Source: Sphaerochaeta pleomorpha str. Grapes (GTDB lineage: Bacteria > Spirochaetota > Spirochaetia > Sphaerochaetales > Sphaerochaetaceae). From it: DNA of 64,000 nucleotides. The DNA is taken from NCBI RefSeq assembly GCF_000236685.1, contig NC_016633.1, positions 806,001 through 870,000 of the forward strand, in the 5' to 3' direction. Positions 1-64,000 of this stretch are shown in pieces. The translations under genes were made by a program, and so were the position numbers. Within the stretch, counting starts at the first letter, position 1. Every line of letters starts with the position of its first letter. The notes under the pieces were generated by a model. It saw only the letters and a list, made by a program, of their open reading frames with translations. It was not told the origin of the DNA and did no database searches.

Positions 1-74
1 CCTGAGGCAAACAACATAAAAGCAGTTGCCAGCAGTGTTAGAGAAATTTTCTTTTTGAATGCAATACTGGTCAT
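1..74 (-). CDS. ntpK: V-type ATP synthase subunit K (proteolipid), N-terminal fragment
   Basis: Only the first 24 codons are inside the window; the gene runs off the left edge. The ATG at 74-72 is preceded on the minus strand by an AGGAGG ribosome binding site with good spacing. The visible residues (a short basic stretch, then a hydrophobic helix) fit the start of the membrane-rotor proteolipid. The assignment rests mainly on position: it follows subunit I by 27 bases in the same direction, as the K subunit does in many bacterial V-ATPase operons. Sequence alone could not tell it from another small membrane protein. Confidence 0.6.
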   Translation of the reverse strand, partial: MTSIAFKKKISLTLLATAFMLFAS

Positions 75-101
75 TTTGACCCTCCTAAACAATGCACTAT
101 T

Positions 102-2093
102 TTATTTGTTTACAGAAAACGGGGAACGAAGGCCCACTGGCTCATACGCGACACCTTTCCCGGTAAAATACTTGCTAAAGAACTCATAATAGTTAAGCCT
201 CAAAGCCTGGATGCCTGAACTCAACCCTTCCAATGCGATAACGAGAAGGTTCCCGAAAATAAATATCAGGATACCCCAGAATCCACCGGCATTCCCTGCC
301 AGTTCCTTGAATGCTGTCATGAGGCTGACATGGGCAATCCCTAATCCGGCTACCCGCATGAAAGAGAGGGTATTCGAGAGATAGCCTATGAAAATCTCAA
401 GGACATTGATAAACCATTCCATAAAAGCATCCATGGTCACTGCAACGATCGAATGTTTTTTGCCACCCTTCTTGACCGAGATACGGTATTCGATAAAACC
501 CGGAAACAGTAACAGTACTATCGGAATGACTATGGCAGGCGTAAGCCAGGAAGCCGAAGGGAACTGCTTGTACCCTGTCGCTACATACCCAAACCCCATG
601 TACAGGCCAACAGCGAAAAGCCAGCCGCCGACAAGACCGTTCTTATCAAGGGTAAGTTTAAGCCAGGCCTTTTTTCTGAAAAGGTTTACCCAGTTGATTA
701 GCAATCCAAGGTAGATGATGACAATTCCGAACTTGACGGTAATCCCAAGGATGGAATAGACATCCTTTATAACCCCACCTGTCGCCTCTCCATTGACCAC
801 ACGGTCGAAATTGAACCAGACGGCAGGAAACAGGGAAAACCCAAAATAGGAACCGAAAAGCACGCCACCGACCATGGAGGCTGAACCTAGGTAGAGCAGA
901 AGGTTGCAGAGATTCCTGCTGATCATACCATCTGCTTTCAAAGGATTCTTCTTATAATCAAAACGTCCGACCAAACCGATGAGAAGCAATACCAAACCTT
1001 GCCCCACATCAGCGAACATCAAGGCAAACATGACCAAATAGGCTACCATGACGAAAATAGTGGGGTTAACCGAACCGTATTCAGGTGTGTTGTAATTATC
1101 TACCATTTTCTGGAAGGGACTGAAGGCTTTCGGGGTATGTATGGAAACTGGGATTTCTTCCCTCGGCATTTCCTCGGCACCTGTCCACTCAATCACACAC
1201 TGCCCTTCGCTGGCCTGGGTTATGGCCTCAGAGACAGAATCACACTGGTCTACAGGTACCCAACCTGAAAAAAGGGTTGTATTTCTTGTATAGGAAAAAT
1301 AAGACCTGATCTGGTTGCAAAGCTCATTGAGCCGAAGGTTGCACCACATCGAATCCAACTGCATTTGCTGCTTCTTGATTATCTCGTCTACCTCAAGCTC
1401 AGTCTGTTTGAGATGGGCAGCTGCCTCTAGGTATTCTTTGTCAATCCGGGAGGAAATCTCTATAAAGGCATGTTTCTGGAGCTCAGCATTGCTGGTCTCC
1501 GTCCATTCGAATTTGTCAAGCAGGGGGGATACCTGGGCACTGTCCCTGCGCAAGGCCAGAGCTATGTAGGAATTGCCTTCCTCTGTCTTATGGAGAAGGC
1601 CTCCTAGGGAAATCAGCTTCTCACTGAGGTCCTCTGGACTGCCATGCCCGACAACACCAACCCTCAAATCAAGATATTCGAGTTTTTCATCCCCAATATA
1701 CCTTTTGAGTTCCTGCAAACCCAATAACTGTTGGTTAAAGTTCTTCTGCTTGTCCTTGAGCGTTGCCAATTGCTTTCCCAAATTGTCAAGCATGTTCCTA
1801 TAGGATTCCAGATCAGGCTTTTCCAGGTTCTTGACATCAAGCATGTCACTGGAAGGAAGAAGGCAATGCCCTTGACGCAACACAGCCTCTACCCGGTGTC
1901 GCATATCCTCGAGGGCGGCCTTGCTTATCGAGATCGGTCTCGAACTGAGCTTCTCCATTTGCCGGGGATCGATTTTCTTGATACTTACAAAATCCATCAC
2001 CCCTAACTCAAGCAAAGCCTTGATAACTGTATCGCTCATCTGCTCCAACACAACTGCGGTAAGCAGTTTCATTGGCCTGGTAAACAGGTTCAT
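102..2093 (-). CDS. ntpI: V-type ATP synthase subunit I (a-subunit homologue)
   Basis: This is the stator membrane subunit that forms the ion half-channels against the K ring. The 663 residues match the family length. Residues 1 to about 330 are soluble with coiled-coil stretches (roughly 90-125 and 230-270), the arm that contacts the peripheral stalks. The rest holds about seven membrane helices, including the family motif MFADVGQG and a helix with LSFMRVAGLGIAH, whose Arg near residue 579 matches the essential channel arginine. A second membrane Arg lies near residue 632. The start overlaps the stop of subunit C by four bases, indicating translational coupling. Whether the pump moves protons or sodium cannot be read from this subunit. 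Confidence 0.95.
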   Translation of the reverse strand: MNLFTRPMKLLTAVVLEQMSDTVIKALLELGVMDFVSIKKIDPRQMEKLSSRPISISKAALEDMRHRVEAVLRQGHCLLPSSDMLDVKNLEKPDLESYRNMLDNLGKQLATLKDKQKNFNQQLLGLQELKRYIGDEKLEYLDLRVGVVGHGSPEDLSEKLISLGGLLHKTEEGNSYIALALRRDSAQVSPLLDKFEWTETSNAELQKHAFIEISSRIDKEYLEAAAHLKQTELEVDEIIKKQQMQLDSMWCNLRLNELCNQIRSYFSYTRNTTLFSGWVPVDQCDSVSEAITQASEGQCVIEWTGAEEMPREEIPVSIHTPKAFSPFQKMVDNYNTPEYGSVNPTIFVMVAYLVMFALMFADVGQGLVLLLIGLVGRFDYKKNPLKADGMISRNLCNLLLYLGSASMVGGVLFGSYFGFSLFPAVWFNFDRVVNGEATGGVIKDVYSILGITVKFGIVIIYLGLLINWVNLFRKKAWLKLTLDKNGLVGGWLFAVGLYMGFGYVATGYKQFPSASWLTPAIVIPIVLLLFPGFIEYRISVKKGGKKHSIVAVTMDAFMEWFINVLEIFIGYLSNTLSFMRVAGLGIAHVSLMTAFKELAGNAGGFWGILIFIFGNLLVIALEGLSSGIQALRLNYYEFFSKYFTGKGVAYEPVGLRSPFSVNK

Positions 2094-3193
2094 GCCAGCA
2101 CCCCCCTGATGTATTCCTCGCTATAACCGTAATATTTCCCATTCAAGATTGCCTTGATCATCGAATCCTCACTTGTATAGAGAAAAAAGTAGGCAAGGGC
2201 AATCCCGATGGTAAAAGGGTCACCAGCCAAGATATAATGATATTCCTTGCTACGCTTCTGCTGAAGGTAATGTTCAATCTTGAGCGTTGCCTTGGCAAGC
2301 AACTCATCACTGTGGGCACCTTCTTTGCTCTCGGTTGACACCTTCTGAATTGATTCCACAAGATCAGGATAATATTGCTGAAGCAAGACTACAGGGTCAC
2401 GATCACCCGGGGACATCGCCAGAAAGGTTTTCACATTGTTGCTTCTATAGATTCGCCCCCAAGGAAATAAGAGGCTCTGCAGATGCTCCTTGTCCAATTT
2501 ATGATACCAACCGAAGCGAATCAGCATGAGGATGTTATTCAGGTCGATTTCAACCTTAAAGACTTCCTGAACGATTTTTCTATCGACTGGGGACAGCTGC
2601 TCTGATTTTTCAAGAATCTGTCTGTACCATTCGCAATCGAGGGCTGATTCCAGGTAAAAGACACCCTGTTGCTGGATATCCTCCTGGGAAAAATTCCGGA
2701 GAACCGCTGCATAGGGACTTTTCCCTAATGAAGAAACTACCCCATCCCAGGAAACTGCATTGATCAGACCTGTCCAGTTAATATCGGAGACAATTTTTTC
2801 CTTGAACAGGTATTCGCTACGGTACCGTATCGAATGCAGACGGATTACGCTGCTGAACCAAAGGCGAATTGCGTTTTTCAGGTTCTCTACTTCTATTTTG
2901 CCCAGAAGGGTACGTACAAAATCAGAGGTGGAACCCCTTAAAAGCTTTGCAATGCCATGGTACATTTCGATTTCTTTTTTCAAAAGTACCAGTTCCATTT
3001 GCTGGAGGTCACCAGTCTCGTCATACGCCTTTGCAACATCCTTATAAGAACCATCACGCAAAGAATGCACAGCTTCAACTACTGAATTGGCTTTCATCAA
3101 GTCATCGATAAGATGGGATTCACGCATCAGACCGATACGTGCACGAAGCTTTGCATTGATAAACTCATATTGGGAGGTTGAGCTATAAGCCAT
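2090..3193 (-). CDS. ntpC: V-type ATP synthase subunit C (V0D-like, central connector)
   Basis: A 367-residue soluble protein of the V-ATPase subunit C / V0D1 family, which caps the membrane rotor and joins it to the central shaft. The family signs are the all-helical make-up, a starting tract with FINAKLRARIG, and a central tract rich in Glu and Asn with NILMLIRFGWY. It sits six bases downstream of the stalk gene and overlaps subunit I by four bases. The E, A, B and D subunits are not in the window and probably lie beyond the left edge, after K. Confidence 0.9.
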   Translation of the reverse strand: MAYSSTSQYEFINAKLRARIGLMRESHLIDDLMKANSVVEAVHSLRDGSYKDVAKAYDETGDLQQMELVLLKKEIEMYHGIAKLLRGSTSDFVRTLLGKIEVENLKNAIRLWFSSVIRLHSIRYRSEYLFKEKIVSDINWTGLINAVSWDGVVSSLGKSPYAAVLRNFSQEDIQQQGVFYLESALDCEWYRQILEKSEQLSPVDRKIVQEVFKVEIDLNNILMLIRFGWYHKLDKEHLQSLLFPWGRIYRSNNVKTFLAMSPGDRDPVVLLQQYYPDLVESIQKVSTESKEGAHSDELLAKATLKIEHYLQQKRSKEYHYILAGDPFTIGIALAYFFLYTSEDSMIKAILNGKYYGYSEEYIRGVLA

Positions 3194-3198
3194 GGTTA

Positions 3199-3519
3199 TT
3201 ATGCTTCTCCAAACAGATTCGTCTTGGAAACCAAAGAGACGATTCTGTCGGCAATATCATCGAGACGTTTATCATTCAACTCAATGGAGCTATCAAGATT
3301 TGACTCCGTCTCTTCCAAAAGCCTTGCAGCTTCTTCTTCTGCCTTGGAAAGTTCGATCTTATGCAGGTCGCGTACAGTTTTCAAAGAGTCTTTAACCAGA
3401 GCATTGGCTTTCGACTGGGCCTCGATAAGCATTTCCCTGCTTATGGTGTTTGCATCATTGATGATTTTCTGGGCCCGATCCTCTACGGTGAGGACTTCGT
3501 TGATAATTTCGCTACGCAT
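3199..3519 (-). CDS. V-type ATPase peripheral-stalk subunit (G/H/F-like coiled coil)
   Basis: A 106-residue, strongly charged, almost fully helical protein with a heptad-like pattern over most of its length and no membrane segment. It is the first gene of the visible V-ATPase operon. Small coiled-coil proteins in this place (NtpF of Enterococcus, AtpH of archaea) pair with subunit E to form the peripheral stalk. An AGGGAGC ribosome binding site precedes the ATG, and a TTGACA promoter lies about 60 bases upstream. Low-complexity coiled coils give weak homology, so the assignment leans on position. Confidence 0.75.
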   Translation of the reverse strand: MRSEIINEVLTVEDRAQKIINDANTISREMLIEAQSKANALVKDSLKTVRDLHKIELSKAEEEAARLLEETESNLDSSIELNDKRLDDIADRIVSLVSKTNLFGEA

Positions 3520-3556
3520 CTTGATGCTCCCTCTTTGGAATTCAATTGCGAGTTTA

Positions 3557-3585
3557 ATACTCTAACTTTTAGGTTTTACTGTCAA
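3557..3585 (-). promoter_or_regulatory. Promoter of the V-ATPase operon
   Basis: Minus-strand TTGACA (3585-3580), a 17-base spacer, and GAGTAT (3562-3557). The -35 is perfect and the -10 is weak. It lies 38 bases upstream of the first stalk gene, in the gap after the usher-like gene. Confidence 0.5.
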
Positions 3586-3627
3586 GTGACGAAAATGGAT
3601 TTAATCTTTTGGCCCGTTCAAAGACAA

Positions 3628-6600
3628 TCAAGGAGCCACGTTAAGGACTGGTTTCACCACAGCAGCCTCTTCCTCGACGGGTTGGCTTTCCTCAAAAGAC
3701 GGGAATACTTCCGACCAGAACGTATCATCATCAAGCTGTCTTTGTGTATTCAATGTTATGGAAGCATCATATCCAGTTGCCAGAGAGGTCCCGAAAACAT
3801 CCTCGGTAGCATCTACCTGCTTCCCGGTTTGATCACGTACTATCAGCCGTTGTTGAATCTGAGGATCGGAAACCCAGAAGTCTTCCAGCTCAAAAACCCT
3901 CTTCTTTTCAACTTTGCCTTCCTCAGGTTCAGGAATACTGAAACGGACGGCATACCACAGTCCATCAACATCCAAGTCAAACAGGTAGTTTCCTGGATTA
4001 ACGTCAGAGAGAATATAACGGCCATCAATGTCGGTAAAGAGATATAGTTCTTCATCAGGTGTTATCACCTCTATTCCATCCGGTCCTATAGTTACATCAT
4101 AGACAGGAGAGGAATACTGGACATACGGGGTATGGTCGGCCTGGTATAAGATTCCACTGACCGTGTAGGTTGCTGCAATATCAATGGTAGCTACAAAAGC
4201 TTGTCTGCTTCTTGGATTTATTTCATATACCGAAGATGTTCCCGCGCCAAACATAGAAGAGCTGGTACCAAAGACAACGATGCTGTTTCGGGTATTGGTA
4301 GTGATGTTGTTATAGAGGGCACTTCCCAATGGTCTCTTCAGATACACGGGAGACGAGTCCAGACTCCGTGCTATCGAAATCTCTGCACTGCGTAATTCAC
4401 CCACAGGTTTGACCAGCAGAAATGCCTCATTCACCGTTTTCCCTAAGCCAAAAGCACCATCGGCATAGGCAACATAGGTGTTTGCAGAGATCATAGTCGA
4501 CATTTTATTATAGGATTCATAGGCCTGTTGCTTGAAGGTAAAGGAAGCATACTCTCCGGAATGTGTCCAGGTAGCCTGCAAAGACTGGTCTTCTGTAGTC
4601 TTGAAGTCCACTCCACTGAGAGAAAGGGACACACTGTCAGTATCCGAAGGACGATAGGAAAGTCCAAAGGAAGATATTATTGACAAAGGATTAAAAGAAG
4701 CGGAAGAGGCTGCACTTGAACTGAGCTTATCATTAAATGAGTAAGAACCAGAAATCTGGGCGGTTACGATGGGGTTCCAAACATCCAAAGCTGAGGCAGA
4801 AGCAGTGACTGACCCACTTATGGAGAAATTGTCAAAGGGAGAAAAACCTGACGAGAACGTCAACGACCAAGAGGGGGCAGTAAAGGCTGAATCCTTTGTC
4901 AGGGAACCGGTCACAGAATAATTGAAGCCTTTTGCAAAGCTCCCTGAATAGGAAATATTGGAAGTCATATAACGTGTTGCAGCATCCGTTGAGGTCAAAA
5001 GTACAGAGGACCTTGAAAAACTGAATCCCAGGCTCAGCGATCCAAAATTGCTATCATAGGGAACACTGAAACGGTGGCTTATCGAAGCAGAGAGATCTGG
5101 TTCTTTATTGCTTACATCGAGTCCAAGGGTCATCTGCAGCTGGGTCGTGCCAATTGTCGAGGCAAAGACACCACTGACAGTTCCTCTAAAAATACCGGGA
5201 GTTATGGAAATATCAGAGGAAAGCGTGAATGCATTAGTCATCCCTGTCTGCTGCCAATAGGTTGCCGTCCAATTTCCAAGGAAATAGGAAAGATACTTGT
5301 CATTAAGCCAAGGTAGGCTGATAGTTCCCATTTTAGTACTTTCGACGACCCGTGGAACACTGAAACTGAACCCGTAGACACTATCACCTTTCCCCAAAAG
5401 CCGATAGTCATAACCAAGATCGAAATATTGGACTGTCGTATCATTTGGCCTGGCATCAGGGGTAATGGTAACCTTTGCCATATTGACGCCTTGGGTAAAC
5501 ACAAAGTCCTTAAGCCGATAGGTACCTGCACTGAAATCCCGGTTATAGATTTCTTTGCCGTTTATCTCAATCGTAACATTCGAGTCTTCAACCAATACAA
5601 TGCTGTACTCAAATTGGTTTCCCTTTGCAGCATCCGTTCCATAGGAATAATCCTTATCGAAAACAACGCCTACACTGGTCACCGTTCCATAGTCATTGGA
5701 GGAAGAATTGATTTCGCTTAGGTTCGAACCTACATTTCCGAAAGTCAGGCGTTGGCTGGTTTCAACAAAATCATAGAACCCCTGCCAAGACCCAAAACCG
5801 AATAAGGGGCTGTTGGAAGACAAAGAATAGGAAACATCAAAGCCAAGATTCCAGAAAGCCAGCTTATGGGAGACCGAAAGACTTAAAAGCTTGCTATCCA
5901 AAGCAGAGAAATCAGAGGGATATTCGAAATTGGAGTAGAAGCCAAGGGATGTTACGACAGAAAATTTTGCAGGGTCCAGAACTATTGCACCACTCAAGGA
6001 ATAAGCATCCCTGCGGTTCAACGTACCTCCATTTATGCTAATCGTCTTGACTGGCATCTCTTCGACATCAAAAGTCATGTCAACGGAAAAATCGGTGCTG
6101 TCAAAGACTGTCTCGACTCCCCTGTTGTTCAGCTCCTCGATCGAAATAAAGGGAAGCGCATCAGAAAAAAGAAGTTCATAGGTTTTGTCAGTTATGTAAT
6201 CACCAATAAACAGTGACAAATCAGACGTATTCAGACTTTGGACACCATCATTAAATTCAGCCTCAATATCCCCGACATATTCTTTATTTACAAATAAGCC
6301 CAAGAAATACAGGCCATTGTCAAATGCTATGGTCGAATCCTCACCGCTGACAAAGAAGTCTGCAAAGGGGTCTTCTTCCTCAGGGGCTGCTTCCAACATC
6401 ACAGGGGCAACGAATGAGTCATAATCATCGAGGGTATACACCGAAGGCTCAAAAAAGGTAGGGGGAGGAGGAACGAGCAACGTGGTATGGACACTACCGA
6501 AAACAGGCAGACCAGGTATCTTAATCGGGTCCACAATCTGTATGCTCTGCTCAGGTGGTTCCTCAACCTCTGGTATAATTTCTTTTACGGGTGGTTGTTC

Positions 6601-6924
6601 AGGCTGGAAAAGATGGTTGGGCTCAGGTAAAGCTCCGACAGTTGCAACCTCCTCAGGCAAAACCTTGCTTTCAACAGAGGCGGTAACTTGCTGAACCTCA
6701 TCAATCGTAGAGGCTATCGTAGGCTGATAGTTGACTGGAGGCTCAATTTCTACTGTATATACAGGGATGATTTGAGGACCCGTGGCAATAGGCTGGGCTT
6801 CTGGTTCAGACTCGATTACCGGTCTCACAGTAAAGCAGGTAATAAAAAAAGAGGACAAAAAAAGGACCGTTAGCACAGTAGAAACAAGTAAAAAAACACT
6901 TTGTGCGGTCCTTTTAATTTTCAT
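3628..6924 (-). CDS. Outer-membrane usher-like protein with proline-rich N-terminal linker
   Basis: A 1098-residue exported protein. The ATG at 6924 is preferred over a TTG 21 bases upstream because AAGGAA lies at the right distance. Residues 7-30 form a signal or anchor helix. Residues 35-190 are Pro/Glu-rich and disordered-looking. Residues 195-300 resemble an usher N-terminal domain, with a FNDG turn and a paragraph on a Leu-rich, Gly-Val-containing repeat before Asp/Phe strands. Around 440-490 a segment with NVTIEINGKEIYNRDFSAG followed by a GVNMAKVTITPDA stretch mirrors the usher module that reads V-x-V-x-x-N-G ... pG-x-y. The next 450 residues alternate polar and aromatic positions like beta-barrel strands, and the C-terminus has a DIDGRYILSDVNPGNY turn like usher C-domains. 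It follows a chaperone-like gene by 43 bases. Similarity is by pattern only; a general beta-barrel secretin-like protein is the alternative. Confidence 0.6.
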   Translation of the reverse strand: MKIKRTAQSVFLLVSTVLTVLFLSSFFITCFTVRPVIESEPEAQPIATGPQIIPVYTVEIEPPVNYQPTIASTIDEVQQVTASVESKVLPEEVATVGALPEPNHLFQPEQPPVKEIIPEVEEPPEQSIQIVDPIKIPGLPVFGSVHTTLLVPPPPTFFEPSVYTLDDYDSFVAPVMLEAAPEEEDPFADFFVSGEDSTIAFDNGLYFLGLFVNKEYVGDIEAEFNDGVQSLNTSDLSLFIGDYITDKTYELLFSDALPFISIEELNNRGVETVFDSTDFSVDMTFDVEEMPVKTISINGGTLNRRDAYSLSGAIVLDPAKFSVVTSLGFYSNFEYPSDFSALDSKLLSLSVSHKLAFWNLGFDVSYSLSSNSPLFGFGSWQGFYDFVETSQRLTFGNVGSNLSEINSSSNDYGTVTSVGVVFDKDYSYGTDAAKGNQFEYSIVLVEDSNVTIEINGKEIYNRDFSAGTYRLKDFVFTQGVNMAKVTITPDARPNDTTVQYFDLGYDYRLLGKGDSVYGFSFSVPRVVESTKMGTISLPWLNDKYLSYFLGNWTATYWQQTGMTNAFTLSSDISITPGIFRGTVSGVFASTIGTTQLQMTLGLDVSNKEPDLSASISHRFSVPYDSNFGSLSLGFSFSRSSVLLTSTDAATRYMTSNISYSGSFAKGFNYSVTGSLTKDSAFTAPSWSLTFSSGFSPFDNFSISGSVTASASALDVWNPIVTAQISGSYSFNDKLSSSAASSASFNPLSIISSFGLSYRPSDTDSVSLSLSGVDFKTTEDQSLQATWTHSGEYASFTFKQQAYESYNKMSTMISANTYVAYADGAFGLGKTVNEAFLLVKPVGELRSAEISIARSLDSSPVYLKRPLGSALYNNITTNTRNSIVVFGTSSSMFGAGTSSVYEINPRSRQAFVATIDIAATYTVSGILYQADHTPYVQYSSPVYDVTIGPDGIEVITPDEELYLFTDIDGRYILSDVNPGNYLFDLDVDGLWYAVRFSIPEPEEGKVEKKRVFELEDFWVSDPQIQQRLIVRDQTGKQVDATEDVFGTSLATGYDASITLNTQRQLDDDTFWSEVFPSFEESQPVEEEAAVVKPVLNVAP

Positions 6925-6967
6925 GCAACAACTATTCCTTTTCAAGAAATATCAAATATATTCCCCG

Positions 6968-7735
6968 TTAATTGCTAGTATATGTAAGTTTGGACTTATA
7001 GGTAACCCCAGGTTCCCGGGAAAGTACTGCCGGCCAAGGAACTTGTTTCGTTACTGTCTTTTTTGCGAGCACATTCATGCCATCGAATCCCGAAAGCGCT
7101 TCTGTCCCTTCCAGGGTAACGGAATTACCTTTACTATCGGTTATCTCCAGGATGCTGGCAACAAGCAACTGGTGTACGTTGCCTAGATTGGAAACAGTAA
7201 TGGCCATTGTCTCTGCACCATCATCTGCCACAGTAGGAACGATAGACCTTACCATTATATTCTCAATTGCTTTTGAAGGAGAAACATAGAGACTGGTTGT
7301 GTATATGTACAAAAAGTTGAACATGCCCTTTTCAGTACTGTCCTTTCCTTTTGAGTAGGGAATCTGCTCAGCCTTCAATCTGAACGCCAATTCATTGGTT
7401 ACTGTTTTAGGGCCACGATATTGCACCCTGACAATCTGGCTGCTCTGGGGCTTAACGATTACCTTGTTGGGAACGATAGAAAAATACGCCGTTGCCGGAG
7501 TATTGATTTCAGCACCAAGCTCATCCTGATCCCTAAACATTGCTGAGATTTCTATTGCAATAGAATCATCGCCATCGTTGAGTATAGTATAGGTCTTGGT
7601 GCTTTCAGCCCCTGTAGGTCCAAAGACTTGTTCCAAAGGAGAGAACTGATAAGCAAAAAGATTACCTACCGTCAACATAAAAGTTAATGACATCAGTACA
7701 AAAATTCGTTGCCTACTTGTTTTTCTAACGTTCAT
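6968..7735 (-). CDS. Periplasmic PapD-like (fimbrial-type) chaperone
   Basis: A 255-residue protein with a signal peptide (cleavage near residue 28) and two Ig-like beta domains. The core pattern YFSIVPNKVIVKPQSSQIV followed by a RVQYRG strand and FRLKAEQIP matches the chaperone signature in which a Pro-containing edge strand precedes L-x-i-P. In classical members an Arg in the first strand and a Lys near residue 112 anchor the subunit C-terminus; neither is obvious here, so this is a divergent member. The promoter upstream and the usher-like gene 43 bases downstream form a two-gene unit. No pilin-like gene is adjacent. Confidence 0.7.
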   Translation of the reverse strand: MNVRKTSRQRIFVLMSLTFMLTVGNLFAYQFSPLEQVFGPTGAESTKTYTILNDGDDSIAIEISAMFRDQDELGAEINTPATAYFSIVPNKVIVKPQSSQIVRVQYRGPKTVTNELAFRLKAEQIPYSKGKDSTEKGMFNFLYIYTTSLYVSPSKAIENIMVRSIVPTVADDGAETMAITVSNLGNVHQLLVASILEITDSKGNSVTLEGTEALSGFDGMNVLAKKTVTKQVPWPAVLSREPGVTYKSKLTYTSN

Positions 7736-7769
7736 TATGCGCTCACTTTTGTTATAAACTGTATGCGAT

Positions 7770-7798
7770 AGTGTACGCCATAGAAATCAATTCATCAA
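7770..7798 (-). promoter_or_regulatory. Promoter of the chaperone/usher-like operon
   Basis: Minus-strand TTGATG (7798-7793), 17-base spacer, TACACT (7775-7770), about 35 bases before the chaperone start codon. Two direct copies of an 8-base element lie just upstream of the -35 box (listed separately). Confidence 0.5.
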
Positions 7799-7806
7799 GT
7801 ATGGAA

Positions 7807-7835
7807 ATGTCTCACCCAAAAAAAAATATGTCTCA
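7807..7835 (-). repeat. Direct repeat TGAGACAT, two copies 21 bases apart
   Basis: ATGTCTCA reads at 7807-7814 and again at 7828-7835 on the plus strand (TGAGACAT on the minus strand). Start-to-start spacing is 21 bases, two helical turns, and the nearer copy is 9 bases upstream of the -35 box of the chaperone promoter. The geometry fits a transcription activator site. The farther copy overlaps the stop codon of the TetR-like gene. Confidence 0.4.
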
Positions 7836-8402
7836 ATGCGACATTGCCATCCTTTTTAATGCTGAATCGAAGGTTCCACTGAGTATTGGATGAAAGCGAG
7901 ATACAATATCTTCGATATCACCGGCCATCCCATCCTGAACCCAATCCAAGGTTATCCCCACAAAGGCATGCTTATAAAAATTTGCCAGCAACCTGCAATT
8001 CTCATCAGAAACCCCTAAGGCATCGCCTTTGACTTTTATGCTCTGATAGAGCAGTTTATACGCTTCACGACAAAGATATCTATCAAGCCTCTCTCGCCCA
8101 AGGCTATGATATACATTAATGGTTACCTCGCGGTGGTCTTTGAGACTCTTACAGATGGCTATCATAGTATTCTGTCCATCATCATCAATATCAATCCGGG
8201 GATATTTACGGGCAAACTCTTCCCCATCATGGGCAAACATCCAATCGAGCAAATCATATATATCCTTGAAATGATAATAAAAAGTCTGTCGGTTTACACC
8301 ACACCGCGCTACCACTTCCTTTACTGTAATTTTATCAAGGGTCCTTTCACTCATTAACTGTCTAAGTGATTGGGATAACGCCAATTTTGTCATCTGTGCC
8401 AT
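7833..8402 (-). CDS. TetR/AcrR-family transcriptional regulator (DhaS-like C-terminal type)
   Basis: A 189-residue regulator. Residues 8-55 form the TetR helix-turn-helix: the recognition part reads ITVKEVVARCGVNRQTFYYHF, split by the usual turn, and YYHFKD is the classical end of that domain. The C-terminal part, with an F-x-x-x-G-I-x-L-x-W pattern, resembles the TetR_C_8-type domain of dihydroxyacetone-kinase regulators such as DhaS. It lies directly upstream of and codirectional with the chaperone/usher-like operon, separated by 97 bases with its own promoter. Two palindromes just before its start suggest autoregulation. The ligand is unknown. Confidence 0.85.
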   Translation of the reverse strand: MAQMTKLALSQSLRQLMSERTLDKITVKEVVARCGVNRQTFYYHFKDIYDLLDWMFAHDGEEFARKYPRIDIDDDGQNTMIAICKSLKDHREVTINVYHSLGRERLDRYLCREAYKLLYQSIKVKGDALGVSDENCRLLANFYKHAFVGITLDWVQDGMAGDIEDIVSRFHPILSGTFDSALKRMAMSH

Positions 8403-8413
8403 TCATTTTCTCC

Positions 8414-8457
8414 TAGTCTTCAGACTATAAAGTATAGATTTTTTCACTAGTCGACTA
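8414..8457. promoter_or_regulatory. Twin palindromes in the TetR-like gene leader (candidate operators)
   Basis: AGTCT-TC-AGACT at 8415-8426 and the perfect 10-base palindrome TAGTCGACTA at 8448-8457. Both contain TAGTC and GACTA half sites, differing in the spacer. Their centres are 32 bases apart, about three helical turns, and they flank a TATACT -10-like box (minus strand 8436-8431). This is a typical layout for repression by a TetR dimer of its own promoter. Binding itself is inferred. Confidence 0.45.
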
Positions 8458-8515
8458 TATCCTAACAGGAAATTGTATAAATCCGGTTCTTTTTTTTTAC
8501 TGTTTTCGTTCTTTA

Positions 8516-8544
8516 TTGACACAATACTGTAACTATGCTATGTT
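8516..8544 (+). promoter_or_regulatory. Promoter of tRNA-Pro
   Basis: TTGACA at 8516-8521, 17-base spacer, TATGTT at 8539-8544, 30 bases before the mature tRNA start. Confidence 0.6.
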
Positions 8545-8574
8545 TCCTTCCTGTCGGATAGCCGATATATATTC

Positions 8575-8648
8575 CGGGTTGTAGCGCAGGGGTTTAGCGT
8601 ACTAGTCTGGGGGACTAGGGGTCGACGGTTCAAATCCGTCCAGCCCGA
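8575..8648 (+). tRNA. tRNA-Pro (anticodon GGG)
   Basis: A 74-base cloverleaf. The acceptor arm CGGGTTG pairs with CAGCCCG with one G-T pair. The anticodon stem CTAGT/ACTAG encloses CTGGGGG, which gives anticodon GGG. The T arm has the standard GGTTCAAATCC. No CCA is encoded. It has its own promoter and terminator, so it is a single-gene unit. Confidence 0.95.
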
Positions 8649-8658
8649 ATTTAAACAG

Positions 8659-8686
8659 AAGGGAGCTGATTTCAGCTCCCTTTTTT
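8659..8686 (+). terminator. Intrinsic terminator after tRNA-Pro
   Basis: GGGAGCTGA and TCAGCTCCC form a perfect stem with a very short loop, followed by six T residues. Confidence 0.85.
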
Positions 8687-8713
8687 GTATGCCTGCAGTT
8701 TCAAGGAATTGGC

Positions 8714-10123
8714 TCAGGGCAAGTCCTTTTCCCATGAATACAGTACAGATCCATCGCTTTTACGAAAAGAAACCGAAACTTGGGAATCTTTGAGAAGCAC
8801 ATCTGCATATCCATGGTGGGCAAAATCCCTGAAAAGCGACCCAGCCGAAAGGTAGGTAGGCTCATCGTCAAACTCCCCGCCTAAAGCACCAACAATAAAA
8901 TAGTCGACCCCATCCTGTGAAATATGTTCCATCTGGTGATCGTGGCCGGAGAATACCAAATCTACACCATGGTCGATAAAGAGTTGGTGGAACGTATCGA
9001 TCATCTCCTTGTTATCATACCAGGGAACCCCTTGGTACTCGGTACTCGAAGCAAAGAAATATGCATGGTCCATTACCACAATCACATCATCGGGATCGAG
9101 GGAATCGAGCTGTGCAGTGAACCACTTTTTTTGGTCGGCCATATAGGATTCGACACCCCACTCAAGGTCAAGGCTAAACACATGGATGGAATCGGAGAGA
9201 TCAAACCTATGATAGAGCTGTTTGTCGCCTCTCAGAACCTCAGGATAGTAAAACTTTCTCCAGAGCGCATGGCCACCAAACCAACCATCATGGTTTCCCA
9301 AAACCTGTATAAGGGGAATCGAGGTAGTAAAGGGAGAGAAAAAAGCAATCTGCTCTGAGATTTGTGTATCACTGTTCCCCATCTCTACAACGTCTCCGAG
9401 GTTGCAAAACACGGAATACCTATTGGAAGAATCCGTCACTCCCGCAAGGATATCCCTGGTAGCTTCCAGATTATTGGTACCAGCCCCCACATGGGCATCA
9501 GAACTTACAGATAGGCGAATTCCACCCTCAAACTCAGGAAAATACGAAAAAGAGTGAATCTCGGTGTCGGCTTCCGTCGCATAATAGTACGTTTCGCCTC
9601 TTTGCAGGCCGGTCATTGCCAAAGCATGGGTTTTCCCCTCTTTCTCTTCGGCCACTGTCGTATCCAATCTATCAGGGGCAATCCCATAGGAAAGCTTCCC
9701 TCTACCCGGCTTTTCAGAATACCAGACAAGCCCTACATCCGGAGATTGCCTTGAGCTATTTACATCAAGCAACATCAACTGGGGTTTCTTATCCGCAGAC
9801 TTGGAAAAACTACCCTCAAAGGCAGGGAATCCAATGGCAATGACAAGTCCAAGGAGAACTACGCAATAGGATAGAACCCCTATAGAACGGGGCTTGCCCT
9901 TTTTCTTGTTCCTTTTTCTGTCGAGGAAAACCAAGAAGGGAATGCACAAGGACAGGACAACCAAACCAATGAATAGATTCCCATACATAGGATTCCAGGC
10001 AAACAATGCAAGGTTTCTCCTCTGTAAGGCAATCCAGATTACCAAAACAATCATGGCAAAGCTAAGCAACATAACAATTCTATCGGTGATTCCAGAGTGA
10101 GGTTTGTCCTTGTTTTGTTTCAT
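8714..10123 (-). CDS. Membrane-anchored metallophosphoesterase with FN3-like N-domain
   Basis: 469 residues. Three membrane helices (about 16-33, 47-67, 83-103) are followed by a beta domain (about 115-190) like the purple-acid-phosphatase N-domain, ending in a TGLQRGETYYY turn. The calcineurin-like catalytic domain then carries all five metal motifs: SSDAH (Asp209, His211), GDVVE (Asp244), GNHDG, MDHAYF and GHDHQ. It should therefore be an active two-metal phosphohydrolase facing the periplasm; the substrate is unknown. It ends convergently with the tRNA-Pro terminator. Confidence 0.85.
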   Translation of the reverse strand: MKQNKDKPHSGITDRIVMLLSFAMIVLVIWIALQRRNLALFAWNPMYGNLFIGLVVLSLCIPFLVFLDRKRNKKKGKPRSIGVLSYCVVLLGLVIAIGFPAFEGSFSKSADKKPQLMLLDVNSSRQSPDVGLVWYSEKPGRGKLSYGIAPDRLDTTVAEEKEGKTHALAMTGLQRGETYYYATEADTEIHSFSYFPEFEGGIRLSVSSDAHVGAGTNNLEATRDILAGVTDSSNRYSVFCNLGDVVEMGNSDTQISEQIAFFSPFTTSIPLIQVLGNHDGWFGGHALWRKFYYPEVLRGDKQLYHRFDLSDSIHVFSLDLEWGVESYMADQKKWFTAQLDSLDPDDVIVVMDHAYFFASSTEYQGVPWYDNKEMIDTFHQLFIDHGVDLVFSGHDHQMEHISQDGVDYFIVGALGGEFDDEPTYLSAGSLFRDFAHHGYADVLLKDSQVSVSFRKSDGSVLYSWEKDLP

Positions 10124-10192
10124 TTTCTCCCCTTATTGCAACTTATACAGTATCTCCTGACCGTACGTTTGGCAACAAATACTTGATTTGTA

Positions 10193-10230
10193 TTCGTTGT
10201 ATTCGTTGTTTGTGTTCGTTGTTTCGTTGT
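10193..10230 (+). repeat. Four short repeats of TTCGTTGT
   Basis: Copies start at 10193, 10202, 10215 and 10223. They lie in the 429-base gap between the divergent phosphoesterase and acyltransferase genes. A weak open frame of 94 codons (minus, 10133-10417) crosses them, giving a low-complexity Asn/Thr/Glu run. Nothing else identifiable is present in this gap. Confidence 0.5.
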
Positions 10231-10552
10231 TTGCATTCATTCCTCTAACCAGAACTTTTTCACTGCATTTTGAACAAATTTTCAAAAAAATCACTTTCTG
10301 AAATGGCTTGACCGAGGATGAAGGGCGGACGTATCCTGTCTTTAGGACTTTGTATTGGAGAAATCGCGAAGCAGCCTGATACTTTTTCACTATCGTAGCT
10401 GTCCAAAGTTTCGCCATCTCTCACCGTCCTTTTCGAGCAGGAACAGAATTGACCTTAGCCAGCGGTGAAAACCCATCCAATTGATAAGGAGTATTACCTG
10501 CACAATCAGTACGACCAAACCATTTGCAAACGTGTAGGCATCGAAAACAAGT

Positions 10553-11251
10553 ATGGAAAAACAATCTTTTGCAGTAAGGCTGCAAGGTGCAATATTCTAT
10601 AAGTCATTGGTCCTGATGAGAAAAACCTGGAAGGTAGAAATTGAGGGACAAGAGATTCTTGACCGGCTCTATGCCGAGAACAAGCATTGCCTCCTCTGTT
10701 TCTGGCATGGCAAATACATTCCCATCTTCCCTCTTTTAAAAGGATATGATGCCTGTGTCATTACAAACCAATCGGAAAGAGGGAATGTGATTACCGAAAT
10801 CTGTAGGAAATTTGGTTTTTACAATGCACAGATTCCAGATGAGCCAAATCGTAATTCGTATAACCTTATGAGAGAGGCAATGTCTGCAAAGAACATGTGC
10901 GGAACAGCATCTGACGGACCACTCGGACCTGCCTGCCAGGTAAAAAGCGGAGTAGTGAGAATCGCATCAGCCCTCGGCTATTCACTTTTACCTGTTTCTG
11001 TCGGTATACGAGGCAAGATAGTCCTCAAAGGAAGGTGGGATTTAAGGGAAATACCCTTACCTTTTGCAAAAGTCTGTATGATCTTTGGGGAACCGATAGA
11101 CCTGCCACCCAACCTCAGGGGAGGTCAAGTCAAAGTCTGGGAAGAACGTGCCACCAAGGAAATCTCGGCACTCAGCATTCAGGCGGAAACAAAAGTTGAA
11201 AAAAACAAAAGGAGGAAGGTCAATGCCACCATCAAAGGACAAGTTTCCTGA
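10553..11251 (+). CDS. DUF374-type lysophospholipid acyltransferase-like protein
   Basis: 232 residues of the LPLAT superfamily, DUF374 branch. FWHGKY (His52) stands where the family keeps its catalytic His, and TASDGPLGP (Asp121) is the hallmark DGP-GP box. The central S-G-V-x-x-I-A tract fits as well. Such proteins are thought to acylate lipid A precursors or glycolipids. The C-terminus is highly basic. The next gene, a flippase-like membrane protein, overlaps its end by 29 bases, followed by a glycosyltransferase, so a glycolipid or envelope-lipid pathway is likely. There is no clear ribosome binding site. Confidence 0.75.
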   Translation: MEKQSFAVRLQGAIFYKSLVLMRKTWKVEIEGQEILDRLYAENKHCLLCFWHGKYIPIFPLLKGYDACVITNQSERGNVITEICRKFGFYNAQIPDEPNRNSYNLMREAMSAKNMCGTASDGPLGPACQVKSGVVRIASALGYSLLPVSVGIRGKIVLKGRWDLREIPLPFAKVCMIFGEPIDLPPNLRGGQVKVWEERATKEISALSIQAETKVEKNKRRKVNATIKGQVS

Positions 11252-12284
11252 CACAAAAGGTAAAATCTTTGGATATGTCGGCCTTATTCTCCTATTCTTT
11301 GCGCTATCGCTTGGTACGATGTATTTTCTTCATCGCCATTTTTCACAGGGAAAATTGCACATTCCTTCCCAATTGTTCTCATTACCTGTAATTACAACCG
11401 TTGTCTTTTTATTGCTCGGTTATTATCTCGCTGACGCTTTGCGTCTCTACAGTGTGATAAAGGCAATGGGAAATACTCTTTCATTCCTTTATATCATAAA
11501 GCTCGTCTTTATCAACATCTTCATTTCGAACGTTACCCCCCTTGCTACAGGAGGCGGTTTTATCCAAGTGTATTTCATGGCCAAAAAGGGTATATCACTA
11601 GGGGAAGCAACGGCAGCTACCTCGATCCGTACCATCCTCTCTGCTATGATTCTGTTCACCCTCACGCCCCTCATTATCTGGCTCGAACCAAACGAATTCA
11701 AAGCGTTTATGCATAGGCATGTGCTTGTTGCAATCTCAGCAGTTTCCTGCGCGGTCGTACTCTTCCTTCTTCTCATAACCTTCTGGCCAAACATGATAAA
11801 AAAGGGAGTCAAGGCAATCCTGTATTTGTTGAAAAGAATGAGGTTGCTCTCTGTTGCCCATATGGAAACAATGTATGAGAAAATAGAAAAAGAAATCGAC
11901 AGCTTCTCCCAGGGATTCGCTCATTTCTTCAAAAAAGGAGGAATCTGGGCTGCCAGTTCGGTTTTATGGACCGTAATTTTCCTTCTGTTCCTTTTTTCCT
12001 TCTCGATTGTACTCATTTCTGCCCTGGGTTATAAAATCCCCATGCTTACCGTTCTGGCCGTACAGGTAGTGGTAACATTTTTCATGTACTTCGCCCCTAC
12101 CCCTGGAGCTACAGGAATCGAAGAAGGAGGATATGGCTTGCTCTTTTCCCAGCTTGTCCGAAGCCAAGACATAATGGCCTTGACGATCTCTTGGCGTTTT
12201 TTGACCATCTATATTGGCGTAATCGTAGGGATATTCATATTTGCCTATGAGTTTTTCAGGAAAAGGAAGGTCCTGGGCAAATGA
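11223..12284 (+). CDS. LPG_synthase_TM / YbhN-family flippase-like membrane protein
   Basis: 353 residues with seven or eight membrane helices. The ATG at 11223 is chosen because GGAGGAAGG stands just before it; an open frame extends 25 codons further up without support. Family motifs are NVTPLATGGGF, where a Pro-Gly-rich bend follows a helix, and the late APTPGATGIEEGGY box, typical of the transmembrane part of lysyl-phosphatidylglycerol synthase and its stand-alone relatives. These are believed to flip lipids. There is no soluble aminoacyl-transfer domain. It overlaps its neighbours on both sides. Confidence 0.8.
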   Translation: MPPSKDKFPDTKGKIFGYVGLILLFFALSLGTMYFLHRHFSQGKLHIPSQLFSLPVITTVVFLLLGYYLADALRLYSVIKAMGNTLSFLYIIKLVFINIFISNVTPLATGGGFIQVYFMAKKGISLGEATAATSIRTILSAMILFTLTPLIIWLEPNEFKAFMHRHVLVAISAVSCAVVLFLLLITFWPNMIKKGVKAILYLLKRMRLLSVAHMETMYEKIEKEIDSFSQGFAHFFKKGGIWAASSVLWTVIFLLFLFSFSIVLISALGYKIPMLTVLAVQVVVTFFMYFAPTPGATGIEEGGYGLLFSQLVRSQDIMALTISWRFLTIYIGVIVGIFIFAYEFFRKRKVLGK

Positions 12285-14506
12285 GTAAACGACAAAAACT
12301 GCACATATATTTTATCCTGGTAACCATTTTCCTCTCAATTTTGATAGGGTATCGAATTTATCTTTCCATTTATGAAAAGGACTACCAGTCACTGAACGCA
12401 GTGAATATCGAAACCATCGAGACAAAGCTCATAGGTCAGACAACCTTTTCCTTTGCTGTAGTGGGAAATATTGACAATTCCATGAGAATCTTTAGTGACC
12501 GCATCGTTCCTTTGATGCAGGATGAGAACGTAGATTTCCTGATATCGGTCGGGAATGCAGTATTCGATGGGGCAGAAGGAAAATATAGATTACTCCACCG
12601 CGGCCTGACCAAGCTGGACATTCCCTATATTTTGGTCCCTGGGAACAATGAGGTAGCTGACTTTGGATCAAATAATTTCTACCAGCATTTCGGTCCCTAT
12701 TTTTATTCCTACCATCTTGATAACGCGTACTTCATTTTTCTGGATTCAACAGGGATAACCTCTTGGAAATGGCAGCTGCATTGGCTGAACCAAGAATTGG
12801 AAACGGCAAAAAACTACCCTTACCGGTTTGTATTCCTTGGACATTCTTTGCTCCCGCAGGAAAAAGTAGCCAGTGAGAATTCCTCAAAATATACAGTAGA
12901 CGCCAAAACGAGCAAGACATTGCAGCAGCTCTTTTCCCAATATGAGGTAACCTCGGTATTCTCTACCGGCTACCACACAAACAGCCAGCAATCCGTCGGT
13001 GGCGTTCGTTACGTTGTATCGAGTGGAGGTGGTGGTTTATTACTGGATAACGAACAACCCTACCAGTTTGTCAAAGTCATGGTAAACCCGCAAGGTTTCT
13101 CATGCACAAACATTACCGCTCCCAATCGGTTCAGTCCCATAAGGGAAAAAGTAGAAACCCTCAAACTCTATCTGCACTCACTTTTTTACATGAGTATTTT
13201 CAACATCCTGGTGATCATCGGGATTTTCACCCTTTTTTCCCTGCTGTTCTATTCGAAGGTTCTCAAGCAACAACACCTTTATCGGGATTTCAATATTGAT
13301 GAGGAAGCATCATTCGGTACCCCCTTACGCATTGCCATGTTTACCAACAACTACCTCCCCTTCATCGGAGGAGTACCCCTTTCCATCGACAGACTGCACA
13401 AAGGCCTGCTTGCAAGGGGTAACACTGTGTTGATCTTCGCACCCAGCTACCTGCAGAACTGGGACGACCCCAGCGATGGTTCCGTGTACAGGTGCCCAGT
13501 CCTTTTCTATACAAAAAGAGGAGAATTCCCAGCAGTCAATATTTTCAACAGGGAGATAGGCAAGGTCTTTAGGAAATTCAAGGCAGATATCATCCATGTA
13601 CATCATCCGTTTATGCTTGGATGGACTGCCCTCTTGTATGCAAAAAGAGCGAAATTACCGGTGGTCATGACCTACCACACCCGACTTGAGCGCTATACCC
13701 AATATCTTTTCGGGCCAGGAATGATGGTTAAGAATTTTTTGATACACCTGATGATAAAACATTTTGCCAACCGGTGTGATGCAATCATAGCCCCCTCCTC
13801 CTCCACCGAAGAATATCTGAGGAATCTAGGAGTCAGTGCAATCATCGAAACCATCCCGACTGGGATCAATATCGAGGCCTACGGGCAATGGACAGCTGAG
13901 CAGATCGAACAAACAAGAGCAGCGTATGTACGTCCAGGCGAAAACCTTCTTATCAGTGTTTCGAGAATTGCGGAAGAGAAAAACCTTGATTTCCTGGTAG
14001 TTGCCCTTGAGAAACTCAAAGCAACGTCCTCAAAGAAATTTACCTGCATTTTGATCGGTGATGGACCAGAAAGAAAACGCCTTGAAGCAAAAGTCAAGGC
14101 AATGGGGATGCAAGACACCATTCTGTTTCTGGGAAAACTTGCCCCTTCTGAAGTTGTCAGATGCTATCTGGCCGCAGATCTGTTTGTTTTTGCCTCGACC
14201 TCGGAAACCCAAGGGATGGTTTTACTCGAGGCAATGGCCGGAGGCTGTCCCGTTGTAGCTATTCGCTCCAGTGGAGTCTATGATGTTGTGCATGACGGGG
14301 TAAACGGATTCAAAGTCCCGGAAAGTACGAATATATGGGCGGAAACCGTAAAAAAAATCCTCGAGGATGCAGAACTCCTTTCGGAAATGTCAGGTAATAG
14401 CAGGGAATTTGCAAAGCAATATTCGGTTGAAAGTATCACCGAAAGGGTTTTGGCGCTGTACAGGAGGGTAATTTTGCTCAATGCTTCGAAACGAAGCGAA
14501 TCTTGA
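12281..14506 (+). CDS. Fusion of degenerate metallophosphoesterase and GT4 glycosyltransferase
   Basis: 741 residues. An N-terminal helix (8-30) is followed by a calcineurin-like fold (55-275), a second helix (about 303-325) and a GT4 glycosyltransferase (349-735). The phosphoesterase motifs are altered: GNIDN in place of G-D-x-H, GNAVFDG in place of GDxxxxG, PGNNE in place of GNHD, and STGYHT in place of G-H-x-H. Only LGHS is intact, so that part is probably not catalytic. The glycosyltransferase looks active: FIGGVP loop, HVHHPF, TYHTRLERY, IGDGPE and the E-x7-E pair Glu642/Glu650. Relatives with the HHPF and YHT motifs include diacylglycerol glucosyltransferases. The start overlaps the flippase-like gene by four bases. 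The likely role is synthesis of a membrane glycolipid. Confidence 0.8.
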   Translation: MSKRQKLHIYFILVTIFLSILIGYRIYLSIYEKDYQSLNAVNIETIETKLIGQTTFSFAVVGNIDNSMRIFSDRIVPLMQDENVDFLISVGNAVFDGAEGKYRLLHRGLTKLDIPYILVPGNNEVADFGSNNFYQHFGPYFYSYHLDNAYFIFLDSTGITSWKWQLHWLNQELETAKNYPYRFVFLGHSLLPQEKVASENSSKYTVDAKTSKTLQQLFSQYEVTSVFSTGYHTNSQQSVGGVRYVVSSGGGGLLLDNEQPYQFVKVMVNPQGFSCTNITAPNRFSPIREKVETLKLYLHSLFYMSIFNILVIIGIFTLFSLLFYSKVLKQQHLYRDFNIDEEASFGTPLRIAMFTNNYLPFIGGVPLSIDRLHKGLLARGNTVLIFAPSYLQNWDDPSDGSVYRCPVLFYTKRGEFPAVNIFNREIGKVFRKFKADIIHVHHPFMLGWTALLYAKRAKLPVVMTYHTRLERYTQYLFGPGMMVKNFLIHLMIKHFANRCDAIIAPSSSTEEYLRNLGVSAIIETIPTGINIEAYGQWTAEQIEQTRAAYVRPGENLLISVSRIAEEKNLDFLVVALEKLKATSSKKFTCILIGDGPERKRLEAKVKAMGMQDTILFLGKLAPSEVVRCYLAADLFVFASTSETQGMVLLEAMAGGCPVVAIRSSGVYDVVHDGVNGFKVPESTNIWAETVKKILEDAELLSEMSGNSREFAKQYSVESITERVLALYRRVILLNASKRSES

Positions 14507-14569
14507 AAAATGAATTTACACTATTGAATAATACTGTAGTAGAATACATACAAACGAAGGAGAGCGATA

Positions 14570-15019
14570 GTGAAAATCATCCGGCCCTTGTCAATCGGCC
14601 TCCATATATTTTTAGGTGTGGGAGCTATGTCAGGGGGATTCGCTTGCCTAATTGATACCCAAACTCCCCTGGGAACCTCTGTGGAGATGCTGCAAAACTC
14701 TCCATTCACCAGTTTCTTAATCCCAGGCCTACTGTTATTCTTTGTAATCGGGGTAGGAAATATCATCGGTTCGATCCTGGTTAAACGAAGCTGGGAGTAT
14801 TGGGGATATTCCAGCGGAATCCTGGGTGGCGCCCTTGTCATATGGATAATCGTCCAGTGCCTGATGCTCAATGCTGTGGTATTTTTGCATGTCTTATTCT
14901 TTTTTCTGGGAATTTTCCAAGTAAGTCTGGCAATGGGCAGACTCTACGAGCAAAACCAGTTTCCCGGCAATCTGCTTACTGTTTTCTTGCAGAAGAAATC
15001 GAAGAACTCACATATTTGA
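14570..15019 (+). CDS. Small four-helix membrane protein of unknown function
   Basis: 149 residues starting at GTG behind a clear AAGGAG site. Four hydrophobic helices (about 8-26, 48-70, 82-103, 106-124) and a short basic tail. No known family is recognised. It stands alone 63 bases after the glycosyltransferase fusion and 81 before a diguanylate cyclase. Confidence 0.6.
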   Translation: MKIIRPLSIGLHIFLGVGAMSGGFACLIDTQTPLGTSVEMLQNSPFTSFLIPGLLLFFVIGVGNIIGSILVKRSWEYWGYSSGILGGALVIWIIVQCLMLNAVVFLHVLFFFLGIFQVSLAMGRLYEQNQFPGNLLTVFLQKKSKNSHI

Positions 15020-15100
15020 CTTCTAGACAAACAACCGAATCATTAGTGTTGAATTTGAAGAGGGGGGGGTTGTATTACATTAGATTACTTCTCCATCAAT

Positions 15101-16276
15101 GTGATGGTTATACTTAACCAGTTCATCTTTTCCGTTGTTATGCTGACAATCTGGAGCAATCTCAGAAACAGGGTACCAGGACTCGGTTACTGGACTAAAA
15201 ACATATGGGCCCAAACTGTCTCTCTGGTTTTTGTTTGTTTTGCAAGCCTGTACGATTTACCTTTTTTGGTAAATATCTTTATATTTTTATCCACCCTAGG
15301 CTCTGTCCTCTTTCTCTTTGGCTTATCGCAGTCTATTGGGTACCATGTACAAAAAACCCCTTATTATGCGTATACAGGGATAGTTACATCCTTGGCTCTT
15401 GCCGTAACCATCCTAGGACTCCCGAAAGCGTATAACACTTTGCTTTTCAGCCTCGCCTGCATGTTCATTTCCTATGCCTATATTTCCCTTCTGGCAAAAG
15501 GCTGGAAAGCCCTCCCTTGGCTCCGAAGAACGTTCAGCATGATGATTGCAATCTATATTCTATTCGCTGCTTTCAATTTGATACGCTTTTTGGCAACACT
15601 CCCTCTCAAAGACCCCATCATTCTTCTTCCCGAGGGAAATCAGAGCCTGTCTCAAATCATTACGATGATCCTGCTTACAGGTATAAACTTCTGTATCCTG
15701 ATAGTAATATACAAAAAACTTTTACATGACCTTTTTCTGGATGCTGAGGAAAAGGAAACAATGCTTGCCTATTTAAAAATCCTTGCCGAAAACGATGGGA
15801 TGACAGGCATTTTCAACAGGACAACCATCGAAAAACAATTGGACACACTCCTTGTTTCCAAAGACTTGGACAGGGGGAACCTTCTTTTGCTCATCGACAT
15901 CGATTCCTTCAAGGCTATCAATGATGAGACAGGCCATGAAAATGGTGACAACGTACTTATTGCCCTAGCAGGTCTTTTCAAAAACTTCTTTACCGATGGG
16001 GGGTTTACCGGACGTTGGGGGGGTGATGAATTCCTTATCGTAGTAACTGATATTCCTAAAGATGGTATAGGAAAGTGCCTGCAGTCCTTGATGGAAGCAG
16101 TACATCAACATCCATGGGATTCAATCTTCACACATACCCCACACCCTGTGGTTTCCATCAGTTGCGGCTATGTGTTTTTCGAAGAAATGGTTACTAAACA
16201 GGAATTATTGAGAATTGCAGACAACCATCTATACCAGGCAAAGAAACAAGGAGGAGACTGTGCAGTGGGTACCTAG
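15101..16276 (+). CDS. Membrane diguanylate cyclase (GGDEF)
   Basis: 391 residues. The first 205 form five to seven membrane helices without a recognisable sensor family. The GGDEF domain (about 225-388) has NDGMTGIFNR at its start, the metal-binding IDIDSFKAIND loop, the intact active loop WGGDEF near 306-310, and a closing ADNHLYQAKKQG. It should make cyclic di-GMP. No RxxD inhibitory site was seen just before the GGDEF loop. The start is uncertain (GTG 15101 or ATG 15104); neither has a strong ribosome binding site. An unusual run of eight G residues lies about 40 bases upstream. Confidence 0.85.
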   Translation: MMVILNQFIFSVVMLTIWSNLRNRVPGLGYWTKNIWAQTVSLVFVCFASLYDLPFLVNIFIFLSTLGSVLFLFGLSQSIGYHVQKTPYYAYTGIVTSLALAVTILGLPKAYNTLLFSLACMFISYAYISLLAKGWKALPWLRRTFSMMIAIYILFAAFNLIRFLATLPLKDPIILLPEGNQSLSQIITMILLTGINFCILIVIYKKLLHDLFLDAEEKETMLAYLKILAENDGMTGIFNRTTIEKQLDTLLVSKDLDRGNLLLLIDIDSFKAINDETGHENGDNVLIALAGLFKNFFTDGGFTGRWGGDEFLIVVTDIPKDGIGKCLQSLMEAVHQHPWDSIFTHTPHPVVSISCGYVFFEEMVTKQELLRIADNHLYQAKKQGGDCAVGT

Positions 16277-16333
16277 CTTTTCTTCGCTTCATTTTTATTG
16301 CAGGAAATCTCACTGTTGGATATAGTAATCCCT

Positions 16334-17230
16334 ATGAAAAAGCCAAAAACAACTGTCTTGCTTTTTTTTACCATTATGCTTGGGACCTTTGTTGCCATTC
16401 TGACAGCATACCCGGTAAAAACCACCAATCCACTCATGATTATCACAACGCTCACCTGTATAAATGCCTCTGTAAGCTTTTTATTCGGCCTTTTAACAGA
16501 GGATTACTCCTGGACTGACCGTCTTTGGAGCACCGTCCCTGTAGGCTTTGCGTGGATTTATGCATCCAACGCATCCTTTTCCCCTTCTGTTACCGTGGCA
16601 GCAATGCTTATCACGCTCTGGGGAATCAGGCTGACGGCAAACTTTGCGCGCAGGGGTGGGTATGCAGATACAGAGGATTACCGTTGGTCCATTCTCAGAA
16701 AACGCATTCCAAACCGTTTTCTCTGGCAGGTTTTCAATCTTTTGTTTATAGCCTTTTACCAGCAATTGCTGTTTGTCTGCTTTACCCTCCCCCTCTATTT
16801 TCTTACAGTAACACTTGAAAAGACCTTATCTGCAGGCATACTTGTTTCTTCTGTGGCTATGCTCGCCTTCCTTACCCTTGAAACCTTTGCAGACCAGCAG
16901 CAATACACCTTCCAGCAGGCAAAATATGGATTGTTGCCAAAACAAAAAGAACTTGAGGAGGAGTATAAGAAAGGATTCAGGACAAGCGGTCTCTTTTTAC
17001 GGTCCCGCCACCCCAACTACCTTGGGGAACTGGGATTCTGGTGGAGTCTTTTTGCTTTCTGTGCAGCGGGAACAAAGACCTTGTTCAGCCCTGCACTATT
17101 GGGCCCGTTGATGCTCACCCTCCTCTTTATCGGGTCTACGGTGTTCACCGAGCAGATTACTACAAGCAAGTATCCGCAATACAAAGAATATAAGAAACAA
17201 ACCTGGCCCATCCTGTTCCGGCCCTGGTAG
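16334..17230 (+). CDS. DUF1295 / steroid 5-alpha-reductase-like membrane protein
   Basis: 298 residues from the ATG at 16334; a TTG 36 bases upstream is possible. About six to eight helices. The C-terminal part carries the DUF1295 features: RRGGYADTEDYRW in the middle, then LRSRHPNYLGE and a W-x-x-F stretch before the last helices. These mark the family of NAD(P)H-dependent membrane reductases and methyltransferases. The substrate is unknown. It lies 63 bases upstream of the methionine sulfoxide reductase fusion. Confidence 0.75.
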   Translation: MKKPKTTVLLFFTIMLGTFVAILTAYPVKTTNPLMIITTLTCINASVSFLFGLLTEDYSWTDRLWSTVPVGFAWIYASNASFSPSVTVAAMLITLWGIRLTANFARRGGYADTEDYRWSILRKRIPNRFLWQVFNLLFIAFYQQLLFVCFTLPLYFLTVTLEKTLSAGILVSSVAMLAFLTLETFADQQQYTFQQAKYGLLPKQKELEEEYKKGFRTSGLFLRSRHPNYLGELGFWWSLFAFCAAGTKTLFSPALLGPLMLTLLFIGSTVFTEQITTSKYPQYKEYKKQTWPILFRPW

Positions 17231-17293
17231 GGTTACCGTATGTATGATTTCTTTGCTATATTGAGTGATAGATAGGAAAACAGGAGGAATCAT

Positions 17294-18292
17294 ATGGGGA
17301 AATTCATCATTTTGCTCTTGATTCTCATTATCATCGCCTTGAGCATAGGCATCATTGTTACCCAGCGTGAAAGAAATCAAGTACCAAAAGGAGATAGTAA
17401 TATGGCCCAGCAGACAGATAATCGCTTCACCTTTCAACCGATCGCACAGGATTTGTTACATCCGCTCAATCTTGCAGAGGCAAGGATCATCCTGGACAAA
17501 GGAACAGAAAGAGCCTTTAGCGGAGAATATACAGACACCACAGATGAAGGTACCTATTACTGCAGGCAGTGCAATGATCCGCTGTATGCATCAAAGGACA
17601 AGTTCCAATCAGACTGCGGCTGGCCAGCCTTTGACCTGGAAATTCCGTTTGCTGTCGAAAGGCACAGCGACCCCGATGGAATGAGAACCGAAATTACCTG
17701 TGCAACCTGCCAGGCCCACCTCGGGCATGTCTTTATCGGGGAAAAACTCACCGACAAGGATACGCGCCATTGCGTGAACTCAATTTCATTGGTTTTGAAA
17801 AGCGGTTCCCCAGTTGCCAGGGCAGTGTTTGCCGGTGGTTGTTTCTGGGGTGTCGAATATTATCTTGAGAAACTCAATGGAGTCTATTCGGTTGTTTCCG
17901 GGTATACCGGGGGCACAAAGGAAAATCCCACCTATCAGGATGTACTGACGCACAAGACAGGGCACCTTGAAGCGGTCGAAGTGTTGTATGACCCGCTCAA
18001 GATTTCTTACGAGGAACTTGCAAAATATTTTCTGGAAATCCACGACCCGACCCAGACTAACGGACAAGGTCCCGATATCGGCAACCAGTATCTCTCGGCA
18101 ATCTTCTATAGAAACAGACATGAGTTCGACACCGCAGTCAAACTCATCAAAATCCTTGAGGAAAAAGGAATGAAGATTGCGACCACCGTCAGGCCTGCCG
18201 CAAAATTCTGGCCTGCTGAGGACTATCATCAGGATTATTACGAGCATAAGGGAACACTTCCCTACTGTCATGCCTATACCAAGCGATTCTAG
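17294..18292 (+). CDS. Membrane-anchored methionine sulfoxide reductase MsrB-MsrA fusion
   Basis: 332 residues starting behind GGAGGAAT. Residues 4-23 are a membrane anchor, so the enzyme should work outside the cytoplasm. MsrB comes first (about 47-165), with zinc pairs CRQC and CATC, CGWPAF and catalytic Cys160 in RHCVNS. MsrA follows (about 173-330) with GGCFWG (Cys183), and DPTQTNGQGPDIGNQY is its second signature. The pair repairs both R- and S-sulfoxides of exported proteins. The order is B then A, the reverse of the PilB-type A-B fusion. No thioredoxin domain is attached, so an external reductant is needed. Confidence 0.92.
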   Translation: MGKFIILLLILIIIALSIGIIVTQRERNQVPKGDSNMAQQTDNRFTFQPIAQDLLHPLNLAEARIILDKGTERAFSGEYTDTTDEGTYYCRQCNDPLYASKDKFQSDCGWPAFDLEIPFAVERHSDPDGMRTEITCATCQAHLGHVFIGEKLTDKDTRHCVNSISLVLKSGSPVARAVFAGGCFWGVEYYLEKLNGVYSVVSGYTGGTKENPTYQDVLTHKTGHLEAVEVLYDPLKISYEELAKYFLEIHDPTQTNGQGPDIGNQYLSAIFYRNRHEFDTAVKLIKILEEKGMKIATTVRPAAKFWPAEDYHQDYYEHKGTLPYCHAYTKRF

Positions 18293-18335
18293 TCCCAAAG
18301 AAATACGAACCGCTTTACCAGTGTCCTTCAACTTC

Positions 18336-18371
18336 CTGCCCCCAGAGCCGATCGACGACCTGGGGGTGCAG
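18336..18371. repeat. Hairpin in the gap between convergent genes
   Basis: CTGCCCCCAG and CTGGGGGTGCAG can form a GC-rich stem with a 14-base loop. No T tract follows on either side, so it is not a standard intrinsic terminator. The convergent gap 18293-18529 holds no other recognisable feature. Confidence 0.35.
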
Positions 18372-18529
18372 TAACCTGAAACGGTTATAGAGATGAGAGC
18401 AAACCTGTCTGAAAGCTCTTTCTGGAGTGCTTGCAACGCACTCCTTCTAAGTCTGTGCCAAAACTGGCTTGGTTGCCATAGGACCGTTAGGGATATTGCA
18501 TTCTATCCTGTCAACAAACGTCCTAACCC

Positions 18530-19294
18530 CTATTGTGAAAGTACATCGGCACTTATGATACAGCTAGCAACCACATACGAACCTTTCTTCAAATCCCGGA
18601 TGAGCTGCTTGGCAGAAAAGACCAAATCCAAATGCCCCATCTCGGTACGTATGGTGGCAACCAGGCAAGAGGAATCTTTTTCCCCATGTTCCCTTTTTTC
18701 TACGGCAAGGACAGGGCCGCAGACCAGCATCAGTTTTTCCTGGGCCTCATATTGGTCACGCTGCTTCTGCTCAAGGCTTTCATCGCGGGCCATGATATAG
18801 TTGAAAGGAAGCAGTTTCCCCTCGTCCAGGAGTGCTGTCCCGGCGGCGGCTTCTTCATAGGCCTGCCTGCTGTCATAGACATCCATTGCCCTTGGAAATG
18901 CACAGACTTGCAAAGACAGGGAAGTATCTTCATCAATTTTATCGATGGTAGCCGCATGGATGAGGTCGGCGACAAACGCACAGTTCTCATCTGCATTGGT
19001 CATCAAAAGGGAGACAAGTAAGGGTTCTCCGATCCCAACAGTCGAAAGCGGCTTTGCATTCCAGACACAACGGCCACTCATATGCATATCGACCCCTGCA
19101 ATCTGAATATCATCACCCTGGTTTACGGTCCTGAAAACAATTTCCAACCCGCTGTCAAACAATTTGCTATAGTAAGCCCCCTGAACAGCTTCAATGCGCT
19201 TTGATTCTTTGAACCATTGCAATAAAAGCTCTTGGTCGAGCGAACCATCCTTCGCGAGGAATTCAGTACCCGTATTCTCTAGATAAACAGCCAT
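18530..19294 (-). CDS. Conserved-looking soluble protein, unknown function
   Basis: 254 residues, no signal peptide or membrane helix, mixed alpha/beta composition, acidic. It has an AGGGAGA ribosome binding site and codon usage like its neighbours, so it is a real gene. I do not recognise a family. It contains seven Cys residues without any C-x-x-C spacing. It is divergent to azlC, with 77 bases between the starts. Confidence 0.55.
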   Translation of the reverse strand: MAVYLENTGTEFLAKDGSLDQELLLQWFKESKRIEAVQGAYYSKLFDSGLEIVFRTVNQGDDIQIAGVDMHMSGRCVWNAKPLSTVGIGEPLLVSLLMTNADENCAFVADLIHAATIDKIDEDTSLSLQVCAFPRAMDVYDSRQAYEEAAAGTALLDEGKLLPFNYIMARDESLEQKQRDQYEAQEKLMLVCGPVLAVEKREHGEKDSSCLVATIRTEMGHLDLVFSAKQLIRDLKKGSYVVASCIISADVLSQ

Positions 19295-19333
19295 AAAAAA
19301 TCTCCCTTACGCTCAGTGTATCATAAACATCCC

Positions 19334-19363
19334 TTGCAGGAAAGGTTCCAAAAAAGGTACTAT
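19334..19363 (+). promoter_or_regulatory. Promoter of azlCD, leaderless arrangement
   Basis: TTGCAG (19334-19339), 18-base spacer, TACTAT (19358-19363). The azlC ATG begins 8 bases after the -10 box, so transcription should start within two bases of the ATG. There is no ribosome binding site. Confidence 0.5.
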
Positions 19364-19371
19364 CATTAACC

Positions 19372-20094
19372 ATGGCAACAGAAAAATTCCAAGAAAGCCT
19401 GAGCACCAGAACAGGCATAAAAGACGGGATTCCTATATGTATAGGCTATTTCCCTACCGCTATGGCCTTCGCGATAATCTGCAGGAACGTAGGTCTCAAC
19501 CTTTGGGAATCCGTATTGTTTTCCATGACGAATTTTGCAGGGAGCGGGCAATTCCTTGCAGTAAACCTCCTTGCCTCCGGAGCCTTGATTTTTGAGATGT
19601 TTATCGGGGTTCTTCTGATAAACCTACGGTATTCATTCATGGGGGCAGCACTCAACCAAAAACTGGAAGGGGGCATACGGGGAGTCAGGAGGATATTAAT
19701 CGCCCATGGGACCACCGACGAGGTATTCTCGGTAGCAGTTCTCCATAACGGATTACTCTCCTCAAATTACCTGCTTGCCCTTGAGCTGACAGCCTACCTT
19801 GGCTGGGTAAGCGGGACAGCAGTAGGCTTTCTGGTAGGAATGGTGCTTCCCCGTGCACTACAACTTGCAGTAGGGGTTACCCTCTATGCCATGTTCAGCT
19901 CCCTTTTTGCTCAAGAATTACGCCAAAAAGGATTTCTGGTTCTCGCAATCGCTGCTGTCTCGGCCTTGCTCAACAGCCTGTTTGTCTGCTATTTCCATCT
20001 GGGAGCAGGATGGTCCTTCGTCCTAGCAATGCTCCTTGCCTCTATTTTCGGCGCCTTCCTAACCCCAGACCTCGAGAAGGAACAGCAGATATGA
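19372..20094 (+). CDS. azlC: AzlC family branched-chain amino acid exporter, large subunit
   Basis: 240 residues with about six membrane helices and the AzlC signs: GIPICIGYFPTAMAF at the start, SGQFLAVNLLASGA-type helix, LRYSFMGAAL and the GTTDEVF loop. With AzlD it forms an exporter of branched-chain or related amino acids. The stop overlaps the azlD ATG by four bases. Confidence 0.9.
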   Translation: MATEKFQESLSTRTGIKDGIPICIGYFPTAMAFAIICRNVGLNLWESVLFSMTNFAGSGQFLAVNLLASGALIFEMFIGVLLINLRYSFMGAALNQKLEGGIRGVRRILIAHGTTDEVFSVAVLHNGLLSSNYLLALELTAYLGWVSGTAVGFLVGMVLPRALQLAVGVTLYAMFSSLFAQELRQKGFLVLAIAAVSALLNSLFVCYFHLGAGWSFVLAMLLASIFGAFLTPDLEKEQQI

Positions 20095-20402
20095 GAAACG
20101 GAATTCCCCTATGTATATATATTCTGGTAACCGCTTTGGCAACCTTCCTTGTAAGGGCGCTCCCCTATTATGCCAATTTCCTCGACCGCCTGCCAAAATT
20201 TCTGGCAAAATGCCTACGCCTGCTTCCGATTGCCGCGCTGGGGGCTTTGATATTCCCCGGGGTAATCACTGATTTCCAAGGCAGATGGTATGCAGGTCTT
20301 TTAGGAATCGGTATTGCATTTTTGCTGTCCTACTTCAAACGCGGTATGATTTTCCCCATACTATTCAGTGTCCTGATAACCTATCTGGCACTGGTTCTCT
20401 AG
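20091..20402 (+). CDS. azlD: AzlD family branched-chain amino acid exporter, small subunit
   Basis: 103 residues, with about four hydrophobic segments and the family tract ATFLVRALPYY. The start is set at the ATG overlapping azlC (ATGA). Export function requires both subunits. Confidence 0.85.
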   Translation: MRNGIPLCIYILVTALATFLVRALPYYANFLDRLPKFLAKCLRLLPIAALGALIFPGVITDFQGRWYAGLLGIGIAFLLSYFKRGMIFPILFSVLITYLALVL

Positions 20403-20403
20403 C

Positions 20404-20432
20404 TTGACTCATTGCAAACGTGAACTTAGGAT
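20404..20432 (+). promoter_or_regulatory. Promoter of tatD-like gene, leaderless arrangement
   Basis: TTGACT (20404-20409), 17-base spacer, TAGGAT (20427-20432). The ATG at 20439 is 6 bases after the -10 box, so the mRNA should begin at or next to the start codon. Confidence 0.55.
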
Positions 20433-20438
20433 ACAGAC

Positions 20439-21113
20439 ATGTTTGACGCACACAGGCATCTCAGCAAAACAGACAATTCCAGTGATGCCCTCTATTGCAC
20501 TTCATACAGCAGTGAATGGCAATCACTTGAGCTACTTACCTATCCGGCCATTGGAGGGGTAGGAGCTCTGGCTAACAGGCCTCTGCCTTCACTTGAAGCC
20601 TTGCATGACTATCTGCTTGCCCATCCTCTATTGCAGGTCGGGGAGATTGGACTGGATAAGCGATTTCCCGACCGTGAAAAACAGGAAGTTTTCCTTGCCT
20701 CTGCACTGGACCTTGCCTATGAGCTCAACCGAAGTGTGACGCTGCATATCGTACGGTCGGATGAAAAAGCACTTACCCTGCTCAAGCGAGCAGGCGCTCG
20801 TAGGCCTATCCTGCTCTGGCATGGTTTTACCGGTAGCCTGGAAACGGCAAAAGAAGCTTCGCGATTGGGTTGCATCCTTTCTCTAGGTCCTTCCATTACT
20901 AAAACAAAGACAGGAAAAAACCTTTCGGCACTCAGCTCTCTCCCCGTTGCCGTTGAAACAGATTACCAAGGCAACGACAGCATTGCCTATTCCCTCTTGC
21001 TGGAAAACCATTACAGGACCCTTGCCTGCCTGCTTGACATGGACAGGGATGCTTTGATAAGGAAAGGCTATGAATGCAGATCAATTCTTACGGATAACAA
21101 GACTCCTCGGTGA
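20439..21113 (+). CDS. TatD-family metal-dependent hydrolase
   Basis: 224 residues, shorter than the usual 255-265. Metal-binding motifs are in order: FDAHRH, GEIGLD, a His in TLHIVR, LWHGFTGS and ETD near residue 176. TatD proteins are deoxyribonucleases or deacylase-like amidohydrolases; the exact substrate cannot be read. It begins right after a promoter without a leader, and its last 44 bases overlap the tcdA gene. Confidence 0.82.
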   Translation: MFDAHRHLSKTDNSSDALYCTSYSSEWQSLELLTYPAIGGVGALANRPLPSLEALHDYLLAHPLLQVGEIGLDKRFPDREKQEVFLASALDLAYELNRSVTLHIVRSDEKALTLLKRAGARRPILLWHGFTGSLETAKEASRLGCILSLGPSITKTKTGKNLSALSSLPVAVETDYQGNDSIAYSLLLENHYRTLACLLDMDRDALIRKGYECRSILTDNKTPR

Positions 21114-21867
21114 GGATGTAGTAGAGAGTCTCCACCAGAAAACCGTGACTGTCGTGGGACTTGGGGCAGTTGGCGGTACATGCCTGGAGTCCTTGGTTCG
21201 AAGCGGTATAGGGCACGTACGCCTCGTCGATTTCGACACGGTGGGGATAACAAACCTCAACAGGCAGATCTTGGCCACCTATGACACGTTGGGGCAACAG
21301 AAAACCGAGGTAGCCAAGGCCAGGATGCATGCGATCAATCCAGATTGCGAGGTAGAGATCCTGTCTCTCTTTGTGCAGGATGAGACGCTCAATTTGGTGC
21401 TTGACCCAAAGACAGACCTAGTTGTAGATGCCATCGATTCATTAGGGCCGAAATGTGCGCTTCTGCAAGCTGCCTATGAACGAAACCTTCCAATTGTCAG
21501 CAGCATGGGGGCTGCCTTGAGAAGGGACCCCTCACTTATCAGGACGGCCGACCTCATGGATACATTTGGTTGCCCCTTGGCCAGGCAAGTCAGGTCAAAT
21601 TTGCGCAAAAGAGGCGTGAAAGAGGGAATCAAGGCTGTATTTTCCCCTGAACGGGTCAGGTTTACCTATTTGGACCCCCAAGACGATTTTGACCCCGATG
21701 CAAAGGATCAGGTACAAAACCTTGGCCGAAAACGCAATATTCTGGGAAGTCTTCCCACCATTACCTCGATATTCGGCCAAACCCTTGCCCATATTGCCCT
21801 GGAACGCCTCATCGGGGGAGATGTATTCAAGGGAGAACCTGTCTGCTCGGTTACTCCAAAACGATAG
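21070..21867 (+). CDS. tcdA: tRNA threonylcarbamoyladenosine dehydratase
   Basis: 265 residues of the E1/ThiF superfamily. It has the nucleotide loop GLGAVGG, the arginine tract NLNRQI, DAIDSLGPK and the SSMGAALRRDPS tract that is specific for TcdA (CsdL). The enzyme cyclises t6A37 in tRNA to the ct6A hydantoin with ATP. No catalytic Cys of the E1 type is needed. Translation starts inside the tatD-like gene, 44 bases before its stop. Confidence 0.9.
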   Translation: MNADQFLRITRLLGEDVVESLHQKTVTVVGLGAVGGTCLESLVRSGIGHVRLVDFDTVGITNLNRQILATYDTLGQQKTEVAKARMHAINPDCEVEILSLFVQDETLNLVLDPKTDLVVDAIDSLGPKCALLQAAYERNLPIVSSMGAALRRDPSLIRTADLMDTFGCPLARQVRSNLRKRGVKEGIKAVFSPERVRFTYLDPQDDFDPDAKDQVQNLGRKRNILGSLPTITSIFGQTLAHIALERLIGGDVFKGEPVCSVTPKR

Positions 21868-22453
21868 GAACAAAGAACGAAGGGGTATGGAAATCAGGTT
21901 TCAAGGTCCCAATAGGTCCATAGGACAGGTAATGGGGTTGTTTCAGGCCATCGCCGCATTTGTAGAAGTTTCCCCTCAACTGTAAAGAACTGAAATCTTG
22001 CCCTTCGTCACAAAGGCCGAACAAGGATAGGTCGAGAGAAGCATCCAGCTTCCAGAAACTTTGCTCCAAGGTGTTTTCCAGTATGGCCACGGTCACGGGA
22101 ATCTGTTCTATGAAGGATAGGGGAAACAGAGTCCGACCGTGTCTGCCAGTCCCTCGCCCTACAAGGACCTTGCCGCTGGCACTGAATTCAAAATTGACAT
22201 ATTCAGCCTCCCCTTGCTTCTGGAGGAATACCTCCACACAACTATCCGTAAAGACCGGGTCGTTATGGTTCGTACACATTCTTCTCAGCTGTTTTTCCAC
22301 AACAGAGAAATGTACCGTAAGATACTTGCTATCATGATTGAGACGCAATGAAACCTGGACTCCCTCAGCCTCATCCCAGCTTGGACTGAGTAACAGGGGA
22401 ACACCACACGAAACTTCATTCGCTACAACACGGACTACCATCTGTTCTTCCAT
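21851..22453 (-). CDS. CBM9-like carbohydrate-binding protein
   Basis: 200 residues from the ATG at 22453, supported by GGGAGG five bases upstream. Strands such as VFTDSCVEVFLQ, YVNFEFSASG and LRGNFYKCGDG match the CBM9-like fold (family 9-like domain), in which the ligand site lies on one beta sheet. There is no signal peptide, so a cytoplasmic place is implied. Many spirochaetes and bacteroidetes have such stand-alone proteins; the role is unknown. It converges with tcdA and overlaps its last 17 bases. Confidence 0.6.
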   Translation of the reverse strand: MEEQMVVRVVANEVSCGVPLLLSPSWDEAEGVQVSLRLNHDSKYLTVHFSVVEKQLRRMCTNHNDPVFTDSCVEVFLQKQGEAEYVNFEFSASGKVLVGRGTGRHGRTLFPLSFIEQIPVTVAILENTLEQSFWKLDASLDLSLFGLCDEGQDFSSLQLRGNFYKCGDGLKQPHYLSYGPIGTLKPDFHTPSFFVPIVLE

Positions 22454-22564
22454 ACCATCCTCCCGGCGCAGTATAGCTGACAAAAGAGATTTTTTCCAAC
22501 TGGCTTTGAAGCAAATCAAGGTTTTCTCTCCCTTAGGAAGAAAAATCCCAAGGAGTTCACCCGC

Positions 22565-23560
22565 ATGAGAAAAACCATCTACACTCTGATCATCCCCTTA
22601 TTGGCACTTGCCCTGCTCACAGGTTGCGAGGACCACGTCTTTCAGACCGGAAACCTTGTACTCAGGTTATCCTGTGACAAATTCACCCAGGTCCAACGGA
22701 ATCTGGTCCCTTCTGCCGAGGCCATGGCTATCGATACCTACCACATAACAGGCACAGGGCCAAAGGGGGGGACTGTTGATATCAATGCGACAGACACAAC
22801 AATTACCTTGGGCAACCTTGCCATCGGGAAATGGACCTTGCATGCAGAAGCCCTCAATAGCGAGGGAGCAATCCTGGCAAAGGGAACTACCTCGACCATT
22901 CTATCCAAGGCTACTGCTACAGCTGTCCTCAACCTTGATGAACTAAGTGGAAACGGCAGTCTATCGGTAGGTTTTATCTGGCCGATCGACCAAGTAGCCG
23001 ATGATGTCTCTATTGACATCAGTCTCGTTGACCAAGGGGGAAACGAAGTAAGTATATCGCCGGCCGTCATAGACAAGGAACACGGGACAGCTGTCTTGAC
23101 AGCAGAAACCCTACCGGCAGGTTCCTATATGCTCCATGCAAAACTGTATAGCCAAGGTGTTCTGGTCAGTGGTGCTGCAGAAGCTGTCAGAATCATTGAA
23201 AACACAGAGACTGCCGGTTCAATGATGCTGATCATCGGCGACCTCTCAACTACGTTCAGCATCACGATCATCAACGATACCATGATGCCATTGAAGGGAA
23301 CGATTGCCTGCACACCCCAAGAACCTGTTGCAGGACAGGAAGTATGCATGACCTTTACCCCCGAAAGTCTTCCAGAAGGGGTTTCTCAGGATACGATAAC
23401 CGCTTTATGGTACTGTGAGGGTGACTTTGTGTCTTCAGAAGGGTTCAGCTACACCTGCATACCCGCCGCAGGTTCCCATCGCTATGATATCATCGTAGAA
23501 GGTGAGAGCCTGGGTAGCATAGGAAGTGCTTCAATTTTGGTTTCCATGCCTATCAAATAG
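22565..23560 (+). CDS. Lipoprotein of unknown function
   Basis: 331 residues. A signal peptide ends in the lipobox LLTGC (Cys near 21), so it is lipid-anchored. The body is beta-rich with Thr/Ser/Gly runs and repeated Ig- or FN3-like stretches, with about three domains. A pattern GSISL-VGFIWP divides the first two. No family is recognised. It starts divergently from the CBM9-like gene. Confidence 0.65.
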   Translation: MRKTIYTLIIPLLALALLTGCEDHVFQTGNLVLRLSCDKFTQVQRNLVPSAEAMAIDTYHITGTGPKGGTVDINATDTTITLGNLAIGKWTLHAEALNSEGAILAKGTTSTILSKATATAVLNLDELSGNGSLSVGFIWPIDQVADDVSIDISLVDQGGNEVSISPAVIDKEHGTAVLTAETLPAGSYMLHAKLYSQGVLVSGAAEAVRIIENTETAGSMMLIIGDLSTTFSITIINDTMMPLKGTIACTPQEPVAGQEVCMTFTPESLPEGVSQDTITALWYCEGDFVSSEGFSYTCIPAAGSHRYDIIVEGESLGSIGSASILVSMPIK

Positions 23561-23609
23561 AGAAAGTGTAGCAATAGTGCTATTGCTTTACAAATCGGTA
23601 AACAAAATG

Positions 23610-23646
23610 CCAAGGGGGGGGCCTTCCTGGGAAGGAACCCCCTTGG
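23610..23646 (-). terminator. Hairpin after the dap-lysA-ybgC operon
   Basis: CCAAGGGGG and CCCCCTTGG form a strong stem with an inner CCTTCC/GGAAGG stem. On the minus strand it is followed by a short T-rich stretch (ATTTTGTTT). It lies 28 bases after ybgC and could act on both strands. Confidence 0.5.
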
Positions 23647-23673
23647 TTATCAATAAAAAACACTGCAAAGGGC

Positions 23674-24084
23674 CTATAAGGCCTCGAATGCCGGGACAAG
23701 CCAGGGTGGCAGGGCAACCGGGCGAAGTGTCTTGAGATTAATCGAGGCAACCTTGACCTTAAGGGTACACAAAGTTTCTTCCCCGCGTTTCACAATCTGC
23801 AAAAACGTAAGGGAAAAATGCTTTGCCTCGATAACCGAGGTTTCGACGACAAGCAGGTCGTCAAGTTTTCCCGGTTTCGCATAGTCGATGTTGATCGATT
23901 TGACTACGAAAGCAAGGTTTTCAGTTTCCATCAGACGGCTCTGGGAGCCATCCTCTGCAGAGGAAGCAACCACCCGGAGCAATTCGGTCCTTGCATGTTC
24001 TGCAAAATCAAGATACCGGCCGTGGTAGACAATACCCCCACAGTCAGTATCGCTGTAATAGACTCGTATCTGGTGACAAAACAT
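23674..24084 (-). CDS. ybgC: YbgC-family acyl-CoA thioesterase
   Basis: 136 residues with a single hot-dog fold. The signature YSDTDCGGIVYHGRYLDF includes the catalytic Asp and the H-x-x-Y-l-D-f tract. Family members hydrolyse short-chain acyl-CoA or acyl-ACP thioesters. The start shares one base with the lysA stop (TGATG), so it is translated from the lysine operon. A functional link to lysine synthesis is not obvious. Confidence 0.88.
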   Translation of the reverse strand: MFCHQIRVYYSDTDCGGIVYHGRYLDFAEHARTELLRVVASSAEDGSQSRLMETENLAFVVKSINIDYAKPGKLDDLLVVETSVIEAKHFSLTFLQIVKRGEETLCTLKVKVASINLKTLRPVALPPWLVPAFEAL

Positions 24085-25349
24085 CAGATTGCCACCGGGG
24101 CACCCTCAAACCTGAGGGAAGAAACGTAATCATCGTAGGTTTGCCTCCTACGGATCATGACAAGCGAACCATCAGTGCGAAGCAGGTATTCTGCCGGACG
24201 GAGTTTCGCATTATAATTGAATCCCATCGAATGGCCATGGGCCCCGGCATCGTGCAACACCAAAAGATCGCCTTTCTCGATTTTGGGAAGCATTCTGTCA
24301 ATTGCAAACTTGTCATTGTTCTCACAGAGCGAACCGGTCACATCATACGTGTGATCCAGGCTCTGGTCCTGTTTTCCCACTACCGTGATATGATGGTAGG
24401 CTCCGTAGAGTGCAGGCCGCATCAGATCGGCCATTGAGGCATCAAGCCCTACATAATGCTTGTACTTCCTAGTGACATGGAGCACCCTGCTTACCAGATA
24501 GCCGTACGGCCCGGTTATGCAACGTCCACACTCAAATACTATTTTCAAGGGATCCAGACCGGCAGGGACTACTATCTGTTCGTACAGCTTTTTCATTTCA
24601 GCACTGACATGGTTGAGGTCCATTGCCTTTTGTTCCGGTCTGTAGGGGATTCCGATACCGCCTCCCATATCGATGAATTCGATACGGATTCCTGTTTCCC
24701 TGTAAATACGGACACAAAGTTCGAAAAGCATTCTCGCTGTCTCGATGATGTAGGTTCCGTCCAGTTCATTGGAGGCAACCATGGTATGGAGACCGAACCG
24801 TTTAACGCCTTTTTTCTGCATAATTCGGTAGCAATCGACAATCTGGTCGGACGTGACACCGTATTTTGCCTCTACGGGGTTACCGATAATTGCATTTCCG
24901 GTCCTTTCCGGCCCCGGGTTATACCGAAAACATATCACCGGAGGTACTTTTTTCACGGCATGGTCAAGTGCCTCGATATGAGTGATGTCATCGAGGTTGA
25001 TAATGGCTCCCAGCTCGAAGGCTTCGACAAACTCTTGATCAGGGGTATCGTTGCTGGTAAACATAATGCGTTCACCCACGATGCCGCTCGCTTTGCTGAG
25101 CAGCAATTCTGGAAGGGAAGAACAATCGGTTCCAAATCCCTCTGCGCCCAAAATCGAGAGGATTGTCGGATTGGGACAGGCCTTCACTGCATAGTAATTG
25201 CAAAAGCCAGGAGCCCAGCTGAACAGCTCTTTGAAATGACGGGCATTTTCCACGATTGCCTTTTCATCATAGAGATAAAAGGGAGTCTGTAAAGTGGAAG
25301 CCAGCTCAAGCAACCTCTCATCGGGAAGCGGCAGTTTCTTTTCGCTCAT
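24084..25349 (-). CDS. lysA: Diaminopimelate decarboxylase
   Basis: 421 residues of the fold-III PLP decarboxylase family. Lys56 in YAVKA binds PLP, GGGIGIPY binds its phosphate, and GSLCENNDKF (Cys342) supplies the substrate-site Cys of the partner subunit. It converts meso-DAP to lysine. The tail H-G-H-S-M-G-F-N-Y-N replaces the more common A-Y-x-x-x-m-x-s-x-Y-N, so specificity should be tested, but the dap genes upstream support the call. It overlaps dapL by four bases. Confidence 0.92.
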   Translation of the reverse strand: MSEKKLPLPDERLLELASTLQTPFYLYDEKAIVENARHFKELFSWAPGFCNYYAVKACPNPTILSILGAEGFGTDCSSLPELLLSKASGIVGERIMFTSNDTPDQEFVEAFELGAIINLDDITHIEALDHAVKKVPPVICFRYNPGPERTGNAIIGNPVEAKYGVTSDQIVDCYRIMQKKGVKRFGLHTMVASNELDGTYIIETARMLFELCVRIYRETGIRIEFIDMGGGIGIPYRPEQKAMDLNHVSAEMKKLYEQIVVPAGLDPLKIVFECGRCITGPYGYLVSRVLHVTRKYKHYVGLDASMADLMRPALYGAYHHITVVGKQDQSLDHTYDVTGSLCENNDKFAIDRMLPKIEKGDLLVLHDAGAHGHSMGFNYNAKLRPAEYLLRTDGSLVMIRRRQTYDDYVSSLRFEGAPVAI

Positions 25350-26575
25350 ACGTGTAAATTCTCCTCTATCGATTGCATCGCCTTTTCTACGTTTTCCCGG
25401 TGCCCGTAGGAAGAAACCCTGATGTAGTGTTCCCCGGAAGGACCAAATCCGCTACCGGGGGTTACTACCACATGGCAGGAATCCAAAAGCAGGTCGAAAA
25501 AATCCCAGCTTGGCATGTCGTTGGGTGTCTTTGCCCAGATATAGGGGCTGTTGATACCGCCGTATACGGTCAAACCGGCGCGTGTAAGCCCTTCCCTGAT
25601 TAACCGTGCATTTTCCATATAGTAGGCGACCAAGGCCCTGCTTTCGCGAAGACCTTCGCCACTGAGGGCGGCATACCCTCCTGCCTGGGCGATATTGCTT
25701 GCCCCGTTGAAAAACGTGCACTGCCTGCGGTTCCACATCTTGTTGAGCACACCAGAGCTGGCATCCTCACACTCAAGTTCCTTCGGAACGATTGTCCAGC
25801 CAAGGCGAACCCCGGTAAAACCTGAGAATTTGGAGAAACTGTTTATCTCTATCGCACACTTCTTTGCATTTTCAATTTCATAAATGGAATGAGGATATCC
25901 TTCTTCGGTGATGTATTCGCTGTAGGCACTGTCAAATAGTATCACAGCCTTGTTTTCAAGGGCATAGTCGACAAAGGCTTTCAGTTGCTGAGTAGTGGCA
26001 ACAGCTCCAGTCGGGTTATTGGGGCTGCACAGATAGATCAAATCGACCTTCTGCTTGGGAGGATCGGGGACAAACCCGTTTTCCTCATTGCTGGCAAGAT
26101 AGACAAACCCTTCGTAGCGGAGCGTATCGGGATTGAACCTCCCGGTTCTTCCCCCTACTACATTGCTATCGACATACACAGGATAGGCAGGGTCCTGGAT
26201 TGCAACCACATTGTCCTTGGAAAATATCTCCTGGATATTGGCTGCATCGCTCTTTGCCCCGTCGCTTACAAAAAATTCTGTCGGATCCAGATCGACCCCG
26301 TATTGGTGGTAATACGATACAAGCTGTTCCCTCAGATAGGTATCCCCCTGTTCATCCCCATACCCGCTATAGGTTTCACGATGGGAAAGCAGGTCAACCT
26401 TGTCATGCAGGGCCTTGCAAACCGCCGGACTCAAGGCCTCGGTTGTGTTTCCGATACCAAGTCTCAAAACAGAGGCCTCAGGATGCTGTTTCTGCCAGAG
26501 GGCAGTACGACGGGCAATCTCAGGAAACAGATAGCCGCTTGCCAGTTTTGAGAAATTCTCGTTTATCGTGGCCAT
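25346..26575 (-). CDS. dapL: LL-diaminopimelate aminotransferase
   Basis: 409 residues from the ATG at 26575; the frame runs further upstream without support. Fold-I aminotransferase with SFSKFSGFTGVRLGW around the PLP Lys, SPNNPTG and the DapL start ENFSKLASGYLFPEI. It makes LL-DAP from tetrahydrodipicolinate in one step, bypassing the succinylase and acetylase routes. It sits between dapA and lysA. DapL is known in Leptospira, chlamydiae, plants and others, so its presence fits a spirochaete. Confidence 0.93.
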   Translation of the reverse strand: MATINENFSKLASGYLFPEIARRTALWQKQHPEASVLRLGIGNTTEALSPAVCKALHDKVDLLSHRETYSGYGDEQGDTYLREQLVSYYHQYGVDLDPTEFFVSDGAKSDAANIQEIFSKDNVVAIQDPAYPVYVDSNVVGGRTGRFNPDTLRYEGFVYLASNEENGFVPDPPKQKVDLIYLCSPNNPTGAVATTQQLKAFVDYALENKAVILFDSAYSEYITEEGYPHSIYEIENAKKCAIEINSFSKFSGFTGVRLGWTIVPKELECEDASSGVLNKMWNRRQCTFFNGASNIAQAGGYAALSGEGLRESRALVAYYMENARLIREGLTRAGLTVYGGINSPYIWAKTPNDMPSWDFFDLLLDSCHVVVTPGSGFGPSGEHYIRVSSYGHRENVEKAMQSIEENLHV

Positions 26576-26576
26576 C

Positions 26577-27488
26577 CTACCGCCTCCTGATTGCGCCCAA
26601 GCTGTCCAGCTTGTCAAGTTCTGCATAGAGGATCCTGCGATTTTCCTCATGTTCAAAGGTACACATCGGAAGCCTGAAAGATTCCTCACACCAATGATAC
26701 CGTGCCATGGCAGTTTTTATTGGGATTGGGTTTGTCTCAAGGAAACAGGCCTTGAAAAACCCTGCAAGGTCTTTTTCCATATTCCTTGCCGCAGCCATAT
26801 CACCTGCAAGGGCAAGGTGAACCATGGTAGAAATATAACCAGGGCAAATATTGGAGGCAACCGAGACTACTCCGTCACCACCGGCTTGGATGAGATCGAG
26901 AGAAAGGTTGTCATCACCGCTGAGGACGGAAAAACCAGGGTGTGCTTTTGCAATGACAGACTTGATCTGCTCGATGCTTCCGCTGGCTTCCTTCACCCCG
27001 AGAATATTGGGACAAGCCTCGCTGAGGGCAATGAGGGTATCGGTCTCGATATTCACCCCTGTCCTCCCCTTGATGTTATAGAGGATGCAGGGAATATCAA
27101 CACTGTCGGCAATCGCCTTGAAATGCAAAAACAAACCCTTCTGGGTAGGTTTGTTATAATAGGGATTGACCAGAAGCACGGCATTGGCCCCTACTTCCTG
27201 GGCATGGCGGGAAAGCCTGACTGCCTCTGTAGTTGCATTCGAACCGGTTCCGGCCATCACAGGGACCCTTCCATCTGCAAATTCAACGGTCAAGGCGATG
27301 GTACGGTCATGCTCATCATGGCTCAAGGTAGGACTTTCACCCGTAGTACCACAAGGGACCAACCCGTCGACGCCACTATGTATCTGTGCTTCGATAATCT
27401 GGCGAAGGGCCTCTTCGTCCAGGTTATCCTTCTTGGTAAACGGAGTGACCATTGCCGTATACACCCCACGAAAAAGTTTTTCTGCCAT
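26577..27488 (-). CDS. dapA: 4-hydroxy-tetrahydrodipicolinate synthase
   Basis: 303 residues with a TIM barrel. Motifs: CGTTGES, YNIKGRTG (Tyr137, Arg142) and Schiff-base Lys166 in LGVKEASG. It condenses pyruvate and aspartate semialdehyde. The ATG overlaps the dapB stop (TAATG) and dapL starts one base after its end, so the operon is tightly coupled. Confidence 0.95.
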   Translation of the reverse strand: MAEKLFRGVYTAMVTPFTKKDNLDEEALRQIIEAQIHSGVDGLVPCGTTGESPTLSHDEHDRTIALTVEFADGRVPVMAGTGSNATTEAVRLSRHAQEVGANAVLLVNPYYNKPTQKGLFLHFKAIADSVDIPCILYNIKGRTGVNIETDTLIALSEACPNILGVKEASGSIEQIKSVIAKAHPGFSVLSGDDNLSLDLIQAGGDGVVSVASNICPGYISTMVHLALAGDMAAARNMEKDLAGFFKACFLETNPIPIKTAMARYHWCEESFRLPMCTFEHEENRRILYAELDKLDSLGAIRRR

Positions 27489-28258
27489 TATGCTTTCTCC
27501 ACATTCATAAATACGTCATCAAGCATATCCGAAAGGGTGAAAAAGCCCTTCCTGCCATCTGCTATCCAATTCGCCGCTTTGATTGCACCAACAGCAAATC
27601 CCTGGCGGGACCTGGCCCGATGGGTCAATTCTATCGTATCCTCAGGACTATCGAAATAGACAGTATGCGTGCCGGGAACAGAGCCTCCGCGCACCGAACC
27701 TATCTGTATCTCATCGTCTTCCCGTTTGCGATGCAGTGTATCTGAGACAATGGAGTGTTTTGAGGTACTGTTTTCCAGGACAATGTCAGCAAGCATGGAG
27801 GCAGTACCGGAAGGGCTGTCTGCCTTCTGGGCATGGTGGATTTCCTGGATAAAGGAATCATAGCCGCCGACCTTGTCGAACAACTGGGCCGCGCGCTTTA
27901 CCACCTGAAGAAAAACAGCCACCCCCAAAGAATAATTCCCACTATAGATAATCGAGCAATCGAGATCTTCAACCGTCTCTCTCACTTCCTCCAGGCGGTC
28001 ATACCACCCAGTAGTGCCGATGACTGCAGGAATGCCAAGGCGGGCATAGAGAATGATGTCATCCACGATAGTTGCTGGATGGGTAAAATCGATAGCGACA
28101 TCACATCCTGCAAGCGACAAGGCGTCGAGACTCAAAGCTGTAATCTCAGGAGCTGGTGACCAGGGGTCTATTACGGCAACGACCTCATGGCCACTGGAAA
28201 GTGCTTCCTGCCTGATTAACTTCCCCATTTTTCCGTATCCGACAATTGCGATTCTCAT
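27488..28258 (-). CDS. dapB: 4-hydroxy-tetrahydrodipicolinate reductase
   Basis: 256 residues from the ATG at 28258, preceded by GGAGGAG. NAD(P) loop GYGKMGKLI, DFTHPA, GTTGW and the catalytic IHHAQKADSPSGTA box. First gene of the dapB-dapA-dapL-lysA-ybgC operon. A TATAAT-like -10 (minus 28336-28331) stands in the 100-base leader without a good -35. No lysine riboswitch could be recognised. Confidence 0.95.
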   Translation of the reverse strand: MRIAIVGYGKMGKLIRQEALSSGHEVVAVIDPWSPAPEITALSLDALSLAGCDVAIDFTHPATIVDDIILYARLGIPAVIGTTGWYDRLEEVRETVEDLDCSIIYSGNYSLGVAVFLQVVKRAAQLFDKVGGYDSFIQEIHHAQKADSPSGTASMLADIVLENSTSKHSIVSDTLHRKREDDEIQIGSVRGGSVPGTHTVYFDSPEDTIELTHRARSRQGFAVGAIKAANWIADGRKGFFTLSDMLDDVFMNVEKA

Positions 28259-28358
28259 ATACTCCTCCAAGTTCGAAAGCAGAGTAGCAGAAAAGCGACA
28301 ACAATGTCTATAAGATAACAGAATGTTTTTATTATAACATATTTGTAATATTTATTAC

Positions 28359-30743
28359 TTACTTACGTTTTTTCCCGTCATTGCGCTTATTCCGCTCTTT
28401 GCTTGCTTTCAAAAAATCTGCAAAAGTACCCCCACCTTGCGAGGCGTTATCCGCTTCAAAGGCAGTTTTTCCTGTATTTCCCCAAGGCCTGTCCTCTTGT
28501 GCCTTACTATGCACCCTTTCTTCCCTGACTGGAGCACCCCGATAGGCAAGCTTGCTTGGCCTGACTACCTCGGTAACCGTCTCCCAGGTATAGGAACGTG
28601 CCATGTTGACTTCCTTGTCATCGGCAAGGCTGAAGGACGTAAGCGGTGCAGCCTTCGGCAGTGCCTTTTTCATTACCAGCACTTTTTTCTTTCCTGTCGC
28701 ATCGACAACCGGCTTGGCCTTGGCGACAACCTTTACGACTGCTTTCGGTTTCTCTTCTTTGGGTGCCGTTTCCGATACAGCCTTAACGACAGGGACCCGT
28801 TTCTTCACTTCCATCTCTTCATAGGAGCAGGAAAGCCGCTGGCAGATATAATGGTCCTGACCAATCTCATCCACAACCTTCATCATGGGCCCCTTGCAGA
28901 AGGGACAGGATTTGGAGTTGGTGAATTTAGGCGCAAAGGTCTCGCCACTCTGTACTACCTGATTCACGAGTTCCTGGGCATTTTTTTTGATATCTGCAAT
29001 GAAAGGGCCACTTGCTTCCTTTCCCTCCGCAATTTTTGCAAGACGGTCTTCCCACTGCCCGGTAAGTTCGGGGGAACGGAGTTGCAGCGGGGCCAGACGG
29101 ACGACCTCCCTGCCCTTCGGAGTCGGGACAAGTTCCTTGCCTTTACGTTCGACATAGTTGTTCTGGATGAGCTTTTCGATCATATCGGCGCGCGTGGCAG
29201 GGGTACCCAACCCATTTGTCAACCGCTTCTTCAAGTTCGCATCATCGACGAACCGACCGGCATGCTCCATTGCCGACAGCAAAGTTGCTTCGGTATAGCG
29301 CTCAGGGGCACTGGTGGAAAGTTTGCGGAGTTTGACTGAAGCAATCTGTACGGGACTCCCTTCGGTCAGCGAAGTAAGTGAGGAATTGAAATCAACATCG
29401 TCAACCATGAGCGAAGCTGCACTCCGCCTGCCGATAATCCGTGCGACATCCCGCCACCCCTGACTGACAGGGATGGTCAACCTGGTCTGGAACTTCTGGT
29501 TTTCAACGTTGGCCACCAAGGTCGTGGTCCTATATTCATAATCGGGGGAAAGTACTTCCAGGAAACGAATTACTATCAGTTCCCATAGGGAGCGTTCCTC
29601 ATTGGAAAGCCGGGCGAGGTCGACTCTTTGCTCAGTCGGGATAATTGCATGGTGATCGGTAACCTGCAGGTCCTGCACGAAACGTTGTTCATCTATACGG
29701 AACCCGTTGTTCGCAAAAGAAGTGGCATAGGAACCGAAGGGGGTAGTGCCCAGGGCCCGCAACCGCTGGGGAATCGTCGCTACGATATCATGGGTTATAT
29801 AACGGCTATCGGTGCGTGGGTAGGTAACGATTTTATACTGTTCATACAGGCGTTGCAGGACATCGAGAGTCTGCTTCGCGCTGAAATCGAGATACATGTT
29901 TGCATCGCGCTGCAATTCGGTAAGGTCGTAGGCAAGGGGTGGCTGTTCGTTTTTATCGGCTGTTTCCAAACTGGTTATTACACCTTCCTTCCCTACCAGA
30001 TTTGCTTCCAGCTCGGTTGCCTGCTTCTCTGTGGAAATCCTTATGGTATCCTCGCTGCTATACCAGGAAGCACTGAATGTCCCAAAATCTGCTTTCAAAG
30101 TCCAATAAAACTGACCGGCAAAAGATTCAATCTCATCTTCCCTGTTGGTCATAAGTGCCAGCGTCGGGGTCTGGACCCTACCTGCAGACAATTTTGCATC
30201 GTAATGACAGGTCAGGGCACGGGTAACATTCATGCCGACATACCAGTCGGCCGCAGCGCGGCTCTCGGCTGCATGGAACAAGTTGTCATACAATGAGGCG
30301 TCCTTGAGCTTCTCAAAACCCTCTTTAATGGCAGAATCGGTCTGGCTGCTGATCCAAAGACGCTGGGCAGGTCCCGTATAGTTGCTGAGTTTCATGATCC
30401 AACGGGCAACAAGTTCCCCTTCTCGGCCAGCATCGGTTGCAATGATCAGACTTTCGATATCTGCACGGTTGAGCAAGGTTTTCACTACTTGAAACTGTTC
30501 CTGGCTCTGGTCGATCACTTCCTGCTGCAAAACATCGGGTAGCATGGGAAGGTCACGCAACGACCAGCGCCTATAGCGTTCACTGTAGGCTGCAGGTTGG
30601 GCTAACTCCACCAAGTGCCCAAGGGCCCAGGTGACAACATACCCTTCTCCTTCCGAATATCCCTTTTCACGAATACGGCATCCCAGAACGCGGGCAAGTT
30701 CCCTTCCTACACTCGGCTTCTCAGCAAGAACAAGTTTCTTCAA
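28359..30743 (-). CDS. topB: DNA topoisomerase III
   Basis: 794 residues, type IA. Toprim part at the start (LAEKPSVGRELA, DAGREGELVARW), catalytic Tyr308 in TYPRTDSRY, and the toroid fold to about residue 600. One zinc-like motif CPFCKGP with C-x-x-x-x-C further on (about 615-650) is followed by a basic, low-complexity tail of some 140 residues. The tail ends in KKRK and probably binds DNA. Relaxes and decatenates DNA. Start set at the first ATG of the conserved N-terminus. Confidence 0.93.
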   Translation of the reverse strand: MKKLVLAEKPSVGRELARVLGCRIREKGYSEGEGYVVTWALGHLVELAQPAAYSERYRRWSLRDLPMLPDVLQQEVIDQSQEQFQVVKTLLNRADIESLIIATDAGREGELVARWIMKLSNYTGPAQRLWISSQTDSAIKEGFEKLKDASLYDNLFHAAESRAAADWYVGMNVTRALTCHYDAKLSAGRVQTPTLALMTNREDEIESFAGQFYWTLKADFGTFSASWYSSEDTIRISTEKQATELEANLVGKEGVITSLETADKNEQPPLAYDLTELQRDANMYLDFSAKQTLDVLQRLYEQYKIVTYPRTDSRYITHDIVATIPQRLRALGTTPFGSYATSFANNGFRIDEQRFVQDLQVTDHHAIIPTEQRVDLARLSNEERSLWELIVIRFLEVLSPDYEYRTTTLVANVENQKFQTRLTIPVSQGWRDVARIIGRRSAASLMVDDVDFNSSLTSLTEGSPVQIASVKLRKLSTSAPERYTEATLLSAMEHAGRFVDDANLKKRLTNGLGTPATRADMIEKLIQNNYVERKGKELVPTPKGREVVRLAPLQLRSPELTGQWEDRLAKIAEGKEASGPFIADIKKNAQELVNQVVQSGETFAPKFTNSKSCPFCKGPMMKVVDEIGQDHYICQRLSCSYEEMEVKKRVPVVKAVSETAPKEEKPKAVVKVVAKAKPVVDATGKKKVLVMKKALPKAAPLTSFSLADDKEVNMARSYTWETVTEVVRPSKLAYRGAPVREERVHSKAQEDRPWGNTGKTAFEADNASQGGGTFADFLKASKERNKRNDGKKRK

Positions 30744-30880
30744 TTGGCAATCCCCCTACCGCAAAACTATACCCCCAACCCCCTATGCGGGGCAAGATGA
30801 AACAGAAAAACAAAGATTTCCTGCTCTGGTTTTATGGAAAGGCAACCCAGGTTTTTGATTTAATTGCTAGTAGCAAGTAT

Positions 30881-30909
30881 TTGACTTATTATTCTTTTTT
30901 TTGTATGGT
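30881..30909 (+). promoter_or_regulatory. Promoter of the ferredoxin / membrane Fe-S protein pair
   Basis: TTGACT (30881-30886), 17-base spacer, TATGGT (30904-30909). A leader of some 70 bases precedes the AGGAG site at 30976. The gap 30744-30987 has no gene. Confidence 0.5.
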
Positions 30910-30987
30910 ATGGATGTTCCCACCAAGGGAATGCGAATCTAAAACCATTTGCCTACCTATATATATGTAGCAATCCAGGAGTAATGT

Positions 30988-31239
30988 ATGCCATTTGATT
31001 TTTCACGGTTTTTCGGAAAAAAAGCCAAAGACGATTCTGATTCGGGGATAAAAACCCTTGTAGTAAAAAGCCATAAATGTCCTCAGAGTCACCGTTGCCC
31101 TGCAGTACGTGTTTGTCCGACCGGCGCACTGACACAGAAAGGGAATGCCGCCCCAACTGTCAACTACAGCAAATGCACCAGCTGCGGAAAATGTACCCGC
31201 TACTGTGCCTTCAAAGTCTTGACCATGGAGAAAAAGTGA
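30988..31239 (+). CDS. Small ferredoxin-like Fe-S protein
   Basis: 83 residues. A charged N-terminus is followed by Cys at unusual spacing, C-x5-C-x5-CP (CPQSHRCPAVRVCP), then a regular CTSCGKCTRYC. Thus seven Cys could hold two clusters if one ligand is supplied from elsewhere, or one complete 4Fe-4S cluster plus a modified site. The next gene is a membrane protein with Cys motifs two bases downstream, so this is probably an electron carrier for it. Confidence 0.75.
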   Translation: MPFDFSRFFGKKAKDDSDSGIKTLVVKSHKCPQSHRCPAVRVCPTGALTQKGNAAPTVNYSKCTSCGKCTRYCAFKVLTMEKK

Positions 31240-31240
31240 A

Positions 31241-31819
31241 TTGCAGACAAACACTAGTGCCAGGCGGGGACTTCTCCCCGCTCTTTTTATAATTCCTTTG
31301 CTATTCTTCGGCCTTGGTTTCATATCTATTCTCTCAGCTTTGTCAGCATTTGTATGCATGGCCTTGCCCTTTATCCTGCTCGCAAAGAACAAGAGAAAAA
31401 CTTGGTGCCACACGTATTGTCCCAGGGCCTCGCTTTTACAGCAGACCGGTAAAAAGGGAAATAAGATGAAACAGGCGCCAAGGCAATTTACCGATGGAAG
31501 CCTACGAAAAATCCTGCTTTGGTATTTTGGTTTGAATCTGTTGTTTATTACCGGATCCACAGTCAGGATTGCTTTGGGTCAGATGGAAAGCATGGCTTTT
31601 ATCAGGCTCTTCATTTTCCTACCGCTCTTTCCACTCCCCCAGCTTTTGGATATTGCAGCCCCGCCTTTCTTGATCCATCTTTCGTATCGCCTCTACTCCA
31701 TGATGCTCAGTTCCACCATCCTGGGTGTTGCCTTTGCCCTGATCTGGAGAAACAGACTCTGGTGTGCTGTTTGTCCTGTAGGAAATCTTTCGAACAAGAT
31801 TTTGGGCATCAAAAACTAA
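31241..31819 (+). CDS. NapH-like polytopic membrane Fe-S protein
   Basis: 192 residues, starting at a TTG two bases after the ferredoxin stop. Four or five membrane helices alternate with two Cys clusters: CHTYCPRAS near 57 and CAVCPVG near 175. The twin C-x-x-x-CP / C-x-x-CP layout is that of NapH/CcoG/MauN relatives, which pass electrons across the membrane, but it lacks their usual cytoplasmic 2[4Fe-4S] domain; that role may fall to the upstream ferredoxin. It may take part in redox supply to exported proteins. Confidence 0.65.
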   Translation: MQTNTSARRGLLPALFIIPLLFFGLGFISILSALSAFVCMALPFILLAKNKRKTWCHTYCPRASLLQQTGKKGNKMKQAPRQFTDGSLRKILLWYFGLNLLFITGSTVRIALGQMESMAFIRLFIFLPLFPLPQLLDIAAPPFLIHLSYRLYSMMLSSTILGVAFALIWRNRLWCAVCPVGNLSNKILGIKN

Positions 31820-32093
31820 AGAATCACAGGGCCAAGCAAGAAAAGTACCGAATAAAGGAAAGTTCTTCAGGGAAACGGTTGCCAGGCCTCATATTGCTGA
31901 GGCTTTGCAATCTGTTTATGACGTATACTGTTTTCCAATTCCTCTCAATAGTGCTATAGTTTTCAGTAACCTGAGTGGTAAGATTCTAAGGATTCACCAT
32001 TACAAGGTAGAGGCAAGTAATTTATTTCTGCGACTTACCTGGCAAAAGGTGATCCTTTTCCAAAGAAAGCGCTGCACAAAGAGAGGGCAACCA

Positions 32094-32981
32094 ATGGCTA
32101 CATCCCAAAACACAGCTCCGTTCTGCAGAAGAAGGAACACGAACTCCCGGTTTATCCTCGGATTGTTTTTGTTTCTTTCATTCAGTTTCCTTGCTTCTTT
32201 CCCGATCTTGGCAGAGCCAATCGAAATTGCAGACCCCAGCCCCTCAGTTTTTGGCAATACCTTCCAACTTGACTTGAAAACAGACAGCCTGCTGTTATCA
32301 GGAGGACTGAGCCTGATCGGAGGATCCTATCTTATCGATCATTTCATGTTGGAAGAGATTTCAACTGTCGATGCAAACACTCTGGACATACACGATGTAA
32401 ACTGGTTCGACCGATGGGCGATGCAGCCATATGACCAAACGATGGATAAGGTATCGGATGTGCTCGATGGCATTTCATTGCTGCTTCCGGGACTCCTGAT
32501 GCTTTCCCCCGAGACAGGTTTTTTTACCGTCGGTGTCATGTATACAGAAGCAATCGTGCTTTCCTACGGTTTAAAAGAAGTGGGGAAGACTTTGTTGCAC
32601 AGAACCCGCCCCTATATGTATTTTGATCTCTTCCCGGAAGACAAGGTCGCCGATGGTGACTGGAACCGTTCCTTTCCCTCCGGCCATACGACCATGGCAT
32701 TCACCAGCGCCGCCTTTACCAGTTATGTATTTTCCAGCTATTTCCCTGATTCAAAGTGGAAAACCCCTGTCATACTGGGTTCCTTCGCAATTGCAACGGC
32801 CACTGCAGTTTTGCGGGTAACAAGCGGGAACCATTTTCCCACGGACGTGCTGGGTGGGGCGGTCATCGGGACCCTTTCAGGATTTTTGGTTCCCTATCTG
32901 CACAGAACCCGTCCTACAAACAAATTGCTTGCAAGCATGAACCTGATTCCCAACGGGTTGTCCTTCACCTTTAGGGTATAA
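32094..32981 (+). CDS. PAP2-superfamily membrane phosphatase
   Basis: 295 residues from the ATG at 32094 (GAGAGGG upstream). Signal-anchor helix, then a PAP2 core with all three motifs: KTLLHRTRPY (K-x6-RP), PSGHTT and TSGNHFPTD. It should remove phosphate from lipid pyrophosphates or phosphatidates at the outer face of the membrane. The gap 31820-32093 holds no gene. Confidence 0.85.
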   Translation: MATSQNTAPFCRRRNTNSRFILGLFLFLSFSFLASFPILAEPIEIADPSPSVFGNTFQLDLKTDSLLLSGGLSLIGGSYLIDHFMLEEISTVDANTLDIHDVNWFDRWAMQPYDQTMDKVSDVLDGISLLLPGLLMLSPETGFFTVGVMYTEAIVLSYGLKEVGKTLLHRTRPYMYFDLFPEDKVADGDWNRSFPSGHTTMAFTSAAFTSYVFSSYFPDSKWKTPVILGSFAIATATAVLRVTSGNHFPTDVLGGAVIGTLSGFLVPYLHRTRPTNKLLASMNLIPNGLSFTFRV

Positions 32982-33044
32982 GCTTTTTTGCTCTTTGCAA
33001 AAGGGTAAAAGAAAGCTCTCCACCAGGGAGAGCCTTGGCTACTC

Positions 33045-33070
33045 GGAAAAACCGCAGTTTTTCCTTTCTT
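33045..33070 (+). terminator. Probable terminator after PAP2 gene
   Basis: GGAAAAAC and GTTTTTCC enclose a four-base loop and are followed by a T/C-rich tract. A second hairpin (GCTCTCC/GGGAGAGC, about 33015-33033) lies just upstream. The remainder of the 443-base gap up to 33424 is AT-rich and holds only the ferredoxin promoter. Confidence 0.45.
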
Positions 33071-33360
33071 CACCGGTATAAGTATAGTACGCCCTAGAAG
33101 TTTATTTGTCAATATTTTTTTTCTTTATTCGTTTCTATATATAACTTTAAGAAATTTTTACAGACCGCCTTCAGCGCTAAGGAACCTGATTGTACCTGCA
33201 ATAGCCAAAAAATCATACTGAAAGAAAGGCTACCTCTATACAGATGATGGAAAATGGGACATTTTTTTGCAACAACGTACAAGAAAACACGATATACTAC
33301 AACAAAATATCTGCTATGGAACATGAAATACCGACATTTTGTACAATACAAGCGTCTTTC

Positions 33361-33389
33361 TTGACTCGAAAGCACTCTCGGTATATAGT
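33361..33389 (+). promoter_or_regulatory. Promoter of the 55-residue ferredoxin
   Basis: TTGACT (33361-33366), 17-base spacer, TATAGT (33384-33389). It is close to consensus, with AAGGAG at 33411 before the ATG at 33425. Confidence 0.7.
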
Positions 33390-33412
33390 CTAAGGCAACG
33401 AAAATGAAGTAA

Positions 33413-33592
<180 letters not shown>

Positions 33593-33610
33593 GACAACCG
33601 CATAGGTTGA

Positions 33611-33642
33611 GAGACAGCCATCGTTGCTGTCTCTTTTTTTTT
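33611..33642 (+). terminator. Intrinsic terminator after ferredoxin
   Basis: GAGACAGC and GCTGTCTC with an eight-base loop, then nine T residues. Confidence 0.9.
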
Positions 33643-33661
33643 CCCAAAACGAAGAGGCCCC

Positions 33662-34324
33662 ATGCATACAGATTTACCGACTCTAGGCGCCCCTGTAATG
33701 ATCGGGGGATTGGCAATAGGTTTATTCCTCTGCTTCTATGGCTCAAAAGCCAGGAAGTTCCTCATGCCTTTGAGAAGTGTTTTTTCCGGTGCACTCATCA
33801 GCCTTACCCTTGCCCTTCTGGCTATAAACGGGAAGGCGGTTCTCTCTGCCCTAGCCATGGCCGATCCTTTTTCGGCTATGTACGACCTACTCTGGGATGC
33901 CAAGGATTACACCCATCCACTCATATATCTCATAAGCTTCTCCACTGGGGGACTTCTCATGTTTTTCCTTTCAAGGAAACAGCAGGACAGTATAGGTTTT
34001 TTACTAAAGATTCTCACTGGCCTGAGTATGGGACTGGCAATATTTTTGCTCCTCCGCTCTCTGGTCAACTTACCGGTCAGCCTGCTTTTCTCTTCAATAA
34101 TCCTTTTCTTCATACTCTATCTTTGCCTGCGCGGGTTTGACTATTACGTTGCATTGGAGAACGCCTTGGCAGGAGCCCTTCTGGTCAGTTATATGGTTAC
34201 GCGGTTCTGGTATCTTGATATCTGGCTGTTCTTTGTCTGGGCAACGCTACTGACTGTCCTCGGAATGTTCTCCCAGGTCCGGTCCCTCAAGAAAGAAAAG
34301 GAAAAACCTACAAACAATGAATAA
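33662..34324 (+). CDS. Six- or seven-helix membrane protein, unknown function
   Basis: 220 residues with about seven hydrophobic helices and a charged C-terminus (KKEKEKP). The overall layout resembles DUF4203/TMEM198-like proteins, but I see no diagnostic motif. Its stop overlaps the xseA start, so it belongs to the xseA-xseB-purU unit. Confidence 0.6.
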   Translation: MHTDLPTLGAPVMIGGLAIGLFLCFYGSKARKFLMPLRSVFSGALISLTLALLAINGKAVLSALAMADPFSAMYDLLWDAKDYTHPLIYLISFSTGGLLMFFLSRKQQDSIGFLLKILTGLSMGLAIFLLLRSLVNLPVSLLFSSIILFFILYLCLRGFDYYVALENALAGALLVSYMVTRFWYLDIWLFFVWATLLTVLGMFSQVRSLKKEKEKPTNNE

Positions 34325-35522
34325 TGAGAATTTGCTTTTCCAGGGAGAATTGACAGTATCTGATCTCACCAACCTCATCAAGACAACGCTTGAGGAAGGC
34401 TTTTACGGCCTGCAGGTTACCGGGGAAATTTCCAATTTCCGTCCTTCCTCAACCGGCCATTGGTTCTTTACCCTCAAGGACAGCCAATGTGCAATCTCAG
34501 CTGTAATGTTCAAGGGAAACACCTGGAAAGTCGGATTCACCCCAACCGAAGGGGATAAGGTTACCGTAAAGGGGTCCTTGGACGTCTATGGGGCCAGGGG
34601 TACCTACCAGATAAAATGTGAAACCATGCAACTTTCTGGCAGCGGTGATATTCTGGCAATGCTCGAAGAGAGGAAACAGTATTACGCCTCCCTCGCTTAT
34701 TTTGCGGCCGATAAAAAAATCCCGTTGCCCAGAACTCCAAAAAGAGTGGGCGTAGTGACAAGCCCGACAGGGGCTGCCCTGCAGGATATTCTGCAGATTC
34801 TCCAAAGACGGGCCCCTGCACTTGATGTATTGGTGTTACCGGCAACCGTCCAAGGAGAAAATGCCGGGAAAACCATTGCGATGCGCATTGAACAGGCTAA
34901 CGCCCTTCTCCTGTGCGACGTGCTCATCGTGGGCCGGGGCGGAGGTTCCCTGGAAGACCTGTTACCGTTCAGCGAACCTTGCGTCATACAGGCGATCCAT
35001 GATTCGGAAATCCCGGTAATCAGCGCAGTCGGGCATGAGATCGACTGGGCACTTAGCGACTATGTAGCAGATATGCGGTCCCCGACCCCATCTGCCGCCG
35101 CCGAACTTGTCAGCCAGGGTTTCTTGGACAATGCAGCATCGGTACGCCTTCTCAAACAGAATATCTGCACTGCAATGGAACACCGCTTGCACCTAGCCAC
35201 ACAAAAATTGTCCGCAGTGAAGACCAGCAGCCTGACAAGGGGACTGTCTTTGCAGCTGGAACGCCGGGAGTACCGATTGGCAAATGCCAGCGACGGCCTT
35301 GTCACCGCGGAACATTTCCTTATCAAATCAAATGAGCAACGGCTACAATTGGCCGAAGGAAGGTTGCAAGCCCTTTCCCCGCTTGCTATACTTGCCCGGG
35401 GCTATACACTCGTTACGGATAAAAAGGGCAACCTCATCCGCACGAAAGAAGCAGCAAAAGTCAAGGATATACTTACTGTATCCTTCGTTGACGGAAAACG
35501 TACCGTGCTCGTACAGGAGTAA
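34317..35522 (+). CDS. xseA: Exodeoxyribonuclease VII large subunit
   Basis: 401 residues. The N-terminal OB fold has GEISNFRPSSTGHWFF-type sequence (residues about 36-51), followed by the catalytic core with VGVVTSPTGAALQDI, GRGGGSLEDLLPF and SAVGHEIDW. The C-terminal coiled coil binds the small subunits. It degrades single-stranded DNA processively. xseB follows after three bases. Confidence 0.96.
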   Translation: MNNENLLFQGELTVSDLTNLIKTTLEEGFYGLQVTGEISNFRPSSTGHWFFTLKDSQCAISAVMFKGNTWKVGFTPTEGDKVTVKGSLDVYGARGTYQIKCETMQLSGSGDILAMLEERKQYYASLAYFAADKKIPLPRTPKRVGVVTSPTGAALQDILQILQRRAPALDVLVLPATVQGENAGKTIAMRIEQANALLLCDVLIVGRGGGSLEDLLPFSEPCVIQAIHDSEIPVISAVGHEIDWALSDYVADMRSPTPSAAAELVSQGFLDNAASVRLLKQNICTAMEHRLHLATQKLSAVKTSSLTRGLSLQLERREYRLANASDGLVTAEHFLIKSNEQRLQLAEGRLQALSPLAILARGYTLVTDKKGNLIRTKEAAKVKDILTVSFVDGKRTVLVQE

Positions 35523-35525
35523 ACC

Positions 35526-35732
35526 ATGAGTTTTGAATCAGACGTATCCAGGGTGGAAGAGATCGTAAGCAAGCTCAATGCACTTGAAACGACCCTCGAA
35601 GAAAGCCTAGCCTTATTTGAAGAAGGGATGGAACTTTCCAAAAAACTGGAGAAATCCCTTTCTGAAGCTAAACGAAAAGTTGAAATCGTGCTTGGGGAAA
35701 ACCCGGACAACGCCGAAATTACTGAATTCTAA
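35526..35732 (+). CDS. xseB: Exodeoxyribonuclease VII small subunit
   Basis: 68 residues, helical, with the signature LEESLALFEEGMEL. Several copies bind the large subunit. Located three bases after xseA and 12 before purU. Confidence 0.95.
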   Translation: MSFESDVSRVEEIVSKLNALETTLEESLALFEEGMELSKKLEKSLSEAKRKVEIVLGENPDNAEITEF

Positions 35733-35744
35733 CAGAGGAAGACA

Positions 35745-36617
35745 ATGGCATCCATTCAGAAAAAAATCATTTTCCTTATACAATGTGAGGACCGAAAAGG
35801 AATTTTGGCCGCTACGGCTACCTGGTTCTACAGCCGTTCTTACAACATCCTGCACTGCCAGCAACATACCGACAACAATGAAGGCCGGTATTTCATGCGT
35901 ATAGAACTGGATATGAAAGATTTGCAAACAACCCGAAAGGAACTCGAGGATGATTTCTCGCTGTTCGCCGAAGAGTACAAACTGCAATGGAAATGCCGGT
36001 ACAGCGACTACAAGTCCAGGGTTGCCATAATGGTCAGCAAAACGAGCCATTGTCTCTATGATTTGATCGCTCGCAACAATGAAGGCGATCTCAACTGCGA
36101 GATTTCCCTTATCATCTCAAACCATCCGGACCTTGAACTCATTGCCAACCAGTTCAGGATTCCGTTCTATTACCTGCCGATAACCCCCGAGACCAAGCAA
36201 AGCCAGGAAGAGAAAGTCCGTTCCCTTCTTACCCGTTTTGATATCGATTTGGTGGTGCTTGCCAGGTACATGCAGATTCTTTCCTCCGATTTCACCAGGG
36301 CCTGGCAGGGAAAAATAATCAATATCCACCATGGGTTCCTACCTGCCTTCCAAGGGGCGAATCCGTATCTGAAAGCATACCAGAGGGGGGTCAAGATGAT
36401 CGGGGCTACTGCCCACTATGCCAGCGAAGACCTCGACCAGGGACCAATCATCGAGCAGGACGTAGTACGCGTAAATCATGAGTTGACCCCCAACGGCCTG
36501 AGGGATGTAGGAAAAGATGTTGAGCGAAGGGTACTTGCACGTGCAGTGCAGGCCCATCTGGAAAGCAGGATCATAATCTGGAAAAACAGAACCATCGTTT
36601 TCGACGTCGAAGGCTAG
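35745..36617 (+). CDS. purU: Formyltetrahydrofolate deformylase
   Basis: 290 residues: an ACT domain (about 8-90) and a formyl-transfer domain (about 92-285). Motifs NIHHGFLPAFQGANPY and GATAHYASEDLDQGPIIEQD include the catalytic His and Asp. The usual HHSFLPAF is here HHGFLPAF. It releases formate from 10-formyl-THF, serving purine synthesis and one-carbon balance. Ends with a strong terminator. Confidence 0.93.
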   Translation: MASIQKKIIFLIQCEDRKGILAATATWFYSRSYNILHCQQHTDNNEGRYFMRIELDMKDLQTTRKELEDDFSLFAEEYKLQWKCRYSDYKSRVAIMVSKTSHCLYDLIARNNEGDLNCEISLIISNHPDLELIANQFRIPFYYLPITPETKQSQEEKVRSLLTRFDIDLVVLARYMQILSSDFTRAWQGKIINIHHGFLPAFQGANPYLKAYQRGVKMIGATAHYASEDLDQGPIIEQDVVRVNHELTPNGLRDVGKDVERRVLARAVQAHLESRIIIWKNRTIVFDVEG

Positions 36618-36634
36618 TGCTACCAGATACGCTT

Positions 36635-36672
36635 AAAAAAGCCATTGCCGGTCAGGCGATGGCTCTTTTTTG
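36635..36672 (+). terminator. Intrinsic terminator after purU
   Basis: GCCATTGCC and GGCGATGGC with a five-base loop, flanked by an A tract and a six-base T tract. The A tract could support action on the minus strand as well, but the opposing amt gene ends 160 bases away. Confidence 0.85.
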
Positions 36673-36828
36673 TTTTCCCGCAATGTCTTTTCATTAGGTT
36701 TCACCATGTTGCTTCGCATCCTTCCCTTGCTTAAAGAACGTAAGGCCGTGCCGGAAATTATTTTTACCGTAAGGAAAAGACCCCTTTCGGGGCCTTTTCA
36801 CAGAACAGCAGTTTGCTTTCAACCTTGC

Positions 36829-38559
36829 CTATTCGGCAACAACTTCATCTTGCAGGGCGTCATAGCCTTCCTCTCCGGTTCTGACCTTGATAACATTTTC
36901 GACATCGAAAACAAAGATTTTCCCATCTCCTATATGTCCTGTGTAGAGAGCTTTCTTGGCTGCCTCTATTACAGTACGTACAGGGACCTTGCTTACGACT
37001 GTCTCAACCTGCATCTTGGGAAGCAACGTCATATCGACTGGAACACCACGGTAATACTCGCTACGTCCTTTCTGCATCCCGCAGCCCATTACATGGGTTA
37101 CGGTAATACCGGTAACACCGATCTCGTTCAGTGCTTTCTTCAAGTCGGTAAACTTACTCTGGCGGCTGACAATGACGATCTTTGTCATTTTCACCCCACC
37201 CTTTTTGGCTGCACCGGTACCGGTGGAGACTGTTTTGACCGGAACGGCCTGCTCAACGGGGGTTGCCCCGGTTACCTGAGGGACGACCAAAGCAGAACTT
37301 TCTTCTGCTACAAACCCATTTACCACTGGCATGAAGTCCGCATAGGAAGAAACAAGTCCGTGCTCCTCGATATCCAAGCCTGCAATCTCCTCTGCGGCAG
37401 TGACACGCAGGCCAACAGTTTTTTTGATTAGGTAGAACACAATGGTAATGGTAACCGATACCCACAGGATTACTGCCCCTACGCCAATAGCCTGGACAGT
37501 AAGCAACGAGAGCCCGCCACCGTAGAATAAGCCACCGTCAACGGCAAAGAGACCGGTGAGTAAGGTTCCAAGGGCTCCACAGACGCCGTGAACGGAAATA
37601 GCCCCGACAGGATCATCGATTTTCAGTACTTTCTCAAAGAATTCAACGGAGAAGACGACTACCACCCCGGCGATGATTCCGATAATTGCCGCCCCTGCGG
37701 GAGAGACTGCATCACAACCGGCTGTGATGGCAACAAGCCCTGCCAACGAACCGTTGAGTGTCATCGAGACATCGGGTTTCTTATAGCGGAACCAGGTCAA
37801 TATCATAGTGGCTATTGAGGCGAAGGCCGCGGCAAGGTTCGTTGTCACGAAGATTTTTGAAGCTGAAAGGATTGTGTCATCCCCTGTCATGGAGACTGTA
37901 GAGCCACCGTTGAACCCGAACCAGCAGAACCAAAGGATGAACACACCCAAGGCGCCTAGCGTCAGGCTGTGGCCGGGAATGGCACGGGGTTTTCCGTCAG
38001 GACCGAATTTTCCGATACGAGGCCCGAGGAATTTTGCCCCGATCAAAGCAGCTACGCCACCTACCATATGCACTGCAGTAGATCCTGCAAAGTCATGGAA
38101 CCCAAGGTTGGACAACCAGCCGCCACCCCATATCCAGTGACCGCTGATGGGATAGATCAAAGCGCTGATAATTACGCTATAGATACAGTAGGAAATGAAT
38201 TTCGTTCTTTCAGCCATTGCTCCGCTGACAATCGTTGCCGCAGTTGCACAGAACACTGTCTGGAAAATCAAAAAGGCAAAGGTTGGGTAGGAACCACTGT
38301 AGTCTCCCTGGACCATGAAATCGGGAACCCCGATAAACGGCAAGGAAATCCCCTTGGAGGTAAGGCCAAACATCAAGCCAAAACCCAAGAGCCAGAAGGC
38401 TGCGGTTCCCAGGCTGAAATCCATAAGGTTCTTCATAATGATGTTTCCGGCATTCTTTGCACGGGTGAACCCTGTTTCTACCATCGCGAAGCCAGCTTGC
38501 ATGAAGAACACCAGCACGGCACCAAGCAGGACCCAAATCGTGTCTACGGATGAATACAT
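36829..38559 (-). CDS. Ammonium transporter Amt fused to a P-II regulator domain
   Basis: 576 residues from the ATG at 38559 (GGGAGGGAG upstream). Residues 1 to about 410 form an 11-helix Amt channel, with GFAMVETGFTRAKN, AVHMVGG and SVHGVCG holding the twin pore His. After a linker, residues from 458 form a complete P-II (GlnB/GlnK) domain with the end signature TGHIGDGKIFV and a modified T-loop (GRSEYYRG). The signal protein that normally blocks Amt is thus tethered to it. An internal ATG at the start of the P-II part (MTKIVIVS) could give a free P-II if a ribosome binding site exists. The leader has two hairpins. Confidence 0.95.
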   Translation of the reverse strand: MYSSVDTIWVLLGAVLVFFMQAGFAMVETGFTRAKNAGNIIMKNLMDFSLGTAAFWLLGFGLMFGLTSKGISLPFIGVPDFMVQGDYSGSYPTFAFLIFQTVFCATAATIVSGAMAERTKFISYCIYSVIISALIYPISGHWIWGGGWLSNLGFHDFAGSTAVHMVGGVAALIGAKFLGPRIGKFGPDGKPRAIPGHSLTLGALGVFILWFCWFGFNGGSTVSMTGDDTILSASKIFVTTNLAAAFASIATMILTWFRYKKPDVSMTLNGSLAGLVAITAGCDAVSPAGAAIIGIIAGVVVVFSVEFFEKVLKIDDPVGAISVHGVCGALGTLLTGLFAVDGGLFYGGGLSLLTVQAIGVGAVILWVSVTITIVFYLIKKTVGLRVTAAEEIAGLDIEEHGLVSSYADFMPVVNGFVAEESSALVVPQVTGATPVEQAVPVKTVSTGTGAAKKGGVKMTKIVIVSRQSKFTDLKKALNEIGVTGITVTHVMGCGMQKGRSEYYRGVPVDMTLLPKMQVETVVSKVPVRTVIEAAKKALYTGHIGDGKIFVFDVENVIKVRTGEEGYDALQDEVVAE

Positions 38560-38589
38560 ATTTCTCCCTCCCAGGTGAAAAAATGCGAA

Positions 38590-38628
38590 AAGGCGCACGG
38601 ATGGGGAATACCCAACACCGCACGCCTT
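38590..38628 (-). promoter_or_regulatory. Second leader hairpin of the amt gene
   Basis: AAGGCG-TG-CGG and CCG-TG-CGCCTT pair around a 2x2 internal loop on the minus strand, followed by TTTTCGCATTTTTT and then the ribosome binding site. It might act as a terminator or sequester the start region. Confidence 0.4.
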
Positions 38629-38653
38629 CGTACGCCAAGCCATACAAGCTTGG

Positions 38654-38696
38654 AAAAACAACAAAGGCGATGTGAACAGCAGTCCACATCGCCTTT
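38654..38696 (-). terminator. Terminator-like hairpin in the amt leader (attenuator candidate)
   Basis: A perfect 12-base stem, AAAGGCGATGTG with CACATCGCCTTT (plus strand 38663-38674 and 38685-38696), is followed on the minus strand by GTTGTTTTT. It lies between the promoter and the coding region, about 95 bases before the ATG, so it would stop transcription early unless relieved. Confidence 0.6.
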
Positions 38697-38709
38697 GACG
38701 TATGCACAG

Positions 38710-38739
38710 TTTATATCTGCAAACCGGGCATTTTGTCAA
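38710..38739 (-). promoter_or_regulatory. Promoter of the amt-PII gene
   Basis: Minus-strand TTGACA (38739-38734), 18-base spacer, TATAAA (38715-38710). The leader from here to the ATG is about 145 bases. Confidence 0.65.
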
Positions 38740-38847
38740 TCAGAAAAAACAAAATATGCAAAAATATGCAGAATTCATACACAAGAATTTTTCAAGTCAT
38801 TTCATATTAATAGTTTAATACATCTATAAAAATACAAAACCTGTTCC

Positions 38848-39873
38848 TTACGCAAAACATGCTATCTGATTCTTTCCCAAGATCTTTGCCTTATAGAGAT
38901 TCCTGTCCCCATGGACAATATACTCCGTAAGATTTTCCCCTTGGTATTCGCAGATGCCTACACTCATTGACACATGGTTGTTTTCCCCGACAGGAACCTG
39001 TCTGACCAGGGCCAGGATTTTCTCAAATAGAGTACAGGCAAGTGCAATATCGGCATTCTTGAGGATTACCAAAAATTCATCTCCCCCATATCTTCCTACC
39101 GTATCGCAGTCCCTTGTATTCTCAACAAGTATCCTGGCTATCGAGACAAGGACGCTGTCGCCAGCAAGATGCCCATAGATATCGTTTATGCTCTTGAAAT
39201 CATCAAGGTCAAGGAGTGCGATGGAAAGAGGCGTTCCCAGCTCTTGGGATTCTATCCGTTCCACATCCAATTGCTCGAACAGGGCCCTATGATTCACTAA
39301 ACCGGTCAAACCGTCTGTCTTGGACAACTTCTCCAACATCCGGTTCGACGATTCCAAAGATTCCAGCATTTTTTTCTTTTCGGTAATGTCAAAGACAATC
39401 CCTGCAAGGAACAAGGGTTTGCCCGACTCTTCATACCGGGTTATTTTCCCCCGGTCATACTACCATTTATAGGACCCATCCTTTGCCTGTATCCTATATT
39501 CGACTTCATAGACAGGACTGGTCCCTTTCAAATGGTCAATCATCGACTGCATTACCTTGTGGTAATCGTCAGGGTGCAGTTTATCGGTAAAAAAAGAAAA
39601 CCCGACATCCTTGGGCAATTCTTCCAGCGAATAGCCAAGGGTGGTTGCCTTAAGTGGGTTGAAAGTAACCGTATCGGTCTTTATGTTCCAATACCAGGTA
39701 CCGAGGTTTCCGCTCCAGGCGTAATCGAGTCTGGTCTCCTGTTCCCTTTCCAAGAGAAGCTGGGAGACCAATAGCTGTTTTTCCTCAAGCTTGCCGATAA
39801 GCTCTTCCTTAGTGAGCAGGCTATAATCCAGGTTCACACTCCAGACAGTTTTTACCTCTTCTCCAAGATTCAA
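38848..39873 (-). pseudogene. PAS-GGDEF diguanylate cyclase interrupted by an in-frame TAG
   Basis: A single reading frame of 342 codons holds a helical lead (1-50), a PAS domain (about 50-165) and a GGDEF domain with RYGGDEF, IALLDLDDFKSIND and DGLTGLVNH. Codon 138 is TAG (39462-39460), exactly inside the PAS domain between GSYKW and YDRGKITRYEESG. Both sides stay in phase and are well conserved, and a single base change would restore Trp or Tyr. Either a recent nonsense mutation or a sequencing error; the shorter downstream frame (38848-39414) would need a TTG restart. The start overlaps the aminopeptidase stop by four bases. Confidence 0.8.
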
Positions 39874-40985
39874 TTTCCGTCAGTAAAATTCAGGCACTGC
39901 AGTTGCGGATGGACAAACACCCCGTCTTTTCTAACAAGCTCATTGTCGAACCACATCTCCCCTCCGCCATACTCCTTCCTCTGTATCTGCACCAGATCCC
40001 AATGCACCGATGATTTGTTGCCGTTGTCGCAGTCATCATAGGCATTGCCTGGAGTAAAATGGATCGAGCCGGAGATCTTCTCGTCAAAGAGTGTGTTATC
40101 CATCGGATGGAGTACTTGTGGATTGCATCCCAGGGCGAACTCACCGATATACCTGGCACCCTCATCCAAATCGAGGACTTGGTTGAGAAGCACATCGTCA
40201 TCACTATGGGCCTCTATGATTTTTCCGTCCTTGAACTGGAAGGAAATGTCACTGAAACAATGCCCATGATAGGTGCTGTTACAGTTGTACCGGATCTTTC
40301 CGTTAACTGAATCCTTTATAGGGCAGGAATAAATCTCACCGTCGGGTATGTTCATCTTACCGGCACAGGGAATGAACCCCATGCCTTTGACGGAGAACGT
40401 AAGGTCGGTACCCGGGGCCACAATATGGACTTTATCGACAGAATCGAGATAGGTCTTTGCCTTTTCCATGGCCTCTGCCATCTTCTTATAGTCGACATCA
40501 CAACAGACCCGATAGAAATATTCTTCAAATTCCACCGTGCCCTGGGAGGCCTGCATTGCCATCGTCTCGGTAGGATAGCGCAAAACCACCCATCTTGTAT
40601 GGGGGAGCCTGGTTTTCATATGCACCGGCGTATTGTAATAGGTACTTACCAGGTTGGCTTTCTCACCCACGGTTGCCAATTCACGGACATTGGCAATGCC
40701 GCGGATCCCGATAAAGGCATCCATCTTTTTCATCCGGTAGGTATCGACCCCGGCCCAGACATCCAGCGATTCCTTGGTAGCTCCCTCGGTCATGGCCCGC
40801 TCGAGCCTCTGGCTCCAGACGTTCACCACAGGATAGCCACCTGCTGCATAGACTTCCCGGATCAAGGCCTCTGCCATGCTAACAGGGACATCGACTGCAT
40901 TTATAAGGCAGGATTCGCCTTTCTTCAGATCCACTGAATACGTTACCAGAAGCCTGGCTAGTTTTTGTTCTCTTTGATCGGACAT
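39870..40985 (-). CDS. M29-family aminopeptidase (AmpS/PepS-type)
   Basis: 371 residues of peptidase family M29. Metal ligands are in NIPDGEIYSCP (Glu), IGEFALG (Glu), GSIHFTPGNAY (His) and SSVHWDLV (His, Asp). It is a cytosolic metallo-aminopeptidase with broad specificity. Upstream AAGGAAG precedes the ATG. The broken cyclase gene is coupled to its stop. Confidence 0.92.
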   Translation of the reverse strand: MSDQREQKLARLLVTYSVDLKKGESCLINAVDVPVSMAEALIREVYAAGGYPVVNVWSQRLERAMTEGATKESLDVWAGVDTYRMKKMDAFIGIRGIANVRELATVGEKANLVSTYYNTPVHMKTRLPHTRWVVLRYPTETMAMQASQGTVEFEEYFYRVCCDVDYKKMAEAMEKAKTYLDSVDKVHIVAPGTDLTFSVKGMGFIPCAGKMNIPDGEIYSCPIKDSVNGKIRYNCNSTYHGHCFSDISFQFKDGKIIEAHSDDDVLLNQVLDLDEGARYIGEFALGCNPQVLHPMDNTLFDEKISGSIHFTPGNAYDDCDNGNKSSVHWDLVQIQRKEYGGGEMWFDNELVRKDGVFVHPQLQCLNFTDGN

Positions 40986-41008
40986 GCTTACATACTTCCT
41001 TTCCAGTA

Positions 41009-41746
41009 TTATTGTACGCGAATTTCTATCTGTTCTTGGGTAACAGGATGCAAGAATCTTACAGCTACTGCCCTAAGAGCAAGGTTTGGAGCCTGTTTGC
41101 CATGATAGACAGTATCCCCGTCCAAAGGCCACCCGCTCCAAGCCATATGCACCCGCACTTGATGGCGGAACCCTGAGGAAAGCCTACAGGTAAATTGATT
41201 GGCCCCTGACTCTGTCTTCCCGCTGTAACAGACTTTGGTAATATACCATGTACCCGAGGTCTTGTCCAAAAGTTGTTTTGAACTATCCATGGATACCGGC
41301 CTTACCTCCCTGCGGTTTTCGCCATAGCGTCTGAAAAGGCTTCCGATCGCAATCTCTTTGCCACCGCCTAAGACGGGGTCTCCATAAGGGTATGGGGGAA
41401 ACCCTGGCCTGGGCACATCGGTATGAAGGCTGGAAAGGGCTACATATTCTTTCCAGAAAAGGTCAGCTTTCTGGATGTGTTTCAACGAATGGTAGGCTTC
41501 TTGGGTTCTGGCGATTACAACAAGGCCACTGGTCGCGGTATCGAGACGATGCAGGACCCCGCCTTCCCAGGCATTCTGGCCACAAGCCAGAAGCACTTCA
41601 GGATATTGTTTGCTCACCAAGGAAAGAAGTGTAATTTTCTCTGGGGGATCTTCCTTTAAAGGAACCGTAGGCAAGCATGCCTGCTTATCCACAACAAGGA
41701 AAGCGGGGTCTTCGTGTACCACTGATAGGGTAAAATCTGTTTCCAT
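41009..41746 (-). CDS. RluA-family pseudouridine synthase
   Basis: 245 residues from the ATG at 41746. The catalytic Asp lies in HRLDTATSGLVV; the KEYVAL and SGFRHQVRVH tracts complete the fold. No S4 domain precedes it. It converts uridine to pseudouridine in rRNA or tRNA; the site is unknown. A -10-like box stands 8 bases before the ATG and no ribosome binding site is seen. Confidence 0.85.
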   Translation of the reverse strand: METDFTLSVVHEDPAFLVVDKQACLPTVPLKEDPPEKITLLSLVSKQYPEVLLACGQNAWEGGVLHRLDTATSGLVVIARTQEAYHSLKHIQKADLFWKEYVALSSLHTDVPRPGFPPYPYGDPVLGGGKEIAIGSLFRRYGENRREVRPVSMDSSKQLLDKTSGTWYITKVCYSGKTESGANQFTCRLSSGFRHQVRVHMAWSGWPLDGDTVYHGKQAPNLALRAVAVRFLHPVTQEQIEIRVQ

Positions 41747-41754
41747 ATAGTACC

Positions 41755-41783
41755 AATATAGCAAATAATGCCGGCAGGTTCAC
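41755..41783 (-). promoter_or_regulatory. Promoter of the pseudouridine synthase gene, leaderless arrangement
   Basis: Minus-strand GTGAAC (41783-41778), 17-base spacer, TATATT (41760-41755). The ATG begins 8 bases further on. The -35 is weak. Confidence 0.35.
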
Positions 41784-41833
41784 TACAAATCGAGTACAGT
41801 TCCAGGAAATCCCAAAACAGGTGACAAGTTTTC

Positions 41834-41862
41834 TTCCCAAGAAATGCAAGCTACTGTATACT
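41834..41862 (+). promoter_or_regulatory. Promoter of the CBS-HATPase gene, leaderless arrangement
   Basis: TTCCCA (41834-41839), 17-base spacer, TATACT (41857-41862). The ATG at 41869 begins 6 bases after the -10 box. Confidence 0.45.
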
Positions 41863-41868
41863 TGCCCT

Positions 41869-42807
41869 ATGCAAGAAATACCCATAAACACCTATACGTC
41901 ACCCAATGTAATTTTGGAACTCATTTACCGTCTGAAAGTAAAAGATGTAATGACGAAAAACCTTGAAACCGCTACCAAAGAAACCCCTTTGCGGAAAATC
42001 CAACACATCATGCGGGAAAAACAGGTTACAGGTCTTCCCATCGTGCAAGGAAAACGGCTTATAGGAATCGTGAGCATGGATGATATCATCCAGGCCCTCG
42101 ACAAGGGGTACATAGAGGAAAAAGCCCAGGACCATATGACCAGGAACCTCATTGTACTCGAGGATGATATGCCTATTTCGTTTGCAATCAGTTACTTTGA
42201 CCGGTTCTCTTACCATAGGTTTCCTGTATTGAACAAACACAAAGAGCTGGTCGGAATGATTACCAGCAGGGATATAACCAGTACCTTGCTAGTGGAGATC
42301 AACCGGGAAATCGAGGAGTTGGAGAAAAGGACAAGCACCTCGAGCCTCAGCGATGAAATGAACGGGGAAATCCATACCTACTCCATTCTGAAAAACGATT
42401 TTGAGAATGCAGGGTATGCAAGCACCGAAATCAAAAAAAGACTGAAAAAAGCAGGAATCCTGCCCCATATAATCAGGCGTGCTGCAATAGCTTCGTATGA
42501 ACTGGAAATGAATCTGGTAGTACATAGCGACGGGGGGGAATTGATTGCCGAATACACACCCCAGTCAGTGCAGATAACAGCCAGGGACAGTGGACCGGGA
42601 ATTCCTGACTTGAACAATGCAATGACGCCCGGCTGGTCGACTGCCACCGAATGGATCCGGTCTCTCGGTTTCGGTGCAGGAATGGGGTTGCCCAACGTAA
42701 AATCTGTTTCAGATGCGTTTTCCATCGAAAGTGATATGAATGGAACAACCGTTATTTCTACGATTATACTGCATCCAAAAGAGGAGATAGAAAATGCAAG
42801 CAAATGA
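41869..42807 (+). CDS. CBS-pair protein with RsbW/SpoIIAB-like ATPase domain
   Basis: 312 residues. Two CBS motifs (about 15-140; VKDVMTKN, DHMTRNL, GIVSMDDI, GMITSRDI) form a nucleotide-sensing module. A linker leads to an HATPase domain with an N box (YELEMNLVVHS), ARDSGPGIPD and GFGAGMGLPN, as in anti-sigma-factor serine kinases. The ATG at 41869 is chosen over a GTG 48 bases upstream. It overlaps the DRTGG gene by 14 bases. In Clostridia and Thermotogae such genes sit by the HydABC hydrogenase; here no hydrogenase gene follows within the window. Confidence 0.85.
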   Translation: MQEIPINTYTSPNVILELIYRLKVKDVMTKNLETATKETPLRKIQHIMREKQVTGLPIVQGKRLIGIVSMDDIIQALDKGYIEEKAQDHMTRNLIVLEDDMPISFAISYFDRFSYHRFPVLNKHKELVGMITSRDITSTLLVEINREIEELEKRTSTSSLSDEMNGEIHTYSILKNDFENAGYASTEIKKRLKKAGILPHIIRRAAIASYELEMNLVVHSDGGELIAEYTPQSVQITARDSGPGIPDLNNAMTPGWSTATEWIRSLGFGAGMGLPNVKSVSDAFSIESDMNGTTVISTIILHPKEEIENASK

Positions 42808-43144
42808 CCTTTCGACACTTCAGGGGTATGTAGACCTGACCTCATGTAATGGTGACAATGAAATCACCGATGCCTATACGGGAGACCTTCTCAGCGATGT
42901 CATGGGAAACGCTCCCTCAGACAGCGTTTTGATTACAATCCAGGCTCATAAGAATACCGTAGCTGTCGCCTCACTGGCCGGCATCAAGGCAATCGTGATT
43001 TGCAATGGGAGAACTGCCCCCCAGGACATGGTTAATGCAGCAAAAGAAGAGGACGTCTGTATTTTTGCTACCAATGATACCCAGTTTGCCGCAAGCTGCA
43101 AGATTGCCGTCCTCCTTGGGAAGGTCGATGCTTGTAAAAATTGA
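42794..43144 (+). CDS. DRTGG-domain protein
   Basis: 116 residues with the compact DRTGG fold: DAYTGDLLSDVMGNAP near the start and a VICNGRTA turn in the middle. This domain occurs alone or with CBS pairs and in phosphotransacetylases; it may sense a metabolite. Overlaps genes on both sides. Confidence 0.8.
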   Translation: MQANDLSTLQGYVDLTSCNGDNEITDAYTGDLLSDVMGNAPSDSVLITIQAHKNTVAVASLAGIKAIVICNGRTAPQDMVNAAKEEDVCIFATNDTQFAASCKIAVLLGKVDACKN

Positions 43145-43838
43145 TCTCCACAACCATTCCTGCCTATCCCCCTGTGGGAGCGATGACCTTACCCCTGCAC
43201 TGCTGAGTGTCGAAGCGATGGAACAAGGGATACAGATTCTCGCTCTCACCGACCATAACTGTACGCGCAACCTCCCCGCCTTCGCAGAGGCCTGCGAGCT
43301 CTGCAACCTCATGGGCCTGTACGGGATTGAAGTCAACACCGTCGAGGATGTCCATGTGCTCGTCCTGTTTGAAAAACTGCAGGATGCCATGGAATTCGGT
43401 TCATTCATCGAGTTTCTACTCCCCCCGATCTATAATAAACCGAACTTGTTCGGCATGCAGAATATCGTGAACCTGGAAGGGGAAATTATTGGCACAGTAG
43501 ACAAATTGCTCATCTCGACAAGCGGGATCAGCTTCAATGATGTCATAGAAGAAGGCCTGAGTCGGGACGCACTCGTCATCCCGGCACATATTGACAGGAA
43601 CGCCAACAGCGCACTTGCCAACCTGGGGTTCCTTCCCGACCTTCCCTACAGTGCAGTTGAGGCAATCAGAGTCCCCGTCGCTGCCGATATCCATGGAAAA
43701 ACCCTTCTTACCGGTTCCGATGCCCATTACCTGCAGCATGTAGGACGCAGAGCCTGTTATCTTGAAATCCCAACCCTTACGTTTGCAGGCCTGAAACAGG
43801 GACTTGCCTCAGGAAAGGTTTCCTACACCCACCCGTAA
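43128..43838 (+). CDS. PHP-domain phosphoesterase
   Basis: 236 residues from the ATG at 43128, with GGGAAGG upstream. Metal motifs: DLHNHSCLSPCG, LTDHNCTRN, IPAHIDRNANS and GSDAHYLQH. It is a stand-alone PHP hydrolase, possibly for nucleotides or histidinol-phosphate-like substrates. Third gene of the CBS/DRTGG/PHP unit. Confidence 0.88.
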   Translation: MLVKIDLHNHSCLSPCGSDDLTPALLSVEAMEQGIQILALTDHNCTRNLPAFAEACELCNLMGLYGIEVNTVEDVHVLVLFEKLQDAMEFGSFIEFLLPPIYNKPNLFGMQNIVNLEGEIIGTVDKLLISTSGISFNDVIEEGLSRDALVIPAHIDRNANSALANLGFLPDLPYSAVEAIRVPVAADIHGKTLLTGSDAHYLQHVGRRACYLEIPTLTFAGLKQGLASGKVSYTHP

Positions 43839-44159
43839 CCATTTCCACGCAATATTTCTTTCATTTCCCTCCCAACTTATTACATGGCATATGCAGCAGA
43901 ACCTAAGACAGAACTGTCACAATAGAGCTACAGTGTCTCTTGTCACATCAGAAGATATGCCATATCACAAAAACCCACTGCTTTGCCGAAAGGGCTCTTC
44001 CTTTGGGCTTTCTTTGTGTCATATGTGCACTATATCAAAAAAAACAGTGGTAAAAACTTAGGGTATAGCTTTGTTTTATGTAATATGTTTTTGCAAACTT
44101 CTTTTCACATATGACATTTCGTAACTTTATATAATATAATAATTTATATATTTTTTTTA
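43839..44159. promoter_or_regulatory. Palindrome-rich region upstream of the 76-residue secreted protein
   Basis: No gene is seen here. Repeats centred on CATATG are visible: GCATATGC at 43887-43894 (perfect), GATATG-C-CATATC at 43954-43966 (perfect), TGTCATATGTG at 44017-44027 and its exact inverse CACATATGACA at 44106-44116. TGTCACA also occurs twice in direct orientation (43915-43921 and 43941-43947). The stretch just before the -35 box (44125-44158) is almost pure A/T. The density suggests a multi-site control region. Confidence 0.5.
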
Positions 44160-44188
44160 TTGACAACCTCTAACACATAGACTATTGT
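44160..44188 (+). promoter_or_regulatory. Strong promoter of the small secreted protein
   Basis: TTGACA (44160-44165), 17-base spacer, TATTGT (44183-44188), with an AT-rich UP-like tract upstream and AGGAGG at 44211 before the ATG at 44223. Confidence 0.75.
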
Positions 44189-44222
44189 TTGGATGTAATA
44201 AGAAAGAAGAAGGAGGGAGAAG

Positions 44223-44453
44223 ATGAAAAAGATAGTACTCATTTCAACAGTGCTCTTACTGGCAATCACCACCTCCCCTTTGTTCGCCCTTACAAAAAAT
44301 ACTGCAACCCTTACCCTGGTTGCGGTGATACCTCCGACAGCGACTTTCCATGCTATCGGTAACGACATTTCGGTTGTATCAAACAATGCAAATTTCACCT
44401 ATTCAGTCAGTGGCACTGAATATGGGAAAACGCTTTTCGTAGTAGCAAAATAA
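44223..44453 (+). CDS. Small secreted protein (76 residues), unknown function
   Basis: A typical signal peptide (residues 1-22, cleavage after LFA) leaves about 54 residues of beta-type sequence rich in Thr, Val and Ala: TATLTLVAVIPPTATF and later FTYSVSGTEYGK. Two TAA stops follow. The strand pattern faintly resembles pilin or spore-coat-U-type domains, but it is only about a third as long. Strong promoter, strong terminator and a complex regulatory region suggest a high, controlled output. No family is recognised. It could be a structural or secreted effector peptide, or possibly a client of the distant chaperone/usher-like pair. Confidence 0.7.
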   Translation: MKKIVLISTVLLLAITTSPLFALTKNTATLTLVAVIPPTATFHAIGNDISVVSNNANFTYSVSGTEYGKTLFVVAK

Positions 44454-44495
44454 TAAAATTCATAGCGGGTCCGGACAGACAAGCTTGCAGATTCA

Positions 44496-44537
44496 GGAAC
44501 CAGTGATCAGGGAAAGTTCACTGGTTCCTTCCTTTTG
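44496..44537 (+). terminator. Terminator after the small secreted protein
   Basis: GGAACCAGTGA and TCACTGGTTCC form a perfect 11-base stem followed by TTCCTTTT. Confidence 0.75.
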
Positions 44538-44549
44538 GTTCGCCAAGGA

Positions 44550-44585
44550 CAAAAAAAAGGATGCCAGCTTGCATGGCTGACATCC
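44550..44585 (-). terminator. Terminator after the BAX inhibitor-like gene
   Basis: On the minus strand GGATGTCAGC and GCTGGCATCC pair with one G-T wobble around a seven-base loop, and eight T residues follow. Confidence 0.85.
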
Positions 44586-44607
44586 CAACTGTTTATAAAC
44601 CAGGAAA

Positions 44608-45318
44608 TTATCTGTTGTTTGACCGTCCGAAAATACGGAGCAGATACAAAAACAAGTTCAAGAAATCCAGATAGAGGGTCAGTGCGCCGAGTATGCTCAC
44701 CTTCGTAAACTCCTCCTCGTCCATGGAAGATCCATACTGGTTGTTCATCTCAATAATCTTTCGCGTATCGAATGCGGTAAGGCCAAGGAAGATAGCCACA
44801 CCAACGAAACTCAGCAGGTAGTCAAAACCAGCAGAACGGAAGAACATATTCATCATTGAGGCAATGATCAAGCCCCACAGGCCCATTCGTAAATAATAGC
44901 CGAGGCCGGACAGATCCCGTTTGGTTGTCATTGCATAGATACTCATCCCTGCAAACATCAACGCAGTGGTCAAGAATGTCTTATAGATTACGACCCCTGC
45001 ATACGCAACGAATATGGTGCTGAGCAAAACCCCGGTCAACACCGAATAAGCCAGAAAGGCCGCGATGGCACTGGTCTGGCTCATTTTGTTCAGGCGTGCA
45101 CTCAGGTAAAAGACTAGGGCGAACTCACCTACGACCAGAAGGATGAACCCCATGCTATTTCCGATAAGCGCCTTCATCAAAGAGGGGTTGCTGGCAACAA
45201 AAAAGGCCACTATCCCTGTGATGCCTAAACCTGCAGTCATCCAGAGATATACATTCTTTACGATACTTCGTTCCCGTACAAATACATTTTCAAGCATTGA
45301 AGCTTTCTTTTCAGTCAT
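44608..45318 (-). CDS. Bax inhibitor-1/YccA-like membrane protein
   Basis: 236 residues with seven helices. The BI-1 pattern is clear: YLWMTAGLGITG in helix 1, GLTAFDTRKI in the loop and YLDFLNLFLYLLRIFG at the end. Bacterial members (YbhL, BsYetJ) act as calcium leak channels or protease regulators. One-gene unit. Confidence 0.92.
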   Translation of the reverse strand: MTEKKASMLENVFVRERSIVKNVYLWMTAGLGITGIVAFFVASNPSLMKALIGNSMGFILLVVGEFALVFYLSARLNKMSQTSAIAAFLAYSVLTGVLLSTIFVAYAGVVIYKTFLTTALMFAGMSIYAMTTKRDLSGLGYYLRMGLWGLIIASMMNMFFRSAGFDYLLSFVGVAIFLGLTAFDTRKIIEMNNQYGSSMDEEEFTKVSILGALTLYLDFLNLFLYLLRIFGRSNNR

Positions 45319-45376
45319 AGCGACCTCCGGTATATAGTAGTAATGTCTCTATTTTTTTATGAATAGTCAACTGGTA

Positions 45377-46747
45377 TCAAACCCTATGCTGGGTCCATTC
45401 GCCCTTGCGGTAATAGATATACATCCCCACACATTCGATAAAGTCACCGATAAAGTAGGCAACCCACAGATAGGTGACCGGAAGATGGAGTACAAGTGTC
45501 ACAAACAGTGCATAGGGAACCTGGAAGCACCATTGGGAGATCAAGGATGCATACAGGATGGGATGGGTTTTCCCGGAACCAAAGAAGGCTGCGCCCAGGC
45601 CGCTCATCAAAGAGAGGACCATCAGGGACAACCCATAGACATACATAAGGCCTATGCCGTCAAACAGGTTGATATCTCCTTTTCCAAGGAAGAGGGAAAG
45701 AAGTTGCCGGGGAAAGATGAAAAACGCCACGGACGACAGGAGGGAAAAAACCAAACCGTTTGCTGAGGTCAAAAACACGATATGCCTTGACTTCAACACC
45801 TCTTCCGACCCCAAAGCCTGCCCCACCAATATCCCAGAGCCCATTCCAAGTCCGCTAGAAGGCATCGCCCCGAACTGGTATATGCGGTTGGCAATACCCA
45901 GAACCGCTATAGCCCCTGTTCCGTAATAAGAGACCAGTTTCAATATTACAAACGTAACTACATTCCTGAGCAACAGGTTAAGCCCGCTGGGAAGCCCTAT
46001 GGTGAGCAACTTACGGTCTACCGCCCAGTCAAGATGGAAAATTCCCTTGCTCCTTATCTTGATAGGGGCCCTTCCTGTTACGAGCAGGAAAAAACCTACT
46101 GTGAAACTGAAGGTAACAGAGATAACTGTTGCAACTGCTGCCCCTACCATGCCCCACCCCAAGCCATGGATTGAGGTTCCCGGGATCACATCAAACATCA
46201 ACAAGGGGTCGAGCAAGAGATTCAGCAAAGAGGAAATGATAAGCAACCGCATGGGGGTCTTGGCATCTCCGGTACACCTGAAAATCGTATTGACCGTGAA
46301 GGAGGAAAAGAACACTGGCAAAAATACAATCCTGATATATCCGTAGCGCAACCCATAGGTAATTACTTTCGGGTCGCTGCTGTACAAATGGAAGAAGGGG
46401 GGAAGGAGGATCATCATGATTATTGCCCCGATGACGCCTAGCAAGGCCTTGAACACAAACGTCTGTTCACTTGCATCACGGGTTTTTTCCAAGTCACCTG
46501 ACCCATAGTATTGGCTCAGCATGGATATGCTGCTTGTCCCTACGACTTCATTGAGGATCTCTATCACCCAGAACAAGGTAACAAAGATTGTTGCAGCTGC
46601 CACAGCCTGGGTATTAATCATGCCTATCCAGACCATATCGACAATATCATAGAAGGCCTGGAACAATGAGCCTGACATAGTAGGCAAACTCAATTTGAAT
46701 ATCTCTTTGTTGATTTGCCTCGCTTCTTGTGAAAGTGGGAATTTCAT
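45377..46747 (-). CDS. MATE-family efflux transporter
   Basis: 456 residues with 12 helices in two similar halves (e.g. FKLSLPTM, MVWIGM). Polysaccharide/drug transporter of the MATE superfamily, driven by sodium or protons. The ATG at 46747 follows a -10 box by 8 bases and has no ribosome binding site. Substrate unknown. Confidence 0.9.
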   Translation of the reverse strand: MKFPLSQEARQINKEIFKLSLPTMSGSLFQAFYDIVDMVWIGMINTQAVAAATIFVTLFWVIEILNEVVGTSSISMLSQYYGSGDLEKTRDASEQTFVFKALLGVIGAIIMMILLPPFFHLYSSDPKVITYGLRYGYIRIVFLPVFFSSFTVNTIFRCTGDAKTPMRLLIISSLLNLLLDPLLMFDVIPGTSIHGLGWGMVGAAVATVISVTFSFTVGFFLLVTGRAPIKIRSKGIFHLDWAVDRKLLTIGLPSGLNLLLRNVVTFVILKLVSYYGTGAIAVLGIANRIYQFGAMPSSGLGMGSGILVGQALGSEEVLKSRHIVFLTSANGLVFSLLSSVAFFIFPRQLLSLFLGKGDINLFDGIGLMYVYGLSLMVLSLMSGLGAAFFGSGKTHPILYASLISQWCFQVPYALFVTLVLHLPVTYLWVAYFIGDFIECVGMYIYYRKGEWTQHRV

Positions 46748-46755
46748 CAAACATA

Positions 46756-46807
46756 ATTGTATCCCTTTTAGAGAATGCTAGGCAAGCATGTCTACCGATG
46801 CTATAGT
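46756..46807. promoter_or_regulatory. Divergent overlapping promoters, MATE gene and lipoprotein gene
   Basis: Minus: TTGCCT (46785-46780), 18-base spacer, TACAAT (46761-46756). Plus: TAGGCA (46779-46784), 17-base spacer, TATAGT (46802-46807). The two -35 boxes occupy the same bases, so RNA polymerase can bind only one at a time. Both ATG codons lie 7 to 8 bases after their -10 box. Confidence 0.55.
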
Positions 46808-46814
46808 AGGATAC

Positions 46815-47507
46815 ATGAAGCGTTGCATGGTCATCGTGTTGTCTATAGTTGTACTGGTCGGCTGCAAAAGTACTTCGACACAAACCGAAAACAAAACCCA
46901 ACAGTTACAGAACGCCTTGCTTACAGCTGTAACGGAAGCAAGCGAGTCAGTGCCGGCCACTCTGCACGCCTCCCTCCAGACAAAGGACTTGTTACCGCCA
47001 GAATCATTGGTTCTCCTTGAACAAAAACAGATACCCCGGCTTGACGAATATCTTAAAGTCTGGCAACAACAGGTCATACTTGCCTTCAGGAAAACCACCA
47101 TCAAAATCCCCGATCTTTTGAAACCTTATATAGAGCAGTTACAGATCAACAACCCCCAGCAACTTTTACGGTCTTCCAACAGTAGTGTATCTGCTCTCCT
47201 TAACGCTCAGTTTGGCATCCAGATTATCGGGTCTGTGCAGTTGTTGCTTGCAAACGAACTTACAGAAAGCCAGAAAACCTATGAAGCCATCTATGACCGG
47301 TATTCGATTTGGTCAAAGGGAAAAGGACTGCTGGGAGAGGAAGCGCTTCCCCAGATTGCTAAATTCCCAACAGCCCACCTTGCAACAATCTTCGTAGAGT
47401 TGTACCTCAAACAGCTCTCCCAGGAAGAGTCGGACATACGGACAACCCCTGTCCCCCAGGGGACCGGCTCGGTCTACGAAATCTTTCAACAGGAATTGCA
47501 GCCATGA
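46815..47507 (+). CDS. Lipoprotein, possibly distant DUF4197-like
   Basis: 230 residues from the ATG at 46815. Lipobox LVGC (Cys 17). Mostly helical; the pattern near the C-terminus (KIPDLLKPYIEQLQI, then a run to YEAIYDRY) recalls DUF4197, but the match is weak. It overlaps rarA by four bases, ATGA, and may be co-translated. Confidence 0.6.
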   Translation: MKRCMVIVLSIVVLVGCKSTSTQTENKTQQLQNALLTAVTEASESVPATLHASLQTKDLLPPESLVLLEQKQIPRLDEYLKVWQQQVILAFRKTTIKIPDLLKPYIEQLQINNPQQLLRSSNSSVSALLNAQFGIQIIGSVQLLLANELTESQKTYEAIYDRYSIWSKGKGLLGEEALPQIAKFPTAHLATIFVELYLKQLSQEESDIRTTPVPQGTGSVYEIFQQELQP

Positions 47508-49789
47508 ATCTCTTCGAATCTGCTACGGCAGAAACCGGTGAAAAAAACCAACCGCTTGCCTACCGCATGCGGCCCCGTTCGCTTGAAGAATATATCGGCC
47601 AGGAACATATCATTGGCAAGGGCCGATTGCTCAGAAGGGCCATCCAGGCAGACCAGCTTTCCTCCGTTATCTTCTATGGGCCTCCAGGAACAGGGAAAAC
47701 TACCTTGGCCCGTGTCATAGCAAACACTACAAAGCGTCATTTCAGCACGCTCAATGCTGTGTTGTCCGGGGTCAAAGAATTACGTTATGAAATTGAAGAG
47801 GCGAAAAGCAGGTTGGACCACTACAATCAGAGGACCATCCTCTTTGTAGATGAAGTGCATCGCTGGAACAAAAGCCAACAAGATGCCCTTTTGCCCTGGG
47901 TCGAGAACGGAACCATCATTTTAATCGGGGCTACGACCGAAAATCCTTATTTCGAAGTTAATGCCGCCTTGGTAAGCAGGTCGAGAATTTTCCAGCTCAA
48001 AAGCCTTACAGACAAGGATTTGCACAATATCGTCGAACAAACCATCAATGACAAGGAACGGGGATACGGCGCGTATAGGGTTTCTTTCGAGCAAGGCGCA
48101 AAAGAGCACCTGGTGGAGGTTGCCAACGGTGACGCGCGGAGTCTGCTCAACGCCTTGCAATTGGCTGTCGAAACCTCGGTGGAAGTTTTTCCTCCTCCTT
48201 TGGGTACAGCAATTTTCATAAGCAAGGAAGCAGCAGAGGAGAGTATCCAGCAAAAGGCCGTCCTCTATGACAAGGAAGGGGACTACCATTTCGATGTCAT
48301 CAGCGCCTTTATAAAGAGTGTTAGGGGTAGCGACCCCGATGCTTCCCTCTACTGGCTTGCCAAAATGGTTTCGGCAGGGGAAGACCCCAAGTTTATTTTC
48401 CGCCGCATGCTGATCAGTGCCTGCGAGGATGTTGGTCTTGCAGACCCTCAGGCAATAGTTGTCGTCGAGGCCGATGCACAGGCATTCGAGAGAATTGGAT
48501 TCCCCGAGGGTAGGTTTCACCTTACCCATGCGGCCCTCTATCTTGCTACAGCACCAAAAAGCAACTCTACCCTTGGTTTCTTCGACGCCCTCAAGGGGGT
48601 CGAGCAAGAGGCACGCGCCGAGGTACCGAACCATTTGAGAGACGGAAACAGGGATGCCAAGGGGTTCGGCCACGGGGAAGGTTACCTGTACCCCCACGCC
48701 TACCAGGATCACTGGGTAGCCCAGCAGTACCTGCCTTCATCGCTTCAAGGCAAGGTTTTCTACCAACCTGGGAAACTGGGATATGAAAAACAGATCCATG
48801 ACCAGGTACTGGAGCGTCGTGAGGAACAGCTGGAAAGCAGCGCACCAGATGCCTTTGTGGAAAACCTGACCTACTCCCCGGGAGACAAAGAACGGCAACA
48901 GTGGCTGAGCAGGACGACGAGTGAACGGGGCGCCATGCTCCAGAAGATCCGTAATGAACTTTTCTCCTCCCTTCATTTCAAAAGAAGCGACCGGGTGCTG
49001 GTTGTAAACGCCGGACACGGCCTGCTTCTTTGGGAAGCCTACAGGAGAACCCCTGAGGGGTTTGTCGTAGCCCAGGTCAACAGGGACGAGCAGTTTGAAC
49101 ATATCAACCACTATGCAAAAGGGCTTGATGCAGTAGAGCAACCGATGGTGGTAAAAAAGCCTATCGCCGAAGTACTTGCCTCTCTCGAGCCGGGATTGAA
49201 GTTTGAGAAGATCATGGGGCGCAACCTGCTCTCCCATCTGGTAGATGACAAAGGATTGCTCGGTATGCTGTCAGAGCGAATCAGTGAAGAGGGAATACTG
49301 AGTATTGCAGAGACCATCCCCTCCCAAGGGTCCAGGCTTTCACAACTTGTCCCACCCTCCTCGCCTATCAAGCAGAAACTGGCCGAGGCTGAGGCACGTA
49401 TCTATGGCAAGCAAGGCTCCTCTTTGGCAAACTGGTCAACAGAAGACCTAGCTCCTGCCTTCCAAGAATTTGGCTGGTTCTCCGATATACAGGAGTATGA
49501 TCTGTTTGAAAACCGTTTCATTACCCAAAATGATATCAGTCGCTGGATTGGGTCCTCCTACAGTAAGGCCTGGGATGAACTGGGGACCAAGGTTTCCCTT
49601 GCAGAATGCCTTGCCGAGTTGAATGCCTTGCTTGCCCAAAAGAGCTTCCGATGGAAGCATCACACAGCCATCATTCGCTCTGCCAGGACCCTTGGGGTTC
49701 TTGGATTCCAGAAAGACGATGCAACGGCCTTACAAAAGGGAGTACAAGCCTGGAAGGAAACAGAGGCGAAAAGCCACTTTTTCAAATAG
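47504..49789 (+). CDS. rarA: RarA (MgsA) AAA+ ATPase fused to a methyltransferase-like domain
   Basis: 761 residues. The first 440 form complete RarA: Walker A GPPGTGKT (near 58-65), Walker B FVDEVHR, sensor ATTENP, the clamp-loader-like lid and the tetramer domain with PNHLRDGN, ending at GKVFYQP. RarA acts at stalled replication forks. The extra C-terminal 310 residues have a Rossmann-like start ([15 protein letters not shown]) that resembles a SAM-binding fold but without a convincing catalytic motif. A similar fusion is known in cyanobacteria. Confidence 0.9.
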
Positions 49790-49849
49790 CTACTACAAAA
49801 GGGGTTAAAAGAACTATTGTAAAAAAGTGAAAAATTCCTACAAGGGTTG

Positions 49850-49878
49850 TTGACAAAGAAAAGGGTTTAAGGCATAGT
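49850..49878 (+). promoter_or_regulatory. Promoter of the five-tRNA array
   Basis: TTGACA (49850-49855), 17-base spacer, CATAGT (49873-49878), 50 bases before the first tRNA. Confidence 0.65.
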
Positions 49879-49927
49879 ATGCAACGTTGAAACGCACTGG
49901 TGATGAACCACTGCTTCAGCTACCAAT

Positions 49928-50000
49928 GGTGGAAGTAGTTCAATGGTAGAGCATCAGGTTGTGGTCCTGACTGTTGCGGGTTCGAGCCCCGTCTTCCACC
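49928..50000 (+). tRNA. tRNA-His (anticodon GTG)
   Basis: GTGGAAG pairs with CTTCCAC, with an extra G at -1 opposite C73, the tRNA-His identity mark. Anticodon stem TCAGG/CCTGA encloses TTGTGGT. Confidence 0.95.
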
Positions 50001-50020
50001 CTCCACTAGGGTTGAGAAAC

Positions 50021-50094
<74 letters not shown>

Positions 50095-50147
50095 TGGTTT
50101 GGGTTTGTGTGTTTTGTGTTTTGGTTTTTGTTAGTTTAGTATGTCAT

Positions 50148-50220
50148 GGGCCGCTAGCTCAGCTGGTAGAGCAGCAGACTCTTAATCTGCGGGTCAAAGG
50201 TTCGATCCCTTTGCGGCTCA
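50148..50220 (+). tRNA. tRNA-Lys (anticodon CTT)
   Basis: GGGCCGC pairs with GCGGCTC. Anticodon stem GCAGA/TCTGC encloses CTCTTAA, anticodon CTT. Confidence 0.95.
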
Positions 50221-50257
50221 AAACATGGCGGATCCTTAACGGGGCACGACATGCACC

Positions 50258-50339
50258 GCGAGAGTGGTGAAATTGGCAGACACGCCAGACTTAGGATCTG
50301 GTACCTTACGGTATAGGGGTTCAAGTCCCCTCTCTCGCA
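50258..50339 (+). tRNA. tRNA-Leu (anticodon TAG)
   Basis: A class II tRNA with a long variable arm. GCGAGAG pairs with CTCTCGC. Anticodon stem CCAGA/TCTGG encloses CTTAGGA, anticodon TAG. Confidence 0.95.
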
Positions 50340-50378
50340 TCGTACTTACTATTCTGACTGATTGCTGATTGGTTTTTT

Positions 50379-50450
50379 GCGAAAGTAGCTCAGTGGTAGA
50401 GCTCCACCTTGCCAAGGTGGATGTCGCGGGTTCAAGTCCCGTCTTTCGCT
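50379..50450 (+). tRNA. tRNA-Gly (anticodon GCC)
   Basis: GCGAAAG pairs with CTTTCGC. Anticodon stem CCACC/GGTGG encloses TTGCCAA, anticodon GCC. Discriminator base T. Confidence 0.95.
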
Positions 50451-50454
50451 CTCA

Positions 50455-50489
50455 GACTCCTTACATTGAAAAGTGTAAGGAGTCTTTTT
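50455..50489 (+). terminator. Terminator of the tRNA array
   Basis: GACTCCTTACA and TGTAAGGAGTC make an 11-base stem with five T residues after it. The 468-base gap from here to tig (50490-50957) has no gene; it holds only a weak hairpin with a T tract near 50784-50806. Confidence 0.88.
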
Positions 50490-50957
50490 ATTTGCCATAA
50501 GCACCCCTTGCATTTCCTCCAGCATTCAGCTGTGGTGTCTGCACTCCAGAAATACACTCTGGCCATTGGCATTCTCTTCTCCATTTTCCAAAACGAATTC
50601 CCATGGCTTCACAAGACTTCAATTATTTGGTAAATTCAAATTCCAGAGACGACTTACCGACACAACCATTGCCCCTAGGGGATTCTTTTCTTGATTACAG
50701 GGGAAATTCTCGGCAAAGGTACGCAAAGAAACGTTTGGAAAGGACCTTTCTTAGGCTCTAGCGTGTCTAAGAGATTTCGAAGTGCTCATTTTTATGAGTT
50801 TTTTTTGGAACAACTTGCTTAAACGGTGGTTGATATATGACATTTGTTGTATATTGATACTGATTATGATGGTTATTATTGTGCAACTATCCCGGCTATG
50901 CCTGGAATGTTGCCTAGGATATATAGGTCCACAATGGGCCGAAAGGATGAGGATAGC

Positions 50958-52307
50958 ATGATCGCTGACAAAAGTATCAAAGAACTGGAGAATTCCTCCG
51001 TCGCGCTGACGGTCACTGTGACCGCTGACACTATTGAAGAGGGCTACAAAGCCGCTTTGGGCAAGTATGCAAAAGATGTCCAGCTCAAGGGTTTTCGAAA
51101 AGGTAAGGCACCGATTTCCGTACTCGAAGGGAAATTTGGCACTGCCATCCGTGAAGAAAGCACATTCAATACCATAGAGGAAGCACTTAAAGAAGCTCTC
51201 GAGGCAACTGAAGACAAGTATAAACCCCTTTCTTACAGTACTCCTGAACTTCAGGATGAGGAAACGCTTATGCCTTTCAAGGCGAATAGCGATATCACCT
51301 TTACGGTCCATTATGACGTAATGCCTACCTTTGCATTGCCAACCTATACTGGTTTGACTGTCTCCGTTCCCAAGGTTTCCGTCTCTGATGAGGACGTAAC
51401 CAAGGAAATCGACAAGTTGCGTGACCAGAATGCAATGGTAATTGACAAAGACGGTGCTGCTGAAGAAGGGGATATCGTTACCCTCGACTATGTGGAACTT
51501 GATGCCGACCAGAATGAAGTTGCCGGTTCAGAACGCAAGGATTTCGTATTCACCATCGGAAGTGGCTACAACTTCTACCAGATTGACAAAGACATCGTCG
51601 GGATGAAAGCCGATGAAGAGAAAACCTTTGAAAAGACCTATGGTGAAGATGCAACGGTTGAAGGGTATGCTGGAAAGACCATTACCTTGAAAGTTGCAAT
51701 GAAGGCCGTCAAAACCCGTGAAGTCCCCGCTCTTGATGACGAGTTTGCACAAGATGTAAAGGAAGAGTACAAGACTGTCGAGGACCTCGTAAAGGCAACC
51801 AGGGAAAAGCTTGAGGCTTCTCTCCAGGCAAAGCTTGAGGAAGTCAAACTCAACTCACTCTCTGATGAACTGTTGAAGAATGTTTCCATTGCAGTTCCCA
51901 AGAGCATGATTGACATGGAAGTTGAGCAGAGCTGGAAGCGTTATGTCCGTCAGACCGGACTTACCGAAGACCAGATCATGAAATTCCTCGATTACCAGCA
52001 CAAGACCAAGGAAGAACTCACTGAACCCTGGAGATCATCAGCTGAGAAATCTCTCCGCATCCAGTTGATCATGGAACAGATCAAGGAAAAGGAAAACTTT
52101 GCCCTTGATGAGGAAGAACTCAACAAAGCCTGTGAAGAGCAGTTGAAAGACATCACCGACGAAGAGCAGAGAACCTACTACCGTTCGATGATCGAAGATG
52201 ACATGAAATTCCAGAAAATCGGACCCTTCCTCCAGGAAAAAAATACATTCGTTGATGGAGACGTTGTTTCATACAGCGACTTCATGGACGAAAGCTATGG
52301 CGCCTAA
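50958..52307 (+). CDS. tig: Trigger factor
   Basis: 449 residues from the ATG at 50958; the open frame runs 38 codons upstream, but AGGATGAGG supports this start. N-terminal ribosome-binding domain with GFRKGKAP, PPIase (FKBP) domain in the middle, helical chaperone arms at the end. Works on nascent chains leaving the ribosome. It precedes clpP-clpX, the usual order. Confidence 0.96.
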   Translation: MIADKSIKELENSSVALTVTVTADTIEEGYKAALGKYAKDVQLKGFRKGKAPISVLEGKFGTAIREESTFNTIEEALKEALEATEDKYKPLSYSTPELQDEETLMPFKANSDITFTVHYDVMPTFALPTYTGLTVSVPKVSVSDEDVTKEIDKLRDQNAMVIDKDGAAEEGDIVTLDYVELDADQNEVAGSERKDFVFTIGSGYNFYQIDKDIVGMKADEEKTFEKTYGEDATVEGYAGKTITLKVAMKAVKTREVPALDDEFAQDVKEEYKTVEDLVKATREKLEASLQAKLEEVKLNSLSDELLKNVSIAVPKSMIDMEVEQSWKRYVRQTGLTEDQIMKFLDYQHKTKEELTEPWRSSAEKSLRIQLIMEQIKEKENFALDEEELNKACEEQLKDITDEEQRTYYRSMIEDDMKFQKIGPFLQEKNTFVDGDVVSYSDFMDESYGA

Positions 52308-52338
52308 TCTAGTTTTCAGAGATTGACGTATGTTAGAG

Positions 52339-52376
52339 AAAAGGCGGTTCCGTCAGGTTCCGCCTTTTCAATCCCA
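52339..52376 (+). promoter_or_regulatory. Hairpin between tig and clpP
   Basis: AAAAGGCGG and CCGCCTTTT make a nine-base stem with a 12-base loop. The T tract is short (four), so it may reduce but not stop read-through. Confidence 0.45.
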
Positions 52377-52398
52377 AGAACGAGAGGGGGCCTTTGAC

Positions 52399-53007
52399 AT
52401 GAATTTAGACCACGAAAAGATGCAATCATCAATACCGATGGTAGTCGAACAGTCTGGCGTCGGGGAACGGGCCTACGATATTTTCAGCAGGTTGCTGAAA
52501 GACAGAATCATATTTCTCGATGGGGAGATCAATGACGGAACGGCAGACCTTGTTGTTGCCCAGTTGCTTTTCCTTGAGGCCGAAGATCCCAAAAAAGATA
52601 TCAGCCTCTACATCAACAGCCCAGGAGGCAGTGTAACTGCCGGCTTGGCAATTTACGATACCATGCAATATCTAAGAAGCGATGTACAGACAATCTGTAT
52701 GGGACAGGCTGCAAGCATGGCCGCCCTTTTGCTTGCCGGTGGCAAGGAAGGGAAACGCTACATCCTTCCCTCTGCCCGTGTCATGATTCACCAGCCCTGG
52801 GGCGGGGTTGAAGGACAATCGACAGATATCAGTATCCATGCAAAAGAAATTGGAAGACTCAAGAAACTTACCATCGATATTTTTGTTGAGCATACCCATA
52901 AAAGCCCTGAACAGGTTTCCAAGGATGTGGAACGCGATTTCTTCCTCAGTGCCGACGATGCAGTAACCTACGGTATCGTCGACAACGTAATGAGAAGGAG
53001 CAAATAA
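52399..53007 (+). CDS. clpP: ATP-dependent Clp protease proteolytic subunit
   Basis: 202 residues from the ATG at 52399 (AGAGGGGG upstream). Ser106 in MGQAASMAA and His131 in MIHQPWGG, with the Asp further on, form the triad. Makes the 14-mer peptidase chamber that ClpX feeds. The stop overlaps the clpX ATG. Confidence 0.97.
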
Positions 53008-54236
53008 TGGCAAGAAACTCGAAAGTCTGTTCTTTTTGTGGAAAAAGCCAAGAGGAAGTCAAACGCCTGATCAATGGACCAGGCGTTGCCATCTGCGACG
53101 AATGTATCAAAGTTTGTAATGATATGCTCAGTGGTGATCCAGGGATGCAAGAAGAGGTGGTAGGTTTGCCAGAAACAATCCCTACTCCCCAAGAACTCAA
53201 AGACTACATGGACGAATATGTCATCGGGCAGGAAGATGCAAAGCGTGTCCTGGCTGTAGCTGTCTACAACCACTATAAACGGGTCAAATTCCAAAAACAG
53301 ATTTCCGAACAGGGAGTTGAGCTCGATAAATCAAATATACTCATGGTAGGCCCTACAGGGACTGGAAAGACGCTCCTTGCGAGCACTTTGGCCAAGAAAC
53401 TGCAGGTTCCGTTTGCAATTGCAGACGCTACGACCCTCACCGAAGCCGGGTATGTTGGTGAAGATGTTGAAAACATTCTTCTCAAATTGATCCAGAATGC
53501 CAACGACAATATCAAGGCAGCAGAATATGGAATCATTTTCATCGATGAAATCGATAAGATTGCAAAGAAAGGCGAAAACCCTTCCATAACCCGTGATGTA
53601 AGCGGTGAAGGCGTCCAGCAGGCTTTGCTCAAGATCATCGAAGGAACTGAAGCCTCCGTACCTCCTCAAGGTGGAAGGAAGCACCCCAATCAAGAAATGC
53701 TGAAGATCAACACCAAGAATATCCTGTTTATCTGCGGTGGTGCTTTCGTAGGTTTGGACAAGGTAATCGAAAAGAGGGTTTCTTCCCATGCCATGGGTTT
53801 TGGTGCCTCCATTGTCGGTACAGCAGACAAGGACCTCCATGCCCTGTACAGCGAGATTATGCCAGACGACCTGGTAAAATTCGGGTTGATCCCGGAATTT
53901 ATCGGACGCCTTCCTATTCACGTTGCCTTGGATAACCTTTCCCAGAAAGACCTCATGCGCATTATCGTTGAGCCGAAAAACTCAATTATTCGCCAGTATG
54001 CGGCCTCTTTCAAACTTGATGGCATTGATTTGGTTTTCCAAAAGGAAGCAGTCGAGGCAGTTGCCAAGAAGGCTTATGAACAGAAAACCGGCGCCAGAGG
54101 GCTTCGTTCGATTGTTGAGAACATTATGATGGAAATCATGTATGAAATTCCTTCCCTGACTGGGGTCACCAAGGTTGTAGTCAACCAAGACTGTGTCGAG
54201 AAAGGGACTGAACCTGAAATAATCCGTGGAGCCTAA
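53007..54236 (+). CDS. clpX: ATP-dependent Clp protease ATP-binding subunit ClpX
   Basis: 409 residues. Zinc-binding domain with CSFCGKS and CDECIK, AAA+ core with [15 protein letters not shown], pore loop GYVG and arginine finger region, and the IGF-type loop that docks to ClpP. Unfolds and delivers tagged proteins. Overlaps clpP by one base. Confidence 0.97.
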
Positions 54237-54237
54237 T

Positions 54238-55218
54238 ATGTTTACCTACCCAGCCATCGGGACAGAGATTATCAATCTTATTACCTATTCAAAGGAATTT
54301 ATTGTCGTCGGGCACGTAAGCCCCGACGGCGATTGCCTTTCCAGCGAAATATCGATGAAGGAACTGCTTCTAAAAATGGGCAAAACGGTCCATATGGCGA
54401 ATGCAGGCCCTTTTGACAGATCTGAAATCACTTCCCTGAGGTCAGATTTTCTACCCCATATTGATGCAGAGCTTGTCAGTAGAAAACCAGTGGTTATCGT
54501 TGTCGATTGTTCCTCATCTGACAGGTTAGGGACAATTGCCGATGAGATAACTGGTTTGACAACGATTATTTTCGACCATCATAGCAGCGGTGAACAGTTC
54601 GGCGACTTTAGATATATCGTACCGAATTCGGTTTCCACCACTATGATTATCATGAAGCTCTACCAAGCGCTCGGTGTGGAAATCTCCAAAGAGATTGCAG
54701 ATCATCTCTTTTTTGGTTTTGCTACCGATACCGGTTTTTTCCGCTTCATCAACGCCCATCGCGGGGAAACCCTCAGGATGGTTGCCGACTTGGTTGATAT
54801 CGGGGTATCCCCCAATATGATGAGCGACAAGATGACTGGTGGAAAAAGCCTGGGGTATGTCAAATATCTTGGCAAGCTTATTGACAGGAGCGAGAGCCAT
54901 ATTGGCGGTAAGCTCATGATCAGCAGCAGTTATTTGAGTGACAGCAAGGAATACATCACAACCGATAAGCCCAGCGATACATTGTATTCGATGTTGCTCT
55001 CGATTAAAGGGGTTCAGGTCGTTTTGTTTTTCAAAGAAGTATCGGAAAACGTAACCGAAGTAGGATTCCGCGCGAGCCACCCGAGCAAAGTCGATGTAGG
55101 CGCCCTTGCAGAGAGTTTTGGCGGCGGCGGACACAAAAAAGCTGCCGGGGTAACAGTCCCCAAAAACATTGCCTTGGTCAAAGAAGAACTACTCAAAGCG
55201 GTTAAAAATCTGCTTTAA
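54238..55218 (+). CDS. DHH/DHHA1 phosphoesterase (NrnA-like)
   Basis: 326 residues from the ATG at 54238, one base after the clpX stop. DHH motifs HVSPDGDCLSS, IFDHHSSG and ATDTGFFRF, and DHHA1 GGGGHKKAAG. Relatives degrade nano-RNA, pAp or cyclic-di-AMP products. There is no DAC-type gene nearby to settle the role. Confidence 0.88.
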   Translation: MFTYPAIGTEIINLITYSKEFIVVGHVSPDGDCLSSEISMKELLLKMGKTVHMANAGPFDRSEITSLRSDFLPHIDAELVSRKPVVIVVDCSSSDRLGTIADEITGLTTIIFDHHSSGEQFGDFRYIVPNSVSTTMIIMKLYQALGVEISKEIADHLFFGFATDTGFFRFINAHRGETLRMVADLVDIGVSPNMMSDKMTGGKSLGYVKYLGKLIDRSESHIGGKLMISSSYLSDSKEYITTDKPSDTLYSMLLSIKGVQVVLFFKEVSENVTEVGFRASHPSKVDVGALAESFGGGGHKKAAGVTVPKNIALVKEELLKAVKNLL

Positions 55219-55246
55219 GAAATAATTGGCACGTACATTGCATGCT

Positions 55247-55265
55247 TTTGTGTAGATTACACAAA
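55247..55265. promoter_or_regulatory. Inverted repeat before the sigma-like gene
   Basis: TTTGTGTA-GAT-TACACAAA is a perfect 8-base inverted repeat with a three-base spacer. It partly overlaps the AAGGAG site of the gene at 55276, so it could be an operator or an RNA hairpin hiding the ribosome binding site. Confidence 0.4.
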
Positions 55266-55275
55266 GGAGATTCCC

Positions 55276-56280
55276 ATGCAATGTCCCTGTTTTTCCGATA
55301 GACAAAGCACAAAATTGACTTCAGATGTCCTCGCCTTTCACAACAAACGTTCGGATGAGGCCCTTCACACTTCTATCCATCTCTCTACGCAAAGATTACT
55401 CTATTCCCTCCCCTCTTATTTGAGAATCCTCCCTGAGGAAGACTGTTGTGAATTCCTTTTCTACTGCTATGACACGATTGACCATTACATCGATTCCTAT
55501 CGTGCAGGCAACCTATCCTATCTTGGATACATTGCCCAGGTAGTACGAAAACGAAGCAGATATTTCGTAACCCTCCGACGCTCAAAAAAAGCGAAGGAAC
55601 AGGTAATCCTTGACTGTGAACACGCCCAGCAAGTAGAGACCGAGAGCATGTGTGTCGGGGAAAAAGCAGAGTATCTTTGCCACTACAATAGGCCGCTCTT
55701 TACGCAAATCAACCTGGTAAGCGAGGAGTCGATGCCTCACCACTTCCAGACCCTTGTAGACAATCCTACAAAAAGCGAATACCCCTCGATTACCTTGAAT
55801 CCGATACAAAGGGCATTGAAGGAAAAACTGGGGAACAAGGTGAACCGGAAACGGTTTATCATAATGCTTGCAATTTCTCCGCATCTCATGAACCAACATC
55901 TGCTCATAGAGATTGCCTGCATCCTCGAGGTTGATCTGAAACTCCTGGACGAATATCTGTCAACTGCGGAGCAAACCCTCGATGCCAAGAAAAAAACAAA
56001 AGAACTGCTTGAGCAGACTTCCCGTAGGCATTTTAGACGGTTGATGGAAATCCAAGCTTCCCTCCAAGCCACGACTGACCAGATGGAACGCAAAAGACTC
56101 GAGGGGCTGCAAGCTTGGACAGAGAAAGCCTTTGCCTCGAAAATCCAAAAAATACGGGAACTTGAATTTCATCTGAGTCATTCACAGATAAGCACATTGC
56201 TCTCCATTCCCAAGGGAACGGTTGCCTCTTCTATGCATTATGTTAAGATCATGCTGCAAGAATGTCTGGACGAATCCTAG
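55276..56280 (+). CDS. Sigma-factor-like helical protein, unknown function
   Basis: 334 residues, no membrane segment. The N-terminal part (about 50-110) has a helical run with EDCCEFLFYCYDTIDHYI, then YIAQVVRKRSRYF, like sigma region 2. The middle (245-295) is a coiled coil. The end has a helix-turn-helix-like tract, LSHSQISTLLSIPKGTVASS, close to sigma region 4.2 with its I-p-x-G-T-v-x-S pattern. I do not know a described family; it could be a divergent sigma factor or a regulator. It lies between clpX-DHH and rdgB. Confidence 0.55.
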   Translation: MQCPCFSDRQSTKLTSDVLAFHNKRSDEALHTSIHLSTQRLLYSLPSYLRILPEEDCCEFLFYCYDTIDHYIDSYRAGNLSYLGYIAQVVRKRSRYFVTLRRSKKAKEQVILDCEHAQQVETESMCVGEKAEYLCHYNRPLFTQINLVSEESMPHHFQTLVDNPTKSEYPSITLNPIQRALKEKLGNKVNRKRFIIMLAISPHLMNQHLLIEIACILEVDLKLLDEYLSTAEQTLDAKKKTKELLEQTSRRHFRRLMEIQASLQATTDQMERKRLEGLQAWTEKAFASKIQKIRELEFHLSHSQISTLLSIPKGTVASSMHYVKIMLQECLDES

Positions 56281-56302
56281 TTCAAAGAAGTATCTTCTAC
56301 CT

Positions 56303-56914
56303 ATGAATATTGTACTTGCAACGTCAAACAACCACAAAAGGGAAGAATTCTCAAGGATTCTCACGGGTCATAAGCTCTTTCTTCCCTCTGAACTCGGCCT
56401 TACTTTCGATTTTGAGGAGACTGCCGAAACCTTTACAGAAAATTCCCTTGGAAAGGCATTGAGCCTGGCAAAACTGGTCCCGAAAGGATATGCCGTCCTC
56501 GCTGATGATTCCGGGCTTTGCGTCGATGCCCTTGGGGGACAACCAGGGGTAAGGACTGCACGGTATGGGATGGAAACATTCAACCGCCTTCTAGAGGCAG
56601 GGGAACGAAATGAATATCTGCTCAGCAACCTGAAGCATATCGTGCAGGAAGAAGACCGTTCGGCTTCTTTTGTATGTGCCCTAAGCCTGGTAGTATCACC
56701 CTATCGTATCTTCACGTTCTGTGAATCGGTAGAAGGTCATATTGCATATGAGCAATACGGAAAGGGAGGATTCGGCTATGATCCTGTTTTTGTCGTAAAT
56801 GCGGTAGGCAAAACCATGGCAGAACTTACTGCTGCAGAAAAAGACCTTTACAGCCACCGTGGTAGGGCGACACGTCATCTTATTACTTTGTTAGGAGAAT
56901 TATCATGCATATAG
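56303..56914 (+). CDS. rdgB: Non-canonical purine NTP pyrophosphatase (RdgB/HAM1)
   Basis: 203 residues from the ATG at 56303. Motifs TSNNHKREEF, ADDSGL, GVRTARYG, GYDPVF and SHRGRA. Hydrolyses ITP, dITP and XTP. The stop overlaps the pepF start by ten bases. No ribosome binding site is clear; a TATCTT box stands 6 bases before the ATG without a convincing -35. Confidence 0.93.
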   Translation: MNIVLATSNNHKREEFSRILTGHKLFLPSELGLTFDFEETAETFTENSLGKALSLAKLVPKGYAVLADDSGLCVDALGGQPGVRTARYGMETFNRLLEAGERNEYLLSNLKHIVQEEDRSASFVCALSLVVSPYRIFTFCESVEGHIAYEQYGKGGFGYDPVFVVNAVGKTMAELTAAEKDLYSHRGRATRHLITLLGELSCI

Positions 56915-58695
56915 CAACACGTTCAGAAGTCAACGAGACCGATACCTGGGACCTTTCCGCCTTGTTTCCCTCTGCAAAGGAATGGGAAAAAGGCATGGAA
57001 GAATTGAAAAACAGGATTGAAGAAGCCCCTCTTTTCAAGGGCCAGCTCATCGCAGGCAAAGAATCCTTTCTCAAAGTCCTTTCCTGGTACAAAGAAACCG
57101 GAATTCTCGCCGAATCCCTTGCAAACTGGGCTTTCCTCAATTATTCTGCCGATGCTTCTGACAATATGAATGTCCAACGCTACTCCATGGTAACCCAGGA
57201 ACTTGCCAGACTCGGTACGAATATGGCGTATTTCGACCCCGAATTGCTTTTGATTGAAGAAAGTGTAATCAACACTTACCTTGATGATCCGGATTTCTCC
57301 CAGTACAAGGTGTATTTGAAAAAGTCCAGAAGGTTCAAACAATATATCCTGAGCGAGAAAGAAGAGCGCCTTATGGCCTTGGAAAGCGAAGTAGGTGCGA
57401 CAGCAAAGACTACGTTCCAGGACCTTACCAATGTGGATTTCGATTTCGGCATGATCGAGACAAAGGAAGGCTTGAAGCCTTTGACCCAGAGTACCTTCAG
57501 TTCCTTTATGATGCAGGAAGACAGGGAGCTTCGCAAGAAGGTCTATCTGCAGTTCTACAAGAACTATGAAAGCCATAAAATGACAATAGCACGCTTATAT
57601 GAAGGCCAAGTAAAACAGGATATGTTCCGTTGCAAGGCCCGGGGATATGATTCTTGCCGGCAAAAAGCATTGTTTCCGGACAATGTTCCCCAAAAAGTAT
57701 ATGACAACCTGATTTCATGCGTCCATGAGGCCTTGCCTTCATTACATCGCTACTATGCACTGAGGGCGAAACTGATGGGACTTGAAAGCCTTGCCCATTA
57801 CGATGTGTATGTTCCCCTGGTTTCCGGTGTACAGACTAAAACAAGCTATGACGAGGCAGTAGACATCGTCTGCAAGGCCCTTGCCCCTCTCGGGGAAGAA
57901 TATGTCACGGTTATCGAGAATGGACTCACCTCAGAGCGCTGGGTCGACCGCTATGAGAACAAAGGGAAGCGGAGCGGAGCCTTTTCAAGCGGTTGCTATT
58001 CAGGCAAACCCTATATTCTGCTCAATTATAAGGAAGATGTACTGAGAGACCTCTTTACAATTGCCCATGAGGGTGGTCATTCGATGCATAGTTTCTACAG
58101 CGTACGGAACAATCCCTATTTCCAATACGACTACACTATCTTCGAAGCCGAGGTTGCCTCAACCTTCAATGAGCAACTGGTAGCTAACTATTTGCTCGAA
58201 ACAGCCAAGGATACGAAAACCAAGGCGTTCATCCTCAGCAAGCAACTGGATGATATCGTGGCAACCCTCTACAGGCAAACCATGTTTGCAGAATATGAAG
58301 ACACTACCCACAGACTTGCAGAAGGGGGAACTCCCTTGACCGTAGAGACCCTCCGTTCGGAATATGGCAAGCTTCTCAAAGCTTATTTCGGGCCAATGGT
58401 GACTTTTGAAGAACAAAGCGATCTGGAGGGTTTGCGAATACCCCATTTCTATTCTTCCTTCTATGTCTACAAGTATGCAACAGGGATCAGTGCTGCGATT
58501 GCCCTGAGCCAGAAAGTACTGAACGGTGGGGAAAAAGAACGGCAGGATTACCTTGCCTTCCTGAAGAGCGGGGGAAGCGAGTTTCCTATCGATTCTTTGA
58601 AAAAAGCCGGAGTTGACATGGAACAGGCTGAACCAATACGTTCGGCACTCAAGTATTTTGCCTCGTTGCTCGATGAGTTCGAGAAATTATTGTAA
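56905..58695 (+). CDS. pepF: Oligoendopeptidase F
   Basis: 596 residues, M3 family. Zinc site HEGGHS (His388, Glu389, His392) with a further Glu in FEAEVAS. A helical cavity encloses the site, so only short peptides are cut. AGGAG before the ATG. Followed by the tRNA-Leu promoter. Confidence 0.95.
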   Translation: MHIATRSEVNETDTWDLSALFPSAKEWEKGMEELKNRIEEAPLFKGQLIAGKESFLKVLSWYKETGILAESLANWAFLNYSADASDNMNVQRYSMVTQELARLGTNMAYFDPELLLIEESVINTYLDDPDFSQYKVYLKKSRRFKQYILSEKEERLMALESEVGATAKTTFQDLTNVDFDFGMIETKEGLKPLTQSTFSSFMMQEDRELRKKVYLQFYKNYESHKMTIARLYEGQVKQDMFRCKARGYDSCRQKALFPDNVPQKVYDNLISCVHEALPSLHRYYALRAKLMGLESLAHYDVYVPLVSGVQTKTSYDEAVDIVCKALAPLGEEYVTVIENGLTSERWVDRYENKGKRSGAFSSGCYSGKPYILLNYKEDVLRDLFTIAHEGGHSMHSFYSVRNNPYFQYDYTIFEAEVASTFNEQLVANYLLETAKDTKTKAFILSKQLDDIVATLYRQTMFAEYEDTTHRLAEGGTPLTVETLRSEYGKLLKAYFGPMVTFEEQSDLEGLRIPHFYSSFYVYKYATGISAAIALSQKVLNGGEKERQDYLAFLKSGGSEFPIDSLKKAGVDMEQAEPIRSALKYFASLLDEFEKLL

Positions 58696-58733
58696 AGTTT
58701 TTTTCACAAGTTCCCAATTCTTAAAAAGAGGGG

Positions 58734-58763
58734 TTGACGCAATGCCACTCAATATTGTATTGT
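58734..58763 (+). promoter_or_regulatory. Promoter of tRNA-Leu(GAG)
   Basis: TTGACG (58734-58739), 18-base spacer, TATTGT (58758-58763), 41 bases before the tRNA. Confidence 0.6.
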
Positions 58764-58804
58764 AGCCAACGTCAGTTAAACAAATTGACAACAAACCTCT
58801 TAAT

Positions 58805-58889
58805 GCGGTAGTGGTGGAATTTGGTAGACACGCTAGCTTGAGGTGCTAGTGGTCGAAAGGCTATGCTGGTTCAAGTCCAGTCTACCGCA
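58805..58889 (+). tRNA. tRNA-Leu (anticodon GAG)
   Basis: A class II tRNA with a long variable arm. GCGGTAG pairs with CTACCGC. Anticodon stem CTAGC/GCTAG encloses TTGAGGT, anticodon GAG. Confidence 0.95.
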
Positions 58890-58894
58890 TGCTA

Positions 58895-58943
58895 ACAACC
58901 TTCTTTTGAGCAAGCAATTGCTACTGAGAAGGTTGTTTTTTTT
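58895..58943 (+). terminator. Terminator after tRNA-Leu
   Basis: ACAACCTTCT and AGAAGGTTGT, loop of 22 bases with an inner hairpin, then seven further T residues. Confidence 0.8.
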
Positions 58944-59348
58944 ATACACAGGCCTGGGCCTTAGAAGTTGTTCAGAATACATTCATCTAAGCATCTGATC
59001 AGCACATCGCCGCTAGGTGCTTGGTTCGCAATCTCGCTTGATTGGCGATTCTAGGCCCCCAAAACTCACTTGAGTGCAAGCAGCCTACTAACCTGCAGCC
59101 AGACTCCAAAAGCCTCTCCTTGCCCTCATAGCCCTTTGTTCCAGGCAAGAGGAGAAGAAGTGATTGGAGATTATCAGGGTGCGCCTCTTTATAAAAATAG
59201 GGCAAAGCTCATGCCTGCCCTATCCAGATTTGGTATCCTAGCGCTACTATCAGGATCTATTTTCTTATGGTAGTTCAACTAGTGCATCGGTTCAGGGCAC
59301 TGAGTGAATTCGGGGAGAAGGGAACTTTAGTGTCTCCTCTCCCCACAT
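58944..59348. other. 405-base gap without a recognised gene
   Basis: No family, tRNA or known RNA is recognised. A weak minus-strand frame (58999-59205, 68 codons) has no ribosome binding site and looks like a remnant rather than a gene. A GGGGAGA / TCTCCCC pair (about 59311-59343) lies just after the GDSL gene end without a T tract. The segment might be a degraded mobile element. Confidence 0.4.
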
Positions 59349-60062
59349 CTAGGAGACCGCAAGTTGCCTCGTTTTAAGATACTCTGAAAACATCGAGGCA
59401 ATGAGCAGATGCCCTTGGTAATTGGGATGGATACCATCCTCGCAAATCAAGGAAGCACAGTCAAATCGCTGCAAGAAGCCACTGCGGATATCGATAAGTG
59501 TGGTTCCTGTCTCGCTTGCAACGGTGTTTATTCGAAGCGAATAGAGTTCCTGGAACCGTTCAATACTGTTTACGTCGTTCTTCAACCAGCCGAGGATTGC
59601 TTTTTTGTCCAGTCCACCCTTCTCGCAGAAATAATTGAAATACCGATTTGCATTGATCGGGGGCAGTGTCATCAGGATGGGAGTGATCCGCTGTTTACGC
59701 AGGGAAGTAATCATGGACTTCAAGGTTGTTGCATAGGTTTCCAAAGGAGTATTGGGAGCGTATGTACCCTCTGGGTCAGCTGCGATTGCAGCCCAGTTGA
59801 AATCACAGTCATTCCCGCCATACTCCAGGATTGCAGTATCACAATCGAGACCTTTCTCTATGGCACGCTGAAGCATTACTTGGCCTTTACCCACGGTGCA
59901 ACCAAACAGTGAGTTGTTATGGATAGAAAGTTTGAAATCCTCACTCACCTGGTCTATAGGTGGATGTTCCATTGAAACATATCGATTGCTTTCTTTATCA
60001 TAGATAATTCCCTTCAAAATGGAATCGCCGAATATCCTGACTTTCTGAATGGTATTTGCCAT
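59349..60062 (-). CDS. SGNH/GDSL-family hydrolase
   Basis: 237 residues, no signal peptide. Block I FGDSIL (Ser14), block III YGGNDCDF, block V DGIHPN with the catalytic Asp-His. Likely an esterase or deacylase of the cytoplasm. AAGGAGAAG precedes the ATG. Confidence 0.88.
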   Translation of the reverse strand: MANTIQKVRIFGDSILKGIIYDKESNRYVSMEHPPIDQVSEDFKLSIHNNSLFGCTVGKGQVMLQRAIEKGLDCDTAILEYGGNDCDFNWAAIAADPEGTYAPNTPLETYATTLKSMITSLRKQRITPILMTLPPINANRYFNYFCEKGGLDKKAILGWLKNDVNSIERFQELYSLRINTVASETGTTLIDIRSGFLQRFDCASLICEDGIHPNYQGHLLIASMFSEYLKTRQLAVS

Positions 60063-60257
60063 ATCTGTCTTCTCCTTGCCAATCCACTATCACAAGTATT
60101 GGATCATGCACCTGTTTCAATAGTACGAACAACAATACGGGCCGACAATGAAACAAATTGACCAATTCCCACTCCAGATAGAGTCTAGATTCACTAGTAG
60201 AGAATAACCAATAAGAGTAAACCCTTGTAGACAAACAAACAAAAATTCCTCAAGCGA

Positions 60258-60286
60258 TTGACGATAGGTAATTTGGCAACTACTGT
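60258..60286 (+). promoter_or_regulatory. Promoter of the outer-membrane-like protein
   Basis: TTGACG (60258-60263), 17-base spacer, TACTGT (60281-60286), with AAGGAG at 60293. Confidence 0.5.
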
Positions 60287-60307
60287 ATATGCAAGGAGAT
60301 TCTTATT

Positions 60308-61171
60308 ATGAAAACAAAAAAGGCTTCTTTTACACTATTGTACCTAATCATAGCATCCCTGATATTCAGTTCTTTACCCCTCTTTGCCGCTGTTGAATTC
60401 AAACCCTTCGTCGAGACAGAGCAAGGGGCAATCGCAATATTGGCCCATACCTATCAGAATGGAACAAGCGGAACAGATTTTGATTTCGTCAACCAAGGCG
60501 GCCAGGAAAACCTCTACCCCTTCGAACGCTATGCAGTAGGCGCTACCATCGCCAATCGCCACAGAGTCTGGTTTACCTACCAGCCCTTGGAACTGGTGAC
60601 CAACGTGAAATTCGAGGCCCCCGTTACGATAGGCAGTGAAGCTTTCGCAGATGGAGATGCCATGGAACTCACCTACAGTTTCCCCTTCTATCGCCTCACC
60701 TATACCTATGACCTTCTGGGCAACCGGGACAATGCCATCTTTGGGGTCGGGCTTGCCCTGCAGATTCGCAATGCCTCAATCGTATTCAAGGCAATCGACC
60801 GTACCGATAATGTACCGGCCCTCTATGTTTCCCAGAATGTAGGAATCGTCCCTGCCCTGGCCATCTATAGTGAATACCGCTTCCCCTCCGGCTTGAAATT
60901 CAGTGCCGATATCGCAGGCTCGTATGCCAGCTCAAAGTTCTTCAATGGGGCAGACTTCGATTTCACCGGCTCCATCCTCGATGCCTCTTTGCGGATGGGA
61001 TATGAATTTAAACCGGGAATGGAATTGTTCGGTACAGCAAGATTCTTCGGGGGTACCGCCGATGGGACCAGTTCCTTTATAAACTCTTCCTGGACCGTAT
61101 CCGATGAACCGTATACCAAGAACAATATTGCTACAGTAACCTTCTCTGCCGGGGCCTCCTGGTCCCTCTAG
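60308..61171 (+). CDS. Exported beta-barrel-like outer membrane protein
   Basis: 287 residues: signal peptide (1-28, after LFA), then alternating strands with many aromatic ends (for example RLTYTYDLLGN, LKFSADIAGSYASS, ASLRMGYEF) and a final strand ending in SAGASWSL. Size and pattern fit an 8- to 12-strand barrel. No family is recognised. One-gene unit with its own promoter. Confidence 0.65.
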   Translation: MKTKKASFTLLYLIIASLIFSSLPLFAAVEFKPFVETEQGAIAILAHTYQNGTSGTDFDFVNQGGQENLYPFERYAVGATIANRHRVWFTYQPLELVTNVKFEAPVTIGSEAFADGDAMELTYSFPFYRLTYTYDLLGNRDNAIFGVGLALQIRNASIVFKAIDRTDNVPALYVSQNVGIVPALAIYSEYRFPSGLKFSADIAGSYASSKFFNGADFDFTGSILDASLRMGYEFKPGMELFGTARFFGGTADGTSSFINSSWTVSDEPYTKNNIATVTFSAGASWSL

Positions 61172-61309
61172 AAAACGTTTCAAAAGGATTCTTGCTTTGT
61201 GTCTCCCAAGGTAGGAATCCTCTTGAACCTTAGGGCAACTCCTTCTACAGTGTTATAGTGTTTTCGCAAGTGCTACGAATAGTTCCAACTCACGCCAAAA
61301 CAGGAGTGT

Positions 61310-62437
61310 TTGAAAAATCCCATGATACCATCAGTTAAAATCGATATCTTTTTCATTCTCCCACTGATATTTACCATTCTCCTGGCAAAGCGGCATGTAA
61401 AGGAAAACCAAGACTATAAGTTCTTCATATTCGGATCATTGCTGACAATTTGCCTGCTTTTGCTCGATATCGCTTCCATAGAAATCCTCAGGGAAACAGG
61501 GCAGTTCGCCATTCACTGCAACAAGGCTATCAACGTGCTCGGGTTTGCCCTCGGCCCATCGGTACCCTATGTCATTTTCTACTTCATCACTTCCGATACC
61601 TTGAGAAAAAAACATCGGCTTTTAATAATCATCCCTTTGGTAGCCAATGTGTTGTTGAGCATTTTCAGCTACCAAACAGGCTGGTTGTTCTCGGTAAATG
61701 ACCAAAACCTGTATAGCAGGGGGCCACTTTTTCTCCTCAATCCTTCCATATGCCTTTTCTACTTCTTCATCGATATCTATGCTTCACTACAGTACCGGGG
61801 CCACAACCAAAAGAGCCCATCTTTCTACTTGGTGCTTATCTATTGCCTCCCGGTAGCGGCAGTTGCCTTACAATACATTTTCCCGGATGTACTGGTTATC
61901 TGGGGTAGCGTATCGTTAGTCCTGCTGATGTATTACGTCTACACACTGGAGAAACACTTCAGTTACGATGCCCTTACCAATATAGAGAACAGGGAATCCT
62001 TTGAAATGGAAATGTATTCCTTACAAAGAAACCATAAGAAAGAAGCAACCCTGATTATCTTTGACTTGAACAACCTAAAACGAACAAATGACACCTATGG
62101 GCATACAGCCGGTGATGAAATGCTCCGCTCCACTGCCAGATTGCTTGCAACCTGTTTTGCGAAAGTCGGAAATATCTACAGAATCGGGGGAGATGAATTC
62201 TGTGTCATTTGCAAAGCTCTGCCAGCTGCAGAAGCCAAAAGATTGCTTCTAAACCTACAAGAGAAACTGGACCGACAGAACAAAGAAAATAAGGAATGCC
62301 CGCTGGTACTTGCCTACGGTTATGCTACAAGCAACAAAAATTTCGGGTTGGGGATTGATGAAACCTTATCGAAGGCAGACAATTTGATGTACGAGCACAA
62401 ATCCCTGATAAAAATGAAACAACAGCAACAAAACTGA
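61310..62437 (+). CDS. Membrane diguanylate cyclase (GGDEF) with 7TM-like N-domain
   Basis: 375 residues. Seven helices in the first 210, resembling the 7TM histidine-kinase-type sensor module. GGDEF domain from about 215 with DALTNIENR, IIFDLNNLKRTND and the intact loop IGGDEF near 293. Start uncertain: TTG 61310 with GGAG close by, or ATG 61322. Third diguanylate cyclase gene of the window, counting the broken one. Confidence 0.82.
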   Translation: MKNPMIPSVKIDIFFILPLIFTILLAKRHVKENQDYKFFIFGSLLTICLLLLDIASIEILRETGQFAIHCNKAINVLGFALGPSVPYVIFYFITSDTLRKKHRLLIIIPLVANVLLSIFSYQTGWLFSVNDQNLYSRGPLFLLNPSICLFYFFIDIYASLQYRGHNQKSPSFYLVLIYCLPVAAVALQYIFPDVLVIWGSVSLVLLMYYVYTLEKHFSYDALTNIENRESFEMEMYSLQRNHKKEATLIIFDLNNLKRTNDTYGHTAGDEMLRSTARLLATCFAKVGNIYRIGGDEFCVICKALPAAEAKRLLLNLQEKLDRQNKENKECPLVLAYGYATSNKNFGLGIDETLSKADNLMYEHKSLIKMKQQQQN

Positions 62438-62504
62438 AGCCCCAGCTTGTACAGTGGCATTCCATCGCCTATCCTATGAATCAGAGATACATAGGAGGCA
62501 ATCA

Positions 62505-63380
62505 ATGAAAAAACACGTAGTGTATGTTGGCATGATTATTCTCTGCTTTCTCACTCTCACGGGGTGCATGGCCACGCACAAGACAATGTCCAAGGGAATC
62601 GTAGATAGTACGTTTTCCGTACCTAACGGAGACCATACTATCCCGGTTACCCTCACCATGCCCATCGGGGAAGGAGAAGTTCCCGTTGTAGTGATGATGC
62701 ATGGAACAGGCAGCAATAAGGATGAAGCAGGCAATGCCTACCTCATGCTGGCACCAAAGATGGCAAAGGCAGGAATAGCAGCTGCACGCTTCGATTTCCC
62801 GGGTAGCGGAGACAGTACTGCAAGCTATGAACTTTACTCCAACACGGAAGCCATACGTGACTGTGAGGCTGTCGCTGCCTTTGTGTCAGGGATGGCAGGC
62901 ATTGATAAAAACAGGATCGGCGTGATGGGATGGAGCCAAGGCGGTACAGACGCCTTGCTCGCAGCAGGGTCTAGCAATACCTTTTCAAGCGTACTTACCT
63001 GGGCAGGGGCCTTGGAATTAGGGGATATGGCAACACCCGAGATGCGGAGTGAAGCAGAAAAACAAGGGTATACGTTCATGGAATTCGAATGGCGCGAACC
63101 TCTGAAACTAAGCAAGAAATGGATAGACGAAGTCGATACCATGGATGTGCTTTCCTACGCCGCAAAAATAAAAGCGCCCATTGCCTCAATCCATGGTACC
63201 GTTGATACAACTGTCCCGTTCACCGATAGCGAGAAAGTCCAGGCGGTATCGAGAAACCCGAAGAGCAAACTCATCCCTATCGAAGGGGCAGATCATCTCT
63301 ACGGGGTTTTCTCAGGCGACCTTACCCTCTTCGAGGAACTCTCTGCCAAAACAATCGAATGGTTCAAGTCCACCCTATAG
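62505..63380 (+). CDS. Alpha/beta-hydrolase lipoprotein
   Basis: 291 residues from the ATG at 62505 behind AGGAGG. Lipobox LTGC (Cys 21). Hydrolase core with oxyanion loop MMHGTGSNKDE, nucleophile Ser144 in GWSQGG, Asp in HGTVDTTVP and His in GADHLYG. A surface-exposed or periplasmic serine esterase; substrate unknown. Confidence 0.85.
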   Translation: MKKHVVYVGMIILCFLTLTGCMATHKTMSKGIVDSTFSVPNGDHTIPVTLTMPIGEGEVPVVVMMHGTGSNKDEAGNAYLMLAPKMAKAGIAAARFDFPGSGDSTASYELYSNTEAIRDCEAVAAFVSGMAGIDKNRIGVMGWSQGGTDALLAAGSSNTFSSVLTWAGALELGDMATPEMRSEAEKQGYTFMEFEWREPLKLSKKWIDEVDTMDVLSYAAKIKAPIASIHGTVDTTVPFTDSEKVQAVSRNPKSKLIPIEGADHLYGVFSGDLTLFEELSAKTIEWFKSTL

Positions 63381-64000
63381 GTCTTGCATTCCAAGCAGAT
63401 TGTCCAATTCCAGGGAAAGCAACTCCAGTTCACGCAGACTCTGCAAAACAGTAAAGGCTGAGGCATAGGTAAGATTTTCCCGTATCTCGATACTGCTTGC
63501 GCTGCCAAGGCCCATAGTGGTGCGAATCCTCTCTACTTCTACGTCATTAGCCTTGATCTGATAATCAGACAAGGCAAGACGAAGAGAGAGGATCTGCTGA
63601 TTGAGACGTCTCTGGAAGTCTTCCAGGTTTGAAGTCACCCCCTGCATAGCTTCCGTGACCTGGATAATTGCCTGGGAAAGGCTTTCGCCTGCAATTTCCT
63701 TGGTCATGGAGGTTGTTCTCATGGCCAAATCTGATGCCGAGAAGTTTACAGAAACCGATACTACCGGTTTCCCATTCGAAAACAATTCCCCGATTGAGCC
63801 AAAAAACCCATTACCCTGGGAGGTGTCATAATAAGGGGAAAGCTGCATGCCAAGAGAGAACATCGGGCTGTCTGCAAGATTATTGAACATGGAATCTATC
63901 TGCGCTATACGTTTCTTCCTCAGAGCCTCTTTGTAGGTGGCATCATTTTTCAACACCTTTTCAAACAGGGCTGAGTCATCTAACAAAGCAGTGCCCCTAT
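63375..64000 (-). CDS. TolC-like outer membrane efflux protein, C-terminal part
   Basis: The frame stays open to the right edge, so only the last 208 codons are here. Long helices with a TolC-type pattern: a first coil (about 20-50), a short beta stretch KPVVSVSVNFSASD and a second long coil with LRLALSDYQIKANDVEVERI. It ends six bases inside the hydrolase gene, convergently. No inner-membrane pump genes are in the window. Confidence 0.7.
   Translation of the reverse strand, partial: RGTALLDDSALFEKVLKNDATYKEALRKKRIAQIDSMFNNLADSPMFSLGMQLSPYYDTSQGNGFFGSIGELFSNGKPVVSVSVNFSASDLAMRTTSMTKEIAGESLSQAIIQVTEAMQGVTSNLEDFQRRLNQQILSLRLALSDYQIKANDVEVERIRTTMGLGSASSIEIRENLTYASAFTVLQSLRELELLSLELDNLLGMQDL

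Follow-up and report, generated by a model that had tools for sequence, protein, structure and literature searches.

An archaic-type chaperone-usher pair in Sphaerochaeta with a predicted membrane helix and long linker at the N-terminus of the usher

Two adjacent minus-strand open reading frames lie near the start of the window, the 64,000-nucleotide stretch of the Sphaerochaeta pleomorpha str. Grapes genome analysed here (Table 1). Sphaerochaeta are round, non-spiral spirochaetes, and the nearest named relatives of the pair belong to this genus, in line with the spirochaete host proposed by a first-pass annotation. The coordinates that it gave for both reading frames are confirmed, as is the gap of exactly 43 bases between the stop codon of the first gene, for a signal-peptide protein with PapD-like motifs, and the ATG of the second, for a large usher-like protein. 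A TTG at position 6945 is an alternative start for the second gene and would give 1105 amino acids. No pilin gene was found among the immediate neighbours in Pfam and NCBIfam searches, again as the first-pass annotation had stated; the pair is instead flanked by genes for a TetR-family regulator and for subunits G, C, and I of a V-type ATPase.

Table 1. Features of the chaperone-usher locus and the evidence for each (positions in the window).
Feature	Position	Strand	Evidence or remark
V-type ATPase subunits G-like, C, and I	102..3519	-	Directly downstream; conserved neighbour, system membership not claimed
Predicted outer-membrane usher with N-terminal membrane helix and linker	3628..6924	-	1098 aa from ATG; PF00577 family matches, hhalign, AF2 model
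Usher C-terminal domain region, residues 835-1018	3871..4422	-	Model; FimD alignment reaches model residue 1018
Usher beta-barrel, residues 321-821	4462..5964	-	24 strands, 6 before and 18 after the plug, counted by hand on the DSSP string
Usher plug, residues 440-503, inside the barrel	5416..5607	-	Model; GTYRLKDFVFTQGVN aligned with GRYSVQDFMIKSGVN of the L049 archaic usher
Usher N-terminal domain, residues 203-296	6037..6318	-	pLDDT mostly 82-89; aligns with archaic usher NTD
Usher disordered Pro/Glu/Val-rich linker, residues 32-199	6328..6831	-	pLDDT mostly 25-45; 18% Pro, 17% Asp+Glu
Usher predicted inner-membrane anchor helix, residues 2-31	6832..6921	-	Helix in model; 19-residue hydropathy 2.51
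PapD-like periplasmic chaperone, archaic (CsuC-like) type	6968..7735	-	255 aa; signal peptide 1-28; two Ig domains
TetR-family regulator (DhaS-like)	7833..8402	-	PF14278 E 1e-20, PF00440 E 3.8e-9; directly upstream in the genus (synteny)

The smaller protein matches the Pfam family PapD_N (PF00345) with 32.1 bits against a cut-off of 23 (E = 1.3e-7). Its AF2 model (pLDDT 84) has its best Foldseek matches in CsuC (6fqa and 5d6h; VIA Z 13.8 against 5d6h_A), and also matches FimC and PapD. Two residues, P89 and R119, are invariant in 22 aligned chaperones. Their spacing of 30 equals that of Pro59 and Arg89 in CsuC, to which they were aligned through EcpB, the equivalence of the residues being judged from this spacing. 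An arginine of the CsuC Arg89 type is a mark of non-classical chaperones (PMC4654587). At the site of the second-domain carboxylate anchor of CsuC (Tyr196/Arg174), the chaperone alignment (A8), which is weak in this region, has no clear Tyr or Arg; as far as it shows, the protein differs from CsuC in lacking the second-domain Tyr.

Searched directly, the larger protein matches nothing in Pfam or NCBIfam, and its usher identity in profile searches appears at the level of the family, where three of 23 members match PF00577 (best E 6.3e-8). Aligned with annotated or operonic archaic ushers in hhalign, the family profile gives a probability of 100% over 743 columns (E 5e-57); PDB sequence searches with the protein or the profile returned nothing relevant. 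FimD/PapC come first among structural matches of the AlphaFold2 model (Foldseek E 7e-32; Z about 22; pTM 0.53, mean pLDDT 73). The first-pass annotation had held that a missing 24-strand barrel or plug, or a better match to another barrel family, would overturn its reading; the model has both, with FimD/PapC first, and this objection therefore fails. That the protein is a barrel of a different type (LptD, a TonB receptor, or a porin), paired by accident with a PapD-like protein, has a negligible probability: the missing direct Pfam match would fit, but the best 18 structural matches are all to FimD/PapC, and relatives match PF00577. LptD, the next family, follows at E 1e-6 with a TM of 0.17, and the LptD, porin, and TonB-receptor barrels were rejected. 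By sequence and model, the two proteins are thus identified as a chaperone-usher pair of the archaic (sigma, Csu/SCPU) type.

The pair shares its overall folds with the classical FimC/FimD and PapD/PapC systems. It differs from them in sequence (about 13% identity), in a chaperone without the A1-strand Arg, and in that no rod pilin was detected. The first-pass description of the system as divergent is supported. Its description as reduced is not, since the usher is longer than FimD and keeps the N-terminal, barrel, plug, and C-terminal domains.

Within the Sphaerochaetaceae, the pair is present in 91 of 119 genomes, in most cases with the V-type ATPase genes directly downstream of it, and the usher was detected in 16 of 22 genera. 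These ushers form one clade (support 100/100), separate from the archaic ushers of other bacteria. Other spirochaete families (genomes G044, G057, G381, and G414) carry homologous chaperones and ushers in canonical archaic operons with the gene order pilin-chaperone-usher-tip. Unlike the Sphaerochaetaceae usher, the ushers there lack the N-terminal helix-and-linker architecture described below, with uncertain N-terminal starts in G381 and G414. The view that chaperone-usher systems occur mainly in Proteobacteria consequently needs qualifying. Archaic systems have also been reported from Cyanobacteria and Deinococcus-Thermus (PMC4654587).

The unusual part of the system, which the first-pass annotation did not mention, is the membrane helix and linker at the N-terminus of the usher. 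A hydrophobic helix begins all 23 aligned Sphaerochaetaceae ushers (alignment A3) and is followed by 100-200 disordered residues, mostly Pro/Glu-rich, before the usher fold. Across the genus, the linker is 30% identical and the helix 57%. Archaic ushers of other bacteria begin with signal peptides, and an architecture of helix plus linker was found described for no other usher in the literature searched. Such a helix joined to a flexible linker makes it most likely that the usher is one continuous polypeptide, held at its N-terminus by the inner membrane, with the barrel predicted to sit in the outer membrane.

The helix could instead be an ordinary signal peptide, whose removal would leave a mature usher with a long periplasmic Pro/Glu-rich tail and no tether. 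Signal peptides, too, begin with basic residues and contain a hydrophobic core, and every usher characterised so far is, to our knowledge, secreted with a cleaved signal. Small-residue sites of the SPase type occur near the helix end in 14 of 23 ushers, although the count of such sites does not tell usher from chaperone and so does not discriminate cleaved from uncleaved N-termini. Against cleavage, the usher helix exceeds the signals of chaperones and candidate clients in both length and hydrophobicity (mean 19-mer hydropathy 2.78 versus 2.18 and 2.19), and is better conserved than the chaperone signal peptide (57% versus 35% identity). Moreover, ushers of the closely related client-linked Sphaerochaetaceae subclade have two to five membrane segments at the same place, which a signal peptide cannot explain. 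Cleavage is therefore unlikely, if still a serious contender. Much less probable is a lipid anchor on a Cys that closes the hydrophobic stretch (in the window protein, FITC-F). Many members have a Cys there, but L059, L069, L071, L075, L076, L077, L078, L080, and L045 do not, and the preceding residues (T, Q, I, and V) are unfit for a lipobox.

The suggestion that subunits lie elsewhere has gained support. A C-terminal DNA pattern search of the same genome located a tandem of three signal-peptide proteins of about 355 amino acids with an archaic-pilin C-terminus (GDYSDTITVT) at 758.6-762.1 kb, 49-51 kb from the pair. The pattern gave 13 matches, against seven for a reversed-pattern control. 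Some of the 13 are due to chance, one of them lying in a ribosomal-protein region, and only in this tandem do the encoded proteins have both a signal peptide and the motif at their C-terminus. A looser pattern gave 138 matches, inspected in part, against 104 in its control, and further single-domain subunits may be encoded elsewhere in the genome. An SCPU search of the genome gave no match above the cut-off; the sole match, to an RND efflux pump at E 0.2, was set aside as chance. Used as a query for clients, the 218-aa protein encoded next to the second G035 usher gave only chance-level matches.

The candidate clients form a family of about 355-400 amino acids, arranged in tandem with up to eight copies in relatives, and are found in 24 of 26 genomes of the genus and 33 of 119 in the Sphaerochaetaceae. 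One genome, 80% complete (G015), has candidate clients and no detected usher. SCPU (PF05229) is matched by three of 25 relatives, at best with E 0.0017, below the Pfam cut-off, and the family profile matches archaic tip and pilin proteins at about 90%, against 53% for a control, which lay in the signal-peptide region. The pilin-type subunits of the system are probably encoded elsewhere in the genome, and the candidates are probably two-domain subunits resembling tip adhesins. These weak links, the distance between clients and usher in the window lineage, and detection by profile in only seven of 22 genera (versus 16 for the usher) would also suit an unrelated surface-protein family with a similar C-terminal strand, the usher exporting something else. 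This is rather improbable: in each of the eight genomes measured, 37-51 kb separate the pair from the cluster downstream of it, archaic subunits typically carry such a C-terminal motif, and secreted proteins with a similar C-terminus adjoin the usher in six other genomes of the family, from a related subclade. The candidate clients are probably secreted by way of this usher.

The preferred reading, which is quite probable, is an archaic-type chaperone-usher system with unlinked clients and an usher tethered by an inner-membrane helix and linker. It has the support of fold, homology, conservation, helix, and linker in sequences and models, and we infer the lack of cleavage, the use of the usher by the clients, and the role of the tether. 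In such a system, the chaperone would donate a strand to cap the secreted Ig-like subunits while they are in the periplasm, and the usher would then take them over and pass them to the cell surface through donor-strand exchange. The tether might act as a positioning device, holding the usher where chaperone-subunit complexes appear.

The usual view of ushers is that of stand-alone outer-membrane barrels, powered only by the folding energy of their subunits (PMC9452303, on archaic pili). A family-wide membrane helix with a periplasm-length linker would break this picture, and raises the question of how the outer membrane can receive a 24-strand barrel whose own N-terminus is still held in the inner membrane. 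A bolder and improbable extension is that one usher polypeptide spans both membranes through a TonB-like linker and couples secretion to the inner membrane, through force, proton-motive force, or a fixed export site. In Sphaerochaetaceae, the pathway would in that case cease to be confined to the outer membrane and free of energy input. The pair also represents a candidate surface adhesin system for the non-spiral spirochaetes, a group of free-living or gut-associated bacteria; no such system was described for them in the literature searched.

Among known systems, Acinetobacter Csu (CsuC/CsuD/CsuA-B/CsuE) is similar in chaperone fold and signature Arg, in usher domains, in candidate subunits ending in GxYxDTxTVT, and, in the related subclade, in similar secreted-protein genes beside the usher. 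In contrast to Csu, the Sphaerochaeta usher has its helix and long linker rather than a plain signal peptide, the candidate subunits are of greater size, present in several copies, and encoded at a distance, and the operon is joined to V-ATPase genes. The P-usher CupB3 of Pseudomonas likewise has an extra periplasmic N-terminal part, but there it is a POTRA domain (PMC3031594). The energy transducers TonB and TolA resemble the predicted architecture of the usher in having an inner-membrane helix and then a Pro/Glu/Val-rich linker across the periplasm. Unlike them, the usher ends in its own outer-membrane barrel; a Pfam search found no TonB C-terminal domain (TonB_C) in it, and its C-terminal part is that of an usher. 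As for regulation, a promoter and terminator scan gave no more sites than shuffled sequence, and the DhaS-like TetR-family protein is a possible regulator of the operon.

The two genes are best described as a Sphaerochaetaceae variant of the archaic chaperone-usher system, with an apparently tethered usher N-terminus and probable subunits encoded at a distance. A gap of 43 bases separates them; genes for a V-type ATPase follow the pair, and a TetR-type regulator gene precedes it. The chaperone matches Pfam PapD_N with an E-value of 1.3e-7, a hit better than the family cut-off. The 1098-residue protein alone has no match in Pfam or NCBIfam, nor in a sequence search of the PDB.

Positions of the features discussed (G, genome; L, locus; G000 is the window's own genome)
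Feature	Location	Position	Strand	Basis
V-type ATPase genes	window	102-3519		
Usher-like gene (1098 aa)	window	3628-6924	minus	relatives, profiles, model
Chaperone gene	window	6968-7735	minus	Pfam PapD_N match
Three successive genes	window	10553-14506	plus	
Split usher gene	L031 (G006)	1089-4403		
Split usher gene	L043 (G019)	7454-10773		
Split usher gene	L170 (G084)	6587-9710		
Orphan archaic-pilin-like secreted protein (187 aa)	L174 (G038)	7701-8264		
ExbB-ExbD-ExbD-TonB-like operon	L221 (G000, near 1.4926 Mb)	1342-3213		
Thioredoxin-like protein	L101 (G000)	2603-3292		

Relatives of the large protein were gathered from Sphaerochaeta, Pleomorphochaeta, and further Spirochaetales contigs, and 3 of 23 match PF00577 (best E 6.3e-8). 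Their profile matches archaic ushers at 100% probability across 743 columns; this comparison set comprised usher genes from two other spirochaetes, in operons with SCPU proteins, and annotated usher genes from plasmids of cyanobacteria, Vibrio, and Novosphingobium. In the AlphaFold2 model (mean pLDDT 73, pTM 0.53), our count from the DSSP string gives 6 barrel strands, a plug at 440-503, and then 18 strands. The first 18 structural matches are all FimD or PapC (E 7e-32 downwards), followed by the barrel protein LptD (E 1e-6), and VIA-align gives Z 22.2 across 629 residues. Since FimD and PapC come first and the model has both plug and 24 strands, neither a different barrel family nor a plugless fold describes the protein, and the first-pass annotation was right to call it usher-like. 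The pair is almost certainly a real, conserved chaperone-usher system in Sphaerochaetaceae.

This system very likely belongs to the archaic type. CsuC is the first match of the chaperone model (pLDDT 84) in both Foldseek and VIA-align, with classical FimC less than one Z unit behind in the latter. Pro89 and Arg119 are invariant across 22 family chaperones, and their spacing of 30 residues equals that of Pro59 and Arg89 in CsuC. An EcpB alignment and this spacing suggest that Arg119 corresponds to CsuC Arg89, an arginine described as distinguishing chaperones of the archaic and alternative kinds (PMC4654587). For the Tyr/Arg in the second domain of CsuC, the family alignment, weak in that region, shows no clear counterpart.

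The usher profile detects 91 of 119 family genomes and 16 of 22 genera, a few of them weakly, and only 4 genomes outside the family in a sample of 296 from the phylum. Two of these four (G381 and G414) carry a canonical operon of an SCPU-like or pilin-like gene, chaperone, usher, and tip gene, and similar operons occur in G044 and G057. Sphaerochaetaceae ushers form a single clade (support 100/100) apart from the archaic ushers of other bacteria, with long outgroup branches that leave the order within the outgroups unsure. V-ATPase subunit genes follow the pair on the same strand, after a few to about 100 bases, in 46 of the 57 usher records that extend far enough downstream (some genomes counted twice). 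The junction spans many family genera, often with gaps below 100 bases; we claim no functional link. The exceptions are one genome (L048/L080) in which the usher has AsnA and FGGY-kinase genes close by, plus G127 (L169), two outgroups, and the whole of a six-member subclade whose ushers have candidate subunit genes alongside. Three usher genes (in G006, G019, and G084) are split into two ORFs. In G006 (an in-frame stop) and G019 (a frame change) the breaks nearly coincide, around residue 340 and close to the first strand of the barrel. The splits could reflect gene decay, errors in sequencing, or an usher made of two chains.

All 23 aligned family ushers start with a short basic segment, then a hydrophobic helix of about 20 residues, followed by 103-199 variable residues, mostly rich in Pro and Glu/Asp, before the usher N-terminal domain. 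The model places the helix at 2-31 and disorder at 32-199. Archaic ushers of other bacteria (L049, L050), in contrast, start with an ordinary signal peptide, and the known usher with an extra N-terminal part, P-usher CupB3, carries a POTRA domain there (PMC3031594) rather than a helix and linker. The N-terminus of the family ushers is best read as an arrangement like that of TonB, with an anchor in the inner membrane and a linker long enough to cross the periplasm. Within the genus, identity is 57% in the helix region, 30% in the linker, and 35% in the chaperone's signal peptide; hydropathy gives 2-5 N-terminal membrane segments in the subclade with adjacent subunit genes. Cleavage of the helix stays the main rival because a simple count, with candidate sites in 14 of 23 ushers and 16 of 22 chaperones, does not decide the matter; an uncleaved tether is nevertheless the likelier state. 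A single ExbB is encoded in the genome, together with ExbD and TonB genes, but these adjoin a gene resembling TonB receptors, and any coupling to the usher is speculative. The TonB linker there consists of an exact VEQPVA repeat in about 11 copies. In the thioredoxin-like protein at L101, a membrane helix at the N-terminus is accompanied by a linker rich in Pro, Ala, and Glu; spacers of this kind thus occur in other envelope proteins of this organism.

The C-terminal strand of archaic subunits has the form GxYxDTxTVT. The corresponding DNA pattern gives 13 matches in this genome against 7 in the control, and two fall in an array of three tandem genes at 758.6-762.1 kb for secreted proteins, each about 355 residues long; the third protein of the array ends similarly, in GDYNATITV. 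Searched singly, the three have no Pfam match; among 25 aligned relatives, 3 match SCPU weakly (best 0.0017). Against archaic tip and pilin proteins, the family profile reaches about 90% over its C-terminal 65 columns, compared with 53%, chiefly in the signal-peptide region, for a control profile. Of the 26 genomes of the window's genus, 24 carry relatives, often in tandem, at 1-7 copies each (up to 8 by profile). The cluster lies 37-51 kb from the pair in 8 genomes, on the V-ATPase side every time, a constancy that could partly be gene order shared within one genus. In six family genomes, several secreted proteins with similar C-termini follow a related usher (L045, L160-L163, L166). The tandem, spacing, profile matches, and usher-side genes therefore make it most likely, with moderate confidence, that the subunits are encoded elsewhere, one of the options that the first-pass annotation had offered for a pair with no adjacent pilin. 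The 355-residue proteins are probably the clients, and their two-domain size suggests tip-adhesin-like rather than rod subunits. Several members are fragmentary or contain stops in G001, G003, G010, G016, and G018, as if the arrays, of 1-8 copies, turn over quickly.

Our literature searches found nothing on an usher in Sphaerochaeta or on chaperone-usher systems in spirochaetes or Spirochaetota at large, which is weak evidence with subscription journals outside coverage; a 2025 preprint on non-spiral spirochaetes mentions no ushers, pili, or fimbriae. The orphan pilin-like protein of G038, from another spirochaete family, has no chaperone or usher in the 16 kb examined. The three successive plus-strand genes at 10553-14506 encode, in order, a protein with a weak DUF374 match, a multi-membrane protein, and an apparent fusion of phosphoesterase-like and glycosyltransferase-like parts, possibly serving envelope lipid synthesis.

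Follow-up and report, generated by a model that had tools for sequence, protein, structure and literature searches.

A tandem hexaloop leader upstream of amt in Sphaerochaeta pleomorpha is best explained as a form of ANTAR control within a nitrogen regulon

Between the promoter and the start codon of the amt gene of Sphaerochaeta pleomorpha str. Grapes lie two successive terminator-like hairpins. We analyzed this leader within a stretch of 64,000 nucleotides (contig NC_016633.1, positions 806,001 to 870,000; hereafter the window), and feature positions are those of the window unless a genome position or a locus label is given. A preliminary description, made from the sequence alone, had proposed that transcription of amt is attenuated through a nitrogen signal, and had set ANTAR control aside in favor of a possibly new control type. 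The leader and its gene comprise the following features:

38710..38739, minus strand: promoter, with -35 TTGACA at 38739-38734, -10 TATAAA at 38715-38710 and a spacer of 18
38685..38702, minus strand: SL1, a 6-bp hairpin with the hexaloop AAAGGC (A1, G4), beginning approximately at the predicted transcription start
38662..38697, minus strand: T1, an intrinsic terminator hairpin of 16 pairs with the tail TTGTTTTTCC
38619..38634, minus strand: SL2, a 5-bp hairpin with the hexaloop GAAGGC (G4 present, A1 replaced by G)
38589..38629, minus strand: T2, a second terminator-like hairpin of 12 + 4 pairs with an internal loop
38565..38572, minus strand: ribosome binding site GGAGGGAG, preceding the ATG at 38559
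36832..38559, minus strand: amt, encoding a 576-aa ammonium transporter that ends in a PII domain

The promoter matches 11 of the 12 hexamer positions (10.5 once the spacer penalty is applied), in agreement with the consensus-like promoter first described; it went unlisted in our fixed promoter scan, which accepted a -10 element only if its sixth base was T. The second hairpin with its internal loop, the T tracts that follow it (interrupted ones) and the ribosome binding site were likewise located, and T1 does carry a T-rich tail, but its stem is longer than the 12 bases originally given, consisting of 13 perfect pairs and three more, including one G-U. By the published definition, an ANTAR target has a hexaloop in which the first base is A and the fourth is G (PMC3369931). 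The terminal loop of T1, CUGCUG, indeed does not match this pattern, but it is not the loop of the ANTAR-type hairpin: the A1/G4 hexaloops sit in alternative hairpins of the terminator 5' arms, and the earlier dismissal of ANTAR control was therefore wrong. The own loops of T1 and T2 were discarded as an ANTAR criterion, since they vary freely among relatives. The 5' arm of T1 holds the loop and the 3' strand of SL1 (UACGUC[AAAGGC]GAUGUG), hence T1 and SL1 are mutually exclusive; the 5' arm of T2 includes the loop and the 3' strand of SL2 (CGUAC[GAAGGC]GUGCG), which in relatives has A at loop position 1. SL1 and SL2 are spaced by 51 nt. The whole leader folds at -70.8 kcal/mol compared with -43.5 +- 3.8 in 200 shuffles (z = -7.25; 0/200 as low), window positions 36500-40000 contain eight terminator-like sites against 3.5 +- 2.1 expected, and a covariance-model search of the window matched the T2 unit at 38583-38635 (20.3 bits). 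Rfam at the gathering score returned tRNAs alone within the window and no match for the amt leader, for which only sub-threshold matches (E 0.045-0.75) were obtained, and no large aptamer-like fold was found in the folded leader. The encoded protein carries PF00909 at residues 9-402 and PF00543 at residues 458-563.

The amt protein was searched in 139 Sphaerochaetaceae genomes, yielding 49 of 58 amt places and 48 readable leaders (L027 is truncated). Both units were present in 38 of these 48, SL2 without SL1 in one (L035) and neither unit in nine (L026 and L043-L050). For SL1 (36 hairpins, 22 distinct) as for SL2 (37 hairpins, 26 distinct), neither the number of cells changed on both sides nor the covariation score was equaled in any of 500 shuffles or any slid register; for SL1 alone, two coarser measures did not rise above shuffles (both-side-changed pairs, 87/500 as high; further pair types, 112/500). 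When the SL hairpins of amt, glt and glnN were pooled (81 in total, 74 distinct), paired cells made up 90.0%, and for the terminator fold (46 units) 94.8%, percentages that are biased towards structure since the leader sets were partly collected by a scanner demanding an A..G loop and at least three pairs. The homologous leaders dropped by this scanner were few (L026 and SL1 of L035 for amt; L105 and L114 for glnN). The pooled SL hairpins showed 127 double-sided changes, where shuffles gave 43.7 +- 6.0 (0/500), and a covariation score of 0.809 against at most 0.227 in slid registers, and the terminator fold 137 double changes against 39.6 +- 5.3. In the same scanner-influenced sets, A1 and G4 occurred together in 34/35 amt SL1, 35/36 amt SL2, 30/30 glt and 28/28 glnN loops, 127 of the 129 listed hairpins of the family thus having both. 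Hence, the SL and terminator folds both covary, which indicates that one strand has been selected for two alternative partners, as a switch requires; the preliminary description had named a lack of structural conservation among relatives as a ground for its own refutation, and both folds proved to be conserved. Nine of the 35 amt SL1 stems have just three uninterrupted pairs, and several close relatives have a weak T1 tail, such as the TCTTCGTTCTGC of L012. Two other structures were considered and rejected: the middle hairpin CCAAGC..GCUUGG as an ANTAR hairpin, which has no A..G hexaloop and by eye is missing in L009, L021, L022 and L024, and a pairing of the T1 3' arm with the T2 5' arm as an anti-terminator, which by eye is possible in the window, the units of L022 sharing little matching sequence. 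Separately, the amt genes of four genomes (G116, G080, G081 and G007; L004, L010, L020 and L024) are reported with one in-frame stop across the Amt-PII match, which could reflect split genes or errors in the draft sequences.

Outside the window, the same unit precedes other nitrogen genes of the S. pleomorpha genome. At genome positions 1976372-1976611, the divergent glnN (GSIII) and glt-glnA-ANTAR operons are each headed by one unit (L054:4418, minus strand, and L054:4555, plus strand), single units lie before asnB at 1948124-1948171 (L120, about 1500-1548, minus strand) and at 227909-227957 (L123, about 1502-1550, plus strand), the latter 5' of genes for a family-3 solute-binding protein and a permease, i.e., an amino-acid ABC transporter. 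The asnB unit is flanked by an aminotransferase-like gene and by asnB itself, apparently inside an operon and without its own promoter. A whole-genome covariance-model search found the units of glnN, amt, asnB and the family-3 gene and missed those of glt and the second amt unit; its matches L122, L124 and L125 were rejected as terminators without a hexaloop hairpin, and a further match as T1 read on the opposite strand. The glt, glnN, asnB and ABC transporter units all appear in a degenerate pattern search of the genome, which overall performed barely better than its reversed control (25 + 26 vs. 22 + 21 matches). In relatives, the hairpin was present in 30/30 fetched glt leaders and 28/30 glnN leaders; in L060, L072-L075 and L079 the terminator was left unscored by the scanner.

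A similar distribution was seen in 80 ANTAR-family loci, mostly from Clostridia, where 37 of 48 units fall in the 4.6% of sequence located just before nitrogen genes, that is, within 420 nt upstream of glt, glnN, amt, asnB or glnA (P 5e-40), and where A..G loops account for 37/42 hexaloops before nitrogen genes compared with 11/36 elsewhere. In these loci, a unit precedes 13 of 26 glt1, 15 of 27 glnN and six of nine amt starts. Those six amt leaders, all from other genomes, have one unit each, hence the tandem form seems confined to Sphaerochaetaceae. A second case of doubling was observed in G006, where tandem units precede a glnN-amt operon (L229 reverse strand, loops at 1225 and 1289). An ANTAR gene was detected in 36 of the 39 genomes that have an amt unit vs. 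four of the nine that lack one (Fisher P 0.003). In three of those four (G135, G004 and G006), amt lies behind glnN and the unit heads the operon; in the fourth, G130, no unit was seen on that strand. Units were present and the ANTAR gene was not found in G082, G007 and G099; the glt gene is cut or near a contig end in G007 and G099, and G082 (95% complete, 10 contigs), also without glt1, stays an exception. The proposal that amt is attenuated through a nitrogen signal is thus well supported, given that the structure covaries, the regulon consists of nitrogen genes and an ANTAR gene from a nitrogen operon co-occurs with the units.

The position of the units relative to promoters bears on the type of target they represent. 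For amt SL1, a promoter scoring at least 8.5/12 ends 6-11 nt 5' of the stem in 32/34 distinct upstream regions (median 7), 16% of shuffles containing any promoter of this score; a promoter was found within 2-18 nt of the glnN unit in 23/25 (median 7), and before the glt unit in 19/25 (median 14) and the units of other genomes in 26/33 (median 10). For SL2, a comparable promoter was found in 0/33. Hence, SL1 begins approximately at the predicted transcription start, which would leave no space for an upstream recruitment hairpin. Moreover, an upstream hexaloop hairpin is not conserved among ANTAR-locus units (candidates in 4/37 vs. 9.4% of shuffles), and a second hexaloop in the glnN leader of S. 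pleomorpha, CCCGAU[ACAGAA]AUCGGG, was rejected because it is absent as a conserved feature in relatives. EutV antitermination needs two close hairpins (PMC3369931; PMC8934654), with P1-P2 linkers of 5-12 nt in eut leaders and 2-25 nt in actinobacteria (PMC3369931), and activity is abolished by an eut linker of 14 nt (PMC3369931) or one extended by 20 nt (PMC8934654). The amt leader has the short stem, the hexaloop, G4 and usually A1 of the single-hexaloop definition (PMC8934654), overlaps and excludes an intrinsic terminator, and shows compensatory stem changes; it does not conform to the dual-hairpin model (PMC3369931), having a linker of 51 nt and no room upstream of SL1. Judged from these sequence features, the type that would fit it best is an ANTAR target by the single-hexaloop definition, departing from the dual-hairpin form.

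The alternative that survives best, although we regard it as unlikely, is that SL1 and SL2 together form a canonical P1-P2 dual-hairpin target, in which T2 would do the actual terminating, and T1 would be accidental or act as a brake on P1. Two hexaloop hairpins are indeed present, the second overlapping a terminator immediately ahead of the gene, an arrangement shared with eut leaders (PMC3369931), and two glt leaders of genus g13 (L079 and L083) bear an extra, P1-like hexaloop hairpin upstream, farther off than in eut leaders. However, the SL1-SL2 linker spans 23-96 nt over 35 leaders, above the eut range, T1 covaries as a terminator, and glt, glnN and the unit-bearing amt leaders in ANTAR loci of other genomes (6/6) carry just one unit.

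The S. pleomorpha genome encodes one ANTAR protein (a single PF03861 match, 63.8 bits vs. a cut-off of 27.3), whose gene lies 14 nt behind glnA in the operon starting with the glutamate synthase genes. Its structural model (pLDDT 95.1) has the EutV-type combination of a receiver and an ANTAR domain fold, finds its best PDB match in RNA-bound EutV (6ww6, TM 0.80) and also matches AmiR/AmiC (1qo0). The receiver scores 25.1 bits against PF00072, below the cut-off of 30.2, and in phmmer alignments the phospho-accepting Asp is missing, Asn standing at the position aligned to the Asp of Rv1626; in the family alignment this position is Asn in 15/20 and Asp in 5/20 proteins. Since Asn replaces the phospho-Asp, the signal to the ANTAR protein is probably other than phosphorylation, and our guess would be an interaction with glutamine synthetase or PII. 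With EutV residue numbers matched by manual counting, the position of Tyr164, which stacks on G4 in EutV (PMC8934654), is an invariant His (20/20), and that of Met172 an invariant Met. The subfamily with a degenerate receiver and the invariant His (L002:1105-1671) is mostly clostridial yet occurs in some spirochaetes, hence horizontal transfer is possible.

It seems quite improbable that the attenuator serves another RNA-binding protein or a small-molecule riboswitch, with the ANTAR gene being a neighbor without a role. Such a reading would account for the units of G082, where the ANTAR gene was not detected, and ANTAR binding to the leader is itself a prediction; it is opposed by the A1/G4 hexaloops with covarying stems, by the location of the ANTAR gene inside a regulated operon, by the enrichment of units before nitrogen genes in ANTAR-bearing loci, and by the lack of an Rfam family at the gathering score and of a large aptamer-like fold. 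Finally, the notion that T1 and T2 are plain terminators or 5' stability hairpins, and the SL folds a by-product of the A-tract before a terminator, is already strongly disfavored and hardly credible, for although AAAGGC..GCCTTT resembles ordinary terminators and A..G occurs in 11/36 terminator-linked hexaloops elsewhere, the SL 5' strand lies outside the terminator yet covaries, and SL1 keeps a set distance of 6-11 nt from the -10 element in nearly all amt leaders, with no such promoter at SL2.

We therefore consider it very likely that amt is attenuated under ANTAR control, by a leader in which two hexaloop/terminator switches follow each other. By default, T1 would fold and halt RNA polymerase about 45-50 nt past the start, and a polymerase escaping T1 would then encounter T2. 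Under nitrogen shortage, the ANTAR protein encoded behind glnA would bind the hexaloop of SL1 when the initial ~20 nt leave the polymerase and, by holding the 5' arm, block T1; a repetition of this event at SL2/T2 would allow transcription to reach amt. We infer the binding, the direction of control and the tighter switching that two units in series may provide. The calculated energies are -4.0 kcal/mol for SL1 and -26.5 for T1, and in folding of the growing transcript the SL1 strands are used at 18-32 nt, the early minimum-energy fold sometimes differing from the exact SL1 hexaloop, before T1 wins from about 36-40 nt. Hence, the protein would have to hold SL1 until the polymerase clears the T tract. 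In the SL2 of the window, G1 can pair with C6, giving a 6-bp stem with an AAGG tetraloop. In the EutV complex A1 makes no specific contact, and Met172 is thought to exclude tetraloops (PMC8934654). Taken together, the tetraloop option and the role of Met172 suggest that this SL2 may bind weakly and may be a poor ANTAR binder. On a broader scale, we cautiously lean towards the view that an ANTAR protein with a non-phosphorylated pseudo-receiver and His in place of the G4-stacking Tyr runs a large clostridial and Sphaerochaetaceae nitrogen regulon by single-hexaloop antitermination, binding one hairpin made of the initial ~20 nt of the RNA with no recruitment hairpin, the unit being doubled at amt so that the polymerase is rescued twice.

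Among the known systems, EutV/eut of Enterococcus faecalis shares the A1/G4 hexaloop overlapping the terminator 5' arm (PMC3369931; PMC8934654) and a response regulator of the same fold (6ww6). EutV, however, requires the recruitment hairpin P1 located 5-12 nt upstream of P2, whereas the amt units each have a single hexaloop, with SL1 at the transcript 5' end and SL2, which has a separate terminator, 23-96 nt farther downstream; the proteins differ as well, the present one lacking the phospho-Asp and bearing His at the position of the G4-stacking Tyr164 in all 20 aligned proteins. The ANTAR targets at glutamate synthase of Desulfotomaculum reducens and nitrogenase of Pelobacter carbinolicus are alike in controlling nitrogen assimilation, but were identified by the dual-hairpin model, unlike the single units described here (PMC3369931); in the main text of that paper, the strings 'spiroch', 'amt' and 'glnA' are absent. 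AmiR of Pseudomonas aeruginosa, an ANTAR protein with a receiver-like domain similar to ours by structural match (1qo0), is controlled by its partner AmiC (PMC3369931). AmiR serves an amidase operon, while the ANTAR gene studied here adjoins glnA. The clostridial GlnR of C. saccharobutylicum is reportedly an ANTAR protein encoded behind glnA, with a proposed role in nitrogen antitermination, and would resemble the present gene in position and proposed role.

The units described here bear on how ANTAR proteins prevent termination. NasR binds a single hairpin weakly, at about 12 uM (PMC7496416), one dimer of RNA-bound EutV grips one hexaloop, yet EutV needs two (PMC8934654), and the authors of that structure raise the importance of single-hexaloop motifs as a question (PMC8934654). 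It becomes directly testable with the dozens of single-hexaloop switches that occur naturally, have a fixed geometry and include some from cultured anaerobes, and with the natural form that places two in series. If the broader reading is true, the dual-hairpin requirement is not general, and the transcript 5' end can stand in for P1. It would also define a concrete system of nitrogen control in clostridia and Sphaerochaetaceae; a search of the open-licence PMC literature returned none of this form, nor any description of this leader or of nitrogen genes antiterminated through a single hexaloop. The best explanation of the leader is a previously undescribed form of ANTAR control, which is part of a widespread nitrogen regulon. 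Just 5' of the amt promoter, at 38848-39873 on the minus strand of the window, we also noted GGDEF-like and PAS-like reading frames, by eye those of a diguanylate cyclase.
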